Of a stretch of DNA of 64,000 nucleotides, positions 1-64,000 are shown piece after piece (position 1 is the first letter of the stretch; the number at the start of each line of letters is the position of its first letter). The DNA comes from Clostridiaceae bacterium (GTDB taxonomy: Bacteria; Bacillota; Clostridia; Saccharofermentanales; DTU023). Made by a program: the position numbers and the translations under genes. The notes beneath the pieces were generated by a model. The model searched no databases and was not told the origin of the DNA. It saw only the letters and a program-made list of their open reading frames with translations. Location: NCBI GenBank assembly GCA_012800435.1, contig JAAZJH010000007.1, forward strand, positions 1 to 64,000, read 5' to 3'.

Positions 1-216
1 CTGGATTCCACGCTGATACGGATTACCCATCGTATATGGTATTGGAACAAGCGCCAACAACTTCTTAATTTTATTCGAGAACAGGTGCCGACAACGGACG
101 AAACGTTGCCTTTACATCCGGATTTACCGAAAGAAAACGCGGATTTTCAGACCAGAAAGTATGTGTTAGAAATCGACACGGTATCTTCTGATCACATGGA
201 TGAATTGGATGCCTAG
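1..216 (+). CDS. C-terminal fragment of a hypothetical protein (5' end outside window)
   Basis: Frame 1 is open from base 1 to TAG at 214-216 (LDSTLIRITHRIWYWNKRQQLL...); no family recognised. Confidence 0.5.
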   Translation: MDSTLIRITHRIWYWNKRQQLLNFIREQVPTTDETLPLHPDLPKENADFQTRKYVLEIDTVSSDHMDELDA

Positions 217-406
217 AGATCCGGCAGTTTTTTCATTTGACTTTCATACGTATCTAAGCTCATCGATCAGCCTGGCATACCGTATTCGACGGCAGGTTTC
301 TTCAGTTACCATGCACAAAAATTGAAGCGGCTATAATACAAACGTAATAGACAAAATGATTTCGTCTTAATGACTGTATTTTTAACTAGAATTGTTGGTT
401 TAAGCA

Positions 407-625
407 ATGAAACAACGTTACATAATAAAAGGGTTGTCCTGTGTGGCCTGTCGGGCAGCCGTTGAGAGTTCAGTGAGCCAAGTGGACGGCGTTGAGAGTG
501 TCCGAATCAATTATTGGACAGGGAAAATGACGGTTGTGTTGGATCCGGATCGTGTGTCTGATGACGCGATTATCCGCGCGGTAGAGAGAAAAGGTTATAC
601 CGCGACACGGATTGACTTCGTATAG
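407..625 (+). CDS. Small heavy-metal-associated (HMA/CopZ-like) domain protein
   Basis: 72 aa with GLSCVACRAAVE metal-binding loop (CxxC) and the KGYTA end typical of HMA domains. Confidence 0.8.
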   Translation: MKQRYIIKGLSCVACRAAVESSVSQVDGVESVRINYWTGKMTVVLDPDRVSDDAIIRAVERKGYTATRIDFV

Positions 626-754
626 TGAAGCCGCGATTGATCGGTGACACAAAAACGACCGGAAAACACAACTTTTAGAACGCGCCGAAGATTCTTGTAA
701 AGCGTGCAACCGGCATTTAGGACACAAAACAAAAAAGTAAGCAAAGTTAATCTA

Positions 755-792
755 CAAAAAAACCGACGGGACATCGTTGTTCCGCCGGTTTT
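755..792 (-). terminator. Rho-independent terminator downstream of tRNA-Val (minus strand)
   Basis: Minus strand reads AAACCGGCGGAACA..TGTCCCGTCGGTTTTTT, GC stem followed by T-run. Confidence 0.6.
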
Positions 793-797
793 GTATC

Positions 798-874
798 TGG
801 TGGGTGATATGGGACTTGAACCTATGGCCTCCTGCATGTCACGCAGGCACTCTAACCAGCTGAGCTAATCACCC
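798..874 (-). tRNA. tRNA-Val(GAC), CCA encoded
   Basis: Reverse complement GGGTGATTAGCTCAGCTGGTTAGAGTGCCTGCGTGACATGCAGGAGGCCATAGGTTCAAGTCCCATATCACCCACCA folds as cloverleaf; acceptor GGGTGAT/ATCACCC, anticodon stem CCTGC/GCAGG, anticodon GAC. Confidence 0.95.
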
Positions 875-1280
875 AAGCTAAGTTAATATACCCGACGTCG
901 GTAAAGATGTCAACGTAGTTTGCGGCACTGTCTAAAGTGAACAAATAGGAGCTGAATGCCAAAATAAACGAGCAGCTTCAAACGTCTCATCGTCAATAAA
1001 ATGTCTTTATTAAACGTCTCATGGAAAAGACGATAGAAATTTGGGCACATCACAAGAGCGTCTGATTTTCCCATCATGTATAGTTTATTTGAGTGAGCGT
1101 TTGACACGCGACGAGCATGGGTTGAGTGCATTTCTTTTATCGGAATCACAGAAACCCGGATGAGCGTGTGGCGCACAACAATAGAACGAATTCAGCGCGA
1201 TTCAATGTCAGATTCAACGACAACAGAAGTGACAATCGAACGAACAAGCGATGCTCAATAGAGACGTAGAAAGGTTTTAT

Positions 1281-1937
1281 ATGTCTAAAAAAACGATGAC
1301 ATTATATCTTATTCGCCATGGCTTGACCCAACAGAATTTGGAACGACAGTATCAGGGAACGAAACTTAATTACGATATCCTTGATGAGAGTCGAGAATTA
1401 ATTTTGCATCGCCGTGATCGCGGCGATGTACCGGAAATTAAATCGCTTTGGGTATCGCCGCTTGTGCGGGCAAGAAGCACGGCAACACTCTATTTTCCAG
1501 GGATGACACAGCATATCGATTCCGACCTGCAAGAACGCGATTTCGGCAGTTGGGACGGTCTTACTCACGATGAACTTCTCGCTAAGCCGGAGTATGTCGA
1601 ATTTCTTGAGAAAAAGTTCGCCATGACCGAGATACCGGGAGGAGAGAGCTGGGATTCTTTTCAGGGGCGACTTGAGCGTATTATTCTCGCTATTGAGGAG
1701 TTTGCCAAAAAGTCACCCGATCAGTTTCCTCTGGCGCTTGTGTTTCACGGCGGTCCGATTTTCTATCTTACTCACCGCCTGTTGCCTGAGGGACATCCGT
1801 TTTCTCTCTATTCATGCAAAGGCGCTGCCGGTCTGAAAATGGAACTCATGACTGATCCGCTTCGCGCGGTGGAAGTATCCGAGCTTTTTACGGATAAACT
1901 CGATCTTGAGTATACGCCGTTTTATCAAGAGTATTAG
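1281..1937 (+). CDS. Histidine phosphatase (phosphoglycerate mutase) family protein
   Basis: LIRHGLTQQN RHG motif, later FHGGPIFYL second His motif; ORF extends to 1251 but ATG 1281 likely start. Confidence 0.85.
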   Translation: MSKKTMTLYLIRHGLTQQNLERQYQGTKLNYDILDESRELILHRRDRGDVPEIKSLWVSPLVRARSTATLYFPGMTQHIDSDLQERDFGSWDGLTHDELLAKPEYVEFLEKKFAMTEIPGGESWDSFQGRLERIILAIEEFAKKSPDQFPLALVFHGGPIFYLTHRLLPEGHPFSLYSCKGAAGLKMELMTDPLRAVEVSELFTDKLDLEYTPFYQEY

Positions 1938-2049
1938 CGTCGATCATCCGGACTGTAGAAGACGAATAAAAATCAGTTTGATTCGGAGAACACGCCGTTT
2001 TTTCAAGCAGAGAGATTACTGATCACCCGGACACTAGCGGATTGCTCAC

Positions 2050-2079
2050 TTGACATGTGCGGAATAGGCGTTGTACAAT
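2050..2079 (+). promoter_or_regulatory. Putative sigma-A-type promoter of rpmE
   Basis: TTGACA (2050-2055), 18 nt spacer, TACAAT (2074-2079). Confidence 0.5.
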
Positions 2080-2087
2080 CATCAGGC

Positions 2088-2109
2088 AAGCGACCCGAAT
2101 AGGGCGCTT
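2088..2109 (+). promoter_or_regulatory. Leader hairpin upstream of rpmE (candidate L31 autoregulatory leader)
   Basis: AAGCG-a-CCC-gaata-GGG-CGCTT between promoter and rpmE start; L31 leader RNAs are known in Firmicutes but assignment not tested. Confidence 0.3.
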
Positions 2110-2174
2110 ATTTCTGGAATCGATCCCGAGGACAAAGAGTTGCTCGCCCGATTTCCATGAGAGGTGATGAAAGA

Positions 2175-2381
2175 ATGAAAGAAGGCATTCATCCTGACTT
2201 TGTCAAGTGCTCCGTTCGCTGTGCGTGTGGAGAAACTTTTGAAACGTTCGCCACAAAAGATTCAATCAGCGTTGACGTTTGCTCGAAATGTCATCCGTTT
2301 TATACAGGACGCCAGAAACTCGTCGATACGGGTGGCAGAGTTGATAAATTCCGCAGACGTATGGAGCGGATGCAAGAATAA
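2175..2381 (+). CDS. rpmE: 50S ribosomal protein L31 (zinc-binding form)
   Basis: MKEGIHPDF...CACGETF...[24 protein letters not shown]; Cys motifs present. Confidence 0.95.
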
Positions 2382-2401
2382 CGGAAGCACGATAAAGTGA
2401 C

Positions 2402-2429
2402 AGAGGAGCGTTCCGGCTCCTCTTTTTTT
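2402..2429 (+). terminator. Rho-independent terminator after rpmE
   Basis: AGAGGAGC-gttccg-GCTCCTCT followed by TTTTTT. Confidence 0.85.
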
Positions 2430-2463
2430 CCGACGGTTTAATAACGTCCCTTCGAAAGACAGA

Positions 2464-3429
2464 ATGACACAAGATCACAAAACACCATGTAAGAAAACCA
2501 CCATTGGCGGACAGGCGCTGATTGAAGGACTCATTATGCTCGGTCCCGAAAAACAGGCGATTGCTGTTCGTGATCAAACCGGTGAGATCAAAGTGACTGT
2601 AAAAGACCGTGACAAGCGTTTCAGTTTTTTTAATGTGCCTTTTCTCCGTGGTGTCGTCAGACTGGTGACACAGCTTAAGACCGGTGTTCAGGCGCTGATG
2701 TATTCTGCAGATGTCGCGATGACGGAAGAGGAAAGGCAGGAAAAATCTGAAAATGATGGCTGGTTCGATCGATTTTCCGGCCGTTATCCTGACCTGATGT
2801 TGACGTTGACATTGATAGTATCGCTTGGATTATCTGTCGCATTTTTTATTTTGCTCCCAAGCGCCGTAACAGACCTGATCAGACGGCTCACCGGTTTCGG
2901 CATCGGTGAGCAACGGGGACTTCGTGTTTTTATACTTTCACTTATTGAAGGTGTCGTTCGCATCGGGATCTTTTTGCTTTATATGTATCTAACGTCTAAG
3001 ACGAACGACATTCGGCGTGTTTGGATGTATCACGGCGCCGAGCACAAAACGATTGCCTGTTACGAGTCAGGATTGCAGCTCAATGTTGAGAACGTCAAAC
3101 AAAATAGCCGTTTTCATCCGAGATGCGGTACTTCTTTCATTTTTATCGTGATGCTAATTTCAATTCTTGTATTCGCTCTAGTAGGTCGTTACACTTTATG
3201 GATCAATGTTTTGCTAAGAGTGGCGCTTCTTCCTGCCGTCGCCGGTATTGCCTATGAAGTACAGCGCATCACGGGGGCACATGACAACGCGCTGACACGT
3301 GTATTAGCAAAACCGGGGCTTGCGCTTCAGCGTCTAACAACCGCCGAACCCGATGATGAGATCATTGAGGTCGCGATTGCTGCGATGAATCCGGTCATTC
3401 CCGAAAATCCACAAGATGATCTTTGGTAA
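2464..3429 (+). CDS. DUF1385 (YqhQ-like) membrane protein
   Basis: GGQALIEGLIMLGPEKQAIAVR start, HGAEHKTIACYE and HPRCGTSF motifs, TM segments; position before prmC. Confidence 0.85.
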   Translation: MTQDHKTPCKKTTIGGQALIEGLIMLGPEKQAIAVRDQTGEIKVTVKDRDKRFSFFNVPFLRGVVRLVTQLKTGVQALMYSADVAMTEEERQEKSENDGWFDRFSGRYPDLMLTLTLIVSLGLSVAFFILLPSAVTDLIRRLTGFGIGEQRGLRVFILSLIEGVVRIGIFLLYMYLTSKTNDIRRVWMYHGAEHKTIACYESGLQLNVENVKQNSRFHPRCGTSFIFIVMLISILVFALVGRYTLWINVLLRVALLPAVAGIAYEVQRITGAHDNALTRVLAKPGLALQRLTTAEPDDEIIEVAIAAMNPVIPENPQDDLW

Positions 3430-4321
3430 TCCGATAAGAATCGATTCTGCCGTCAACCGCATTCGAGAGGCTCTCCGGTTGGCAGGTTTTGATGATCCCG
3501 GGAAAGAGGCGCGGCTGCTTTTTGAGGCGGTAACGGGGATCACGATTGAGCGACAGATCATGCATCCGGATACTGATGTCGACGCTGAAACGACAGCATG
3601 CCTCAATGAAGCGCTCGATATGCGTCTTCGTCGCGTTTCGATACCGCAGATTGTAGGTTATGTCTGGTTTGACGGCCTTCGAATCGACGTCAATATGGAG
3701 ACACTTGTGCCGCGGCCTGAAACCGAATTTCTTGTGAAAGAAGCTTTTCATTACGTAAAAAATAAGCACGTCACTGCTCGACGAATGACGACCGTACTGG
3801 ATGCATTTACCGGTTCGGGAGCCATTGGAATTGCCTTGGGTTTCCGTTGCCAGCAAGAAAATATTCCATTGGATTTGACGTTAGCAGATGTTTCAAAAGA
3901 AGCACTCAAAGTGGCAAAGAAGAACGCTGAACGTTTGTTGCCGAAAATGTGTTGGCGAATTGAGCAGACAGATATCTGGCCTTTGGAAAAGAAAGCATTT
4001 GATGTTATAACGGCTAATCCGCCTTACGTTAAGAGTGACGATGTCGCGCACTTGATGCCGGAAGTTGCATCCTACGAGCCGCGTATTGCGCTTGACGGAG
4101 GAAAAGACGGACTTCATTTTTACAAACGTCTCGCAAAAGAAGGGGCGCTCTATCTGGAATACGACGGTGTTTTGCTCCTGGAGGCCGGTGCAGGACAAGC
4201 TGATGCCATAGTGTCATTTTTTGTGTCGGAAGGCTGGTCTGAAATTGACCGGCTATGTGATGCAGCTGGTTGGGAAAGAATTCTCGTTTTTTCAGAAAAT
4301 AAAAAACAACGCGGCTTTTGA
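3416..4321 (+). CDS. prmC: Peptide chain release factor N5-glutamine methyltransferase
   Basis: VPRPETEFLV, NPPYV motif, directly upstream of prfA. Confidence 0.92.
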   Translation: MIFGNPIRIDSAVNRIREALRLAGFDDPGKEARLLFEAVTGITIERQIMHPDTDVDAETTACLNEALDMRLRRVSIPQIVGYVWFDGLRIDVNMETLVPRPETEFLVKEAFHYVKNKHVTARRMTTVLDAFTGSGAIGIALGFRCQQENIPLDLTLADVSKEALKVAKKNAERLLPKMCWRIEQTDIWPLEKKAFDVITANPPYVKSDDVAHLMPEVASYEPRIALDGGKDGLHFYKRLAKEGALYLEYDGVLLLEAGAGQADAIVSFFVSEGWSEIDRLCDAAGWERILVFSENKKQRGF

Positions 4322-4475
4322 TTGAGAGCGCAGAATGTGCGTCTCTTCCAAAAAGTAAAGTGAGATTGAGTAATACGCTATTGCTACAGCCATGCGCAGG
4401 CAGTATAAATCTCGGCGCAGGTGATTCGGGGTATAATAACATGGTGCATATTTTATTGATACGGAGAGATTACAC

Positions 4476-5552
4476 ATGATTGACATTGATGACGCTTCAA
4501 AGCTTACGGCAAGTGAAGCGCGCTTTGAAGAGCTGACACGTCAGCTAGCGGATGTCAGCATCATGCAAGATCAGGCGCGTTACATCAAGCTGGCAAAGGA
4601 GCATGCCGCCCTAATGCCGCTAGTCACCGATATTCAAAGTTGGCGGAATGTGATGTCAGAGATCCGCGAAAATGAAGAACTTTTGCGTGAATCAGACGAC
4701 GCAGAACTGTCGGAACTTTTGCGTGAGGAAATCATTCGCCTTGAACAGATGTCGGAAGAGCTTGAACAATCAATTCGAGTGGCGCTAGAACCTAAAGATC
4801 CCAACAATGAACGCAACGTCATCATTGAGATTCGCGCGGGCACGGGCGGTGATGAGGCGGCGCTATTCGCGGCTGACCTTTACCGTATGTACGCGGCCTA
4901 TTCCGAAGCACGCGGATGGCCTGTTGAGATCGTGGATTACAACGAAACAGAGCTCAACGGATATAAAGAAATTGTCTTCAGTGTTGAGGGGAAAGGTGCC
5001 TACAGTCGCTTAAAATACGAAAGCGGCGCGCACCGCGTGCAGCGTGTTCCCGTCACTGAAACGGGCGGACGCATACACACATCTGCTGTCACGGTGGCTG
5101 TACTTCCTGAAGTTGATGAAGTCGATTATGAGATCGATCCGAAAGATCTTCAAATTGACACCTATCGTGCCTCAGGCGCAGGGGGCCAGCACGTCAACAA
5201 GACGAGCTCAGCGATAAGGATTACGCATTTACCGACAGGCATTGTCGTAACGTGTCAGGATCAACGTTCTCAATTCAAGAATAAAGACAAGGCTATGGCG
5301 CATTTACGTTCTAAACTGCAAGCGATGGCGGAACAGGAACAAGCCGATGCCATCGCGAGCGAACGAAAAAGTCAGATTGGCACAGGTGACCGAAGTGAGC
5401 GCATTCGTACGTATAACTTTCCGCAATCGCGCGTAACGGATCATCGGATTGGCCTGACGTTATACAAACTGGAGCGCATTCTTCTGGGAGATATGGATGA
5501 GATCATTGAAGCACTTCAACTGGCAGAACATGAAGCAGCGCTCAAAGAATGA
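4476..5552 (+). CDS. prfA: Peptide chain release factor 1
   Basis: [13 protein letters not shown] (GGQ) and [12 protein letters not shown] (PVT, RF1-type). Confidence 0.95.
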
Positions 5553-5562
5553 GGTTCGATGA

Positions 5563-7215
5563 ATGAAAACGCAAGTGATTCATGTTCGTCATCCGATCGG
5601 ACCTTGCGCATTCAAAGAACCGGGTCGCGCCATCCGTGAAGGAGAAGTTGTGGCGTTTCCGACGGAAACGGTGTATGGACTTGGAGCATCAGCTCTTCTT
5701 CCGGAGGCCGTTCTTTCAATCTTTCGTTTGAAGAGAAGACCTGCCGACAATCCGCTGATCGTTCATCTCGCGTCGAAAGAGGACGCAGCACGGGTCGCTA
5801 TTCAGATTCCGCCTGTTTTTCATGTGTTGTATGAGGCTTTTTCTCCCGGCCCTGTGACGTATGTCATGATGCGCAACAAGGATACGATCCCTGACGAGGT
5901 ATGCCGATTGTCAACGGTAGCCGTCAGATTTCCTTCTCAAGTCGCGGCAAGAGCGCTGATTGAAGCCGCGGGAGTGCCCATTGTAGCTCCGTCGGCTAAT
6001 ATTTCCGGCAAACCGAGTCCGACGCGCGCATCGCATGTGCTACAGGACTTTGACGGTAAGATTCCGTATGTCATTGATGATGGTCCCTGTGAAGTTGGCG
6101 TTGAGTCGACGGTGCTCGATATATTAAGTGATCCCATTAGGATTCTTCGTCCCGGATTTGTAACTGCTGAAATGATCTACAAAAGAACGGGACTTCGCGC
6201 CGTTTCATGGTATGAGCATTCGGAAGACGGTGAGAAGGACTTTCCTCCCGCTCCAGGAATGAAATACAGGCATTATGCACCTTCTGCGCGCGTGTTTATC
6301 GTTATGCCGCGGGAAGGAGAAACGTTGGACAAAACGTTCTCCGATGCTCTTGTAGCGTTCGATTCACCGAAGGCAGCGCTAGAAGATGACAGCGCTGAAT
6401 CTTCGTGTGAGAAGAATGAATATGATATGTCGGTGCTTGCACCAGCGATGGATACGGTAATTCATAACGCTTTTTTGAATGAACATTCATTAGAAAAGCG
6501 GGGCATTTTTACAGGTGATCGCACGTGGCGCGCGCTTATCGCTCGACTCGATGAAGATTTGGCAGGCACGCTATTGCCTTATACTTATGCAGGCGAACAC
6601 GACATTAAAAGTGCGACGCAGAGTCTTTTTGATGCATTACGTACATTTGATGATCAAAAAGTTGATGCGATCTTCGCTGAAGGTTTTTCGGAACCTGATG
6701 CCGCAGGTTATATGGATCGTCTTGAGCGAGCAGCGTCAGGTGAAAAAACTGAAGAAAAATCGATTTTATTACCGCGTCAAATTCTCTTTCTTTGCACAGG
6801 TAATACCTGCAGAAGCCCAATGGCGGAAGCGCTATTCAATGATCGAAGAGTCGACGGATGGATAGCTGTGTCTGCCGGACTGGCAGCCTATCCGGGAATA
6901 CTGATATCGCCCGGATCTTCCGAAGTGTTGCACGAATGGGGTATTGATGCGGATGCACACCGCGCACAGCCTATCGATGATCAATTGATGGAATCAACTG
7001 ATTTGATTGTTACGATGACGGATGCGCACAAAGACATCTTGGTGCGTCTTTATCCTGATCGAGTAGATGACATAGTGTCCTATTCAGCATTTACAGAAAA
7101 TCAAAAAGATATTGATGATCCTTATGGTTTCTCTCTTACATCCTATCGCGCGACACGTGATCGCATTCAAGAGGGGCTAGATCGTCTCTTGGAGGAGCTT
7201 AAAAGACGGTTTTGA
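5563..7215 (+). CDS. Fusion protein: Sua5/TsaC threonylcarbamoyl-AMP synthase + low-MW phosphatase (protein-arginine-phosphatase-like) domain
   Basis: N-terminal GEVVAFPTETVYGLGA, KRRPADNPLIVHL and PGMKYRHYAP (Sua5); C-terminal ILFLCTGNTCRSPMAEALF and DIDDPYG (LMW phosphatase). Confidence 0.9.
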   Translation: MKTQVIHVRHPIGPCAFKEPGRAIREGEVVAFPTETVYGLGASALLPEAVLSIFRLKRRPADNPLIVHLASKEDAARVAIQIPPVFHVLYEAFSPGPVTYVMMRNKDTIPDEVCRLSTVAVRFPSQVAARALIEAAGVPIVAPSANISGKPSPTRASHVLQDFDGKIPYVIDDGPCEVGVESTVLDILSDPIRILRPGFVTAEMIYKRTGLRAVSWYEHSEDGEKDFPPAPGMKYRHYAPSARVFIVMPREGETLDKTFSDALVAFDSPKAALEDDSAESSCEKNEYDMSVLAPAMDTVIHNAFLNEHSLEKRGIFTGDRTWRALIARLDEDLAGTLLPYTYAGEHDIKSATQSLFDALRTFDDQKVDAIFAEGFSEPDAAGYMDRLERAASGEKTEEKSILLPRQILFLCTGNTCRSPMAEALFNDRRVDGWIAVSAGLAAYPGILISPGSSEVLHEWGIDADAHRAQPIDDQLMESTDLIVTMTDAHKDILVRLYPDRVDDIVSYSAFTENQKDIDDPYGFSLTSYRATRDRIQEGLDRLLEELKRRF

Positions 7216-7418
7216 CGACGTGCCTTTCTTCGCTCATATGTCAATTCTGATCAAGAGATCTTCGATAATGAATGAGCATAACAAGCTCAAACTCCTTGTA
7301 TTCACGTTAATACCTTGGCTGTCGATATTCAATCGCTGTGATAGGAGATGCATTTTTTGATGTCGGCGAAATGGTCGGTGTCCATTTCCCGTACAATATG
7401 GATACAAAAGGTAAAAAC

Positions 7419-7447
7419 TTGACGGACTTTGTAATCTCGTGTAAATT
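7419..7447 (+). promoter_or_regulatory. Putative promoter of rpsF operon
   Basis: TTGACG (7419-7424), 17 nt spacer, TAAATT (7442-7447). Confidence 0.4.
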
Positions 7448-7528
7448 GACGTTTGCCTATAAAAGTAGCAATTCCTCGCTCTATTTGAAAGTAGAGCCAT
7501 TGAGTCCGGGAGGAGGTACAGATTATCC

Positions 7529-8128
7529 ATGACTAGAAAATATGAATTGCTTTATGTCCTGAACGGAACGCTTAGGACAGATCAGTTGAAAGCGCAGATG
7601 CAACGCGTTCAAGAACTCGTTGAGTCTGTTGCGGAAGGAATTGTTGAGAAAGTTGAGTGGGGCCGTCGCAGACTGGCATATGAGATTCAGGATGTGCGAG
7701 ACGGTTACTACGTGATCGTCCACTTTTACATGAATCCGGAAAACGCCAGCGAGCTGGAGCGTTTGCTTCGTATTAACGATGCGGTGATGCGTTACCTTAT
7801 CGTGCTTGCGGAAGGATCGTTCATGCCGTCGGGTCGTCGTACGATCGCTGACGAAGAAGCAGATCAAGAGAAAGAAACAGCCAAAGCCCTAGAGGCCGAA
7901 GCTGAAGCGGCAGCCGAGGCGTCGGAAGAAGTTGCCGAAGGTGACGCTCCGACGGCTGATGAGGTTAAACTCGAAGACGAAGTGCCGGTTGATTCAACTG
8001 ACGACAAGGAAGATGTTCCAGCGGAAACGGAAGAAACGGAAGAAGTGGTTGAAGATAGCGATGAGGTTTCCTCTGAGAGTGACGAGGAACCGGCAGAAGA
8101 GTCCGTCAACGACAATGTGTCTTCTTAA
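7529..8128 (+). CDS. rpsF: 30S ribosomal protein S6 with long acidic C-terminal extension
   Basis: MTRKYELLYVLNGTL..., VEWGRRRLAYEI; operon context rpsF-ssb-rpsR. Confidence 0.95.
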   Translation: MTRKYELLYVLNGTLRTDQLKAQMQRVQELVESVAEGIVEKVEWGRRRLAYEIQDVRDGYYVIVHFYMNPENASELERLLRINDAVMRYLIVLAEGSFMPSGRRTIADEEADQEKETAKALEAEAEAAAEASEEVAEGDAPTADEVKLEDEVPVDSTDDKEDVPAETEETEEVVEDSDEVSSESDEEPAEESVNDNVSS

Positions 8129-8229
8129 ACCGATCTGAAAGCGGTTAAGAGCGACCCTGAAAACTGAATCGGCGCAGCATACCGGAGATTGAGATTCCGA
8201 TAAAGTGCGCTTGAAGAAAGGACAACAGC

Positions 8230-8688
8230 ATGAACAAAGCCATTTTGATGGGAAGACTTGCCCGCGATCCGGAGATTCGAACAACGCAAGGCGGTATTTC
8301 CGTTTGCAACTTTACGGTTGCTTGCGACCGACGCAGCAGAGATGATGCCGGCAACTGGAAGAACGAAGCCGATTTTATTCCCTGTGTGGCATGGCGCCAA
8401 CAGGCGGAATTTGTGAACCGCTATTTCGAGAAAGGTGATCGCATACTGGTTTCAGGTACGATTCGTCCCAGAAGCTGGGAAGATCAGAACGGACAGCGTC
8501 GTTACACAACTGAAGTCATTGTCAATGAAGTAGAATTCTGTGAGACAAGACGGTCGACCAGACAAGGCGATGATCGTGATGATTACGCGTCATCTGGACA
8601 GCAGGGCGCCAGAATGATTGACAGCGGCGGCAGTGATTTTCTACCGGAGGTAGATCTTGACGACACGTCATTGCCCTTTGATTTCTAA
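8230..8688 (+). CDS. ssb: Single-stranded DNA-binding protein
   Basis: [24 protein letters not shown] fold; acidic tail ending DDTSLPFDF. Confidence 0.95.
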
Positions 8689-8717
8689 TATTTCCTGTAG
8701 TTAAAGGAGTTTATTTT

Positions 8718-8969
8718 ATGTCTAATGGAAAAAGACGCGGCGGATTTCAAAAACAACGCTTTAGCCGCAAAAAGTATTGTGTCTTTTGTGCTGATCATAC
8801 AGACCATATTGATTACAAGGATGTCAACGTCTTGCAGCGCTATGTTGCCGAGAATTACAAGATTTTGCCTCGACGTATGACCGGTACTTGCGCGAAACAC
8901 CAACGCGCTTTGACGCGCGCCATTCGCCGAGCTCGTCACGTTGCGCTGATACCTTATACCTCGGAGTAA
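8718..8969 (+). CDS. rpsR: 30S ribosomal protein S18
   Basis: [50 protein letters not shown]. Confidence 0.95.
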
Positions 8970-9061
8970 AAGGCGTTTTATTTCGAAAAAGCGGCCTGAT
9001 TTATCTATGGTAGAATGATGGTCACTTGAAACGAAGATGAGATGAAGACGGGAGATACACG

Positions 9062-9508
9062 ATGAAAGTATTGCTTACGGAAGGCGTTAAGGGATTAGGC
9101 CAAGCAGGCGACGTCGTCGATGTCAAACCGGGATATGCACGAAACTATCTCTTCCGCCGCGGTCTGGCCTGTGAAGTCACAAAAAATAATTTGAACGAGA
9201 TCGCTATGCGCCGCAAGCAGAAGCAGGAAGAGGCTGAGCGACAGCTTCAGAGAGCGCGTGAAACTGCCGAAGCGCTGGAAGGCAAGCAACTCGTTTATGC
9301 AGCCAACGCGGGAACTGCAGGGCGTCTTTACGGTACGGTGACGACACAAAACATCGCCGATCTTCTGAAAGAAAAAGGATTTGAAGTCGATAAGCGAAAC
9401 ATCCAAGTTGATGAAGCCATCAAGACGGTCGGCACACATCAGGTGATGCTGAAATTACACCCGGAGGTGTCATGCCGTTTTGCGCTTGATGTGAAAGCTG
9501 ACGTCTAA
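9062..9508 (+). CDS. rplI: 50S ribosomal protein L9
   Basis: MKVLLTEGVKGLGQAGDVVDVKPGYARNYL. Confidence 0.95.
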   Translation: MKVLLTEGVKGLGQAGDVVDVKPGYARNYLFRRGLACEVTKNNLNEIAMRRKQKQEEAERQLQRARETAEALEGKQLVYAANAGTAGRLYGTVTTQNIADLLKEKGFEVDKRNIQVDEAIKTVGTHQVMLKLHPEVSCRFALDVKADV

Positions 9509-10929
9509 TGGCGGACGCGGATTATGATGCGGGAAGCGGATATTCATCCGCCGGGCTTTCTGACCGCCTGAGAGGGAAAGCATTTCCCCACAATTATCTT
9601 GCAGAGCAATCGGTGCTAGGCGGCGCCATGCTCAAGATTGAGTCGCGTGCCATGATGCTCGCGACGTTGCATGGGGACGATTTTTACGATCCGAAACATC
9701 AGCTCATTTTTGATGCGATTGCTGCGCTTAATATTGAACAAAAACCGTGTGACATTCTCACGGTCACGAATCAGCTGGTGCTTAATGGCAACATCGGCCG
9801 CGCGGGCGGGCGTGAGTACGTCTCCTCGCTTCCGGGGATGTTGCCTTTTGCAAGCAATTATCATCACTACATTGAGCTGGTTCGTGATTACGCTGTTAAA
9901 CGGCGTCTTATCTTAGCGCTTGATGAAGTCATCGGACAGTGTTTTTCATCCGATCTTGAATCGGAGAAGCTGATTGAACTTGCAGCTAGACGTGTCATGG
10001 ATATCCGGGGCTCGGATGAACGTACGGCACTGACGCCGGTCGGTGAAGTATTAAGTGAATACGTGAATAAGCTTTACCATATCGCCAGCGGCGAACGTCC
10101 ATCGCTTCTCCGTACCGGCTATCCCGGTTTAGACCGTGTGCTCACAGGACTTCGGAAGGGTTCTCTTTATGTGCTGGCTTCGCGTCCCGGCGTCGGCAAA
10201 TCGGCTTTTTCGCTTAACATAGCTTATAACATCGCTCAATACTATCGGGCGGTGGTCGCTGTTTTTTCACTCGAAATGGGCAAAGAAGAAGTGGCAAAGC
10301 GTTTTCTTTCTGCACGCACTTCACTTACTTTTCAGGATCTCGAGCTCTTGGGACCTGCTGACAAAACGAAGTGGGATCTCATCAGTGACGGTATTGGCGC
10401 ATTCTACGATATGCCGATTTACATTGATGATCACTCAGCCATCAACGTTGTTGAAATTCATGCGCGTTGTCGTCAGCTCCAACTTCAGAAAAGGCAGTTG
10501 GATTTAGTTATCGTGGACTATCTACAGCTTATGGGCAGCGCGAGTCGACACTCCCGAGCAGAGAATCGTCAGCAGCAGATCGCGGAGATTTCTCGTTTGC
10601 TCAAAGTGATGGCGCGAGATCTGGATGTGCCTGTACTGGCTCTTTCACAGCTAAGCCGTGATGTTGAAAAAGGATTCCGTCGCCCAAGGTTGGCGGATCT
10701 TCGCGAATCCGGCGCAATCGAGCAGGACGCGGACGTCGTTATGTTTTTGCACGATCCGCAATCAAAAGATTCTGATGATTCGGGCACAGGAAATGCCGGT
10801 GTCATTGAATTGATTGTGGAGAAAAACAGACAAGGCGAAAAGACGACAGTAGAGCTCGAATGGAACCCGGCTTCAATGACGTTTACCGAGCCCGGTTATC
10901 TAGGCATACCCGACCCGTCTTCTGTTTAG
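9508..10929 (+). CDS. dnaB: Replicative DNA helicase
   Basis: ASRPGVGKSAF Walker A, VIVDYLQLM Walker B; position after rplI. Confidence 0.95.
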   Translation: MADADYDAGSGYSSAGLSDRLRGKAFPHNYLAEQSVLGGAMLKIESRAMMLATLHGDDFYDPKHQLIFDAIAALNIEQKPCDILTVTNQLVLNGNIGRAGGREYVSSLPGMLPFASNYHHYIELVRDYAVKRRLILALDEVIGQCFSSDLESEKLIELAARRVMDIRGSDERTALTPVGEVLSEYVNKLYHIASGERPSLLRTGYPGLDRVLTGLRKGSLYVLASRPGVGKSAFSLNIAYNIAQYYRAVVAVFSLEMGKEEVAKRFLSARTSLTFQDLELLGPADKTKWDLISDGIGAFYDMPIYIDDHSAINVVEIHARCRQLQLQKRQLDLVIVDYLQLMGSASRHSRAENRQQQIAEISRLLKVMARDLDVPVLALSQLSRDVEKGFRRPRLADLRESGAIEQDADVVMFLHDPQSKDSDDSGTGNAGVIELIVEKNRQGEKTTVELEWNPASMTFTEPGYLGIPDPSSV

Positions 10930-10931
10930 CG

Positions 10932-12146
10932 ATGCATCTTCCGCGCAAAACGTACCGTCTTTTTTCCAACGTTGCACAATTCTGCGTTACCCATCAGTTG
11001 ATCGAACCGGGGCGTCCGATCGTTGCGGGTATTTCGGGAGGCGTCGATTCGGTAATGCTGCTCGCATTTCTTCACTGGTATGCCGAACAGGTTAATTTTC
11101 CCTTCGTTGTCTGTCACGTTAACCATATGATCCGCGGAGAAGAAGCGGATCAAGATGAAGTTCTCGTCAGAGCATATTGTCATGAACGGGCAATCCCTTT
11201 TGAGTCGGTGAAGGCACCGGTGACTGATATGGCGCGAGAAATAGGACGAGGTATTGAAGAGACGGGACGTATCGTACGGCGTGCCGCTTTTCTTAATATC
11301 GGGCGTCGTTATTTCGAAAAGAATACACTTTTGACGTCTGATAGCGTGAAAAGTGAAGAGTTCCCATCTCTGAAGATATCGGAAGGGGATGTGCATCGCG
11401 CTGCTAAAGAAGGAACGATAACGGACATGACAACGACATTTGACGTCGCGCTTGGTCATCACATGAACGATCGCGCGGAAAGTATCTTGATGCACATCGG
11501 TCGAGGCTCCGGCATTGCCGGTCTTGTCGGTATCCGACCGCGTGACGGTCGTTTTGTGCGCCCGTTTCTCAATGTACGTCTTGAGGAACTGGTCGATTCG
11601 GCGCAGGAGCTTGATGTCGTTTGGCGAGAAGACGCGACGAACGAGTCTTCGGATTATCTTCGAAATCGTATCCGTCATTTTCTGATGCCGATATGGCACG
11701 ATGTATTAGGTTACGATCCTGTGCCTCGACTTGTATCACTTGGTGATCTCGCCGCCGAAGATGAAAAGACGCTTACACAGTTTGCTAACAATGCGCTTAT
11801 TGATGCACGACTTTCAGATCAAAGTCTTTCGATATCAGCAGTGTGTGCGCTTCCGAAAGGTCTAGCGCTTCGTGTGATTAGGCTTTTTTTCGAAGAAGAG
11901 ACAAAACTTGTTGATGATGAAGATCTAGCCCATGAAGAAGATGATTATGAGTTTTTTATGTCAAGCATTCCTATGAAAGATAACAAGACCTTCAGCGCCA
12001 ACCATGCCGTATCGCTTCTTGATTTAATTTATCGCGTCGATACGGGAGAAATGATTGAAGGAGCGCTTAATCTACCGGGTAATGTGACGGCATACGCAAA
12101 AAACGGACGCTTTTTTCTCGTACGCGAGAAAAAGAATGTCACTTAG
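10932..12146 (+). CDS. tilS: tRNA(Ile)-lysidine synthase
   Basis: AGISGGVDSVMLL PP-loop, HMNDRAES, RNRIRHFLMP; ORF extends to 10860 but ATG 10932 follows the dnaB stop. Confidence 0.88.
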   Translation: MHLPRKTYRLFSNVAQFCVTHQLIEPGRPIVAGISGGVDSVMLLAFLHWYAEQVNFPFVVCHVNHMIRGEEADQDEVLVRAYCHERAIPFESVKAPVTDMAREIGRGIEETGRIVRRAAFLNIGRRYFEKNTLLTSDSVKSEEFPSLKISEGDVHRAAKEGTITDMTTTFDVALGHHMNDRAESILMHIGRGSGIAGLVGIRPRDGRFVRPFLNVRLEELVDSAQELDVVWREDATNESSDYLRNRIRHFLMPIWHDVLGYDPVPRLVSLGDLAAEDEKTLTQFANNALIDARLSDQSLSISAVCALPKGLALRVIRLFFEEETKLVDDEDLAHEEDDYEFFMSSIPMKDNKTFSANHAVSLLDLIYRVDTGEMIEGALNLPGNVTAYAKNGRFFLVREKKNVT

Positions 12147-12237
12147 GTGACTAAGAAAATCTTATACTCGTTTTAAGATGTAAACGGCTGTGTTAAAATA
12201 CGATTGTGTTGCACATAAAACGGCGTCGGAAGGAGGG

Positions 12238-12261
12238 AAGTAAAGCTTCGAAGCTTTACTT
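12238..12261 (+). promoter_or_regulatory. Perfect 24-nt palindrome in hpt 5'UTR, between SD and start codon
   Basis: AAGTAAAGCTTCGAAGCTTTACTT; SD AAGGAGGG 12230-12237, ATG 12271. Confidence 0.8.
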
Positions 12262-12270
12262 AACATTTTT

Positions 12271-12804
12271 ATGGTAGAGAAAAAAATAGACCATATTCTT
12301 GTTTCTGAAGAAGAGATTCGCCGGATGGTTGAGCGGCTAGGCGCTGAGATCACACGTGATTATCAGGGAAAAGATCTGTTTCTTATCGGTGTACTTAAGG
12401 GATCGTTTGTATTTCTTGCAGACCTAGTGCGCCATATACACGTTCCTTGTCGAGTTGACTTCATGTCGGTGTCCAGTTACGTTGGCGAGAAAAGTACGGG
12501 AGTCGTCAAGATTAATAAGGACTTGGATTATAACATCTCAGGCGAGCACGTACTGATCGTAGAAGATATTGTCGATTCCGGTTTGACGTTGCAACATCTT
12601 AAGGCATTGTTGTCAACGCGCGGACCGAAGAGCATTCGATTTGTAACGGCTTTTGACAAACCCTCTCGCCGCAAGATCGATGTCGATATAGACTATATCG
12701 GCCTGAGCATTCCCGATGAATTTATCGTCGGTTATGGCTTAGATCTTGACGGTTATTATCGCAATTATCCCGAGGTCGTTGTACTAAGCGACGAAGACAT
12801 ATAA
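12271..12804 (+). CDS. hpt: Hypoxanthine phosphoribosyltransferase
   Basis: ILVSEEEI, VEDIVDSGLTL PRPP-binding motif; tilS-hpt-ftsH context. Confidence 0.95.
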   Translation: MVEKKIDHILVSEEEIRRMVERLGAEITRDYQGKDLFLIGVLKGSFVFLADLVRHIHVPCRVDFMSVSSYVGEKSTGVVKINKDLDYNISGEHVLIVEDIVDSGLTLQHLKALLSTRGPKSIRFVTAFDKPSRRKIDVDIDYIGLSIPDEFIVGYGLDLDGYYRNYPEVVVLSDEDI

Positions 12805-12856
12805 TCTATAATACTTTAATAACATTGTAGATAAAACAAGGAATAGTAAACGTCTA

Positions 12857-14728
12857 ATGAATACCCAAAAACCACGTCGATTCAGCGGATTTTCGTTTTA
12901 TGTCATCATGATGATCGTCATTTTGGCCGTCACCTTTTTTATGTCTCGCGGTGACCGCCAAAAACAAACGAGTCTCTACGAAGTCGAACAACTGATCCAG
13001 AGCGGAGATGTCCAATCGGTCACGATGGACGGTTCCAACTTAGTATTAGAAATGACCGAACGCGCTGTCAAAGGCGGGAGCCCTTTTCAGATAAAAAAAG
13101 AGATTCCTTCCGACGCTATTCCCGATTATCTGGAGATGCTTCGAACGGCACAGAGCAATGGCGAAATCAAATCGTTTGATTACCATAGGCCGACCGACTT
13201 AGGCAGTATCCTAAATGGGATCATTCTTCTCTTAATGATGCTTTCTCTAGGTGTCTTTGTTTTCATTTCTTACTCAAGGCGAGACAGCGATGGAAGGACG
13301 GCGATGTCTTTTGGCAAAAGTCGCGCTCAGCTGGCAGATCCTGAGAAAAATAAAGTTACTTTTGACGATGTTGCCGGTGCAGAAGAAGAAAAAGAAGAGC
13401 TACAGGAAGTTGTCGATTTCTTGAAAAATCCGAAAAAATACCACGATCTCGGCGCGAAAATTCCAACGGGCATTCTGCTTGTCGGTCCGCCGGGAACAGG
13501 AAAAACGTTACTTGCCAGAGCCATTGCCGGCGAAGCAAAAGTTCCGTTCTTTTCTATCAGCGGGTCGGATTTTGTAGAGATGTTTGTCGGCGTCGGGGCG
13601 TCTCGTGTACGTAACCTCTTTCAAAACGCGAAGAAAAAGGCGCCGTGCATCGTCTTTATTGATGAAATTGATGCGGTCGGTCGCCATCGCGGCGCCGGAC
13701 TTGGCGGCGGTCACGATGAACGCGAACAGACGCTGAACCAGTTATTAGTGGAGATGGACGGTTTCGGACCGAACGAAGGCGTGATTGTTCTCGCTGCGAC
13801 GAACCGCCCTGATATCCTTGACGGTGCGCTTTTGCGACCTGGACGCTTTGACCGTCGCGTTTTTGTAATGAGACCGGATATCAAAGGCAGAAAAGAAATC
13901 CTTGAAGTCCATGCGCGCAATAAACCTCTAGCCGATGACGTCGATCTTGGAGAGATCGCGAAAATTACACCCGGCTTTACCGGTGCCGATCTTGCCAACC
14001 TTCTCAATGAAGCGGCGTTACTTGCCGCCCGGCGAAACGGTGATAAAATCAGATATTCCGATATTTCGGAAGCGGTGTTCAAGGTGACCATAGGACCTGA
14101 GAAAAAGAGCCGTGTCATCAACAAAAAAGAGCGCGAACTTACGGCGTACCATGAATCGGGTCATGCGATTGTCCTTAGAGAAAAGTCGGAGACTGATCGC
14201 GTCGAGCGCGTCTCCATTATTCCCGCGGGCGGTGCAGGCGGCTACACGGCATTCAAACCGAATGAGGATATGTACTTTAAGACCAAATCTCAGCTTGAGA
14301 CAGAGATCATGGTCGCGTTGGGCGGGCGTGCCGCGGAACAAGTAATTTTCAACGAAATCAGCACAGGTGCGAGCGCCGATCTCAAAGAATGCAACCAAGT
14401 CGCACGCGACATGGTAACTAAATACGGTATGAGTGAAAGGCTAGGCAATTTTGTTAGTACGGACGACAAAGAGATCTTTGTCGGCCGTGATTACGGTCAC
14501 GTTCAGAATCACAGCGACGCGTTGCAGTCAGCCATTGATGAAGAAGTCGCTCTGATTCTTGATAAGGCTTATGAAGAAACACTTAATGTGTTAAAAGAGA
14601 ATCGCGCGTTGTTGGATCAATTAGCGAATACATTGCTTGAGAGAGAGAAAATCGAAGGTGATGTATTCGAGGAGATCTATCAGCAATACGCAACATTGCC
14701 GAAACCGCTTCCCGGTGTAGAGGAGTAG
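12857..14728 (+). CDS. ftsH: ATP-dependent zinc metalloprotease FtsH
   Basis: [25 protein letters not shown] (HExxH), two N-terminal-region TMs. Confidence 0.97.
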
Positions 14729-14800
14729 GTGCTGAGACCGACACCCGAGTCCTCAGTTTATTCACGCAAGAGAAGGTAATTTATTTCACTTAAATGTCGA

Positions 14801-14824
14801 GAAGGTCGCTTTCGAGCGACCTTC
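14801..14824. terminator. Hairpin between convergent ftsH and murC (candidate bidirectional terminator)
   Basis: GAAGGTCGCT-TTCG-AGCGACCTTC, 10-bp stem with TTCG loop; T-run weak. Confidence 0.5.
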
Positions 14825-14829
14825 CGTCT

Positions 14830-16389
14830 TTAAGAAACAGGCGTCATATGATCGCTTCGTCCTGTCAGGCGGTCACCGACATCAAGGACGTTCGTTCCGC
14901 CGCCCATGATGAGGACAACATCTCCCGGCTCAATGACACGGCGAAGGTAGGCTTCGAGTGCTTCATTAGTCTCAAAATAGCGGGCATCGCCGCCGAGTTC
15001 GTTGATGCGATCGCAGATGTCTTTTGAGCTGACGGTAGCGTTTTTCTCCCGGTTGTCGAATACTTCAGAAATCAAGACGGGTCGTACCTTGTATAAAGAC
15101 TCTACGAAAGCGTCAAAGAAGCCGAGTGTGCGACTATAGGTCATAGGTTGAAAACATATCCAGAAGCGTTTTGCAGGCATATTTCTTATGGCCTCGACGG
15201 TTACCTCGACAGCAGATGGATGATGTGCGTAATCGACGTAGATGTCGGCATTGTTGAAGCGTCCTGTGTATGTGAACCGACCTTCCGCGCCATGGAATTT
15301 ATTAAGAGCGATACGAATTTTGTCCGGCGTCGCGCCGGCAAGATCGGCAAGCGCGGCGGCCGCGACGGCATTTTTAACGTTGAATTCTCCAATGACGGAA
15401 AGTTGTGCCAAGGTAAAAAGTGAGCCGTTCTTGTAAAGCTGAAATGAAGGATGGCCGGAGTCATCATAAGAGATAATACGATAAGTGAAATCTGCAGGTT
15501 CTCCACAAGGTTTTGTGCTGCCATCGGGTCCAAACCAAAGCCATTTCAGTGTTTTCGAATGGTCGGGTCGGACTTCTTCCAAACGGCGAAGCATGGCGGG
15601 AATATTAGGATCATCTGAAGGCACGAGAACATACGTATTTTCCGGCTGCAATGCGGCGAAACGCGCGAATGCGTCGATCATGTCGTCGATCGTAGGGAAG
15701 CTGTCAATATGGTCGTGCACAATGTTTAGGATCGCTATCGCGGTGCCTTCATAATGATAGAAACCGCACTGATATTCGCAGGCTTCAGAAAGGAAGAGTT
15801 CCTGTTTACCTGATTCGCTAAATCGAATGGTAGAGCGGAACTCCCGCAGTTCAGCGCCGAGATGAACCATAGGATCAAGTCCCGCTTCCATCAGCATTAG
15901 GGCGCACATAGCCGTCGTAGTGGTCTTGCCGTTGGTGCCGGTGATGTGGATGGCGCGGCGGAACATGCGATTGATGGCGCCTAGGAAAACGGAACGGTTC
16001 ACACAAGGGATGTCAAGTTCGCCAGCGCGTGTCCGTTCGGGGTTGTCGGTAAATACGGCATTGGAAAAGACGACGAGATCTGGTTTCACCTGATCGATGT
16101 TAGATGCATCGTGTTTATGAAAAACAAGGATGTCCTGTTGTTGAAGAAACGCAGTTCGTGCGTTTTCCGCGGGATCAGAACCGGCACAGCGGACGCCCTG
16201 CCGACTCGCATATTCGGCAAGTCCACTCATGCTGATGCCGCCGATTCCAATAAAAAAGATGGTTTTCCCGGGCGCGATAGAGGCGGCTATGGCGTCGTAG
16301 TCGGGCAGTTTTTCACCGGCAACGCGTTCGGAAGTCAAGCGATCAATGCGGATAACATCAGAGTCTGCAAAGAAGGGCAACTGTTTCAC
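14830..16389 (-). CDS. murC: UDP-N-acetylmuramate--L-alanine ligase-like Mur ligase
   Basis: FIGIGGISMSGLAEY, GTNGKTTTT P-loop, DYAHHPSAVEVT. Confidence 0.88.
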   Translation of the reverse strand: MKQLPFFADSDVIRIDRLTSERVAGEKLPDYDAIAASIAPGKTIFFIGIGGISMSGLAEYASRQGVRCAGSDPAENARTAFLQQQDILVFHKHDASNIDQVKPDLVVFSNAVFTDNPERTRAGELDIPCVNRSVFLGAINRMFRRAIHITGTNGKTTTTAMCALMLMEAGLDPMVHLGAELREFRSTIRFSESGKQELFLSEACEYQCGFYHYEGTAIAILNIVHDHIDSFPTIDDMIDAFARFAALQPENTYVLVPSDDPNIPAMLRRLEEVRPDHSKTLKWLWFGPDGSTKPCGEPADFTYRIISYDDSGHPSFQLYKNGSLFTLAQLSVIGEFNVKNAVAAAALADLAGATPDKIRIALNKFHGAEGRFTYTGRFNNADIYVDYAHHPSAVEVTVEAIRNMPAKRFWICFQPMTYSRTLGFFDAFVESLYKVRPVLISEVFDNREKNATVSSKDICDRINELGGDARYFETNEALEAYLRRVIEPGDVVLIMGGGTNVLDVGDRLTGRSDHMTPVS

Positions 16390-16685
16390 GATGGTGGGCT
16401 CACTTTCTCTTGGAAAAGTCTATTAATTATATTTTAGCACGCGGCGATAAGTTGCGTAGACGATTGAGCATCATTTCATTGTTACGGCAAAGTTGCCAAT
16501 CAAGTCGTTGAAAAAGCATCATACGCTGAATGCCGCAGGAGCGGAATACCCCGGTGTTCTGGTTTGCTTTGATATTAGGATAATGGACATCGTGATCAAT
16601 AAAACAGGGTCTTTAGAGTAGCTTGCTTTTTCGAAGTGTGCGATAATACGACGCGGTTGCGATTATCTATTAAGGATGGCTTTTT

Positions 16686-18626
16686 ATGAGTCTTGTCGTT
16701 GCACAACACATTTCAAAGGCGTATCAGGGGCGTCTCGTGCTGGACGATCTCTCTTTTTCGATTGAACAAGGCGATCGCATCGGTCTTGTCGGCATTAACG
16801 GTTCGGGAAAAACGACACTGATGGGGATTATAAGAGGCGCTATCCAACCGGATACAGGGATGATCTCAAGGGCGTCGTCACTTCTGGTGTCCTATCTGGA
16901 ACAGCGTCCGCTTGCTGTCGATTTGGGAACGTCAGATGTTCTGGAAAACACGCGATTTACCGCGATGGAACACCGGATGAAGGTGCTCGAACGCGACATG
17001 GAACGGCTGGAGGGCGAGGCTCTTAAAGATGCTGCCGAAGCGTACAGCCGTATTCAAAATACTTACGAAGTATCCGGTGTCTTTGATTATCGCGCAAGGC
17101 TCGCAAAAACGCTGGCAGGTCTCGGGCTTTCTAATGACCAAATGGAGCAGCCTTATGAAACGCTTTCCGGCGGGGAAAAAATGCGTGTCGCGCTAGGACG
17201 GTTTCTTCTTCAGAAAAGCGATCTCATGTTACTCGATGAGCCTACAAACCATCTCGATTTAGACGGATTAGAATGGCTACAAACACATCTCATCTCCTCA
17301 AACGGCACCATGATGATCGTGTCGCATGACCGTTGGTTCCTTGATCATGTGTGCACCGGTATTTATGAACTTGAAGGAGGCAAGCTTATTGAATATAGAG
17401 GCAACTATTCAGCATCGCGCGAGCAGAAACGTGCGATCGAGGAGAATCGGGATCGGACGTTAGAACGGCTTGAAACGGAGATCAAACGGCAAGAAGCTGT
17501 TACGCAAACAATGCTGTCGCACCGGAAAATGAAGTCCTATCATTCGAGGGAAAAAGTTGTACGTAAGTTGAAGGACGAGATGCAGGCGCTGCGCGATCAG
17601 AAAAATCCGAAGCTCCGGATGACGTTTTCAATTGTTTCCTCTTCCGATAAGAAAGACATGAATCGTGTGCTCCTTGAAGTAGAGAAGCTGTCTCTTGCTT
17701 ACGAACGGACGCTGTTTCGTAATGTTTCATTCCATGTTCGCGCGCAGGACAGAGTCGCATTGCTCGGACCGAACGGATGCGGGAAGACAAGTCTTTTGCA
17801 TATTTTGCTCGGTCGTCGAGAGGCGGATGAAGGACATATTCGCCTTTTCGGTGATCCCGATATCGCGTTTATGGGACAGACGGCAACTTTTGACGATGAG
17901 TCTCTGACCGTATACGCTTGGCTTGCAAAATCATTTTCCCGCACGGAAACGGCGATACGCTCACGCCTCGCGCAGTTCGGTTTTCGCGAGGAGTCGATGA
18001 TCAAACGCATTGAATCGCTTTCGGGCGGCGAACGCCATCGCCTCAACTTGTGCTCGCTTCTTGAACAGGCGCCTGATCTTATGGTGCTCGACGAGCCAAC
18101 GAATCACTTGGATATCGAGTCACGTTATCTTTTGGAGGAGGCATTGACGTCTTTTAAAGGCGCCGTGATCGTTGTAAGTCACGACCGCGTCTTCATCCAA
18201 AAGACAGCGACGCGTATTTTAGGGTTTGTCGGAACATCGATTCTTCCGTTCGATAGCTATGAAAATTGGCGCGACGCCATCATGGAGTTCAAGACCGATC
18301 AAATAGATTTAACGTCGATGCCGGAGGAAGAAGCGTCGTTTTCGGACAATGTGATACGCCGAATAAACGCGCAAGATAACCATGATACACGTACGATGAA
18401 TCCTGTGGAACTGCGACGAGCACGCGCAGAATATCGCCTGCGAATCGCAACCCTTGAGGAATCGATTCATGTCCATGAGCGCGAACGCGACATATTTGAA
18501 AAGAGGGATCCAACGGAACATTCCCCGGAAGACTATGAAGGATACGCACTTTTGCTTTCAGATCTCGAACAGCTTTACAAATCGTATTTTTCTTTATTGG
18601 AGCAGGGAGAATCTTCAACAGATTAG
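16686..18626 (+). CDS. ABC-F family ATP-binding protein
   Basis: Two Walker A (GINGSGKTTL, GPNGCGKTSL), two LSGGE...LDEPTNHLD, no TM segments. Confidence 0.92.
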   Translation: MSLVVAQHISKAYQGRLVLDDLSFSIEQGDRIGLVGINGSGKTTLMGIIRGAIQPDTGMISRASSLLVSYLEQRPLAVDLGTSDVLENTRFTAMEHRMKVLERDMERLEGEALKDAAEAYSRIQNTYEVSGVFDYRARLAKTLAGLGLSNDQMEQPYETLSGGEKMRVALGRFLLQKSDLMLLDEPTNHLDLDGLEWLQTHLISSNGTMMIVSHDRWFLDHVCTGIYELEGGKLIEYRGNYSASREQKRAIEENRDRTLERLETEIKRQEAVTQTMLSHRKMKSYHSREKVVRKLKDEMQALRDQKNPKLRMTFSIVSSSDKKDMNRVLLEVEKLSLAYERTLFRNVSFHVRAQDRVALLGPNGCGKTSLLHILLGRREADEGHIRLFGDPDIAFMGQTATFDDESLTVYAWLAKSFSRTETAIRSRLAQFGFREESMIKRIESLSGGERHRLNLCSLLEQAPDLMVLDEPTNHLDIESRYLLEEALTSFKGAVIVVSHDRVFIQKTATRILGFVGTSILPFDSYENWRDAIMEFKTDQIDLTSMPEEEASFSDNVIRRINAQDNHDTRTMNPVELRRARAEYRLRIATLEESIHVHERERDIFEKRDPTEHSPEDYEGYALLLSDLEQLYKSYFSLLEQGESSTD

Positions 18627-18646
18627 TCCGGTTATGTAAAGACTCC

Positions 18647-18874
18647 TGGTCAATTTTTCAGATAGTTTAGAAAAGCTGTCTTTGTGGTCAGTTTTTCGTT
18701 TTTTTTAGCAAAGCCGTCATTTCCGATTTCGTATCGATGTCAATTTTTCAATTAATATAGAAAAACGGTCTTCTTTAACGTAATTCGTGGTCAATTTTGC
18801 AGATAGTTTAGGAGAAATGTCCTCTTATCCTAGGGGTGAAATTATCTTTTCAAATAAAAACGAAAAATTGTCCA
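18647..18874. mobile_element. Candidate non-autonomous IS21-like element (terminal-repeat cluster without transposase)
   Basis: Four direct 34-nt repeats at 18647-18680, 18685-18718, 18737-18770, 18788-18821 plus an inverted copy 18841-18874; begins TGGTCAATTTTTC, ends GAAAAATTGTCCA. Confidence 0.5.
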
Positions 18875-18910
18875 CGAGGGTTGGAGGCAATATCGGGAGT
18901 GATTTTTTAC

Positions 18911-18950
18911 TGATCGTTACTGATCGTTACGAATCGTTACTGATCGGTTT
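18911..18950. repeat. Four tandem ~10-bp repeats TGATCGTTAC
   Basis: TGATCGTTAC TGATCGTTAC GAATCGTTAC TGATCGGTTT. Confidence 0.85.
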
Positions 18951-18962
18951 GAGAATTAACAT

Positions 18963-18992
18963 TTGACACTTTACGTCAGTCTGTCGTATCAT
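18963..18992 (+). promoter_or_regulatory. Putative promoter of rplU operon
   Basis: TTGACA (18963-18968), 18 nt spacer, TATCAT (18987-18992). Confidence 0.5.
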
Positions 18993-18997
18993 GATCC

Positions 18998-19079
18998 GGC
19001 GACCGCACTGGCGGGGCCTGTTAATGGCGCAATCAAGCGTCAGCCTTCGTTGGGCGAGACTTAGAATAGGAGTGACCGC
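18998..19079 (+). promoter_or_regulatory. rplU 5' leader (candidate L21 leader RNA)
   Basis: ~80 nt between promoter and rplU ATG; L21 leaders are known in Firmicutes but no structure check was done. Confidence 0.3.
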
Positions 19080-19397
19080 ATGACAAGTTATGCCATTATT
19101 CAGACCGGAGGAAAACAATACCGCGTGTCTGAAGGAGATGAGATTTTTATCGAAACGATTGAGGGTGAACCCGACAGCGATGTCGAGTTCACGGATGTCC
19201 TTGCTGTATCAGACGGCAAAACGCTCCGAACGGGAACGCCAATCCTTGAAGGCGCTGTCGTAAGGGGCAAGATTGTGAAGCATGGGCGCGGCAAGAAGAT
19301 TGTCGTCTTTAAGTATAAGCCTAAGAAGCAATACCGTCGCAAGATGGGGCACAGACAGCCGTACACGCGTGTGCTGATCGAGGCGATCGAAGGCTGA
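19080..19397 (+). CDS. rplU: 50S ribosomal protein L21
   Basis: [36 protein letters not shown]. Confidence 0.95.
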
Positions 19398-19404
19398 ATG
19401 ACGA

Positions 19405-19734
19405 ATGATCCGCGCATCTTTTAAGCGTGATGACAGCGGACGGATCGTATCGTTCGCTATGACCGGCCATTCCGGTTATGCGACGAAAGGGCAGGACATT
19501 ATCTGTGCAGGTGTATCGGCCGTTGCTCAGACAGCGATTGGAAGTTTGCAAGAGCTCGCGGGTATGAACCCCGATTATTATTTGGAAGACGGCTATATCG
19601 CTTGCCGAGTGATGTATCCTGAAAATGCCGAACTCGCCCTCATCGGTGCTTCATTGATGGAGTCGGTACGCATAGGGTGTATACAGATTCAAGACAGCTA
19701 CGGCAAAACGCATTTGACCGTATTTGATGAATAA
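19405..19734 (+). CDS. prp: Ribosomal-processing cysteine protease Prp
   Basis: [20 protein letters not shown] (His and Cys catalytic motifs); located between rplU and rpmA. Confidence 0.93.
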
Positions 19735-19781
19735 AATCGCGCGCGCTTCAAACCGGCGCGTTATCAAAGGGGAGGATGACC

Positions 19782-20066
19782 ATGATTAAAGTAAATTTAC
19801 AGCTTCTCGCTCACAAAATGGGCATGGGAAGTACACGTAACGGACGCGATTCACGCTCGAAACGTCTCGGCGCTAAATTAGCGGACGGCCAGTTCTGTAC
19901 GGCAGGGAGCATTATTTATCGTCAGCGCGGCACAAAAATTCACCCGGGACGCAATGTCGGAAAAGGCAAGGACGACACGCTATACGCTAAAATTGACGGC
20001 ACCGTTCGTTTTGAACGTGTTTCCCGTACAAAAAGGTGTGCGAGCGTTTATCCCGTTGAGGTGTAA
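19782..20066 (+). CDS. rpmA: 50S ribosomal protein L27 with N-terminal Prp cleavage extension
   Basis: [30 protein letters not shown]; start 19782 gives proper SD spacing (GGAGG at 19771-19775). Confidence 0.95.
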
Positions 20067-20114
20067 TACGAACGTTTTTGAGAACACAGGGACTATATTT
20101 AAGACCAACTTTGA

Positions 20115-21389
<1,275 letters not shown>

Positions 21390-21439
21390 GTAATTAACTT
21401 ATTTCTCCTATTTTTAATCATTTAGATTCATGTATAATG

Positions 21440-21645
21440 GTTGCCAGCTAAGGCGTTAAACGTTGTTAGCAAACGTTTGGTAATCAACCTTGGCATTGCG
21501 GGTTCCGGAACCGTGATGGAGATGAACATCTATGTTTAACGGATGCAGTGTGTTGCCAAGTAGGAACGACCAAGTTGACCTCCGCTGAAAGCGTGATGGC
21601 CGACGGGTACGAGTCGCTGCATCAAAAGACAATCACGGATGCGGC
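21440..21645 (+). promoter_or_regulatory. Structured non-coding leader candidate upstream of rubredoxin
   Basis: TATAAT at 21433-21438, several complementary segments (GGTTCCGGAACC 21501-21512; GATGCAG 21542-21548/CTGCATC 21617-21623). Confidence 0.35.
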
Positions 21646-21666
21646 ATGAAAGAAAGAGAAATGACA

Positions 21667-21831
21667 ATGAAAGAGTATGTATGTGATATTTGCGGCTATG
21701 TGTATGATCCCGAAGTCGGTGATCCTGATGCCGGAATTGAACCCGGTGTAGCCTTTGAAGATCTCCCGGACGACTGGGTTTGCCCCTTCTGCGGTGTTGG
21801 CAAAGAAGATTTTTCACCTATAGAAGATTAA
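21667..21831 (+). CDS. Rubredoxin
   Basis: [24 protein letters not shown]...[15 protein letters not shown], two CxxC. Confidence 0.95.
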
Positions 21832-21914
21832 TCAAAATAAGACACGAACGCTTTCTCTTCGGTGTTGCCTTTTAAATGAACGTAGTTATTTAGAAAACAT
21901 CGATGGAGAAAGCG

Positions 21915-22493
21915 TTATTGCTTTCCTTCGCGGTCTTCAGCCAGCGCTTCAAGGAGCATTTTTAAGATATCATCATAGTTGCGTCGCCAGTTCGTTGCCG
22001 CTTCTTTTGCGAGCGCTTCTGATGGAAATGTCATTTTTAAAAGAAAAGATTCATCGCCGTTGCAGGTGTTACGGCAGGTGAGCCGATACATGCCGCAGGC
22101 GGTTTCTTCAACTGTTGCGGTGATTTGATCTTCCGTTTTCCTTTTTAACGCTCCTTTCTCAAGATAGGTTGTAAGGAATCGTCGTGTAGAGGCAGGGATT
22201 TGATCATTTAGCGCGTCAAGTACGAGGCGACCTTCCGTGGTAAGATCGCAGCGTTCCACTTCACGCTCATGAGCATCCCTTGTTCTTTCATTCCGACGCG
22301 CAGCAACATGGATAAGCCGAGCTTTAACCAGTTCATCCAGCGCGGACGCCATTTCAAAATAATCCATGGAAAGCGTTGCAAGTGCTGCTTCGTAGAGTTG
22401 GGCGCGACGGATCCCTGGAGCTTCTCCGGCGATATAAAGCAAAATTAGTTTCTGAATTGGAAGATCTTGGCGCGACATATGGTGTCCTTCCAT
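21915..22493 (-). CDS. DUF4364-like protein
   Basis: LPIQKLILLYI... winged-helix-like N-terminus, length and architecture as recalled for this family. Confidence 0.6.
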   Translation of the reverse strand: MEGHHMSRQDLPIQKLILLYIAGEAPGIRRAQLYEAALATLSMDYFEMASALDELVKARLIHVAARRNERTRDAHEREVERCDLTTEGRLVLDALNDQIPASTRRFLTTYLEKGALKRKTEDQITATVEETACGMYRLTCRNTCNGDESFLLKMTFPSEALAKEAATNWRRNYDDILKMLLEALAEDREGKQ

Positions 22494-22733
22494 AGGTGAA
22501 CAGTGATTGATTACATAAATATTAACACAGTGTGCAATGATTAATTTGATTCCTTACTCGTCATCGCTTAAACTAATCCCTGGAAACGCGTACATGATCT
22601 CGCACAAGAAGAGCTCATTCAGAAGCGAATCCAATGATCCCGTCTAGGCTTGTGATCGAAGAAGTCAATCGAAAAGAATGTTCTGACTTATTTGTGACAG
22701 CCAGCTGATACGGTTTGAAAGGGTGGAATCACA

Positions 22734-23387
22734 TTGAAGCTCGATTTGCTGATGATTGCGATCATCGTTTTGATGGCGGTAGTCGGTTACCGCCGAGGCT
22801 TACTTCTTTCTGTTGTCGGTTTTTTAAGTTCACTAATTTCGATCGGCATCGCATTCCTTTTCGTACGTCCTTTATCCCATTTTTTAACATCGCAAGGTTT
22901 GTTCAGTTCAACTATACAGCGCATATCCGATCGGATTTATGAAGCGGGGAGGACATCGGCGATCACTATTGCGCCTGTATTGGAAGAAATCGGCATTCCT
23001 GAATCGTGGACGCGGACGATTCTGCAAACACAGACGGGAAGTGAGGCGGATGTCGTCGATTATACGGCACATGCCGTATGGATGCTGGCGTCGGCAGCAC
23101 TCGCGCTTTTAATCATTTACTTATTTGTGAGAATCGTATTAGGTTTTACAGCAAGATTGCTAACGCCTGCGATCGAAGGTGTGCCTGTTGTCGGATGGTT
23201 GAATCATCTGGGCGGATGCTTGATCGGAGCGCTCTGGGGAGCCACTGTGATCACCCTATCTATCATGGTGTTAATTTCACTGTCAGGAGCGTTCCCTTCC
23301 ATCGCAGAATGGACTCATGATTCAAGACTTATTTCCTTTCTTGCAGAAAAAGACATAATTCGCTCACTTTTGGACACGATTCTTTGA
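22734..23387 (+). CDS. CvpA family membrane protein
   Basis: LDLLMIAIIVLMAVVGYRRGLLLSVVGFLSSLISIGIA, four TM segments; TTG start. Confidence 0.8.
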   Translation: MKLDLLMIAIIVLMAVVGYRRGLLLSVVGFLSSLISIGIAFLFVRPLSHFLTSQGLFSSTIQRISDRIYEAGRTSAITIAPVLEEIGIPESWTRTILQTQTGSEADVVDYTAHAVWMLASAALALLIIYLFVRIVLGFTARLLTPAIEGVPVVGWLNHLGGCLIGALWGATVITLSIMVLISLSGAFPSIAEWTHDSRLISFLAEKDIIRSLLDTIL

Positions 23388-23397
23388 TTCAAAGCGG

Positions 23398-23784
<387 letters not shown>

Positions 23785-23825
23785 ACTCAATTACGAAGAT
23801 CAAATCTTATTTTAAGGAGTAATAA

Positions 23826-25442
<1,617 letters not shown>

Positions 25443-25491
25443 TCACTAACCTGTGAAGAGATCGATTACCGTCGAGGTGATTATGAAAGCA

Positions 25492-25525
25492 AAGAGAGCG
25501 TCTTGAAGAGGCGCTCTCTTTTTTT
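25492..25525 (+). terminator. Rho-independent terminator after groEL
   Basis: AAGAGAGCG..CGCTCTCTT followed by TTTTT. Confidence 0.9.
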
Positions 25526-25632
25526 GAATCTCATATGTCGAATCGCATCCATTTGAAACCGTCGAATGAAATGGTTGATCCGTGCTATAGTATTTTCTAT
25601 ATAAGGATCGATAGGAGCCGAATCACGACCGT

Positions 25633-26838
25633 ATGATTGACGATTCTGACGTTAAAGAACAGCGTGACACTGCCGTTAAGACGCCGTCCGACCATCAAAA
25701 ACTGATTCTCATCAGCGTCTTTTGTTGGACGGTGCTTCTTCTTGGCGTCGCTTTTGTATACTTTGCCGGCCGCGACAGTGAGGTGCAAGGCACATCTGTT
25801 TTTGAATTACAGATCGGCGAACCTTTTGCACTGCAAGGTGCGGAACCTGATCATTTTGTGCTTCTCGGTCGCACACCTCTGCGAATTGAAAAGGAAGGAG
25901 CAGCCGTGCTCGATGCGCGCGGAAGAGAACGTGACTTCATTCGCTGGCCGTATCGCGATGTGCAGGTATCGTTTGCCGGTGAAGCATTAATTGTTCTTCC
26001 GGATTGGGGCACGGGGTTCATGCTTATTGAGCCGGACAAAAACATCTCCGTCTTTGATACAGAAGTCCAAATCGATTGTGCTGATTATGGTGACCAAGTT
26101 GTGGTGACCATTGGACATGACGCTTCAAGCCGAGGTGTGGTATCGGTTTTTGATCTCCAAACGAACGCTGAGACATTAACATTACCATTTGAGCATGAGG
26201 GATGGCCGATCGCCATCCAACTGATGGAAGGTAGCCGGGGTTTTGAACTTTTGCTTGCAGATGATGCGAAAGGCCATCCTATCACCCGGTATCAGCAATA
26301 CGATCTTGCGGGCAATCGAATAGCAGATCACAGTTTCTCAGCACATTCGTTGTTAGCGGGAATGATCTCCTTCTCTGATCGAGGCAGATTGCTCTTTGGA
26401 GTCGACACGATCGTTCTAGTCAATGCGTTAACCGGTGAACCTGAGGAAACATTTGAAACGGGTCGATTGATTCATGTAGAACATCTGAAAGGGAGCGTTG
26501 CGGTCGCGGTGCAAGAGGGAAATAAAGCACGTATTCTGCTTCTATCTGACTACCAAACGGATGTGTCCCGTTTTATGACGCCCGCTGTTGACATATGGTG
26601 TCGTCGTGGTGTGGAAACAAATGAAGAAGACGGCGATTTCTTTCAAACAATGTCGCTTTCAAAAAATGGACGATTTCTTCTCATTGGAACAGATCGATCA
26701 CTAATATTGCTGGATGCAAAAGACGGACGCGAACTATCGCGTTCTCTATTCAACGACACGATGCAGATCTTTGCGCTCAGCGAAACGTCATTTTTTGTTA
26801 CGACGTCCAGCGAGGCTGTGATCGTCTCCGTTAAATAA
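25633..26838 (+). CDS. Membrane-anchored DUF5711-like protein (beta-propeller-like repeats)
   Basis: Single N-terminal TM (LILISVFCWTVLLLGVAFVYFA) then repetitive beta-rich domain. Confidence 0.5.
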   Translation: MIDDSDVKEQRDTAVKTPSDHQKLILISVFCWTVLLLGVAFVYFAGRDSEVQGTSVFELQIGEPFALQGAEPDHFVLLGRTPLRIEKEGAAVLDARGRERDFIRWPYRDVQVSFAGEALIVLPDWGTGFMLIEPDKNISVFDTEVQIDCADYGDQVVVTIGHDASSRGVVSVFDLQTNAETLTLPFEHEGWPIAIQLMEGSRGFELLLADDAKGHPITRYQQYDLAGNRIADHSFSAHSLLAGMISFSDRGRLLFGVDTIVLVNALTGEPEETFETGRLIHVEHLKGSVAVAVQEGNKARILLLSDYQTDVSRFMTPAVDIWCRRGVETNEEDGDFFQTMSLSKNGRFLLIGTDRSLILLDAKDGRELSRSLFNDTMQIFALSETSFFVTTSSEAVIVSVK

Positions 26839-26946
26839 TGATTTTCTAAAATGACGGTGAACAGGATGGTTCGATTGATACCAGTCGCGATAAGATGATT
26901 TTGACATGATTGCCTTCTCTCGCAGTGAATGAAAAGAGGTCTTTAG

Positions 26947-28341
26947 TTGAAATTCAGAACGAATCCGGATCGTAGCAAAGAAACATTGTTACAGAGAGAG
27001 TCCGCGTTTTCAAAATCGCAAAAGTCCTTCGATCTTGTTATCGCGGGAGGCGGTGCCGCAGGTGTACTTGCGGCAATTGCCGCTTGTGATGAAGGTCTTT
27101 CGGGAACATCGGTCGCAATTGTTGAAAAGGAGGAGACAATATTACGAAAAGTGCGGGCGAGTGGAAACGGACGATGCAATCTTGCCAATATGGGTTCTAT
27201 CGAAGGGCGTTATCACGGTCACTATCCTCAGTTCGTACGCGGTGTGTTTTCTCGAGTGGCTCCTGAATCGCTTCTAAGTTATTTTCGTTCGATTGGATTA
27301 GCGACGATAAGCGACGACGAAGGACGCGTATATCCGCGTTCCAATCAAGCACAGTCCGTCGTTCTTACGCTAACTCGCGCGCTTAACCGGCGAAATATAG
27401 AGGTATTCACAGAAAAACAACTCGTTAGGATTTCGCGTGAGTCGTCGCGTTTTTTATTAGATCTATCTGATGGCATGAGTTGGGACACACGAGCGCTTGT
27501 AATCGCTTCCGGAGGGCCTGCATCGCCGAATTTGGGAGGCGACTTAAGCGGCATGAGACTTTTAATGTCGCTCGGACATGCTTGTGAATCGCCGTTTCCG
27601 GCACTTGTGCCTCTTGTGTTACATCCACATCCGCTTCTCAAAAGGGCGGAAGGGGTTAGATTCCGCGGGCAGGCATTTTTTGAAAATTGCAAAGGAACAT
27701 GTTCTAAAACGGTGTCCGGAGAATTTCTCGTTACATCCTACGGTATGTCGGGTATCGCGGCTATGGAGCTTGGTCGCACTGTATCTATGATTGATATATC
27801 AGATCCTGCATATTCTATGCCTGAGTGCACAGCCGGTCATCAGATCGAGTCCCGATCTCAGGAACGCTCGAGGTCAAAAGATACAATTGGGAATTTGGTC
27901 GTCGATTTACTTCCTGAATTTTCGGAAGAGGAATTGGTGTCCTTTTTTAATATGCAGGACTGCTCAAGACAAACCTCATCTGATCTTTGGCGTATTGTCC
28001 TTTCCGGACTGATTCCTGTAAAAATGGCTGAGGCCATGCTGATGGATTCACATTTTCCGTTGGAACCTACGGCTGTTGTACAGATGATTAAATCATTGAG
28101 GCTTCCGGTTATCGGAACGCGCGATTTTGACTACGCTCAGGTAACTGCGGGCGGTATCTCGACACGCGACTTTAATCCGAGAACGCTCGAATCATATAAA
28201 ATACCGCGACTTTATGCTGCCGGTGAAGTGCTTGATATCGACGGTGATACGGGCGGCTTCAACTTGATGTGGGCTTTTTCTTCCGGCATCCTAGCCGGCT
28301 TATCAGCAGCTCGCGCCTTGCAGAAGAACGTGGGCGACTGA
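26947..28341 (+). CDS. NAD(P)/FAD-dependent oxidoreductase, HI0933/BaiN family
   Basis: FDLVIAGGGAAGVLAAIAA, RKVRASGNGRCNLAN, GGFNLMWAFSSGILAG. Confidence 0.88.
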   Translation: MKFRTNPDRSKETLLQRESAFSKSQKSFDLVIAGGGAAGVLAAIAACDEGLSGTSVAIVEKEETILRKVRASGNGRCNLANMGSIEGRYHGHYPQFVRGVFSRVAPESLLSYFRSIGLATISDDEGRVYPRSNQAQSVVLTLTRALNRRNIEVFTEKQLVRISRESSRFLLDLSDGMSWDTRALVIASGGPASPNLGGDLSGMRLLMSLGHACESPFPALVPLVLHPHPLLKRAEGVRFRGQAFFENCKGTCSKTVSGEFLVTSYGMSGIAAMELGRTVSMIDISDPAYSMPECTAGHQIESRSQERSRSKDTIGNLVVDLLPEFSEEELVSFFNMQDCSRQTSSDLWRIVLSGLIPVKMAEAMLMDSHFPLEPTAVVQMIKSLRLPVIGTRDFDYAQVTAGGISTRDFNPRTLESYKIPRLYAAGEVLDIDGDTGGFNLMWAFSSGILAGLSAARALQKNVGD

Positions 28342-28342
28342 T

Positions 28343-29548
28343 ATGCCGGATAGCAGAAAGTCACAATGCCATTCATTTAGCTTCGAAGAAAAGAGCAGCA
28401 GCTTTGCTGAAGCCTTGCTTCAGTGGTTCGATCGTGAAGCTAGAGCGTTGCCTTGGCGTGCAGATCCGGATGATCCATCACTTCGCCGTGATCCCTATGC
28501 TGTGGTGCTCTCAGAGCTGATGCTTCAACAAACGCAGGTGACGACTGTCATCGATTACTTTAATCGTTTTATGATGCGCTTTCCGACGATAGAGACATTG
28601 GCCGATGCCGATGAAACGGAGGTTCTAAAACTCTGGGAAGGTCTCGGCTACTATCGTCGCGCGAGGCATCTGCACGCGCTCGCTAAAGAGGTGACAACGC
28701 GCTATAACGGCGCCTTGCCTCGGGATCGTGACCGGCTTCTTGAGCTTCCCGGAGTCGGTCCCTACACTGCCGGCGCTATTCGTTCTTTTGCTTATAACTT
28801 GCCTGATGCCGCGGTAGACGGCAATGTTGTCCGCATCGCGTCACGCATAGAGGCAGAACCCTATATCAATAACGATGCCCGCACCAACAGGTTGATCCGG
28901 CAAAGTGTACTCGCCTTGCTTCCTGATGAGCGCTCCGGTGATTTTAATGAAGCGTTAATGGATCTTGGTTCTATGATCTGTACGCCAAAAAATCCGTCCT
29001 GTGACGTCTGTCCCATAGCTGCATTTTGTAGAGCCTTTAAACAGGGGCGTGTGCAGGATTTTCCTATACGTGAAAAGAAGACGGCTAAACCGGTGTCTTC
29101 CTTTTCTTACGTTGCCCTTCGACTAGACGGCAGGCTATTTGTCCGATGTCGTGGAAGCGGACTTCTCGAAGGGCTTTATGAATTTCTTTTGCTTCCGAAG
29201 TTGTTTGAGAAAGATGAAAAACAAGCGCTTAAGCTTGCCCTTCAAAAAATGCTTCTGCCTGATATGGCAAGCGATGACATGACATCAAACGACAAGCCGA
29301 CATTACTGCTCTTCTGGCGCGGAAGGAAGCGTGCCGTTTTTTCACATCGGATATGGGAGATGACGTTTTGGGATGCCGAATTGATCAGTGATGAATCGTT
29401 TGATGGCGTTTTATTACGAGAAAATGATCTGGATTCTTTAATGCGCGACGGAAAATGGGTCACGCGTAATGAGTTAGCGGCGTTGCCTTTCTCGGCTGTT
29501 CTCGCTCCTTGGCGTGACGCGCTCCTTGATGACTGCTCATTGCGATAA
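28343..29548 (+). CDS. mutY: A/G-specific adenine glycosylase
   Basis: LMLQQTQVTTV, ELPGVGPYTAGAI, AVDGNVVRI, CTPKNPSCDVCPIAAFC Fe-S motif. Confidence 0.93.
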   Translation: MPDSRKSQCHSFSFEEKSSSFAEALLQWFDREARALPWRADPDDPSLRRDPYAVVLSELMLQQTQVTTVIDYFNRFMMRFPTIETLADADETEVLKLWEGLGYYRRARHLHALAKEVTTRYNGALPRDRDRLLELPGVGPYTAGAIRSFAYNLPDAAVDGNVVRIASRIEAEPYINNDARTNRLIRQSVLALLPDERSGDFNEALMDLGSMICTPKNPSCDVCPIAAFCRAFKQGRVQDFPIREKKTAKPVSSFSYVALRLDGRLFVRCRGSGLLEGLYEFLLLPKLFEKDEKQALKLALQKMLLPDMASDDMTSNDKPTLLLFWRGRKRAVFSHRIWEMTFWDAELISDESFDGVLLRENDLDSLMRDGKWVTRNELAALPFSAVLAPWRDALLDDCSLR

Positions 29549-29637
29549 GTGCTTGTTTCACAAAGAACTATTCAAAACAGGGAAGAGGATAGGTGCACAC
29601 AACGGCGGTCATGCTTCAGTTCTGTGACGCAACTGAT

Positions 29638-30882
29638 TCAGATGCTCACATCGTCGTTCAGTGTAAAATATGAGCTTGGAGATTCTTCAGTTAGATGACT
29701 CGTATATTCGCGGTCGATTGTAATCCAAAGATTGAGATTCGGATCGCAGGTCACCATCTTTTGTTGCATTTTTGAGAAAAAAGTTTTGTTATCAATTGTT
29801 GTCTTGTCGTCGATGTCGACATCAAAGGCGGCGATCGGTTTTCCATCCTGTGATTTAAACAAGAAAAGGCTATGTACGACAGCGTTTGGAATAATTTCTT
29901 TGGCAGCATTATCAAGTCGACCCAGAAGTTCGGTGTACGCTTCATCATGCGGGTAGGATGGTTCCGCATGAAGGAGTAAATTGATGCCATAGTCACGTTT
30001 CATTTTTCGTTCAATACGGTCGGTGATGAGGTGTACTTCCGGAAATAACTCTTGGCTGTCGAGTTCAACATGCGCGGTGGCAAAAACGCGTCCCGGTCCG
30101 TAGTCATGAACAATGAGATCGTGCATATCTAGAATACGGGGATCTGACTTCAGTATTTTTTCCTGAAGGAACAGAGTGAGTTCCTTCGAGGGACGACTCC
30201 CGATGAGAAGGGTCGCCGCGTTGAGAATAATTTCAATAGCCGACCAGCCGATCGCAATGCTGATAATCAAGCCTACAGGACCATCGAGATTGAATCCGAA
30301 AGCAGCATAAAGAATTGCGGATGCGACGACACCGCTCGTGATGTAAACATCGGCTATGCTGTCTTTCGATGAGGCCAATAGAATTGGCGATTGGATCTTC
30401 CGTCCCCATTTCCGATAAATGATAAATTGCAGAATCTTCAACAGAATCGATGCGATGAGAACAACGAATGTCCAAACATCGGTCGTAAGATCGATCGGCG
30501 ATATGATGCGTTCAATGGATGTCCGTCCGAATTGAAACGCGACTATCAGCATAGCGATGGCAATGACCATAGAGGCGATATATTCAAAACGAGCGTGCCC
30601 GAAAGGATGTTTTTCGTCTGCCGGTTTCGCGGATAAAATGATCGAGATCAGCGAAACCATGGAGCTTGCGGCATCCGAGACATTATTCCATGCGTCAGCG
30701 GAAATAGCTAAACTGCCGGACATCCTGCCGATGATCAACTTAAAAACGGCAAGCAGCACGTTGATTGCGAGTCCGATTAGGATAGCGCGCGTGCTCAAGG
30801 TCTTTCGCCGAGCGTTTGACGTCTTGATGGCAAAGTGTTGATGGCGATCTTTCGATTGTTCGGGCGTCGGGGTTGGGATCAT
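29638..30882 (-). CDS. Cation diffusion facilitator family transporter
   Basis: SISADAWNNVSDAASS, HPFGHARFEY, multiple TM. Confidence 0.9.
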   Translation of the reverse strand: MIPTPTPEQSKDRHQHFAIKTSNARRKTLSTRAILIGLAINVLLAVFKLIIGRMSGSLAISADAWNNVSDAASSMVSLISIILSAKPADEKHPFGHARFEYIASMVIAIAMLIVAFQFGRTSIERIISPIDLTTDVWTFVVLIASILLKILQFIIYRKWGRKIQSPILLASSKDSIADVYITSGVVASAILYAAFGFNLDGPVGLIISIAIGWSAIEIILNAATLLIGSRPSKELTLFLQEKILKSDPRILDMHDLIVHDYGPGRVFATAHVELDSQELFPEVHLITDRIERKMKRDYGINLLLHAEPSYPHDEAYTELLGRLDNAAKEIIPNAVVHSLFLFKSQDGKPIAAFDVDIDDKTTIDNKTFFSKMQQKMVTCDPNLNLWITIDREYTSHLTEESPSSYFTLNDDVSI

Positions 30883-30897
30883 AGGCTTATTTGAACC

Positions 30898-31656
30898 TCA
30901 AGTCGCATCGACTCCGCGTTGTGCATAGCGAAGTTGTTTAAAAACGGATCCGATCGGTTCATGAATAACAAGATCGGCGACGTTATCGTAAGGCGTCACG
31001 TCCAGATTGATGAGCACAAGCTCCGAGCCATAGGGTCTAAATTGAATCAGTCCGGCAGCAGGGTACACCATGAGTGAGCTGCCACCAACGATGAGAAGAT
31101 CGGCACGCTTGATGGCGTCTAATGAAGCGTTGATGACGGCATCATCTAATGACTCACCATACATAACGATATCAGGGCGTACGAAACCGCCGCAGTCGGG
31201 TTGAGTGCAGTAAAACACGCCTGTTGTACTTTTTACATCTTCAAAGGTATAGGGATTTGCACAGGTCATGCAATAAAAACGCAAACCATTTCCGTGAAGC
31301 TCGAGTACCTTTTTGCTGCCGGCTTTCTGGTGAAGTCCATCTATATTTTGAGTAATAATGGCGCTGAGGAGCCCTTTTTTTTCCATCACCGCGAGTCCGT
31401 AGTGTGCTGCATTCGGTTCAATATCGCTCAACATGAAATATTTCCGATAAAAGTCATAAAATCGTTCAGGTTCTTGGCGCATGAAATCAAAGGACAGGTA
31501 ACGTTCCGCACCGCCCTCCTGTTCGTAAATGCCTTTAGGGCTTCGAAAATCGGGTACCCCTGATTCCGTCGAAACGCCGGCACCTCCAAAAAAGACAATA
31601 TGTTCGGAGGAGTTGATCCAATCATTTAACTTTTTGATCGATGTTGACAGGTTCAA
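30898..31656 (-). CDS. NAD-dependent protein deacylase, Sir2 family
   Basis: FFGGAGVSTESGVPDFRS, TQNIDGLHQKAG, two Cys pairs. Confidence 0.93.
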   Translation of the reverse strand: MNLSTSIKKLNDWINSSEHIVFFGGAGVSTESGVPDFRSPKGIYEQEGGAERYLSFDFMRQEPERFYDFYRKYFMLSDIEPNAAHYGLAVMEKKGLLSAIITQNIDGLHQKAGSKKVLELHGNGLRFYCMTCANPYTFEDVKSTTGVFYCTQPDCGGFVRPDIVMYGESLDDAVINASLDAIKRADLLIVGGSSLMVYPAAGLIQFRPYGSELVLINLDVTPYDNVADLVIHEPIGSVFKQLRYAQRGVDAT

Positions 31657-31824
31657 GCAGTGTTCCTTTCAATTTGACAGCGAGAGGTCACTTAATCGCT
31701 CCGGTGTAATAGAAAAGATTTTAGACGTCGCTTCGAGAGTCCCTCTCATTCAGAACCGTTCAGGCATATGCGGCAAAAGGGATTAGGCTATCTCTTTCAC
31801 ATCAGGACTTATAGATCGCGTTTT

Positions 31825-32400
31825 TTAAAATTTAAGGCTCTCAGAAGCGAATGTTTCTTTTGAAACATCGTTGGCAATATTTTGTCCGCAGAGCGCTTGA
31901 ATTAATGTGAGCGCGAAATGCATTGATGCGCCGGGACCTTTAGCAGTGACAACCTGATCGCTGTGAATGATGAGTCGATTGATGTAATGACCTTCTGTGA
32001 TGGATTCTTCGCACCCCGGATAGCATGTATATCTTATGTCCTTTAATAGTCCGGCTTTTTCAAGCACCCATGGGCCGGCGCAGATCGCGGCAACCATCCC
32101 GCCCTGTGCGTGAACGCGTTGCAATACCTCAATAACTCTATCCGTATCTGCCAAGTTGGTCGCACCGGGCAAACCCCCCGGGATGACAACTAAATCCGTG
32201 TTGTCGATCTGTTCGTCACTAAGTTCCGGGAGTATTTTGTCGGCGATGACGGGAATGCCGTGTGATGAGACAACTTGATGTTTGTTGTTCCAGCTCACCG
32301 TCGTGACATTTATATCAGCACGGCGAAAAAAATCAATAGGCGTCATAGCCTCAATGATCTCAAAGCCTTCTGCCAAGAAAACGACAGCTTGTTTTTTCAT
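31825..32400 (-). CDS. DJ-1/PfpI family protein
   Basis: VVFLAEGFEIIEAMTPID, AAICAGPWVLEKAG nucleophile elbow. Confidence 0.9.
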   Translation of the reverse strand: MKKQAVVFLAEGFEIIEAMTPIDFFRRADINVTTVSWNNKHQVVSSHGIPVIADKILPELSDEQIDNTDLVVIPGGLPGATNLADTDRVIEVLQRVHAQGGMVAAICAGPWVLEKAGLLKDIRYTCYPGCEESITEGHYINRLIIHSDQVVTAKGPGASMHFALTLIQALCGQNIANDVSKETFASESLKF

Positions 32401-32599
32401 AATAATATCTACCTTCTTTCCATTGTACTTTCAATATTATTATACCTAAAGGGCGATTGCCTATGATAAAATTAATCCACAACAAAACCGAAAGGATTTG
32501 AGGCTTTGTCTGTGGCGGTTTTTTACTGAAAACCGTATAAGTAAATTGGACATATGTTCGCTAAAGAGGATCGCAAAAAGACAGCAAAGGAGATTGATC

Positions 32600-33274
32600 A
32601 TGCGCTACTCAATTGAAGGCGGTATACTTCCCTACGTGGTTTGTCACCTTGATGCCGGTGAAAGCATTTTAACAGAAAAAGGTGCGATGGCTTGGATGTC
32701 GCCAAATATGCAAATGGAGACTAAAGGTCACGGTGGCTTAGGAAAAATGGTCGGACGAGCGTTTTCAGGCGAGTCCATGTTCCAGAATATTTACACGGCA
32801 CAGGGCGGCCCGGGAATGATCGCTATGGCATCAAGTTTTCCCGGAGCCATCATCGATTTCATGATTCAGCCGGGTCACGGCATCATAGCTCAGAAAAGGG
32901 CATTTTTGGCATGTGAAATGGGCGTTGAGCTGTCAGTTCACTTTCAGAAAAAAATTGGCGCAGGTTTCTTTGGCGGTGAAGGTTTTATTATGCAGCATTT
33001 TTCAGGATACGGCATCGCATTCCTCGAAGTCGACGGCAGCGTCAAATATTACGATCTCGCACCCGGCGAATCAATGATCATTGACACAGGGTATTTGGTT
33101 GCGATGAGCGAGTCTTGCAGCATTGACATCCAAACGACGGGAGGCGTCAAGAACGCGCTGCTTGGAGGCGAAGGACTCTTCAATACTGTGCTGACCGGTC
33201 CGGGGCGTATCTATCTGCAATCCATGCCGTTGAGTAAACTTTCAAGTGTTATTACGATTCCCGGAGCGCGCTAA
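32600..33274 (+). CDS. TIGR00266/AIM24 family protein
   Basis: YSIEGGILPYVVCHLDAGESILTEKGAMAWM; SD AAAGGAGA before ATG 32600. Confidence 0.85.
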   Translation: MRYSIEGGILPYVVCHLDAGESILTEKGAMAWMSPNMQMETKGHGGLGKMVGRAFSGESMFQNIYTAQGGPGMIAMASSFPGAIIDFMIQPGHGIIAQKRAFLACEMGVELSVHFQKKIGAGFFGGEGFIMQHFSGYGIAFLEVDGSVKYYDLAPGESMIIDTGYLVAMSESCSIDIQTTGGVKNALLGGEGLFNTVLTGPGRIYLQSMPLSKLSSVITIPGAR

Positions 33275-33363
33275 AGAATATAACAGGTTAGAAATCTGCG
33301 TTTCACTCTAAAAAAGGCGTAACCTGCGCGGTATGTCGCCGCCACATTATTATCATGAAGGAT

Positions 33364-33425
33364 GGCGTCCGCGGTGTAGACATCGTTGTTGTGCGATCTG
33401 TCGATAGCCGGGACGCCCTTTTTTG
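33364..33425 (+). terminator. Terminator after TIGR00266 gene
   Basis: GGCGTCC ... GGACGCC followed by CTTTTTT; long loop. Confidence 0.5.
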
Positions 33426-33599
33426 TGTTTAGATTTTATTATCCGTATTTGCAATCAATATAATGCAATGATCACGTCATAAATAATTAATAATTGTCGA
33501 ATACGATAATACAATCGGAATTATGGTAAACCGTGCAGCAGGAGTTGCCGACCCCCCGGTGACGACCGCTTTAATAAAAATAGAAAAGAGAAAAACAAT

Positions 33600-35426
33600 A
33601 TGTCAAATAAGAATACTGAATTTAAGCTGCATGATTTTGCAGTAGAAAACGAGCTTGAAAAATATCGCTATCCCCTAGATGATGTTCGGGAGATTCGCGA
33701 TCTGCGCGATATGGCACAACAAAGTGAAAAGCTTTATGGAGACCGAAATGCGTATCTTCTGAAAGATCCGATCGCGACACGGCAGATCGCCCCTCGTTCA
33801 GAAGAAGCGAAGAACCTGAAAGTAGACCATTCGCGTCCGTACGTCGGTGTAACCTTCAAACAATTTTTTGCCGATGTGCGCGCGTACGGAACGGCACTGA
33901 AAAACATGGGGATTAACATGAAAAGTCGTGTGGCGATTATTGCCGAGACGCGTTATGAGTGGTATGTCTCCTACTTGGCGCTGGTTAACGGTCTTGCCGT
34001 TGTCGTTCCGCTTGACAAAGAACTTCCTGCAAATGAGATCGTGAATCTCATAAATAGCGCCGAAGCGGATTGCCTTCTTTTCTCCAATCTGAAAAAAGAT
34101 GTCATTGAGGGCATACGCGATCAAATGCCTACAGTGACGCAATACATCAATTTTGATCTGCCGAAGGAGGGCGAAACGGATCTTTATTTCTGGGATATTC
34201 TCCAAGAAGGAGAAATAGCGCGAGAAGCAGGCGATGTAACGTACGATACGCTGCCCATCGATCCGCACGAGATGCATATTCTCCTGTTTACCTCGGGTAC
34301 AGTGTCGAAGCCGAAAGGCGTCATGCTGTGCCACCACAACATCTGTACCAACCTGATGGGCATGTGTTCGTTGCTATATATCGATGAAAATGACCGATTT
34401 CTCTCTGTTTTGCCGTTGCATCATACGTACGAGTGTACGTGCGGCTACCTTTGCCAACTTTATCGCGGCAGCTGTGTAGCGGTGTCGTCGGGCCTCAGGT
34501 ATATCGTTCAGAATATGAAAGAGTCCAAGACGACGATTATTCTTGTTGTTCCTTTGATGGTGGAGGCATTTTATCGCGGTATCATGCGTAAAATAACCGA
34601 CAACCCGAAACAGCATCGCAAATTTAAGTTCGGATTGGCTTTGTCGCGCGCTCTTCTTAAGATCGGCATCGATATCCGTCCCAAATTGTTCAAGCAGATT
34701 CACGAGGGGTTCGGCGGCCATCTGCGTTTGGTCATTTCCGGCGGGGCAGCGATCGAACCGTCGCTGATTAAAAACATGCAGGATATGGGTTTTCATACCG
34801 TTCAAGGCTATGGCCTTACCGAATGCGCTCCGATCCTGGCATTAAACCGGACGCACTTTTACAACAATCGCGCTGCCGGACTGCCCATGCCGAATGTTGA
34901 AGTGAAGATTGTCGATCCTGATGAAGACGGTATCGGTGAAATCGTCGGACGCGGCGACAACGTCATGCTCGGCTACTACAGGAATGAAGAGAAAACACGT
35001 GAAGTCATCGATGATGAAGGCTTTTATCATACGGGTGACCTCGGCTATCTTGACGAGAACGATTTCGTCATCATCACCGGACGTAAGGCAAACTTGATTG
35101 TGACGAGAAACGGGAAAAATATCTTCCCCGAAGAAATTGAATTCCTGCTGAATCTCCAGCCGCTGATTCAAGAAAGTGTTGTGTCAGGCAAGACTGTCAA
35201 CAATGATATCGTCGTTCATGCGGAGATTTTCCCCAACAGAGATGCCGTGGATGCCGACCCCGAACTGAAAGGTCTTGAGCTGACGGATGATCGTGTTCTG
35301 GCGAAAATTCAGGAGCAGGTCAAAGAGGTCAACCGTAAACTTGTCAATTACAAAGCTGTACACTCAGTTTCGCTCCGCGATACGGAGTTCCCGAAGAACA
35401 CGTCAAGGAAGATCAAGCGTTTCTAG
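33600..35426 (+). CDS. AMP-dependent synthetase/ligase (long-chain acyl-CoA ligase-like)
   Basis: LLFTSGTVSKPKGVMLCH, QGYGLTECAP, YHTGDLGYLDENDFVIITGRKANLIV. Confidence 0.9.
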   Translation: MSNKNTEFKLHDFAVENELEKYRYPLDDVREIRDLRDMAQQSEKLYGDRNAYLLKDPIATRQIAPRSEEAKNLKVDHSRPYVGVTFKQFFADVRAYGTALKNMGINMKSRVAIIAETRYEWYVSYLALVNGLAVVVPLDKELPANEIVNLINSAEADCLLFSNLKKDVIEGIRDQMPTVTQYINFDLPKEGETDLYFWDILQEGEIAREAGDVTYDTLPIDPHEMHILLFTSGTVSKPKGVMLCHHNICTNLMGMCSLLYIDENDRFLSVLPLHHTYECTCGYLCQLYRGSCVAVSSGLRYIVQNMKESKTTIILVVPLMVEAFYRGIMRKITDNPKQHRKFKFGLALSRALLKIGIDIRPKLFKQIHEGFGGHLRLVISGGAAIEPSLIKNMQDMGFHTVQGYGLTECAPILALNRTHFYNNRAAGLPMPNVEVKIVDPDEDGIGEIVGRGDNVMLGYYRNEEKTREVIDDEGFYHTGDLGYLDENDFVIITGRKANLIVTRNGKNIFPEEIEFLLNLQPLIQESVVSGKTVNNDIVVHAEIFPNRDAVDADPELKGLELTDDRVLAKIQEQVKEVNRKLVNYKAVHSVSLRDTEFPKNTSRKIKRF

Positions 35427-35447
35427 AACAGTTGCACGGTGAGATAA

Positions 35448-37070
35448 ATGGAAAAAGAACTGGCGGCGTTTGGAAGCCAAGCGCCGCTTAGCCATTCTTC
35501 GACAAACGATTCCAAACACGATTCCGAGATCACGGATCGAGATCTTGATTATTTTTCGATCCGTATTTCTCTTGCGTCTCTTCTTAAGACACTAACTTAC
35601 AGTGTGTTGCAAGGCGATATTGAAACCTGGCGTGATTACGCTGTGACAGATATTGTCTCTGATTCGCGCGAGGCGAGGGAAGAGGTTCTCTTTTTAGCTA
35701 TATCGGGCATAAGGACTGACGGCCATTTGTATGTACGCGAAGCATACGACAGAGGATGCCGTATTTTTGTGACAGAACGTGAAGTCACTCTTCCTGAAGA
35801 CTGTTTGGTGCTCGGTGTCCAAAACACGAGAATTGCTCAAAACGTTCTTGCGCGCAGGTTCTTTGGTTATCCGGAACAGGCGCTTTTGCTTATCGGCATC
35901 ACCGGTACTAAAGGAAAAACAACAATTGCGCACATGCTTGTTGATGCGCTCACAGCATGCGGTATGGAAGCGGCGTCCATCGGAACTACAGGTGTCCGAC
36001 ACAGAGATTTTCACCGCGATCTCGTCAATACGACGCCTGATATATACGTTTTGATGCGCTATTTCTTTCTGCTTCGTCGCCGCGGCGTGAATGTCGTGGC
36101 TATGGAGGTATCATCATCGGCATTAAAGGGACATCGCGTCGAAGGTCTCCTGTTCGAATACGCTATATGCTCTAATGTCGGCTACGACCATATAAGTCCG
36201 ATTGAACACACAGATTTCAATGATTACAGAGATAGTAAAGCAAAACTCTTCACGATGGCCAACACATCAATCCTGAATCTTGATGATCCCTCGTATGCGT
36301 ATATGAAGACACATGCCCACGGCAAAACGGTAACGTATAGTTTGAAAAAATCGTCAGGTGCTGATCTTTGGGCGACCGATCTTCGCCACTCATACGATGA
36401 AGGAAAGGGCGCGTCTACATCCTTTACTGTACACGGTTTAGAAAAGAGCGTTGCGACGATCAGCTCTCCCGGAGACTACAATGTGGCAAACGCTCTGGCA
36501 GTCATCGCCGTGATGAATCAGATGGGGTTTTATTTGGATCAATATAAGGACGCGCTTCGTGCAAACAAGGTTGCGGGCAGAAGTGAGTTTCTCGACACCT
36601 TTCCGGGTATCATCATGATGATCGATTACGCGCACAACGGGATGGGCATGCGCGCAGTCTTGGAGATGCTTTCCGGATTAAAAAAGCAAGACGGTCGACT
36701 GATGGTTTTGTTCGGCGCTGTCGGAGGTCGCGCGAAGAATCGTCGTCGAGATCTTGCGGAAGCCGTTTCACAATATGCGGACGTCGCGATGGTCACGACG
36801 GACTGTCCTTACGATGAAGATCCTGAAGCTATCATGGACGAAGTTTTATCGTATATGAGCGATTTCAGGGGTGAGTTGTTGCAGGAGATCGATCGTCATC
36901 TTGCTATTTCTCAGATGGTTGACTTCGCGCGCGATGGTGACATTGTTCTCTTTGCAGGAATGGGCGATGATAACACACGCACCTTCCGCGGTGTTACCGT
37001 TCCGTATAATGAAAAAACGGTGGTTCTTGATGCCGTAGAAGAACGAAAAATGCGCGAAACGTTATTTTGA
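35448..37070 (+). CDS. MurE-like Mur ligase family protein
   Basis: GITGTKGKTTIAHML, MEVSSSALKGHRVEG, MIDYAHNGMGMRAVLEML. Confidence 0.82.
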   Translation: MEKELAAFGSQAPLSHSSTNDSKHDSEITDRDLDYFSIRISLASLLKTLTYSVLQGDIETWRDYAVTDIVSDSREAREEVLFLAISGIRTDGHLYVREAYDRGCRIFVTEREVTLPEDCLVLGVQNTRIAQNVLARRFFGYPEQALLLIGITGTKGKTTIAHMLVDALTACGMEAASIGTTGVRHRDFHRDLVNTTPDIYVLMRYFFLLRRRGVNVVAMEVSSSALKGHRVEGLLFEYAICSNVGYDHISPIEHTDFNDYRDSKAKLFTMANTSILNLDDPSYAYMKTHAHGKTVTYSLKKSSGADLWATDLRHSYDEGKGASTSFTVHGLEKSVATISSPGDYNVANALAVIAVMNQMGFYLDQYKDALRANKVAGRSEFLDTFPGIIMMIDYAHNGMGMRAVLEMLSGLKKQDGRLMVLFGAVGGRAKNRRRDLAEAVSQYADVAMVTTDCPYDEDPEAIMDEVLSYMSDFRGELLQEIDRHLAISQMVDFARDGDIVLFAGMGDDNTRTFRGVTVPYNEKTVVLDAVEERKMRETLF

Positions 37071-37189
37071 ATTACTGACAACTATACTGCTATTGAATCT
37101 TAGATCAAGGGGTGATTCGTGTTTAACTGCTCGCGATGCAGCACTCGGAAATTACTGTACCTTTATCGAATTATTATTCAATAACAACT

Positions 37190-37966
37190 TTAGCTGAATC
37201 CAAGTCTGGAGGAAATGGTATCTGTAGCTGCCCGTAAAGCAGGGTATATAGAGGTATGAGCTCTGTCGTCTGTCAGATCTGCTGTGCTTCCAAACATGCT
37301 CATAGCAGCAATAATCTGACCTGTATAATCACGTATCGGACAGGAAATGCAGCGAAGACCAATTTCACACTCTTCATCGTCTATGGCATAATCTAGACGA
37401 CGTACTTTTTCTAGTTCTTTCCTGAGAACAGCAGGATCAGTAATTGTATTTGCTGTATATTTTTCTAAACCAATCTCGGAAAGATAGTTTGTAAGTTCTC
37501 TATCAGACAGTCTTGAAAGAAGTATCTTACCCGATCCGGTCGCGTGGAGTGGAGCCTTCTTTCCGATTCGTTGTAGCGTTGGTGAGTTAGGACTATCAAT
37601 ACAGTCAAGATATATACCTTCGCTATTTCCCTCTATTACGAGACATGCGCCGAGAGAAAATGTATTTGCAAGCTGGATAACAAAGGAATTAGTGATATTT
37701 CGTAAACCCAAAGAAGTATTCAGTTTTTCACTTAGGGCACAAATCCGCCAAGTAAGCGCATAGCGCGATGTTTCTTTGTCTTGATATACATATTTAGCAT
37801 CTTCCATGGCATAGAGATAACGAAGAACGGTTGACTGCGTTGTACCGACAAACTTCGCAATATCTCGAAGACGCATAGGGGTTCCGCTATTAGCAAGACA
37901 CTCCATAATCTTGATAAGTCGGATTGAAGATTGACTAGTTTGACGACCACTTGAAGTAATATCCAT
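37190..37966 (-). CDS. IclR family transcriptional regulator
   Basis: N-terminal HTH (MRLRDIAKFVGTTQSTVLRYLYAMEDAKYV), C-terminal effector domain (GLRCISCPIRDYTGQIIAAMSMFG); start M31 of the listed ORF. Confidence 0.88.
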   Translation of the reverse strand: MDITSSGRQTSQSSIRLIKIMECLANSGTPMRLRDIAKFVGTTQSTVLRYLYAMEDAKYVYQDKETSRYALTWRICALSEKLNTSLGLRNITNSFVIQLANTFSLGACLVIEGNSEGIYLDCIDSPNSPTLQRIGKKAPLHATGSGKILLSRLSDRELTNYLSEIGLEKYTANTITDPAVLRKELEKVRRLDYAIDDEECEIGLRCISCPIRDYTGQIIAAMSMFGSTADLTDDRAHTSIYPALRAATDTISSRLGFS

Positions 37967-38067
37967 AGTAAGTAAAGACTCCCATATCTCAAATCCATAT
38001 GTAAAAATGTAAATCCCAGCAAAATTAGAGTAATACAGTCGTAGCCCAATTGTCAATGACAGTTTTA

Positions 38068-38194
38068 ATTATCAATACTATAATTCAGATTATCAAAACA
38101 ATTATTTTAATAATCAAAGTATATTCATTAAATAAACATTTAGTTTGATAATTCAAACAATTAAATTGACTTTAAAAACGTTTGAATATATACT
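38068..38194 (+). promoter_or_regulatory. Island promoter with clustered operator-like repeats
   Basis: TTGACT-N17-TATACT (38166-38194); perfect inverted repeat GTTTGA-TAAT-TCAAAC (38143-38158); ATTATCAA at 38068-38075 and 38089-38096; near-copy ATAATCAA 38110-38117. Confidence 0.65.
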
Positions 38195-38240
38195 TTTGCC
38201 TAACCACTAGACATAGTAGAGCTGGTGGAATAAGTGATTT

Positions 38241-39773
38241 TTGCGGAGTGATATTGAGATGGTTGAGAGAAAGAAATACTGTATAAATGGAGAATGGCTG
38301 GAATCAAAAACTGATAGGTGGATGCCTGTCACTGACTCCAGCACTGGCGCATTGCTTGCGGAGGTTCCTTGTTGCACGGTTGATGAAGTTGAGGCAGCCA
38401 TCGCTTCCGCAGATGCAGCATTCCCCATGTGGTCTCAAATGTCTTTGAGTAGGCGTACCCAGATGATGTTCAAGTGGAGAAATGTTTTAACTAACCATCT
38501 GGAAGAGCTAACACTCTTGTGCGCTAAAGAGCTGGGAAAGACCCTCGCTGAGGCACGTGGAGATGTAGTAAAAGCTATCGAACCAACTGAATTTGCCTGT
38601 GCAGCACCTTTTATATCTCAGGGAAACGCTTCTTTACAGGTTACAACAGGCTATGATACAGCTACTTACCGGGTACCTCTTGGTGTGATTGCAGGCATTG
38701 TTCCCTTTAACTTTCCTGCCATGATTCCTTGGGGATGGATGGTTCCTCTTGCTATCGCTATGGGCAATACTGTTGTTCTCAAAGCAGCAAGTCCAACTCC
38801 TCTCACGGCCATGCGCATTCTCGAGCTATTCTACAACGAAGGCGGATTCCCCAAGGGCGTTGTCAATCTAGTTACTTGTAGCCGGAAAGAAGCAGAGATT
38901 TTTCTGACTGATCCGAGAGTTAAGGCAGTATCGTTTGTTGGCACATCCACTGTTGGCAAGCACATCTACTCTGTTGCCTCTTCTAATGGAAAGCGTGTTC
39001 AGGTTCAGGGCGAGGCAAAAAATCATGCTCTTGTGCTAGAAGATTGCGATCTGGAGAGCAGTACCAGAGCTATAATCAATTCTACTTATGGCTGTGCCGG
39101 TATGCGTTGTATGGCCCTACCTGTTATTGTGGTGCAGGAGAGTATTGCAGATGACTTTGTTACCTTACTCAAGGAAAAAGCAATGGCCCTCAGGGTTGGG
39201 TGTGCTTATGATCCTGAAACTCAACTAGGGCCGGTCGTGTCCGCTGAGCACAAGAAGAGTGTCTGCGAATGGATTGCCAAGGGCATTGAGGAAGGCGCCG
39301 AACTAGTTCTTGATGGTCGTGATATTAAGGTTCCTGGTTTTGAAAACGGTTTTTTTGTCGGTCCCACAATTTTTGACAACGTAAAACCCGGTATGAGTGT
39401 GGGTGAGAAAGAAATCTTTGGTCCTGTCACAATAATTAAACGTGTTAAAGATTTTGAAGAAGGTTTAGCCCTTATGAATGCCAGTCCATATGCTAATGGT
39501 TCCGTCATTTTTACCCAGAGCGGTTATTATGCCCGTGAGTTTGAAATGCGCACGGATGGTGGCATGGTCGGCATCAATGTTGGCATCCCTGTTCCAACGG
39601 CTTATTTTCCTTTCTCCGGTAACAAAGAATCCTTCTATGGCGACCAACATGTTCTTGGTATAGACGGTGTCCGCTTTTATACAAGAGCCAAGACTGTCAC
39701 CAAGCACTGGTACAGTGAAAAATCTAAGACGAAAACTGTCGATACTTGGGAGGGCACAGTAGAGCGCATCTAA
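38241..39773 (+). CDS. Aldehyde dehydrogenase, MmsA (CoA-acylating methylmalonate/malonate semialdehyde dehydrogenase)-like
   Basis: GCAGMRCMALPV catalytic Cys region; GGMVGINVGIPVPTAYFPFSGNKESFYGD. Confidence 0.85.
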   Translation: MRSDIEMVERKKYCINGEWLESKTDRWMPVTDSSTGALLAEVPCCTVDEVEAAIASADAAFPMWSQMSLSRRTQMMFKWRNVLTNHLEELTLLCAKELGKTLAEARGDVVKAIEPTEFACAAPFISQGNASLQVTTGYDTATYRVPLGVIAGIVPFNFPAMIPWGWMVPLAIAMGNTVVLKAASPTPLTAMRILELFYNEGGFPKGVVNLVTCSRKEAEIFLTDPRVKAVSFVGTSTVGKHIYSVASSNGKRVQVQGEAKNHALVLEDCDLESSTRAIINSTYGCAGMRCMALPVIVVQESIADDFVTLLKEKAMALRVGCAYDPETQLGPVVSAEHKKSVCEWIAKGIEEGAELVLDGRDIKVPGFENGFFVGPTIFDNVKPGMSVGEKEIFGPVTIIKRVKDFEEGLALMNASPYANGSVIFTQSGYYAREFEMRTDGGMVGINVGIPVPTAYFPFSGNKESFYGDQHVLGIDGVRFYTRAKTVTKHWYSEKSKTKTVDTWEGTVERI

Positions 39774-39814
39774 GAGAAATAGTCTGAGTTATTCGAAATA
39801 AGAAAGGGATGAAA

Positions 39815-40177
39815 ATGATCAATCGATATGAGTGTAATGGACGCCTAGCCCGTGTTGTAGAACATAATGGTATCTTGTATTTGACTGGGCGCACTTGCGG
39901 AGACTATGAGAAAATTGAGGATCAGACCAGAGGTTTGCTGAAGATTATTGAGGATACGCTGGAGGCATACAATTCTGATAAACGTCACATTCTTAGGGCA
40001 CAAATCTTTCTTAAAGATATTGCTCGCGACTTTCAGCCTATGAACAAGGTTTGGGAGTCTTGGATTGAGCCGGGTTATGAACCGGCTAGGGCTACTGTAC
40101 AGGCATCAATGGCACGAGAGCACTTGCTGATTGAGATCGTAGTAACCGCTGTAACAAAAGAAACCAACGAGGACTAG
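39815..40177 (+). CDS. RidA/YjgF family protein
   Basis: GILYLTGRT, YEPARATVQASM, LLIEIVVTAV. Confidence 0.85.
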   Translation: MINRYECNGRLARVVEHNGILYLTGRTCGDYEKIEDQTRGLLKIIEDTLEAYNSDKRHILRAQIFLKDIARDFQPMNKVWESWIEPGYEPARATVQASMAREHLLIEIVVTAVTKETNED

Positions 40178-40213
40178 GGAACAAGCTCACATTGTAATGG
40201 AGGTGAGAAGTCT

Positions 40214-42562
40214 ATGAAGCGCGATACGGTCATAGGTTCATCACTAATCCGTCCTGACGCTTTGGCGAAGGTGCAGGGCCGGGCGCCTTATGTGGCAGAT
40301 ATAAAGCTTGAAAAGAGAGACTGTCTAATTGGTCGTGCTCTTTTTCCGCCCTATGCCCATGCCAAAATACTTAGCATTAACACGTCACGGGCTGAAGCTT
40401 TATCAGGCGTGGAAGTCGTGATGACAGCTAAAGACTTACCGGGTCTTAACGGATACGGCGCAGCTGCCTTGGATAAGCCCGTTTTAGCAGACAAAATAGT
40501 GAGGTACCAAGGAGATCCTGTTGCCTTTGTTGCTGCCTGTGACAAAAAGACTGCGGATAAGGCTGTTGCTCTAATTGAGGTTAAGTATGAACCCCTTTTT
40601 CCCCAAACTGATCCAAAAGAAAATCTCAAACCGGAGACGCCCTTAATTCATGAAGATCATCCCATGTCGAAGGGAACAAACATATCTAGTAGTTGGCGGG
40701 TGGAGCGTGGCAATGTAATTGCAGCTCTTAGCCGCTCTGACATCGTCTTGGAAAATGACTTTGAAACACAGATCGTAGATCACGCCTACCTTGAAACGGA
40801 TAGCTGTATTGCAGAGCCTGATCCGGTAACCGGTATTCTCCATCTTATAACGCAGGGGCATTCTGCTCAGCTTAATTGTCGTTCTCTTGCCGCGGCCTTT
40901 GGTTTGCCCCACAGTAAGGTGCATGTGACCATTCCAATCGTGGGTGGCAGCTTTGGCGGAAAAGAAGACTCTAACCTCGAAGTATCTGTGATGGCTGGTG
41001 TCCTTGCATTGAAAACTGGAAAATCTGTTTTTTGTGAATACACAAGGGAAGAGTCATTCAGAAACACAGGCAAGCGGCATGCGACACATTCTCACCGCAA
41101 GCTTGGAGCGACAAAAGAAGGAATTTTGACTGCTGTTGCAGCTGATATCACTGTTAATAAGGGGGCATATCGCTCGATTGACCCCATTCCTCAGCGCATG
41201 ACTATGTATGGGGGCGGAGTTTATCGTGTTCCTAATGCACTGGTTGAAGCGCGCTCTGTTTTCACTAATCAGGTTTATGGATGTGCATGCAGAGGACTAG
41301 GTGTGCCACAGGCTATGTTCATTATCGAATCTCAAATGGATGATCTTGCACGAAGACTAAATATGGATCCTGTAGAATTACGGCTAAAAAACATTCTGCG
41401 TGACGGAGATACGATGATAACAGGGCAGGCGATTAAAAAAAGTCAAGGTCTTGGGCTGGAAAAATGTATTCAGGCAGTATGTGAACGCATCGGTTGGGAC
41501 AAGCCTTTAGAGCAAAGTGATGACCCTAGTATTCGACGAGGTCGAGGTATCGCGACGATTATGTATGGTACTGGAACCGGTTATCCAACCGATGGGGCGC
41601 ACTGTTTTCTGAATCTACAAATGGACGGGAGTTTGATGGTCGGCATTGCGACTGCAGAGTTAGGTCAAGGTGGTATCATTGCCATGACCCAAATTGCTTC
41701 TGAGGCAATGGGGATTCCTTACAACATGGTGAGTGTTAATTATTCAGACAACCATTCCTCGCCAGAGGCTGGTGCCACAGTGGCTTCGCGCTCTACCGTC
41801 TTTCACGGCAATGCAATTATCAACGGATGCAACATTCTCAAAGACAGAATGTTATGCTGCGCCGGACAGATCTTGGGTGAAGATCCCCGCGACTTAGACA
41901 TTAGAGAAGGAATAGTTTACACAAGGCAGAATAAAGAGAGGTCAATTCCTCTGACGGAGGCAATTAAATTTGCATTTTCCAGTCAAGTGCCACTTACCAC
42001 TACCGGATCTTGGTATCCTCCTCTTAATCATCTTGATCCAATCATGGGACAAGATACGAGAATGCATACTTATACTTATGGAGCTCAAGCCGTTGAAATT
42101 TCTGTGGACATTGGTACAGGCATTTATACCCTAGATCGTTGTGTATCTGCCTTTGATGTCGGTAAAGCAATTAATCCTATGTGTGTCGAGGGGCAGATTG
42201 AAGGGGGCGTAACTCAGGGTATTGGTTATGCAATGATGGAAAAATTTGAACTCAGAAATGCCATGGCTGTCACGGACACTTATCATACCTATCTGATTCC
42301 CACTTCAATGGACCTTCCAAAACTGGAAACGATTCTAGTGGAAGAGCCAAATGAACTCGGTCCCTTTGGAGCTAAGGGAATTGGCGAACCTCCGGTTACT
42401 GCGGCTGCACCTGCAATCAGAAATGCATTGTTTGATGCAATCGATATTCCGTTTTATTCGCTCCCTATTACACCTATAGATGTGCTTGACGCTATCAAGA
42501 AAAAGAAAAGTCCGGTAGTAAACAGGCAAGAACGAGCTGCTACCAAGAATCTTGAAAAATGA
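40214..42562 (+). CDS. Xanthine dehydrogenase family protein, molybdopterin-binding subunit
   Basis: VGGSFGGKEDSNLE, CACRGLGVPQAMF, ELGPFGAKGIGEPPVTAAAPAI. Confidence 0.92.
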   Translation: MKRDTVIGSSLIRPDALAKVQGRAPYVADIKLEKRDCLIGRALFPPYAHAKILSINTSRAEALSGVEVVMTAKDLPGLNGYGAAALDKPVLADKIVRYQGDPVAFVAACDKKTADKAVALIEVKYEPLFPQTDPKENLKPETPLIHEDHPMSKGTNISSSWRVERGNVIAALSRSDIVLENDFETQIVDHAYLETDSCIAEPDPVTGILHLITQGHSAQLNCRSLAAAFGLPHSKVHVTIPIVGGSFGGKEDSNLEVSVMAGVLALKTGKSVFCEYTREESFRNTGKRHATHSHRKLGATKEGILTAVAADITVNKGAYRSIDPIPQRMTMYGGGVYRVPNALVEARSVFTNQVYGCACRGLGVPQAMFIIESQMDDLARRLNMDPVELRLKNILRDGDTMITGQAIKKSQGLGLEKCIQAVCERIGWDKPLEQSDDPSIRRGRGIATIMYGTGTGYPTDGAHCFLNLQMDGSLMVGIATAELGQGGIIAMTQIASEAMGIPYNMVSVNYSDNHSSPEAGATVASRSTVFHGNAIINGCNILKDRMLCCAGQILGEDPRDLDIREGIVYTRQNKERSIPLTEAIKFAFSSQVPLTTTGSWYPPLNHLDPIMGQDTRMHTYTYGAQAVEISVDIGTGIYTLDRCVSAFDVGKAINPMCVEGQIEGGVTQGIGYAMMEKFELRNAMAVTDTYHTYLIPTSMDLPKLETILVEEPNELGPFGAKGIGEPPVTAAAPAIRNALFDAIDIPFYSLPITPIDVLDAIKKKKSPVVNRQERAATKNLEK

Positions 42563-42826
42563 ATGGTCTTGAATGAAGGTGAACAGTAAGAAGAGTTGGC
42601 GTTATGGTCATAACAAAATAGTATATCATGTTGCTATGACAAATTCTCAATTTGCTACCATTTCTCCTTATACTTACTTCACTTTGTATAACAATATAAA
42701 CAGTGTCGTTTAAAGCTTCTCCTCAAGGCCAATCTAAAACAATAAATAAATTCGTCAAGCATTAACGGGAATGAGGAAAGAATCTTCTTTTTTCATTCAA
42801 AATAAAAATATGAGGAGGTGAAATGA

Positions 42827-43669
42827 TTGGCTACTGTTTTTTTTCTTCCTAACACAGTGGAAGAAGCCTGTTCCATTCTTGAAGAGTGGGGGGACGATGC
42901 CATCATCACCAATGGTGGAACTGATATTGTAATTGACATTAGCAAAGGGAACCTTATTCCCCACGCAAATGTTTGTATTTGGAACATCAATGAACTTCAT
43001 CAAATCAAAATGGATGGTGATTATGTCCGTGTAGGCGGCGCTGCTACTTATAAAGAGATGATGAATTCATCTCTGACCAAAGAATTCCCTGGACTTATAG
43101 AGGCTGTTAGTCAAATTGGCAGCCCGGGAATTCGCCAAGTTGCTACACTGGCCGGCAATATTTGCACAGCCGCTCCTGCGGCAGATGGCTGTACGATGGC
43201 CATGGGTCTTGATGCTCAAATTGTCCTCAAAAGCGCAACCGGAGAACGAATCGTTCCGCTATCTCATATGATGATAGGAAGAGGGAAAACGAAACGAAGG
43301 GGCAATGAATTACTCACTGCAATTCTGATACCAACATCAAAAAAGAACTGTGCTTACGGAAGATTAGCGCGCAGAAGAGCTTCAGACATTGCCAAAGTCA
43401 TGGTTGGAGCTTCACTTGAGATAGAAGATGGTATTTGTACAAGGGCTGTCGTTAGTCTCGGTGCACTCGGTCCGGTTCCCTGCCGTGCATACAGTATAGA
43501 GCAGAAGTTAGAGGGAAAACCTATTCGCACCGGAATTGAGCAACTGCGCGGTGTATTTCCCGAAGAAGCAAAACCGCGAATCAGCCAGTTTAAGAGGTAT
43601 AAGGAGCAAGCGCTTCCCACATTGCTTGTTCGCACGTTAGAGCTTGCAGCACAGAGAGGAGGAGCGTAA
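42827..43669 (+). CDS. Xanthine dehydrogenase family protein, FAD-binding subunit
   Basis: GGTDIVIDI, IGSPGIRQVATLAGNICTAAPAAD; TTG start after GAGGAGGTG. Confidence 0.9.
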   Translation: MATVFFLPNTVEEACSILEEWGDDAIITNGGTDIVIDISKGNLIPHANVCIWNINELHQIKMDGDYVRVGGAATYKEMMNSSLTKEFPGLIEAVSQIGSPGIRQVATLAGNICTAAPAADGCTMAMGLDAQIVLKSATGERIVPLSHMMIGRGKTKRRGNELLTAILIPTSKKNCAYGRLARRRASDIAKVMVGASLEIEDGICTRAVVSLGALGPVPCRAYSIEQKLEGKPIRTGIEQLRGVFPEEAKPRISQFKRYKEQALPTLLVRTLELAAQRGGA

Positions 43670-44139
43670 TGGCAAGACCGGTTCAGTTCTTCCTCAACGA
43701 TCGTCTCGAGACTGTTGAGGTCGATGAAAATGAAATTTTAATTGATACCATACGAGAACGTTTTAGGCTTTGTGGGACAAAAGAGGGTTGTCGGACGGGT
43801 GATTGTGGAACATGCACGGTTCTGTTAGACGGTAGAGCAGTTCGTTCATGTTTAATCCTTACTTGTGCAGTTGAGGGTAAACATATCACAACAATAGAAG
43901 GACTCGGGAATGCGACAAACGTTCATCCGATTCAACAAGCATTTGTTGATGTTGGTGCAGTTCAGTGTGGTTTCTGTATCCCGGGTATGGTCCTTACAGC
44001 AAAGAGTCTGTTAGATGAGAACCACCATCCAACAGAACATGAAATCCGCATCGCATTGTCTGGTAATCTATGCCGATGCACTGGTTACGAAAAGATTATT
44101 CAAGCAGTTCAATTGGCCTCGCAAAGAATGTATCCATAA
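43669..44139 (+). CDS. Molybdenum hydroxylase [2Fe-2S] subunit
   Basis: CGTKEGCRTGDCGTCTVLLDG and CGFCIPGMVLTA...LCRCTGYEKI. Confidence 0.95.
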   Translation: MARPVQFFLNDRLETVEVDENEILIDTIRERFRLCGTKEGCRTGDCGTCTVLLDGRAVRSCLILTCAVEGKHITTIEGLGNATNVHPIQQAFVDVGAVQCGFCIPGMVLTAKSLLDENHHPTEHEIRIALSGNLCRCTGYEKIIQAVQLASQRMYP

Positions 44140-44172
44140 TCTATTTTGCGAATTTATTTAAAGGAGAAAAAA

Positions 44173-45243
44173 ATGAAGAAATTTTGTTCAATTATGCTTA
44201 TACTGTCACTGCTTATTACTGTTGTGTTGTCCGGATGTGCTCCTTCTAATCCGCCTCCTGCTCCAAGCGAATCAGCTCAGCCGGACGCTTCACAACAGGA
44301 TCAGCTTGACCTAAATTTTGGCAATCAATTTCTCACTATGGTAACGGGTAGTACCGGTGGATCATATTACCCTATTGGTATCATCTTTTCCACCCTATGG
44401 AATGAGCATTTAGGCAGTGCAGGTCTGAATGTTTCCGCACAAGCTTCTGCCGGCGGCGTAGAGAACTTGAACATGCTTAAGAGCGGTGAAGCTGATTTGG
44501 GTCTGGCAGTGTCCGACTTTGGCTATTACGCCTATACAGGAACAGCGATGTTCGACGGAAAAGGTGAGTTCAAAGAGCTTCGTGGTATTTGCGGTCTGTG
44601 GCCAGAGCTTGTCCACTTTATTGTCACTAACAGCTCTGGCATTAACGCACTTGAAGATGCAGTCGGAGCTCGCTTGAGCATTGGCGGTGCAGGTTCCGGT
44701 ACTGCCTACAATACTCCGATCATTATGGACGTTTTGGCAAATGCCAAAATCAACACCGATTGGAAACCTGAGTATCTTGCCTTTGCGGAAGCCTCTACGG
44801 CAATGCAGAATGGCCAGATTGACGGGGTAAACATTACAGGGGGTGTACCTACTTCAAGTGTAACCGAACTAATGGCCAGTAGTGTCGGTACTAAAATTTT
44901 GCCTTTCACTCAGGAAGACTGCGACAAGCTAAACTCCCTCGGCTATAGCCAGTTTGGTCTGTATACCATTGCTGCAAACACCTATAACAATCAGCCTGAG
45001 GATATAACAACTCTAGGCTACAAGTGTGAATTGTTCTGCACTGCTGATGCGGATGAAGAGCTCGTTTATCATATGACCAAGACCCTGTTTGAGCGTATAG
45101 ACGAAATACGCAGCTCTCATAGTGCTCTGTTTACAATTCAGCCCGAGACTTGCTTGAATGGCCTCGCGGATACCCCGCTGCATCCAGGAGCTATTCGGTA
45201 TTTTGAGGAGATTGGCGTTACCATCCCCGACAATTTGAAATGA
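44173..45243 (+). CDS. TAXI family TRAP transporter solute-binding lipoprotein
   Basis: Lipobox LSGC, MVTGSTGGSYYPIGIIFSTLW, SGEADLGLAVSDF. Confidence 0.9.
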   Translation: MKKFCSIMLILSLLITVVLSGCAPSNPPPAPSESAQPDASQQDQLDLNFGNQFLTMVTGSTGGSYYPIGIIFSTLWNEHLGSAGLNVSAQASAGGVENLNMLKSGEADLGLAVSDFGYYAYTGTAMFDGKGEFKELRGICGLWPELVHFIVTNSSGINALEDAVGARLSIGGAGSGTAYNTPIIMDVLANAKINTDWKPEYLAFAEASTAMQNGQIDGVNITGGVPTSSVTELMASSVGTKILPFTQEDCDKLNSLGYSQFGLYTIAANTYNNQPEDITTLGYKCELFCTADADEELVYHMTKTLFERIDEIRSSHSALFTIQPETCLNGLADTPLHPGAIRYFEEIGVTIPDNLK

Positions 45244-45298
45244 ATTAATAAGTGTGAATTGAACGACAGTTCTGGATTGAAAGATCAAACGTTATCTT

Positions 45299-45332
45299 CT
45301 GAGGAAGGTAAAAGTCTTTTTACCTTCCTCAG
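45299..45332 (+). promoter_or_regulatory. Intercistronic 15-bp perfect hairpin between TAXI receptor and TRAP permease
   Basis: CTGAGGAAGGTAAAA-GTCT-TTTTACCTTCCTCAG, no following T-run. Confidence 0.85.
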
Positions 45333-45391
45333 GAAAAAAGCAATAAGATTGACGGATACAACGTATTCGTTCGGGAGGTTTATAGGAGGAT

Positions 45392-47314
45392 ATGAACATG
45401 GCAAAAGGAGAGAAGAGGAAAAAGAAAAAATCAGGCGGAGTGAGGAAACTTGACGGTTCTTTAAAAAAAAGCGTCGCCATTTTCTGTTTTATTTGTTCCC
45501 TCGCATTACTTTATCTTAACTCGTTCAGCTTGATGATAACGGTGAAAAAGAATGCTATCAGTCTTGCATTTATGTTAGCTCTGACGTTTATTTTTTATCC
45601 AGCAACTCGAAATTCAAACAGAGAAAAGCCTACTTTATTGGATTGGATTTTAGCAACACTCAGCGTGGCAACGTGTGTGTTCATTTTTTCAAGCTACGAT
45701 AGTCTTATTGCTAGAAACCTTGTTCCTACAGTACTAGAACTTGTTGCAAGTGCCCTGCTTGTCGTCTTGGTGCTCGAGTCCGTGCGTCGCTCAAGCGGAG
45801 TTATTTTACCTATTCTAGCAGTTATATTTATTATCTATGCTAGATTTGGCATCTACTTCCCGGGGATTCTCAAGCACAAAGGTTTTCTTTGGAGTAGAAT
45901 TCTGACACGTTTAAGCCTCGCAGATACTGGAATCTGGGGAACTAGCTTGACGACGGCAGTTTCGTACGTGTTTATGTTCATTATGTTTGGCTGCTTCCTT
46001 AATAATTCCGGTACTGCAAAATTCTTTAATGATTTTTCGATTGCTTTTGCTGGACGCCTACGCGGCGGTCCTGCCCAAGTTGCCGTTATTTCTTCAGGCT
46101 TGATGGGAACGATTAGCGGCAGCGCACAGGCTAATGTTGCAACCACCGGCGCTTTTACCATTCCTCTAATGAAAAAAGTAGGTTATTCCTCTCGCTTTGC
46201 TGCCGCCGTTGAAGCTGCGGCTTCAACCGGTGGAATCTTAATGCCTCCTGTTATGGGTGCAGCTTCCTTTATAATGGCGTCGTTTCTCGGGGTTCCTTAT
46301 GCGACCATTATGAAGGCTGGCATTATTCCCGCAGTACTTTATTATCTTTCGATTTTCTTCATGGTAGATCTTCGTGCCCGAAAACTTAACCTAACCGGTG
46401 TTCCTCCTGAGGAACTGCCGGATCTAAAGAAAGTCTTCAAGGAAACAGGGCATATGTTAGTTCCTATTGTTGTAGTAATTTATACGTTACTTACTGGATT
46501 TTCAGCAATTCTATGTGCGGTTTTTGGTATTGCCTCCACAGTACTGGTTAGTTCGCTCCGAAAAAGTACTAGGATGAGTCCTAAAGTCCTATTTGAAACG
46601 TTAGTCGATTCTGCAAGACAGTCTATTACGGTAACTACGGCCTGTGCGATGGTAGGAATCATTATTGCAGTTGTCGGTATGACGGGGCTTGGCCAAGTAC
46701 TTGCTTTGAACATCATGAATATTTCTCAGGGGCATCTGTGGCTCGCCCTAGCAATGATTATGCTCGCTGCACTAATTTTGGGTATGGGACTTCCCTCTAC
46801 GGCGTGCTACATTATTACTTCTAGTGTTGCTGCTCCTGCACTTGTTACTATGGGGATCTCGCCACTGGTTGCTCACTTCTTTGCCTTTTACTACGGATGT
46901 ATGTCTGGTATTGTTCCTCCAGTTGCACTGACCTCCTATACAGCAGCGGGTCTTTCAGGCTCCAATCCTATGGAAGTAGCCGTTTCTGCTTTCCGATTAG
47001 CCTCTGCCGGTCTTATTATTCCCTTCATCTTTGCTTACTCTCCAATCATGTTATTGCAGGGCGATTTTACTCCTTTCGCTCTCGTAACAGTTATTATCTC
47101 TGCGATGATTGGTGTTTATTTCCTTGGCTGTGGTTTAGAGGGATATTTCAGAACGCCCCTACCCATGGTTGCACGCATTCCTTTAATTGGATTCGCCTTA
47201 TGTTTGATTATTCCTGGTTTAGTAAGCGACCTCATCGGCATCGTTGGCGGTTCGGTTACCCTCGCGATAGCTACGTACTATGTAAAGCGTAAAACCAAAG
47301 TCCAGTCTCAGTGA
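45392..47314 (+). CDS. TRAP transporter fused permease (DctQM-like)
   Basis: Many TM segments; SGSAQANVATTGAFTIPLMKKVGY, GMGLPSTACYII. Confidence 0.9.
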   Translation: MNMAKGEKRKKKKSGGVRKLDGSLKKSVAIFCFICSLALLYLNSFSLMITVKKNAISLAFMLALTFIFYPATRNSNREKPTLLDWILATLSVATCVFIFSSYDSLIARNLVPTVLELVASALLVVLVLESVRRSSGVILPILAVIFIIYARFGIYFPGILKHKGFLWSRILTRLSLADTGIWGTSLTTAVSYVFMFIMFGCFLNNSGTAKFFNDFSIAFAGRLRGGPAQVAVISSGLMGTISGSAQANVATTGAFTIPLMKKVGYSSRFAAAVEAAASTGGILMPPVMGAASFIMASFLGVPYATIMKAGIIPAVLYYLSIFFMVDLRARKLNLTGVPPEELPDLKKVFKETGHMLVPIVVVIYTLLTGFSAILCAVFGIASTVLVSSLRKSTRMSPKVLFETLVDSARQSITVTTACAMVGIIIAVVGMTGLGQVLALNIMNISQGHLWLALAMIMLAALILGMGLPSTACYIITSSVAAPALVTMGISPLVAHFFAFYYGCMSGIVPPVALTSYTAAGLSGSNPMEVAVSAFRLASAGLIIPFIFAYSPIMLLQGDFTPFALVTVIISAMIGVYFLGCGLEGYFRTPLPMVARIPLIGFALCLIIPGLVSDLIGIVGGSVTLAIATYYVKRKTKVQSQ

Positions 47315-47373
47315 TGTTGATCGTGATCATTACTGAGGATTAGTACGAGCTAAGCTATAAGTGAAGTATAAAG

Positions 47374-47429
47374 AAACGCTGCAACTAGATATATCCAGTA
47401 GATGAAAAGTTGCAGCGTTTTTGTTTTTT
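47374..47429. terminator. Terminator at the right end of the island (between convergent TRAP permease and glnS)
   Basis: AAACGCTGCAACT ... AGTTGCAGCGTTT then TTGTTTTTT. Confidence 0.85.
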
Positions 47430-49167
47430 ATATTTCCGGTTTATAAGAATCTCGCAGCGATACTGAGCGATTGAACACGAGATGCTCATTCGTGGAGTCA
47501 TGGTTATCTTCAATGAAGTATCCTTGTCGCATGAACTGATAACCAATTTTGGAATGCGTCGTCGCAAGCCACGGTTCCACAAAGGCATTTTTAAGGACGG
47601 TCAGCGAGTTAGGATTCAAAAGCTCATGGTAATCTCTCGTGTCTCCGTCGGGATCCTCGACAGTGAATAGATGGTCGTAGAGGCGGACTTCACAGGGAAC
47701 GGCCGTTTCCTCGTCCAGCCAGTGGATTGTGCCGCGAACTCTTTCACCCGGAGGTGATGCGCCGCCGTATGTTCCGGGAATATACTCCGCAAACACTTCT
47801 GTTACCGTGCCATCGTCATCTTTTACACAGCCGGTACAGCGAATGATACAGGCGCCGCGGAGGCGTACGAGATTCCCCGGATAAAGACGATAGTATTTCG
47901 GAGGCGGATCTTCCATAAAATCTTCACGTTCAATGAGGAGATGACGCGAGAATGTGATCTCATGCGAACCTGCCTTAGGATCGTTGGGGTGATTGTCAAC
48001 GGTGAAAGTTTCGCTTTGTCCTTCGGGATAATTCGTGATAGTCAGCCTTACCGGATCAAGGACGCTCATAGCGCGGGGAGCGCGTTTATTAAGATCTTCT
48101 CTAAGACAATACTCCAAGAATTTGACATCGACGACACTCGGCACTTTCGAGACGCCGTTTCGCTCACAAAAATCGCGTATAGCGCGCGGTGTGTAGCCGC
48201 GACGGCGAAGGCCGCTCAGTGTGGGAAGGCGCGGATCATCCCATCCGTCAACGAGTCCTTCTTCTACGATCGCGCGCAGCTTGCGCTTGCTCATGACGGT
48301 GTAATTGATGTTGAGTCGCGCAAACTCAATCTGACGCGGTTTGGAAGGCAGCGAACAGTTTGCGACAACCCAGTCAAATAACGGTCGATGATCTTCAAAT
48401 TCAAGCGAACACAGTGAATGCGTAATGTGTTCAAGCGCGTCTGAAATCGGGTGGGCGAAGTCGTACATAGGGTAGATGCACCATGTATCGCCGGTGCGAT
48501 GGTGTTCCTTATGCGCGATCCGATAGATGACAGGGTCGCGCAGGTTTAAATTGCCGGAAGTCATGTCAATCTTCGCGCGAAGCGTGTATCGTCCCTCAGG
48601 AAATTCACCTGCCCGCATACGGCGGAAAAGATCCATATTTTCATCAATCGGTCGATCACGCCAAGGGCTGTTCGTGCCCGGAGTCGTCAGAGTTCCGCGC
48701 GCGTCGCGCATCTCCTCAGGTGTTTGCTCGCAAACGAAAGCCAAACCTTTTTCGATGAGTTCTTCCGCATAGCCGTACGTTTCCTCGAAGTAATCCGACG
48801 CGTGATAGAAGCGGTCGCCCCAGTCATAGCCTAACCAATGAATGTCCTGTTTGATAGCCTTGACGTAAGACTCATCTTCTTTTTCAGGATTCGTATCGTC
48901 CATACGCAGATTGCACAGGCCGTCGTAAAGCTCTGCTGTTCCAAAATCAATCACGATAGCCTTTGCATGTCCGATGTGAAGAAATCCGTTCGGTTCAGGG
49001 GGAAAGCGCGTGTGAACTTTCAAGCCCTCAAATTGCCCGCCGGGAGCCATATCCTCATCGATGAAATCAAGGATAAAGTGCGAGATTACATTATCGGTTT
49101 CGACTTCTTCTTTTGGCGTAATTTCAGGATAATAATTCATTTCATTTCTTCGAGATACAGGTGTCAT
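47428..49167 (-). CDS. glnS: Glutaminyl-tRNA synthetase
   Basis: TRFPPEPNGFLHIGHAKA, MSKRKL (KMSKS-like); MNYYPEITPKEE may be the true start. Confidence 0.92.
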   Translation of the reverse strand: MTPVSRRNEMNYYPEITPKEEVETDNVISHFILDFIDEDMAPGGQFEGLKVHTRFPPEPNGFLHIGHAKAIVIDFGTAELYDGLCNLRMDDTNPEKEDESYVKAIKQDIHWLGYDWGDRFYHASDYFEETYGYAEELIEKGLAFVCEQTPEEMRDARGTLTTPGTNSPWRDRPIDENMDLFRRMRAGEFPEGRYTLRAKIDMTSGNLNLRDPVIYRIAHKEHHRTGDTWCIYPMYDFAHPISDALEHITHSLCSLEFEDHRPLFDWVVANCSLPSKPRQIEFARLNINYTVMSKRKLRAIVEEGLVDGWDDPRLPTLSGLRRRGYTPRAIRDFCERNGVSKVPSVVDVKFLEYCLREDLNKRAPRAMSVLDPVRLTITNYPEGQSETFTVDNHPNDPKAGSHEITFSRHLLIEREDFMEDPPPKYYRLYPGNLVRLRGACIIRCTGCVKDDDGTVTEVFAEYIPGTYGGASPPGERVRGTIHWLDEETAVPCEVRLYDHLFTVEDPDGDTRDYHELLNPNSLTVLKNAFVEPWLATTHSKIGYQFMRQGYFIEDNHDSTNEHLVFNRSVSLRDSYKPEI

Positions 49168-49196
49168 GGATATCCTTTCTTATTTGCCACCAAACT

Positions 49197-50678
49197 TCAT
49201 ACCGGTTCAGATACAACGTCCGACTCGTTAAGAAATGTGAGGGCGTTTTTTATGCGAGAGAGTGATTCATCTCTTCCAAGAATGACCGCAAGCTCTATGG
49301 CTCCGCCCGGCGTGATCGTTTTTCCGGAAAGTGCCAAACGCACTGCACCCATTATTTCGCCTTTCTTTCTGCTCTGTGTGACGATGGCCAACTCGAACAG
49401 ATCGTGAAGAGATGATTCATCCCATGATGGAAGCATTTGCATATCAGTAATCAGCGCATCGAGAATCACGGCGGCCTTTTCAGCGTTGAGTTTAGCCCTT
49501 TTCAGTGTAAAAAGGTCGCGAGTATATGTCGGTGTCTCGACCATAAACGCGATTGTTTCGGGGATGTCTGAAAGGCGTGTCGTACGCTCTTTTAATACGT
49601 GTGCCAGCATCGTGGCATCGTATGGTTTTTCTTCAAATAAGGGATCGGCTTTTTCCTTAACCATCGCGCACCATTTGTCGTCCGGAAGGTTTTTGATGTA
49701 TTGCTCGTTCATCCAGTTCAGTTTCTTATACGAAAACACTGCGGGCGCTTTATTGATACCTGAGATAGTGAATGCCGATTCCAATTCCTCTAACGTGAAG
49801 TTTTCACGGGTGGTGTTGCCCGGCGACCACCCGAGGAAGGCGATCATGTTGATGATGGCTTCAGGAAGATAACCGGCATCGATCAATTCGTCAAAACTTG
49901 TAGCTCCGTGTCGTTTCGAAAGTTTTCTACCGTCTTCACCGACGATCAGCGGAAGATGCACATAAACAGGAATCTCCCAGCCGAAAGCTTCGTAAAGCAG
50001 ATTATATTTAGGTGTGGAGGAAAGATATTCGGATCCGCGCACGACGTGCGTGATGCCCATCAATTGATCGTCAACGACGTTGGCGAAATTGTAAGTCGGA
50101 TATCCGTCAGATTTGATCAGGACCTGATCCTCAAGCGTTTTGTTGTCTACGATGATCGTGCCGTACACGGCGTCGGTAAAAGAGGTTTCACCATCTAGCG
50201 GCATCTTCTGGCGGATCACATACGACTCGCCTGCTTCAATCCTGGCCGCAGCATCAGCGGGGTCGATATCGCGGCAGTGACGGTCGTAACCGATAAATGC
50301 CTCGCCGACCTGTTCCTCATGTAATGAGGCGAGGCGTTCAATCGAACAGAAACAAGGGTACGCATCGCCTTGCTCTACTAGTTCGATCGCGTAACGGCGA
50401 TAGGTCGGCAAGCGTTCACTTTGGATATATGGACCGAAGGGACCGCCGATATCAGGGCCTTCATCATGTTGCAGACCGCACGTTTGAAGTGTGTTGTAGA
50501 TCGCTTCAACGGCACCGTCAACGATGCGCTCGCGATCGGTATCCTCAATGCGAAGGATAAAATGACCGCCCGCAACACGTGCAATAAGGTATTCGTAAAG
50601 TGCGGATCGCAGGTTGCCGATATGCATGATTCCGGTCGGGCTTGGAGCAAAACGTGTTCTTACAACGGCGTTTGCCAT
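49197..50678 (-). CDS. gltX: Glutamyl-tRNA synthetase
   Basis: TRFAPSPTGIMHIGNLRSALY, GRKLSKRHGA. Confidence 0.95.
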   Translation of the reverse strand: MANAVVRTRFAPSPTGIMHIGNLRSALYEYLIARVAGGHFILRIEDTDRERIVDGAVEAIYNTLQTCGLQHDEGPDIGGPFGPYIQSERLPTYRRYAIELVEQGDAYPCFCSIERLASLHEEQVGEAFIGYDRHCRDIDPADAAARIEAGESYVIRQKMPLDGETSFTDAVYGTIIVDNKTLEDQVLIKSDGYPTYNFANVVDDQLMGITHVVRGSEYLSSTPKYNLLYEAFGWEIPVYVHLPLIVGEDGRKLSKRHGATSFDELIDAGYLPEAIINMIAFLGWSPGNTTRENFTLEELESAFTISGINKAPAVFSYKKLNWMNEQYIKNLPDDKWCAMVKEKADPLFEEKPYDATMLAHVLKERTTRLSDIPETIAFMVETPTYTRDLFTLKRAKLNAEKAAVILDALITDMQMLPSWDESSLHDLFELAIVTQSRKKGEIMGAVRLALSGKTITPGGAIELAVILGRDESLSRIKNALTFLNESDVVSEPV

Positions 50679-50854
50679 GGGCAGTATCTCTCTTTCTTAA
50701 CCATAGATAGTTTGTTTCATCCAGTAGGCTGTCATCACATTGTATTACGGCGTTTATGCCGACATTTGAAACTCCGTCCATCATAGCATAGTAAGCGCCT
50801 TTTACACTGTGCTAAACTCATTAAGAAAATATTATTTGGAGGCACGTCTTTTGC

Positions 50855-51976
50855 GTGTTTGGTTACGTTCGTCCTGAAAAACCTGTCTTACTAATGCGTG
50901 ATTTCGCGCTCTATAAGGCCGTGTATTGCGGTCTTTGTAAGTCGCTCGGTCGTCGATACGGTCAGATTTCGCGCGTAGCGGTAACATTTGACATGACTTT
51001 TCTTGCCATTGTGCTCATGGCTTTTGCTCCGGAAGATCCTAGCGTTCGAGAAGAAGGATGCATACTGAATCCCATCAAGAAAAAACCTATTATGGTGAAT
51101 AACACATTACTTGATTACGTTGCCGATCTTTCGTGTCTGCTTGCTTACGCGTCGGCGCGCGATAATGCGCTCGATGATCAGCCGATCCGGGGTACAGCTG
51201 AATCTCTTCTTTTGCTTCGATCCGGGAAAAAAGCGCAGTGTCATCAGCCGGAGGCAGCGTCTTCAATCCGAAGCTCACTTAATAAGCTTTCCGAATTGGA
51301 GAAAGGAGAACCAACATTCGAAGCAGCGTCGGTGTTCGGTCGATTAATTTCTGAGTTGACGAAGATAGGGTTTGACATAGTTGCGCAATTATGGAACACC
51401 TCCGCGAATAAAAACGAGAACAAACTCTCAGCTCGGCAGGATGAAACGTCTATTTTCATATCGGATATACCGATGGAAGAGGCGATCGTCAATTCACGAG
51501 ACGTTGTTACTGATGCGCTTCCTTCTTCACCTGATAATGTTCCCGACGATAGCCTTTCTTATTATTCATCGGATATGGCGATGGATGAAGAATTTTTCTC
51601 ATCACAGGATCGTCTTCGGCAAGAAGCGTTGCCCTTTTCACCGGAAGATTCGGATGGCAAGGTTACCTCATTTTACCGATATATGATCGGTGATGCGATG
51701 TGCGCGCTCGGTCAATGGGTGTATCTCATCGATGCCATTGACGATCTGGAAAAAGATCGCAAAAAACAGAATTGGAATCCATTTCTTCGTTTGACCGGTG
51801 AGGAAGTCAAAGACGAAGCGACGACACGTCTTTGCCTCGCCGAGGACAAGATTGATCGCGGTTTTGCGCTTCTTCATTATCCGAGAATGGGCGCGCTTGT
51901 GTATAATGTGGTCGTGCACGGTCTTCCGAAAACGAGACTGCGTGTGCTCGCAGGCGAGAAATTGCCGCGAATCTGA
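50855..51976 (+). CDS. DUF5685-like protein with internal repeat insertion
   Basis: MFGYVRPEKPVLLMRDFALYKAVYCGLCKSLGRRYG start and DAIDDLEKDRKKQNWNPF; GTG start after GGAGG. Confidence 0.75.
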   Translation: MFGYVRPEKPVLLMRDFALYKAVYCGLCKSLGRRYGQISRVAVTFDMTFLAIVLMAFAPEDPSVREEGCILNPIKKKPIMVNNTLLDYVADLSCLLAYASARDNALDDQPIRGTAESLLLLRSGKKAQCHQPEAASSIRSSLNKLSELEKGEPTFEAASVFGRLISELTKIGFDIVAQLWNTSANKNENKLSARQDETSIFISDIPMEEAIVNSRDVVTDALPSSPDNVPDDSLSYYSSDMAMDEEFFSSQDRLRQEALPFSPEDSDGKVTSFYRYMIGDAMCALGQWVYLIDAIDDLEKDRKKQNWNPFLRLTGEEVKDEATTRLCLAEDKIDRGFALLHYPRMGALVYNVVVHGLPKTRLRVLAGEKLPRI

Positions 51977-51990
51977 GCGGGAGGATACTG

Positions 51991-52374
51991 ATGAGCCGCA
52001 ATCCTTACACTGTGCTAGGCGTTCCGCCTAATGCGTCAAAAGAAGAAGTACGCAAGGCGTACCGCGAACTCGTGCGAAAATACCATCCGGATCAATTTCA
52101 GGATGAACGTGCCAAGGAGCTTGCCGAGCAGAAAATGCGCGAAATTAACGCAGCGTATGATGAAATCACTCGCGGTAATCAACAATATCATGGACAACCT
52201 TGGGGAGGCGCTTGGGGTGCGGGGCAGAGTCCGCCGCAGCAGACGCATTGGCAGAATCAGTCACCTTATTACCAAAGTCGTTCTGACGACAACTGTTGTC
52301 AGACGATGACTTGTCTTTGCTGTGCCGACTCATGCTGTGAATGCATGGGCGGCGATTTGTGTCTTTGCTGCTGA
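51991..52374 (+). CDS. J-domain protein with Cys-rich C-terminal tail
   Basis: PYTVLGVPPNASKEEVRKAYRELVRKYHPD (HPD) and DNCCQTMTCLCCADSCCECMGGDLCLCC. Confidence 0.9.
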   Translation: MSRNPYTVLGVPPNASKEEVRKAYRELVRKYHPDQFQDERAKELAEQKMREINAAYDEITRGNQQYHGQPWGGAWGAGQSPPQQTHWQNQSPYYQSRSDDNCCQTMTCLCCADSCCECMGGDLCLCC

Positions 52375-52928
52375 TGACCGACATGAACGATCATGAAAGT
52401 CGGCGATCGACGGCATTGTCGCTCACCTATGGCGGCATACTGGTCGCGTTGGCGTGGCTTTTTCTTATTTTGCCGGATGTTTTTCCAATAGGTCGCCTTT
52501 TCACATATCTTTTATCCTCGTTGGCGACGGTGGCGGCATTTCACATTCTCGGTAGTAGAGGAAGCGTTTTAGTGTATTTAGCGACGGGTGTACTGGCGTT
52601 CATATGGCCGGGGATTCTAAGAAGTCTGCTTTATTTACTGGGCGTAGGTCTTCTGCCCATTATGATATTGCGATTGCGCGACCGCGTTTCACTGACATCG
52701 TTGCGAATCATCGTCCATGCAGTGATGACAACTATCCTTATCGGGATGATTTTTCTTTTCGGGGTCGACCGATTGTTTAAACGGATGCTATGGGTCTCTA
52801 GGCGCGATTTGGTTTTAGTAGCAATACTTTTATTTCAAGTTGTGATCGTAATCTATTTTTATGTGTTCAATCTTTTTGAGCGTCTTTTTCTTCGGCGTAT
52901 TTTACCTTATATCAGGCGACATAATTGA
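52374..52928 (+). CDS. Hypothetical multi-TM membrane protein
   Basis: Several hydrophobic segments; ATG overlaps the stop of the J-domain gene (TGATG). Confidence 0.6.
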   Translation: MTDMNDHESRRSTALSLTYGGILVALAWLFLILPDVFPIGRLFTYLLSSLATVAAFHILGSRGSVLVYLATGVLAFIWPGILRSLLYLLGVGLLPIMILRLRDRVSLTSLRIIVHAVMTTILIGMIFLFGVDRLFKRMLWVSRRDLVLVAILLFQVVIVIYFYVFNLFERLFLRRILPYIRRHN

Positions 52929-53065
52929 CGTCATTCAGGGTGATAAAAAACGTCCGGACTTGATCGTAGGCCATGATCGGGTTATTCATCGATTTTGAGT
53001 TGTTTCAATGCGAGTGAACTGATGTCGAAAATAAGAAATTTGAACGTGAATTGGAAATTTCGCGT

Positions 53066-54658
53066 TTAGTTTTGTTTATCGGCGATAATCAAGTCATGCG
53101 CCGATTCCGCGATTTTTTCAAGACGGTTGAGTCTGCTCCAGTGGAATATGGCGGCAATTTGCCGAAGAACATAAACGGCCAGCATCAAGGAGAGCAAGAC
53201 GCCTGTCGTAAAGATAACCGACGCGAGGTTGGGATTTTGTTGAATTTGGGTGATGAAACTGTTTATCGCGCTTTCTTTAGGCAGAATGTCACGGTCAGAT
53301 CCTACAGGAACTTGAATGCGAACGCCGTTGAGCATTGTAAACGTCACTTGTCCTGTTGTTTCATCCCGCGTGACGGGGAGAGGGTAGGGGGCGTTGCCGA
53401 AATAGTCAAGCGTCGGTTCGAGATAAGTGTTATTTTTAGGATGCACGTATGCGGCATCTACAAGATAAACGAGATTGAAATATTCGCCATTGTCTGCTTT
53501 CTCTGTAGCGCCTGCATAAGGCTCGCCTTTACGGGCCAGTGTCGTCATCGTATAAAAGTTGTCAATTTCATCATAGAGATTAAGGATAGCGCGATCTTCG
53601 GTAGATGAATCAGTGTCGACCGCGATCACCGACAGAGGAATGCCATTTTTTGTTTTTCCGTAGTTAATCGATAGCGAATAACGGTTTTGTGAAGGGAAAA
53701 AAGCGGCTGCCTCAATTTTGCCGTCCGAAAGCGTGATCAAACTGCTCTCAGGTGATCGGAACGATGTGATGTGCTCTTGGTCTCCGCTCATAAACGTAAT
53801 CAGCGGATTTGTTTCTTTGAATAATGCTGCCGCACGTGGAAGGTTTCGAACGGCAGAGACGAGCTTTGCGGTGTCCTGAAGTGTTGTGAGTACAGTTTTC
53901 GCTTTTACCTCATATTCTTCCGATGACGATTGATCTATATTCTCTGTCTTTTTGGAGGGCGTATTTTCTTCGGAGTCGCTGTTTGAAGCGTCCTTTTCGT
54001 TGCGAGTACCCGACGGATCAGTTGGGTCGAACGGAGCGCTGCTTGAATCGTTGCCCATTGTTTCAACTGAGTAAAACGTTGTTTGAGTCATCCCAAGAAT
54101 TTGTGCCGTTTCCTGCATCTCGGTAAGAAACGCCTGGTTGGAGGGGGATATTTTGGAAATAATGGCGAGCGCGGCTGCGTCCGAATGATTAAAGAGCATG
54201 TGAAGAAGTAAAAAACGAAGTGAGAGCAGGTCATTCTCCTGAAAAACGATGTTATTGAAATTATGCTCTTCACGACTTCGTAAAGCGATTTCCTCATTGA
54301 TAGTGATCATCGTGTCCGCGGGAAGCCGTTGTGTGGCAATGTAGAGGATCATTAGGTGTGAGATACCCGGAATCTCAAGTTTTTCGCTGCTCTTGCGATC
54401 AAAAAGATCGACATCATGCAGGCGCTCTTTAACTAAGACGGCCGACATGGTTGTTGACGGATTGAATCCTTCGTATATCGGCGGTTGTTCTTCATCTTCT
54501 TGATCAAGCGCAAGTACCGGCCATGCGGTTAAAAACATGCTGAAGATAAGAGCTATGGCAAGAGCCGACGCGAGACACACTTTGCGTCGTCTTGTACGAT
54601 CACGCCAAAAAGCGTTCGGTTTAAATCTTATCTTACTTTTTTTGTTCAAGATGCTCAT
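53066..54658 (-). CDS. S11-type D-alanyl-D-alanine carboxypeptidase-like protein, catalytic motifs degenerate
   Basis: N-terminal signal/TM, fold signature IPGISHLMILYIA...LLHMLFNHSDAAALAI...ILGMTQTTFYS, C-terminal TM. Confidence 0.7.
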   Translation of the reverse strand: MSILNKKSKIRFKPNAFWRDRTRRRKVCLASALAIALIFSMFLTAWPVLALDQEDEEQPPIYEGFNPSTTMSAVLVKERLHDVDLFDRKSSEKLEIPGISHLMILYIATQRLPADTMITINEEIALRSREEHNFNNIVFQENDLLSLRFLLLHMLFNHSDAAALAIISKISPSNQAFLTEMQETAQILGMTQTTFYSVETMGNDSSSAPFDPTDPSGTRNEKDASNSDSEENTPSKKTENIDQSSSEEYEVKAKTVLTTLQDTAKLVSAVRNLPRAAALFKETNPLITFMSGDQEHITSFRSPESSLITLSDGKIEAAAFFPSQNRYSLSINYGKTKNGIPLSVIAVDTDSSTEDRAILNLYDEIDNFYTMTTLARKGEPYAGATEKADNGEYFNLVYLVDAAYVHPKNNTYLEPTLDYFGNAPYPLPVTRDETTGQVTFTMLNGVRIQVPVGSDRDILPKESAINSFITQIQQNPNLASVIFTTGVLLSLMLAVYVLRQIAAIFHWSRLNRLEKIAESAHDLIIADKQN

Positions 54659-54728
54659 GAGTAGATCATACCATTTTCAAAATCAGTATAGTATCATGAG
54701 AACGAAAGGCATGACGGAGTAAATCTTA

Positions 54729-56060
54729 ATGAAGAAAAAGAGCGTTAACATGTGCCGTGCACCGGGCGAGAAAAGAATGGGGTGCTTTGGCTTGCGTCTT
54801 TTGGCGTCTATTTTGGCGATCGTTTTTCTTCTTTCTTTGTTTGCCTGCGCTTCTAGTGAAAAGGAAACTGAGCAACTTGCCGATTACGGACAAGATGGAG
54901 CTACATTCGCACGGAAACTTGCCAAAGAATGTCCGCGGCGGATACCTTTTTCCAACCAAGAGAAAAAGGCGGCTCAACTGATCATCGAACAGCTTGAAAC
55001 AGAAGGTTATGAGCCGGAACAACAGTTTTTTACAGTCAAAGACGCTGCGGGTGTCGAGCATACATCGTCCAATATTATTGTTCGTCTGAAAGGCGTAGGA
55101 TTTAGGCGCTCGAAGACAGCACAAAAACGTCCTAATGTTCCGGATACGATTCGTGACCGTCTATTAGTGATTGGGGCGCACTATGACACGCCTTGGATTG
55201 AAGATGTATTTGACGCGGACGGACAGCCGATCCCGATCAAAGCTGACGGCATCCATGACAACGCCAGCGGCGTTGCGGCAGTTCTTACGGCAGCGCGTGT
55301 AATGCGTGAAATGACCCCCGGATATGACGTGACGTTTGTCTTTTTCGGCGCGGGTACGGCCAATTACGCCGGCGCGTCATATTTTCTTAAAACAATGTCA
55401 AAAGAGGATCGCGAAAGACTCGAATGTATGATGAACATCGGTCCCGTATACGCCGGAGACAAAGTTTATGCTCATGCCGGACAGAATTCAGTCGTAGGCG
55501 GCGAATTCAAAGATTACTTAAAACGTCGCAAACTTTACCAAGTGACAGACGTTTTCTTTGAGAATCTTCTTTATACACGAAATGGATACGCTGTCTACAC
55601 GAACCAGGCCTCATTTCAGGTTCAGCTCGATAACGGACAGACGGCAATATTTCGCGAATGGACGACGAAACGTTCGGATCATACTCCGTTTGACGAAGCG
55701 GGGATCCCCGTTGTGTTCATAGAATCCGGCGACTACAATATCGAGTCGCTTGATGAAGTTGGACTTGAGAGCGTCAATCAGATGTTTCAGGACACGAACG
55801 GCAGACTCTCAGGAACAAACTGGGACAATACGAAAGTACTCGACGCGCTTTTTGAAGAACTTGAGAAGCTGAGCCAACATCAGGAAATTCCGCAGATCAG
55901 TACGATTAAGGAGACACAGGCAGACGGCCGGGTCGATCCTTCGACAACAATGCCTGCAAAAAAAGTGATCGATCGTCTGACACAGCGTGTGAACAATACG
56001 GCATTCGTCTTGGCGCATGTCGCGCGAAAAGGTCCGTTAGATTACGAATTCGCACCTTAA
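54729..56060 (+). CDS. M28-family peptidase-like lipoprotein
   Basis: Lipobox-like LFAC; VIGAHYDTPW, GIHDNASGVAAVL, RSDHTPFDEAGIPVVF. Confidence 0.8.
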   Translation: MKKKSVNMCRAPGEKRMGCFGLRLLASILAIVFLLSLFACASSEKETEQLADYGQDGATFARKLAKECPRRIPFSNQEKKAAQLIIEQLETEGYEPEQQFFTVKDAAGVEHTSSNIIVRLKGVGFRRSKTAQKRPNVPDTIRDRLLVIGAHYDTPWIEDVFDADGQPIPIKADGIHDNASGVAAVLTAARVMREMTPGYDVTFVFFGAGTANYAGASYFLKTMSKEDRERLECMMNIGPVYAGDKVYAHAGQNSVVGGEFKDYLKRRKLYQVTDVFFENLLYTRNGYAVYTNQASFQVQLDNGQTAIFREWTTKRSDHTPFDEAGIPVVFIESGDYNIESLDEVGLESVNQMFQDTNGRLSGTNWDNTKVLDALFEELEKLSQHQEIPQISTIKETQADGRVDPSTTMPAKKVIDRLTQRVNNTAFVLAHVARKGPLDYEFAP

Positions 56061-56148
56061 GGATGTATGCCGGGTTCACGAGTATGGAGCTTCGCTCTTA
56101 GTCCGTTGTGTGCCATGAATTAAAAGCAATTATAGGGAGGTAGATAGG

Positions 56149-56685
56149 ATGCTTATCGATGTGAATTTATCGGTAGAGGCAGTCATGGCTGTGGCATGGT
56201 TTTCATGGCCGATTTTCTGGGGCATTGTACTCGTAGCGATGGCGGTCCTTGAGCTCTCGACATTAAATCTTGTTTCCATTTGGTTCGCGTTGGCAGCGTT
56301 GATCAGCCTTATCTCGGCCTTGTTAGGAGCCTCACTACCGGTGCAGTTTGTCATATTTGTTTTTTGCTCCGCAGTAGGATTTCTGATTTTTACGCTGTTG
56401 ATCCGGCCAAAAATACAAAAAGCGCGAAGCATTCCGACGAACGCCGATCGTATCATCGGAGAGGAAGGTATTGTTCTGGAGATCATCTCGCCGCTTGAGG
56501 ATACCGGTCTTATTCGGGTCAAGGGTCAAATATGGAGCGCGCGAACCGATTCTAAAGTTCCCATCGAAAAAGATGAGCTGGTGCGGGTGGTATCAATCCG
56601 CGGCGTCAAAGCCGTAGTAATGCCTCTACCTCTAAATGAATATAACCTTTCGGAAAAGATTGAAACACCCGAATCTGATGCGTAA
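56149..56685 (+). CDS. NfeD family protein
   Basis: TM segments plus C-terminal OB-like domain (GEEGIVLEIISP...GQIWSART); upstream of SPFH gene. Confidence 0.85.
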   Translation: MLIDVNLSVEAVMAVAWFSWPIFWGIVLVAMAVLELSTLNLVSIWFALAALISLISALLGASLPVQFVIFVFCSAVGFLIFTLLIRPKIQKARSIPTNADRIIGEEGIVLEIISPLEDTGLIRVKGQIWSARTDSKVPIEKDELVRVVSIRGVKAVVMPLPLNEYNLSEKIETPESDA

Positions 56686-56839
56686 AATATCGACGATCCA
56701 CATAAGCAGCTTATTTGGGGAAGTATGTTGCAAGGTTTATTCGATGTTACAAAACGACAACACTTTTACCCCATATAAAATTAATAAGAAACTTAGTCTG
56801 ATAAGCGCTTAAGCGCTATAAAAAGAAAGAGAGTCGTTT

Positions 56840-57817
56840 ATGAGTCCGTTTGTTGTAATAGCTCTGACATGGTCTGTAGAGTGGATTCTTATCCCCATTT
56901 TAGTCTTGCTGTTGCTTATCCTTCTCATTCGAAATATTCGTGTAGTACCGCAAGCTAATGCTTACGTTATTGAGCGCCTCGGCACCTATAAAACAACTTG
57001 GCATACCGGTCTCCACGCAAAAGTTCCGTTCATTGATAAAATTGAGCGGCGCATTTCGTTAAAAGAGCGTGTCGCCGACTTTCCGCCTCAACCGGTGATT
57101 ACACGCGACAACGTCACGATGCAGATCGATACGGTAGTTTTCTACCAGATTGTTGACCCGGTTCTGTACTGTTACGGCATTGAAAATCCGATTCTCGGTA
57201 TCGAAAATTTGTCGGCGACCACGCTTCGAAACATCATCGGCGATTTGGAGCTTGACGAAACGCTGACATCCCGTGATGTCATTAACTCACGCATGCGTCA
57301 GGAACTCGACGAAGCAACTGATCCATGGGGGATCAAGGTCAACCGCGTTGAGCTCAAAAATATTATCCCGCCACGTGAGATTCAGTCGGCGATGGAGCGC
57401 CAGATGAAGGCGGAACGTGAGAAACGCGAGAAGATTCTCATCTCCGAAGGTGAGAAAGAAGCATTGATTCGTGTCGCCGAAGGTGAAAAAGAAGCTGCGA
57501 TTCTTCGTGCCGACGCAAAAAAAGAGCAGGCTATTCGCGAATCAGAAGGTCAGGCGGAAGCCATTCTAAAAATTCAGGAAGCGACGGCGCGCGGCCTGCA
57601 GATGATCAAGGACATTAACGCCGACGAAGGACTGATCGCTCTAAAAAGTCTTGAGACGATGGCTAAAGTGGCCGACGGTCGTGCCACGAAGATTATCATT
57701 CCTTCTAAATTGCAAGGGCTTGCCGGTCTGGCCGTCTCACTCAATGAAATGATGAAAGACGATACAGACGCAAAATCACCATCCGGTGATACCGATGCGC
57801 GTAAAAGACCTAATTAA
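56840..57817 (+). CDS. SPFH/Band 7 (stomatin/QmcA-like) protein
   Basis: VPQANAYVIERLGTYKTTWHTGLHAKVPFIDKIERRISLKE, coiled-coil AERE/EGEKEA repeats. Confidence 0.93.
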   Translation: MSPFVVIALTWSVEWILIPILVLLLLILLIRNIRVVPQANAYVIERLGTYKTTWHTGLHAKVPFIDKIERRISLKERVADFPPQPVITRDNVTMQIDTVVFYQIVDPVLYCYGIENPILGIENLSATTLRNIIGDLELDETLTSRDVINSRMRQELDEATDPWGIKVNRVELKNIIPPREIQSAMERQMKAEREKREKILISEGEKEALIRVAEGEKEAAILRADAKKEQAIRESEGQAEAILKIQEATARGLQMIKDINADEGLIALKSLETMAKVADGRATKIIIPSKLQGLAGLAVSLNEMMKDDTDAKSPSGDTDARKRPN

Positions 57818-57823
57818 TTAATC

Positions 57824-57871
57824 ACAGGCGACCCGAAAGCAAAAATGCTCGAGTGGTCGCCTGTATTTCTT
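57824..57871 (+). terminator. Terminator-like hairpin after SPFH gene
   Basis: ACAGGCGACC ... GGTCGCCTGT followed by ATTTCTTTTT. Confidence 0.7.
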
Positions 57872-57882
57872 TTTCATCAAAT

Positions 57883-59088
57883 ATGACAAATCATAATCCC
57901 CGGACGTACGCTTCGCAAAAACCCGTTCGATCACTGTACGTGCACGTACCGTTTTGTCTTTCACGGTGCGCGTATTGTGATTTTTACTCGGTGGTGCCAA
58001 AAGATCGCACAGTAATAGAATCTTGGTATAAAGGGGTATTGCTGGAGTTGCGCAGGATTGCTGAAGAGGCAGCAGCGCATGGTGTTGCAATAGCACCGCT
58101 CGAGACACTCTATTTTGGAGGCGGTACACCGACGGTCGTGCCGGTTTCAATGATTGCAGGCATTATTCAAGAAGCCTCCTCTCTGTTTGGGTTGACACCG
58201 GAATGTGAAATTACCGTCGAGGCTAATCCGGAATCATTACTTCGGCCGACACCTACCGCAAAGGCACTTCGAGAAGTCGGCGTGACACGCATCAGTCTGG
58301 GTGCACAGTCGACTTCCGATAGGACGCTTCGTCTTGCCGGCCGTTTGCATTCCGCCGATGACACGGAAAATGCGGTGTTGTTGGCTCATGAAGCCGGATT
58401 TGACGTGATTTCTTGCGACTTCATTACCGGTCTCCCCGATGAGACCATAACAGATATCGATAGTGTGCTGAGCATGGTGAATGCATCGCCGCTCAATCAC
58501 GTGTCTGTTTATGCTCTTTCTGTTGTATCGGATACGCATTTTGGCGCGCTTTTTAGAAAAAATCCATCGCGTTTTCCGGATGATGATGTTGAACGTCAAA
58601 TGACACATAGGCTTGTAGCCGGTTTCGAATCAGCAGGTTTTCAACATTACGAAATCAGCAATTTTGCGCGACCGGGTGCAGAATCGCGACATAACACGAT
58701 GTACTGGCAGGCAGATCCGTATTTTGCCGCAGGACCTTCCGCATCGAGCTATATGGGCGGCATCCGCCGCACCAATCCTCCGTCGATTAACAAGTGGCTC
58801 TGTCTCCTAAAAGATGAAACAGAGGGCCCTTTTGGCAAAGATTCGATTGATGAAATCGTCAATGAGAACTCAGCCCGCATTGAGACCGTAATCCTTGGAC
58901 TTCGACTGACCCGCGGAGTGAGCCGAACCGTTTTCCTAGAACGTCATGGCGTATCGATCGACGCGCTTTTCTCAAAAGCAATCGAACCGTTAATAAAAAA
59001 AGGGTTGATCGACGACGATGATGAGAACATCCGTCTGACATCACGGGGATTCGACTTTGCGGACGAAGTGGTGCGCGCCTTTCTATAA
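57883..59088 (+). CDS. hemW: Radical SAM heme chaperone HemW (oxygen-independent coproporphyrinogen oxidase-like)
   Basis: LYVHVPFCLSRCAYCDFYS (CxxxCxxC), YFGGGTPTVV; upstream of hrcA; likely start ATG 57883. Confidence 0.9.
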   Translation: MTNHNPRTYASQKPVRSLYVHVPFCLSRCAYCDFYSVVPKDRTVIESWYKGVLLELRRIAEEAAAHGVAIAPLETLYFGGGTPTVVPVSMIAGIIQEASSLFGLTPECEITVEANPESLLRPTPTAKALREVGVTRISLGAQSTSDRTLRLAGRLHSADDTENAVLLAHEAGFDVISCDFITGLPDETITDIDSVLSMVNASPLNHVSVYALSVVSDTHFGALFRKNPSRFPDDDVERQMTHRLVAGFESAGFQHYEISNFARPGAESRHNTMYWQADPYFAAGPSASSYMGGIRRTNPPSINKWLCLLKDETEGPFGKDSIDEIVNENSARIETVILGLRLTRGVSRTVFLERHGVSIDALFSKAIEPLIKKGLIDDDDENIRLTSRGFDFADEVVRAFL

Positions 59089-59195
59089 GAAGAGTCCATT
59101 TCTGTTATCAACGTTATGTCTTAATTGTTCGAAATAATGTCACGATCCTCACAACGCATCAATTGACAGGCCATCGGCAAGGTGTTAAAGTCAAA

Positions 59196-59222
59196 TTAGC
59201 ACTCTAGGCCAAAGAGTGCTAA
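59196..59222 (+). promoter_or_regulatory. CIRCE element upstream of hrcA
   Basis: TTAGCACTC-N9-GAGTGCTAA, perfect. Confidence 0.98.
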
Positions 59223-59226
59223 TACG

Positions 59227-60402
59227 ATGAAAGGCGCAAGTGTCATGGACGAACGGAAGAAAACAATTCTAAAAGCGATTGTAGACGATTATGTGGCTTC
59301 AGCCGAACCGGTCGCTTCCAAGGCGCTTGTTAAAAATCATAACTTGCAACTCTCTTCGGCGACCATAAGAAACGTTATGGCCGAACTTGAAGAGATGGGC
59401 TACCTTGAGAAGCCGCACACATCGGCCGGTCGTATGCCTTCAGACAAAGGATACCGGGCGTATGTTGATAATCTGTTGTCGGTTCCGCCGATTTCTCAAG
59501 AAGACGAAAAGGCAATTCGCGATTTTCTGTCGGTGAACGTCAACAAAGCGCAGGATCTGATAGAACGTACGGTCGAGTGTTTATCCAACCAGACGAATTT
59601 CGTCTCGGTGGCGCTCTCGCCCGAATATTCGGATTCCAGTATCGAGCAGATTAAAATCATGATGATTGAGCCCGGACGCGCCATTGTTGTGCTTGTGTTG
59701 TCGGCAGGTGTTGTACATGATCGCCTGATTCGAATTCCTGCGATGCTTGACGAGCAACAGCTCAATGCCATCGCGCGTTCCGTGGAACGTTGTCTTGCCG
59801 GAAAGAAGCTGGACGATATCACTCTGGTCATGATTTCCTCCGCGGCCGAGGGAACAGGTCTTCCCGATGCAATTGTCAATCAAGTGTTATACGAAGCCTA
59901 TATCGCTATCAAGCAGACGGAGAAAATTGAAGTTTATATCGACGGTCGCCACAAGCTATTGCAGCATCCGGAATTCAGGGACGTTGAGCGAGCATCGCGT
60001 TTTTATAGCGTGCTTCGACAGACGCAGATGGTCGCCGGCTATATGCGCGATATTCAGCAGGAAGAAGAAGCCAAGCATAGAGCGGCCATACTTGAGCAAC
60101 AAGATGACACCGCTGAAGGAGAACTTTCAGTGCGAAAACCGGCTTATATGGTGCGCATCGGACAGGAAATCGACATCGACGGTATGGAAAACGCTTCCTT
60201 CATCACGACGACGTATCGTATGGGCGGTCAGATTGCAGGCCAGATCGGCATAATCGGTCCGAAGAGAATGAACTACGGCGATATGATTGCTCAGATCAGT
60301 TTTGTTAACAAGGCCATGTCAGCTGAAGCACGTCGTCACTGCGGCCTGCCGCCCGAGGAAGAAGATGATTTCGCAGTGACTTCATTCAAAGTGCAGGACT
60401 AA
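59227..60402 (+). CDS. hrcA: Heat-inducible transcription repressor HrcA
   Basis: ERKKTILKAIVDDYVASAEPVASKAL, SSATIRNVMAELEEMGYLEKPHTSAGRMPSDKGYR; ATG 59248 is an alternative start. Confidence 0.96.
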   Translation: MKGASVMDERKKTILKAIVDDYVASAEPVASKALVKNHNLQLSSATIRNVMAELEEMGYLEKPHTSAGRMPSDKGYRAYVDNLLSVPPISQEDEKAIRDFLSVNVNKAQDLIERTVECLSNQTNFVSVALSPEYSDSSIEQIKIMMIEPGRAIVVLVLSAGVVHDRLIRIPAMLDEQQLNAIARSVERCLAGKKLDDITLVMISSAAEGTGLPDAIVNQVLYEAYIAIKQTEKIEVYIDGRHKLLQHPEFRDVERASRFYSVLRQTQMVAGYMRDIQQEEEAKHRAAILEQQDDTAEGELSVRKPAYMVRIGQEIDIDGMENASFITTTYRMGGQIAGQIGIIGPKRMNYGDMIAQISFVNKAMSAEARRHCGLPPEEEDDFAVTSFKVQD

Positions 60403-60589
60403 AAGGCACAGTACATTAAAGTGTAAGCGCGCAGTCTGAAGGCGACGCGCGATCACATAAAAGACAGAAAGATAAAGAAGCGTTCAAGCCCATGCAACAT
60501 GGTGCGAGACGTCGGATGCAAAAGGCATATTGTCCAAGAGTATGGATATCTGTCGTATCGCATCCTAACCGGTCATTAGAAAGACGTTT

Positions 60590-61252
60590 ATGAGAAACAG
60601 GAAAGAAAAAGATCAGAAAAAAAAGGCGCGTTCGCAGGATAGCCTAAACGACGACATCCACGGTAATGCGTCATCTGAACAAGAGAAGATTCAAAAAGAG
60701 GAAGATCTGAAAGCCGATCGTGATAACAGCAAAAAGTTTACTGATAAGGTAAACGATGAAGCAGAGGATGTAGAAACTTCGGACGATACAGATAGTGAAG
60801 AGGAAGTTTCCTTTGAAGAGAAGCTTGCCGCACTGAATAACCGTTATCTTCGCGTTTGTGCTGATTTCGATAATTACCGTCGTCGTTCCGCTAAGGAGAA
60901 GGAATCAATTTATGATGACGGCATTATGGACGTATTACGCGAATTGATGCCTGTCGTGGACAGTATGGACGCTGCAGTGAAAGCAGCGGAAAAATGGGAT
61001 GATGCGGAACATGGCAAGGATTTTGCTGAAGGAATGTCGCTCATCATGGATCAGTGGACAAAGGCTCTTGAAAAACTAGGCGTTGAAGAAATCCCGGGAG
61101 AAGGATCCACATTCGATCCCGGCTTACACCAAGTTGTGGCACACGTTGAAGACGACGCATATGACGACAACACAGTCGTTGAAGTCTATCGAAAAGGTTA
61201 CGTAAAAGGACTTCGAGTCATTCGCCACAGCATGGTGAAGGTTGCCAACTAG
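60590..61252 (+). CDS. grpE: Nucleotide exchange factor GrpE
   Basis: RVCADFDNYRRRSAKEKESIYDDG, HQVVAHVEDD. Confidence 0.95.
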   Translation: MRNRKEKDQKKKARSQDSLNDDIHGNASSEQEKIQKEEDLKADRDNSKKFTDKVNDEAEDVETSDDTDSEEEVSFEEKLAALNNRYLRVCADFDNYRRRSAKEKESIYDDGIMDVLRELMPVVDSMDAAVKAAEKWDDAEHGKDFAEGMSLIMDQWTKALEKLGVEEIPGEGSTFDPGLHQVVAHVEDDAYDDNTVVEVYRKGYVKGLRVIRHSMVKVAN

Positions 61253-61482
61253 TGTCTAAGATAGGGCTTTCATCGATTTTATGATGAAGTTGTTCGAAAG
61301 GCTATGACAATGATGCGGTCGGTGTGCGCCCGATCCGATGAAACTAAAGCGCACGATCCTTTGTGAATCAGCGTTGAGCATGAAGGAAAACATCAATACA
61401 AAAGAAAGCGAATAACAAGCGCTGATAAATAAAAATGGAACCCGTAACAAAAATAATCAGGTTATAAGAAAGAGGATAAGAC

Positions 61483-63339
61483 ATGGGAAAAATAATAGGA
61501 ATTGATCTTGGCACGACGAATTCGGTAGTAGCCGTTATGGAAGGCGGCGAACCGGTTATCATCCCGAACGCCGAAGGCAGCCGTACGACTCCGTCGGTTG
61601 TAGCATTTACGAAAGATGGTGAGCGACTCGTCGGTCAAATCGCAAAGAACCAAGCGCAAAAGAATCCGGAACGCACGATTATGTCGGTCAAACGCAAGAT
61701 GGGCTCCGACTTCCGCGTGCAGATCGATGACAAGTCGTATACAGCTCCGGAAATCTCCGCGATGATTTTACAGAAATTGAAAGTAGATGCGGAAGCGTAT
61801 CTCGGCGATACGGTCACACATGCCGTCGTAACGGTTCCGGCGTACTTCTCGGACGCACAGCGTCAAGCGACGAAGGACGCGGGAAGAATCGCCGGTCTTA
61901 CAGTGGATCGCATCATCAACGAGCCGACGGCGGCATCGCTGGCATACGGGCTCGATAAAGAATCAGACCAGAAGATCGTTCTATTTGACCTTGGCGGCGG
62001 CACGTTTGACGTCTCTATACTCGAAATAGGCGACGGCGTTTTTGAAGTAAAGGCCACATCCGGTAATACGCATCTGGGCGGCGATGATTTCGACCAGAAA
62101 ATCGTCGAATGGATGAACGACACAATGAAAAAAGAGCAGGGTGTTGATCTTTCCAACGACAGACTCGCTATGCAGCGTCTGCGTGAGGCTGCGGAAAAAG
62201 CGAAGATTGAGCTTTCCAACGTGCTCACGGCAAACATCAATCTGCCATTTATCACTGCCGATCAGGATGGTCCGAAGCACTTGGATCTCCAATTAACGCG
62301 TGCGAAATTTGAAGCCATGACGGCTGATTTAATCGATAAGACCCGCATTCCGCTCGATGCGGCAATGAAAGACGCGAACCTTAAGCCTGAAGACATCCAT
62401 AAGGTATTGCTCGTAGGCGGATCGACGCGTATTCCTGCCGTACAGGAAATGGTGCGTCAGTACTTCGGTCAGGAACCGTTTAAGGGCATTAACCCGGACG
62501 AGTGTGTGGCCATGGGCGCTGCGATTCAGGCAGGTATTCTTGCAGGTGATATTGACGACATGGTGTTAATCGACGTTACTCCGCTGACTCTCGGCATCGA
62601 GACGCTCGGTGGCGTCATGACAAAGATGATCGATCGCAACACGCGTATTCCCACCAGCAAAAAACGAATTTTCTCGACGGCGGCGGACGGTCAAACACAA
62701 GTCGAAGTGCACGTTCTGCAAGGCGAACGCGAAATGGCCGCCGGCAACAAATCGCTCGGCCGTTTCATCTTGGATGGCATTGCGCCTGCGCCTCGCGGCA
62801 TTCCGCAAATTGAGGTCTCCTTCGACATCGATGCGAACGGTATTGTAAATGTTTCGGCGATCGACAAAGGAACGAACCGCGCGCAGCACATCACGATTAC
62901 AGCTAGCAGCAATCTTTCGGACGCTGATATCGAGCAGGCCGTAGAAGATGCGAAGCGATTCGCTGAAGAAGACAGGAAGAAGAAGGACGAAGTCGACACG
63001 AAGAACCGTGCCGAGACGACCATCTACGAGACGGAGAAACTCCTGAAAGAATCCGGCGATAAATTCGATCCTTCGGAAAAGAAAGCCGTTGAAGATGAGC
63101 TTGCGAAACTTCGTTCAAGCCATGAAAAGGGAGATCTCGATACAATGAAGAACGATATGGCGTCGTTAAGTCAGGCCGTGTACAAAGCCTCAGAGACCAT
63201 GTACAAAAAAGCTCAAGCCGAGCAACAGCCGCCGCAAGATCAACAGTACGGACATCAAGGCGGCCAGCAAGGCCCTACACCGAGCGGTCCGAATACCTAT
63301 GAAGCAGATTTCAAGGATATCGGAGGCGACGATCACTAA
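61483..63339 (+). CDS. dnaK: Molecular chaperone DnaK
   Basis: [40 protein letters not shown]. Confidence 0.98.
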
Positions 63340-63456
63340 ACAGGGATCGGAAAACCATTATGAACATCCGCGAGAGCGGGCGCTCGTGTGCCCGCTCTTG
63401 TAGCGTGATAAGATAGAAACATCAAAATGAGGCCAAAGTGCCTTCAGGAGGAAATT

Positions 63457-64000
63457 GTGGCGACGAAGCGCGATTACTACGAAGTGTTGGGCGTCCCTCG
63501 CGATGCGGACGAGGACACGATCAAAAAAGCGTTCTGGAAGCTTGCGAAAAAATACCATCCCGACGTCAATCCTGACGATAAGGATGCGGAGGCCAGGTTC
63601 AAGGAAGCGAATGAAGCCTATGATGTTCTGGCAGATCCCGAGAAACGCGCTCGGTATGACCGGTATGGTCAGGCCGGCGTTGACGTGGATGATTTCGGAG
63701 GCATGGGCAGCATCAATTTGGACGATCTTTTTTCCACGCTTTTCGGCGGCTTCGGCGGCTTTAGCGGGTTCGGCGGTTTTGGCGGCTTCGGTTCTCGCGG
63801 AGCAGCACAACGTAGAACAGGTCCGGTTCGAGGCGCAAATTTGCGGTACCGCATGAATCTTGATTTCATGGAAGCGGCTTTCGGTGTTGAACGCGACATT
63901 TCCATAAGGAAGGCGGAGCGCTGTCCGGAATGTGACGGCACAGGTGCTGCCGACGGCTCTAGGCCGGTAACTTGTCCTGTGTGTCATGGTTCAGGTCAAG
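63457..64000 (+). CDS. dnaJ: Chaperone DnaJ (3' truncated by window); absent from the supplied ORF track in the correct frame
   Basis: GTG at 63457 after AGGAGG; VATKRDYYEVLGVPRDADEDTIKKAFWKLAKKYHPDVNPD, G/F region, CPECDGTG and CPVCHGSG zinc repeats. Confidence 0.96.
   Translation, partial: MATKRDYYEVLGVPRDADEDTIKKAFWKLAKKYHPDVNPDDKDAEARFKEANEAYDVLADPEKRARYDRYGQAGVDVDDFGGMGSINLDDLFSTLFGGFGGFSGFGGFGGFGSRGAAQRRTGPVRGANLRYRMNLDFMEAAFGVERDISIRKAERCPECDGTGAADGSRPVTCPVCHGSGQ

Follow-up and report, generated by a model that had tools for sequence, protein, structure and literature searches.

A recurrent clostridial fusion of Sua5 with a probable protein-arginine phosphatase, the likely partner of McsB

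Why would a universal enzyme of tRNA modification carry a protein phosphatase at its C-terminus? The question is raised by a gene, sua5::ywlE, at positions 5563..7215 (plus strand, as are all features below unless stated otherwise) of a 64,000-nucleotide stretch of DNA from a Clostridiaceae bacterium, here called the window. Accurate decoding of ANN codons needs t6A, and in many Gram-positive bacteria protein-arginine phosphorylation tags proteins for ClpCP. Both enzyme halves and the pairing of McsB with YwlE are already known; for the Sua5-YwlE fusion, its recurrence and the conserved McsB/YwlE pseudoenzymes reported below we found no description in the full-text literature searched, outside which most subscription journals lie. 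We consider it probable that the product is bifunctional, combining Sua5 with the cell's protein-arginine phosphatase, a putative YwlE orthologue that would oppose McsB.

The open reading frame begins with ATG, contains no internal stop and encodes 550 amino acids. The first-pass annotation, which had described a single uninterrupted frame joining a full Sua5 with a PGMKYRHYAP loop to a low-molecular-weight (LMW) phosphatase domain with CTGNTCRSP, was right on all three points, the loop lying at residues 231-240 (6253..6282) and the phosphatase motif at residues 411-419. Pfam places, in this order and all far above cut-off, Sua5_yciO_yrdC at residues 23-198 (the TsaC/YrdC-like catalytic domain, 5629..6156; PF01300, 180 bits), Sua5_C at residues 200-392 (6160..6738; PF03481, 79 bits) and LMWPc at residues 407-543 (6781..7191; PF01451, 104-108 bits). 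The gene starts 10 bp after the end of prfA (release factor 1, 4476..5552; TIGR00019, 526 bits), its probable operon-mate, upstream of which lie a DUF1385 gene and prmC (release-factor methyltransferase, 3416..4321; TIGR03534, 214 bits, above cut-off), so that prmC, prfA and the fusion gene form a probable translation-termination/t6A operon. The interdomain linker (residues 393-402, 6739..6768) has pLDDT below 50 and is predicted to be disordered. No ATG, GTG or TTG was found in it, or anywhere from residue 385 up to the phosphatase, which rules out an internal start for translating this domain on its own; it would be made only within the fusion.

The N-terminal half contains the TsaC-like domain, the PGM..HY loop and the SUA5 domain of a Sua5 threonylcarbamoyl-AMP synthase, and it passes the TIGR00057 equivalog cut-off (173 bits vs 123). 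In the gating loop, a motif type covered in PMC10321239, P231, G232, K234-Y238 and P240 are invariant across an alignment of 20 fused relatives. AlphaFold2 (AF2) gives one low-confidence stretch within the SUA5 domain, at residues 269-309. Judged from its sequence, this two-domain Sua5 is complete for t6A synthesis.

The C-terminal half combines the LMW-PTP fold, the Cys and Arg of CX5R, the general-acid Asp and the Thr at P-loop position 5 that characterize the YwlE type, and its genome encodes a catalytically intact cognate kinase, McsB. The P-loop CTGNTCRS (6793..6816) holds C411, T415 at the pArg-selecting position and R417; its C, G, N, T, C, R and S are invariant across 22 aligned active YwlE-type domains. 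The general acid, Asp519 of a DPY motif (7117..7119), is invariant in alignments A1 and A3, and C411, T415, R417 and D519 are all invariant among active relatives. In YwlE and PtpB, Thr at position 5 selects pArg over pTyr (PMC8001253). The closest solved sequences to residues 403-550 are 4EGS and then YwlE, and the best LMW-phosphatase fold matches of the AF2 model are again 4EGS and the YwlE arginine phosphatases (TM (target) 0.86-0.91; with Foldseek, 0.86 at about 2 Å for YwlE 4PIC/4KK3). T415 and these nearest structures, by sequence and by fold, bear out the arginine-phosphatase signature read earlier from the DNA. The model has a mean pLDDT of 82 with both domains good; since its pTM is 0.54 and the linker is disordered, we make no claim about domain orientation. 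By profile search, the fused domain is the sole LMW phosphatase found in the window's genome, which is 89% complete. At P-loop position 2, where most YwlE have Thr, almost every member of the window's genus has Glu, His or Gln (L007, L009-L016).

A complete ctsR-mcsA-mcsB-clpC operon lies elsewhere in the same genome (contig C58, L003, 7998 to 3188, minus strand), and its McsB retains all eight catalytic sites checked. The first-pass annotation had tied the fusion to the McsB system, had asked for a check of these four genes and had named the lack of any protein-arginine kinase as an outcome that would speak against it; with the operon present, that outcome is not what we found. The McsA encoded there is short (150 aa), and Pfam detected no UVR motif in it, in contrast to the McsA scanned from family f2.

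The Thr-type P-loop also goes with McsB at the level of the class. Among 245 Clostridia genomes, searched with a degenerate DNA pattern for CxGNTCRS, the Thr-type P-loop occurred in 140 of 168 with McsB and in 6 of 77 without (odds ratio 59, Fisher p 5e-31), counts that are descriptive and not a corrected test, because the genomes are not independent and because chance alone, to judge from reversed-pattern control columns, gives the pattern a background of a few per cent. The Ile version, searched likewise, occurred in 57/168 genomes with McsB and 36/77 without (p 0.07). The Thr-type pattern was found without McsB in G070, G112, G202, G210, G249 and G271; completeness is 61-83% in three of them, 94% in G112 and 100% in G202, and the G249 hit lies away from Sua5 and may be due to chance. 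Pattern hits in G056, G066 and G157 were discounted as chance, the LMW phosphatase domain being absent at those places. McsB was missing from 9 of 59 closer relatives, and with it, in eight of the nine, a Thr-type phosphatase; in the ninth, G029, whose genome is 81% complete, ywlE sits at a contig end. Four McsB-less relatives (G019, G025, G042, G050) retain ctsR. In G010, a member of the window's genus that is 86% complete, McsB, ctsR and any LMW phosphatase are all absent, and its Sua5 is an unfused protein of 376 aa that lacks the third domain. Absences of McsB and CtsR carry some uncertainty, since the B. subtilis control genome gave no match to PF00217 or PF05848, though published work places both genes there; the McsB of families f2, f34 and f12 were matched at 65-118 bits, so the search does reach weak McsB.

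Two further groups of genomes have other P-loops. G149 and G280 (family f41; L164, L171), exceptions to the pairing of Thr type and McsB, join an intact McsB with CTGNICRS, Ile replacing Thr, and offer a natural test of whether pArg specificity needs the Thr. In G072 and G160 (family f18; L143, L151), LMW phosphatases next to sua5 have CTSNTCRS or CTSNICRS P-loops, and McsB was not found.

The kinase and the phosphatase also appear to decay together. We read McsB from genomes that had no Thr-type phosphatase or weak McsB scores and checked eight catalytic residues. Where fewer than six of the eight remained, 21 of 22 McsB came from genomes without a Thr-type phosphatase, and where at least six remained, 21 of 30 genomes had one; because the sample was partly picked for weak McsB or a missing phosphatase, a p-value for this comparison is illustrative only. 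Most of the remaining nine are incomplete genomes (G060, G081, G231, G272, G291) or carry CTGNICRS (G149, G280), and G259 is an exception, with a degenerate McsB yet an intact Thr-type phosphatase.

The clearest case is family f2, all six genomes of which keep both the ctsR-mcsA-mcsB-clpC operon and the Sua5-phosphatase fusion. In all six, McsB retains none of the eight catalytic sites (L035-L040), CPTNTGTG having become DIRYVGTG or NVRLAGTG and NEEDH having become GxxEH. The P-loop of the fused phosphatase is likewise degenerate in 6/6, reading FVCDDNxxxS or FVDDNNxSLS (L026, L029, L055-L058), with the Arg lost in all and the Cys in three; the domain still scores above the Pfam cut-off at 29-49 bits (42-47 in two scanned separately). 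This dead domain evolves at a rate about equal to that of Sua5, in the closest trio dN is about 0.1 and dS exceeds 1.5, values that are rough because dS is near saturation. By the same rough dN/dS, McsB and the fused YwlE domain are both under purifying selection, which may imply a non-catalytic function; they are, as far as sequence can tell, paired pseudoenzymes. In the f2 ClpC N-domain, five of six genomes have another residue in place of the Glu that corresponds to E32, and one of six in place of E106, in a numbering guided by what we take to be the B. subtilis ClpC sequence and meant as a guide only. E32 belongs to a pArg pocket (PMC12583610). An AF2 model of the f2 fusion, built from 6 sequences, had a mean pLDDT of 45.6 and was set aside.

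Co-occurrence, the joint loss in G010 and the paired degeneration in f2 together make a well-supported case that the phosphatase half is McsB's partner, which appears to share the fate of the tag-writing kinase, be it retention, loss or inactivation. Such co-degeneration would identify McsB's own phosphatase throughout Clostridia, and it points to catalysis-free roles for McsB and YwlE. A second co-degenerate pair occurs in another family, in G103 (L118, L156), where McsB has Ser for the Cys and has lost the third Glu, and where the phosphatase next to sua5 has lost its catalytic Cys (P-loop FISNEDTARAP). Degenerate McsB was further seen in f34 (L126, L127, L129, L130), f12 (L123-L125), f67 (L120-L122) and at L162, L163, L165, L167, L169 and L173; outside f2 it spans several families of Clostridia, in most cases in genomes that have no Thr-type phosphatase.

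How widespread the fusion is, and whether it is real, had both been put forward for checking. Of the other genomes of the genus, all 10 that yielded the phosphatase carry the fusion. It also turned up in g3 and g5 of the same family, in g16, g17 and f2 of the same order and, among the 245 genomes across the class, as fused frames without stops in f20 (8 genomes), f30 (2), f73 (1) and f27 (1). Some fused relatives are metagenome-assembled genomes (MAGs) recorded under the name Clostridiaceae or Clostridiales bacterium, whose isolate names suggest anaerobic digesters. The Thr-type phosphatase lies within 1 kb of Sua5, or in frame with it, in 103 of the 109 genomes for which both gene places were listed. 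On a Sua5 tree of 79 rows, which included f20 and f73 of the four class families named above, the fused and unfused states changed at least seven times, one change being the loss within the window's genus (G010), and the fusion has at least 5-6 independent origins. It thus appears to have arisen repeatedly in Clostridia, and is both widespread and recurrent.

Two simpler readings of the gene can be set aside. The window is contig C55 of a fragmented draft (1.62 Mb, 85 contigs), in which an assembly or frameshift error could in principle fuse two separate genes; the same one-frame architecture without stops recurs in ten further members of the genus, in several other families and in named, independently assembled MAG records, so we rejected an artefact as next to impossible, which settles the doubt raised in the first-pass annotation. 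The idea that the C-terminal domain has nothing to do with McsB, and is a protein-tyrosine phosphatase or arsenate reductase of the usual kind, draws on weak NCBIfam matches to Wzb and ArsC families, each falling far short of its cut-off (51-55 bits against 174-215 for thioredoxin-type arsenate reductase). The selecting position, Ile or Leu in classical LMW protein-tyrosine phosphatases, holds Thr415, the closest structures are YwlE, and the Thr type tracks intact McsB while Ile-type phosphatases do not; we regard this identity as very improbable and rejected it on the P-loop and the scores.

What the joining does for the cell is harder to settle. In the bifunctional reading, the two-domain Sua5 would make threonylcarbamoyl-AMP for t6A, and the C-terminal domain would strip McsB-added phosphate from arginines and so rescue proteins from ClpCP. 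Comparison of fused with abutting relatives suggests that the fusion originated when the stop codon separating two genes that had long been neighbours in an operon was lost; it would set the two activities at 1:1 and tie the eraser to the prmC-prfA-sua5 operon. In B. subtilis the next t6A enzyme, TsaD, is degraded by ClpCP under the control of McsB/YwlE, and an Arg-to-Lys variant of TsaD is more stable (PMC7546277); there sua5 and ywlE are separate genes, here they are fused. Tethering may keep Sua5's pathway partners, notably TsaD, dephosphorylated, and the odds that tethering brings a selected benefit are about even. The recurrent natural fusion of an eraser with a t6A enzyme would provide an independent, testable link beside that one B. 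subtilis study.

Nearly as plausible, at a little under even odds, is a fusion of convenience, in which co-directional neighbours lost a stop and the enzymes act independently and globally, with no specific role in t6A. The two genes are neighbours class-wide and often abut in frame with one stop between them (in G018 ywlE begins directly after the sua5 stop, and in G043 the genes overlap by 4 bp), the tree shows several gains of the fusion and at least one loss, and the joining of closely spaced genes in the same direction can recur without selection. Against such neutrality, repeated fixation suggests some value in the attached domain, as does its upkeep in f2 as a dead but conserved module. 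A fuller proposal joins these strands: the fusion would be a dedicated guard, keeping a pArg phosphatase beside the enzyme that makes t6A and thereby sparing TsaD and other translation factors from McsB/ClpCP, and f2 would hold a conserved pseudoenzyme set (McsB, YwlE domain and a ClpC pocket change) with a non-catalytic role; as a whole we think it rather unlikely.

Set beside known systems, the phosphatase half resembles YwlE (B. subtilis/G. stearothermophilus, PDB 4KK3, 4PIC) and S. aureus PtpB in its LMW-PTP fold, CX5R, Thr at position 5, Asp general acid and co-occurrence with McsB, and differs from those stand-alone proteins of about 150 aa in forming the C-terminus of Sua5. The Sua5 half shares its TsaC-like domain, PGM..HYAP loop and SUA5 domain with solved two-domain threonylcarbamoyl-AMP synthases (PDB 6F87, 9D3H), which end after the SUA5 domain at 340-352 aa, whereas here a third, catalytic-type domain follows. 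TsaN (TsaD-TsaC-SUA5-TcdA, PDB 8IDE) is likewise a t6A-related chain in which a Sua5 module is fused to further catalytic modules. Its added modules modify tRNA, whereas here the addition is a protein phosphatase, and Pfam found just Sua5 and LMWPc domains in the chain, with no TsaD or TcdA module. The closest solved phosphatase domain, 4EGS, is a T. tengcongensis LMW phosphatase deposited as RpiB, a name that hints at another ywlE-type domain fused to an operon neighbour, the partner being RpiB rather than Sua5.
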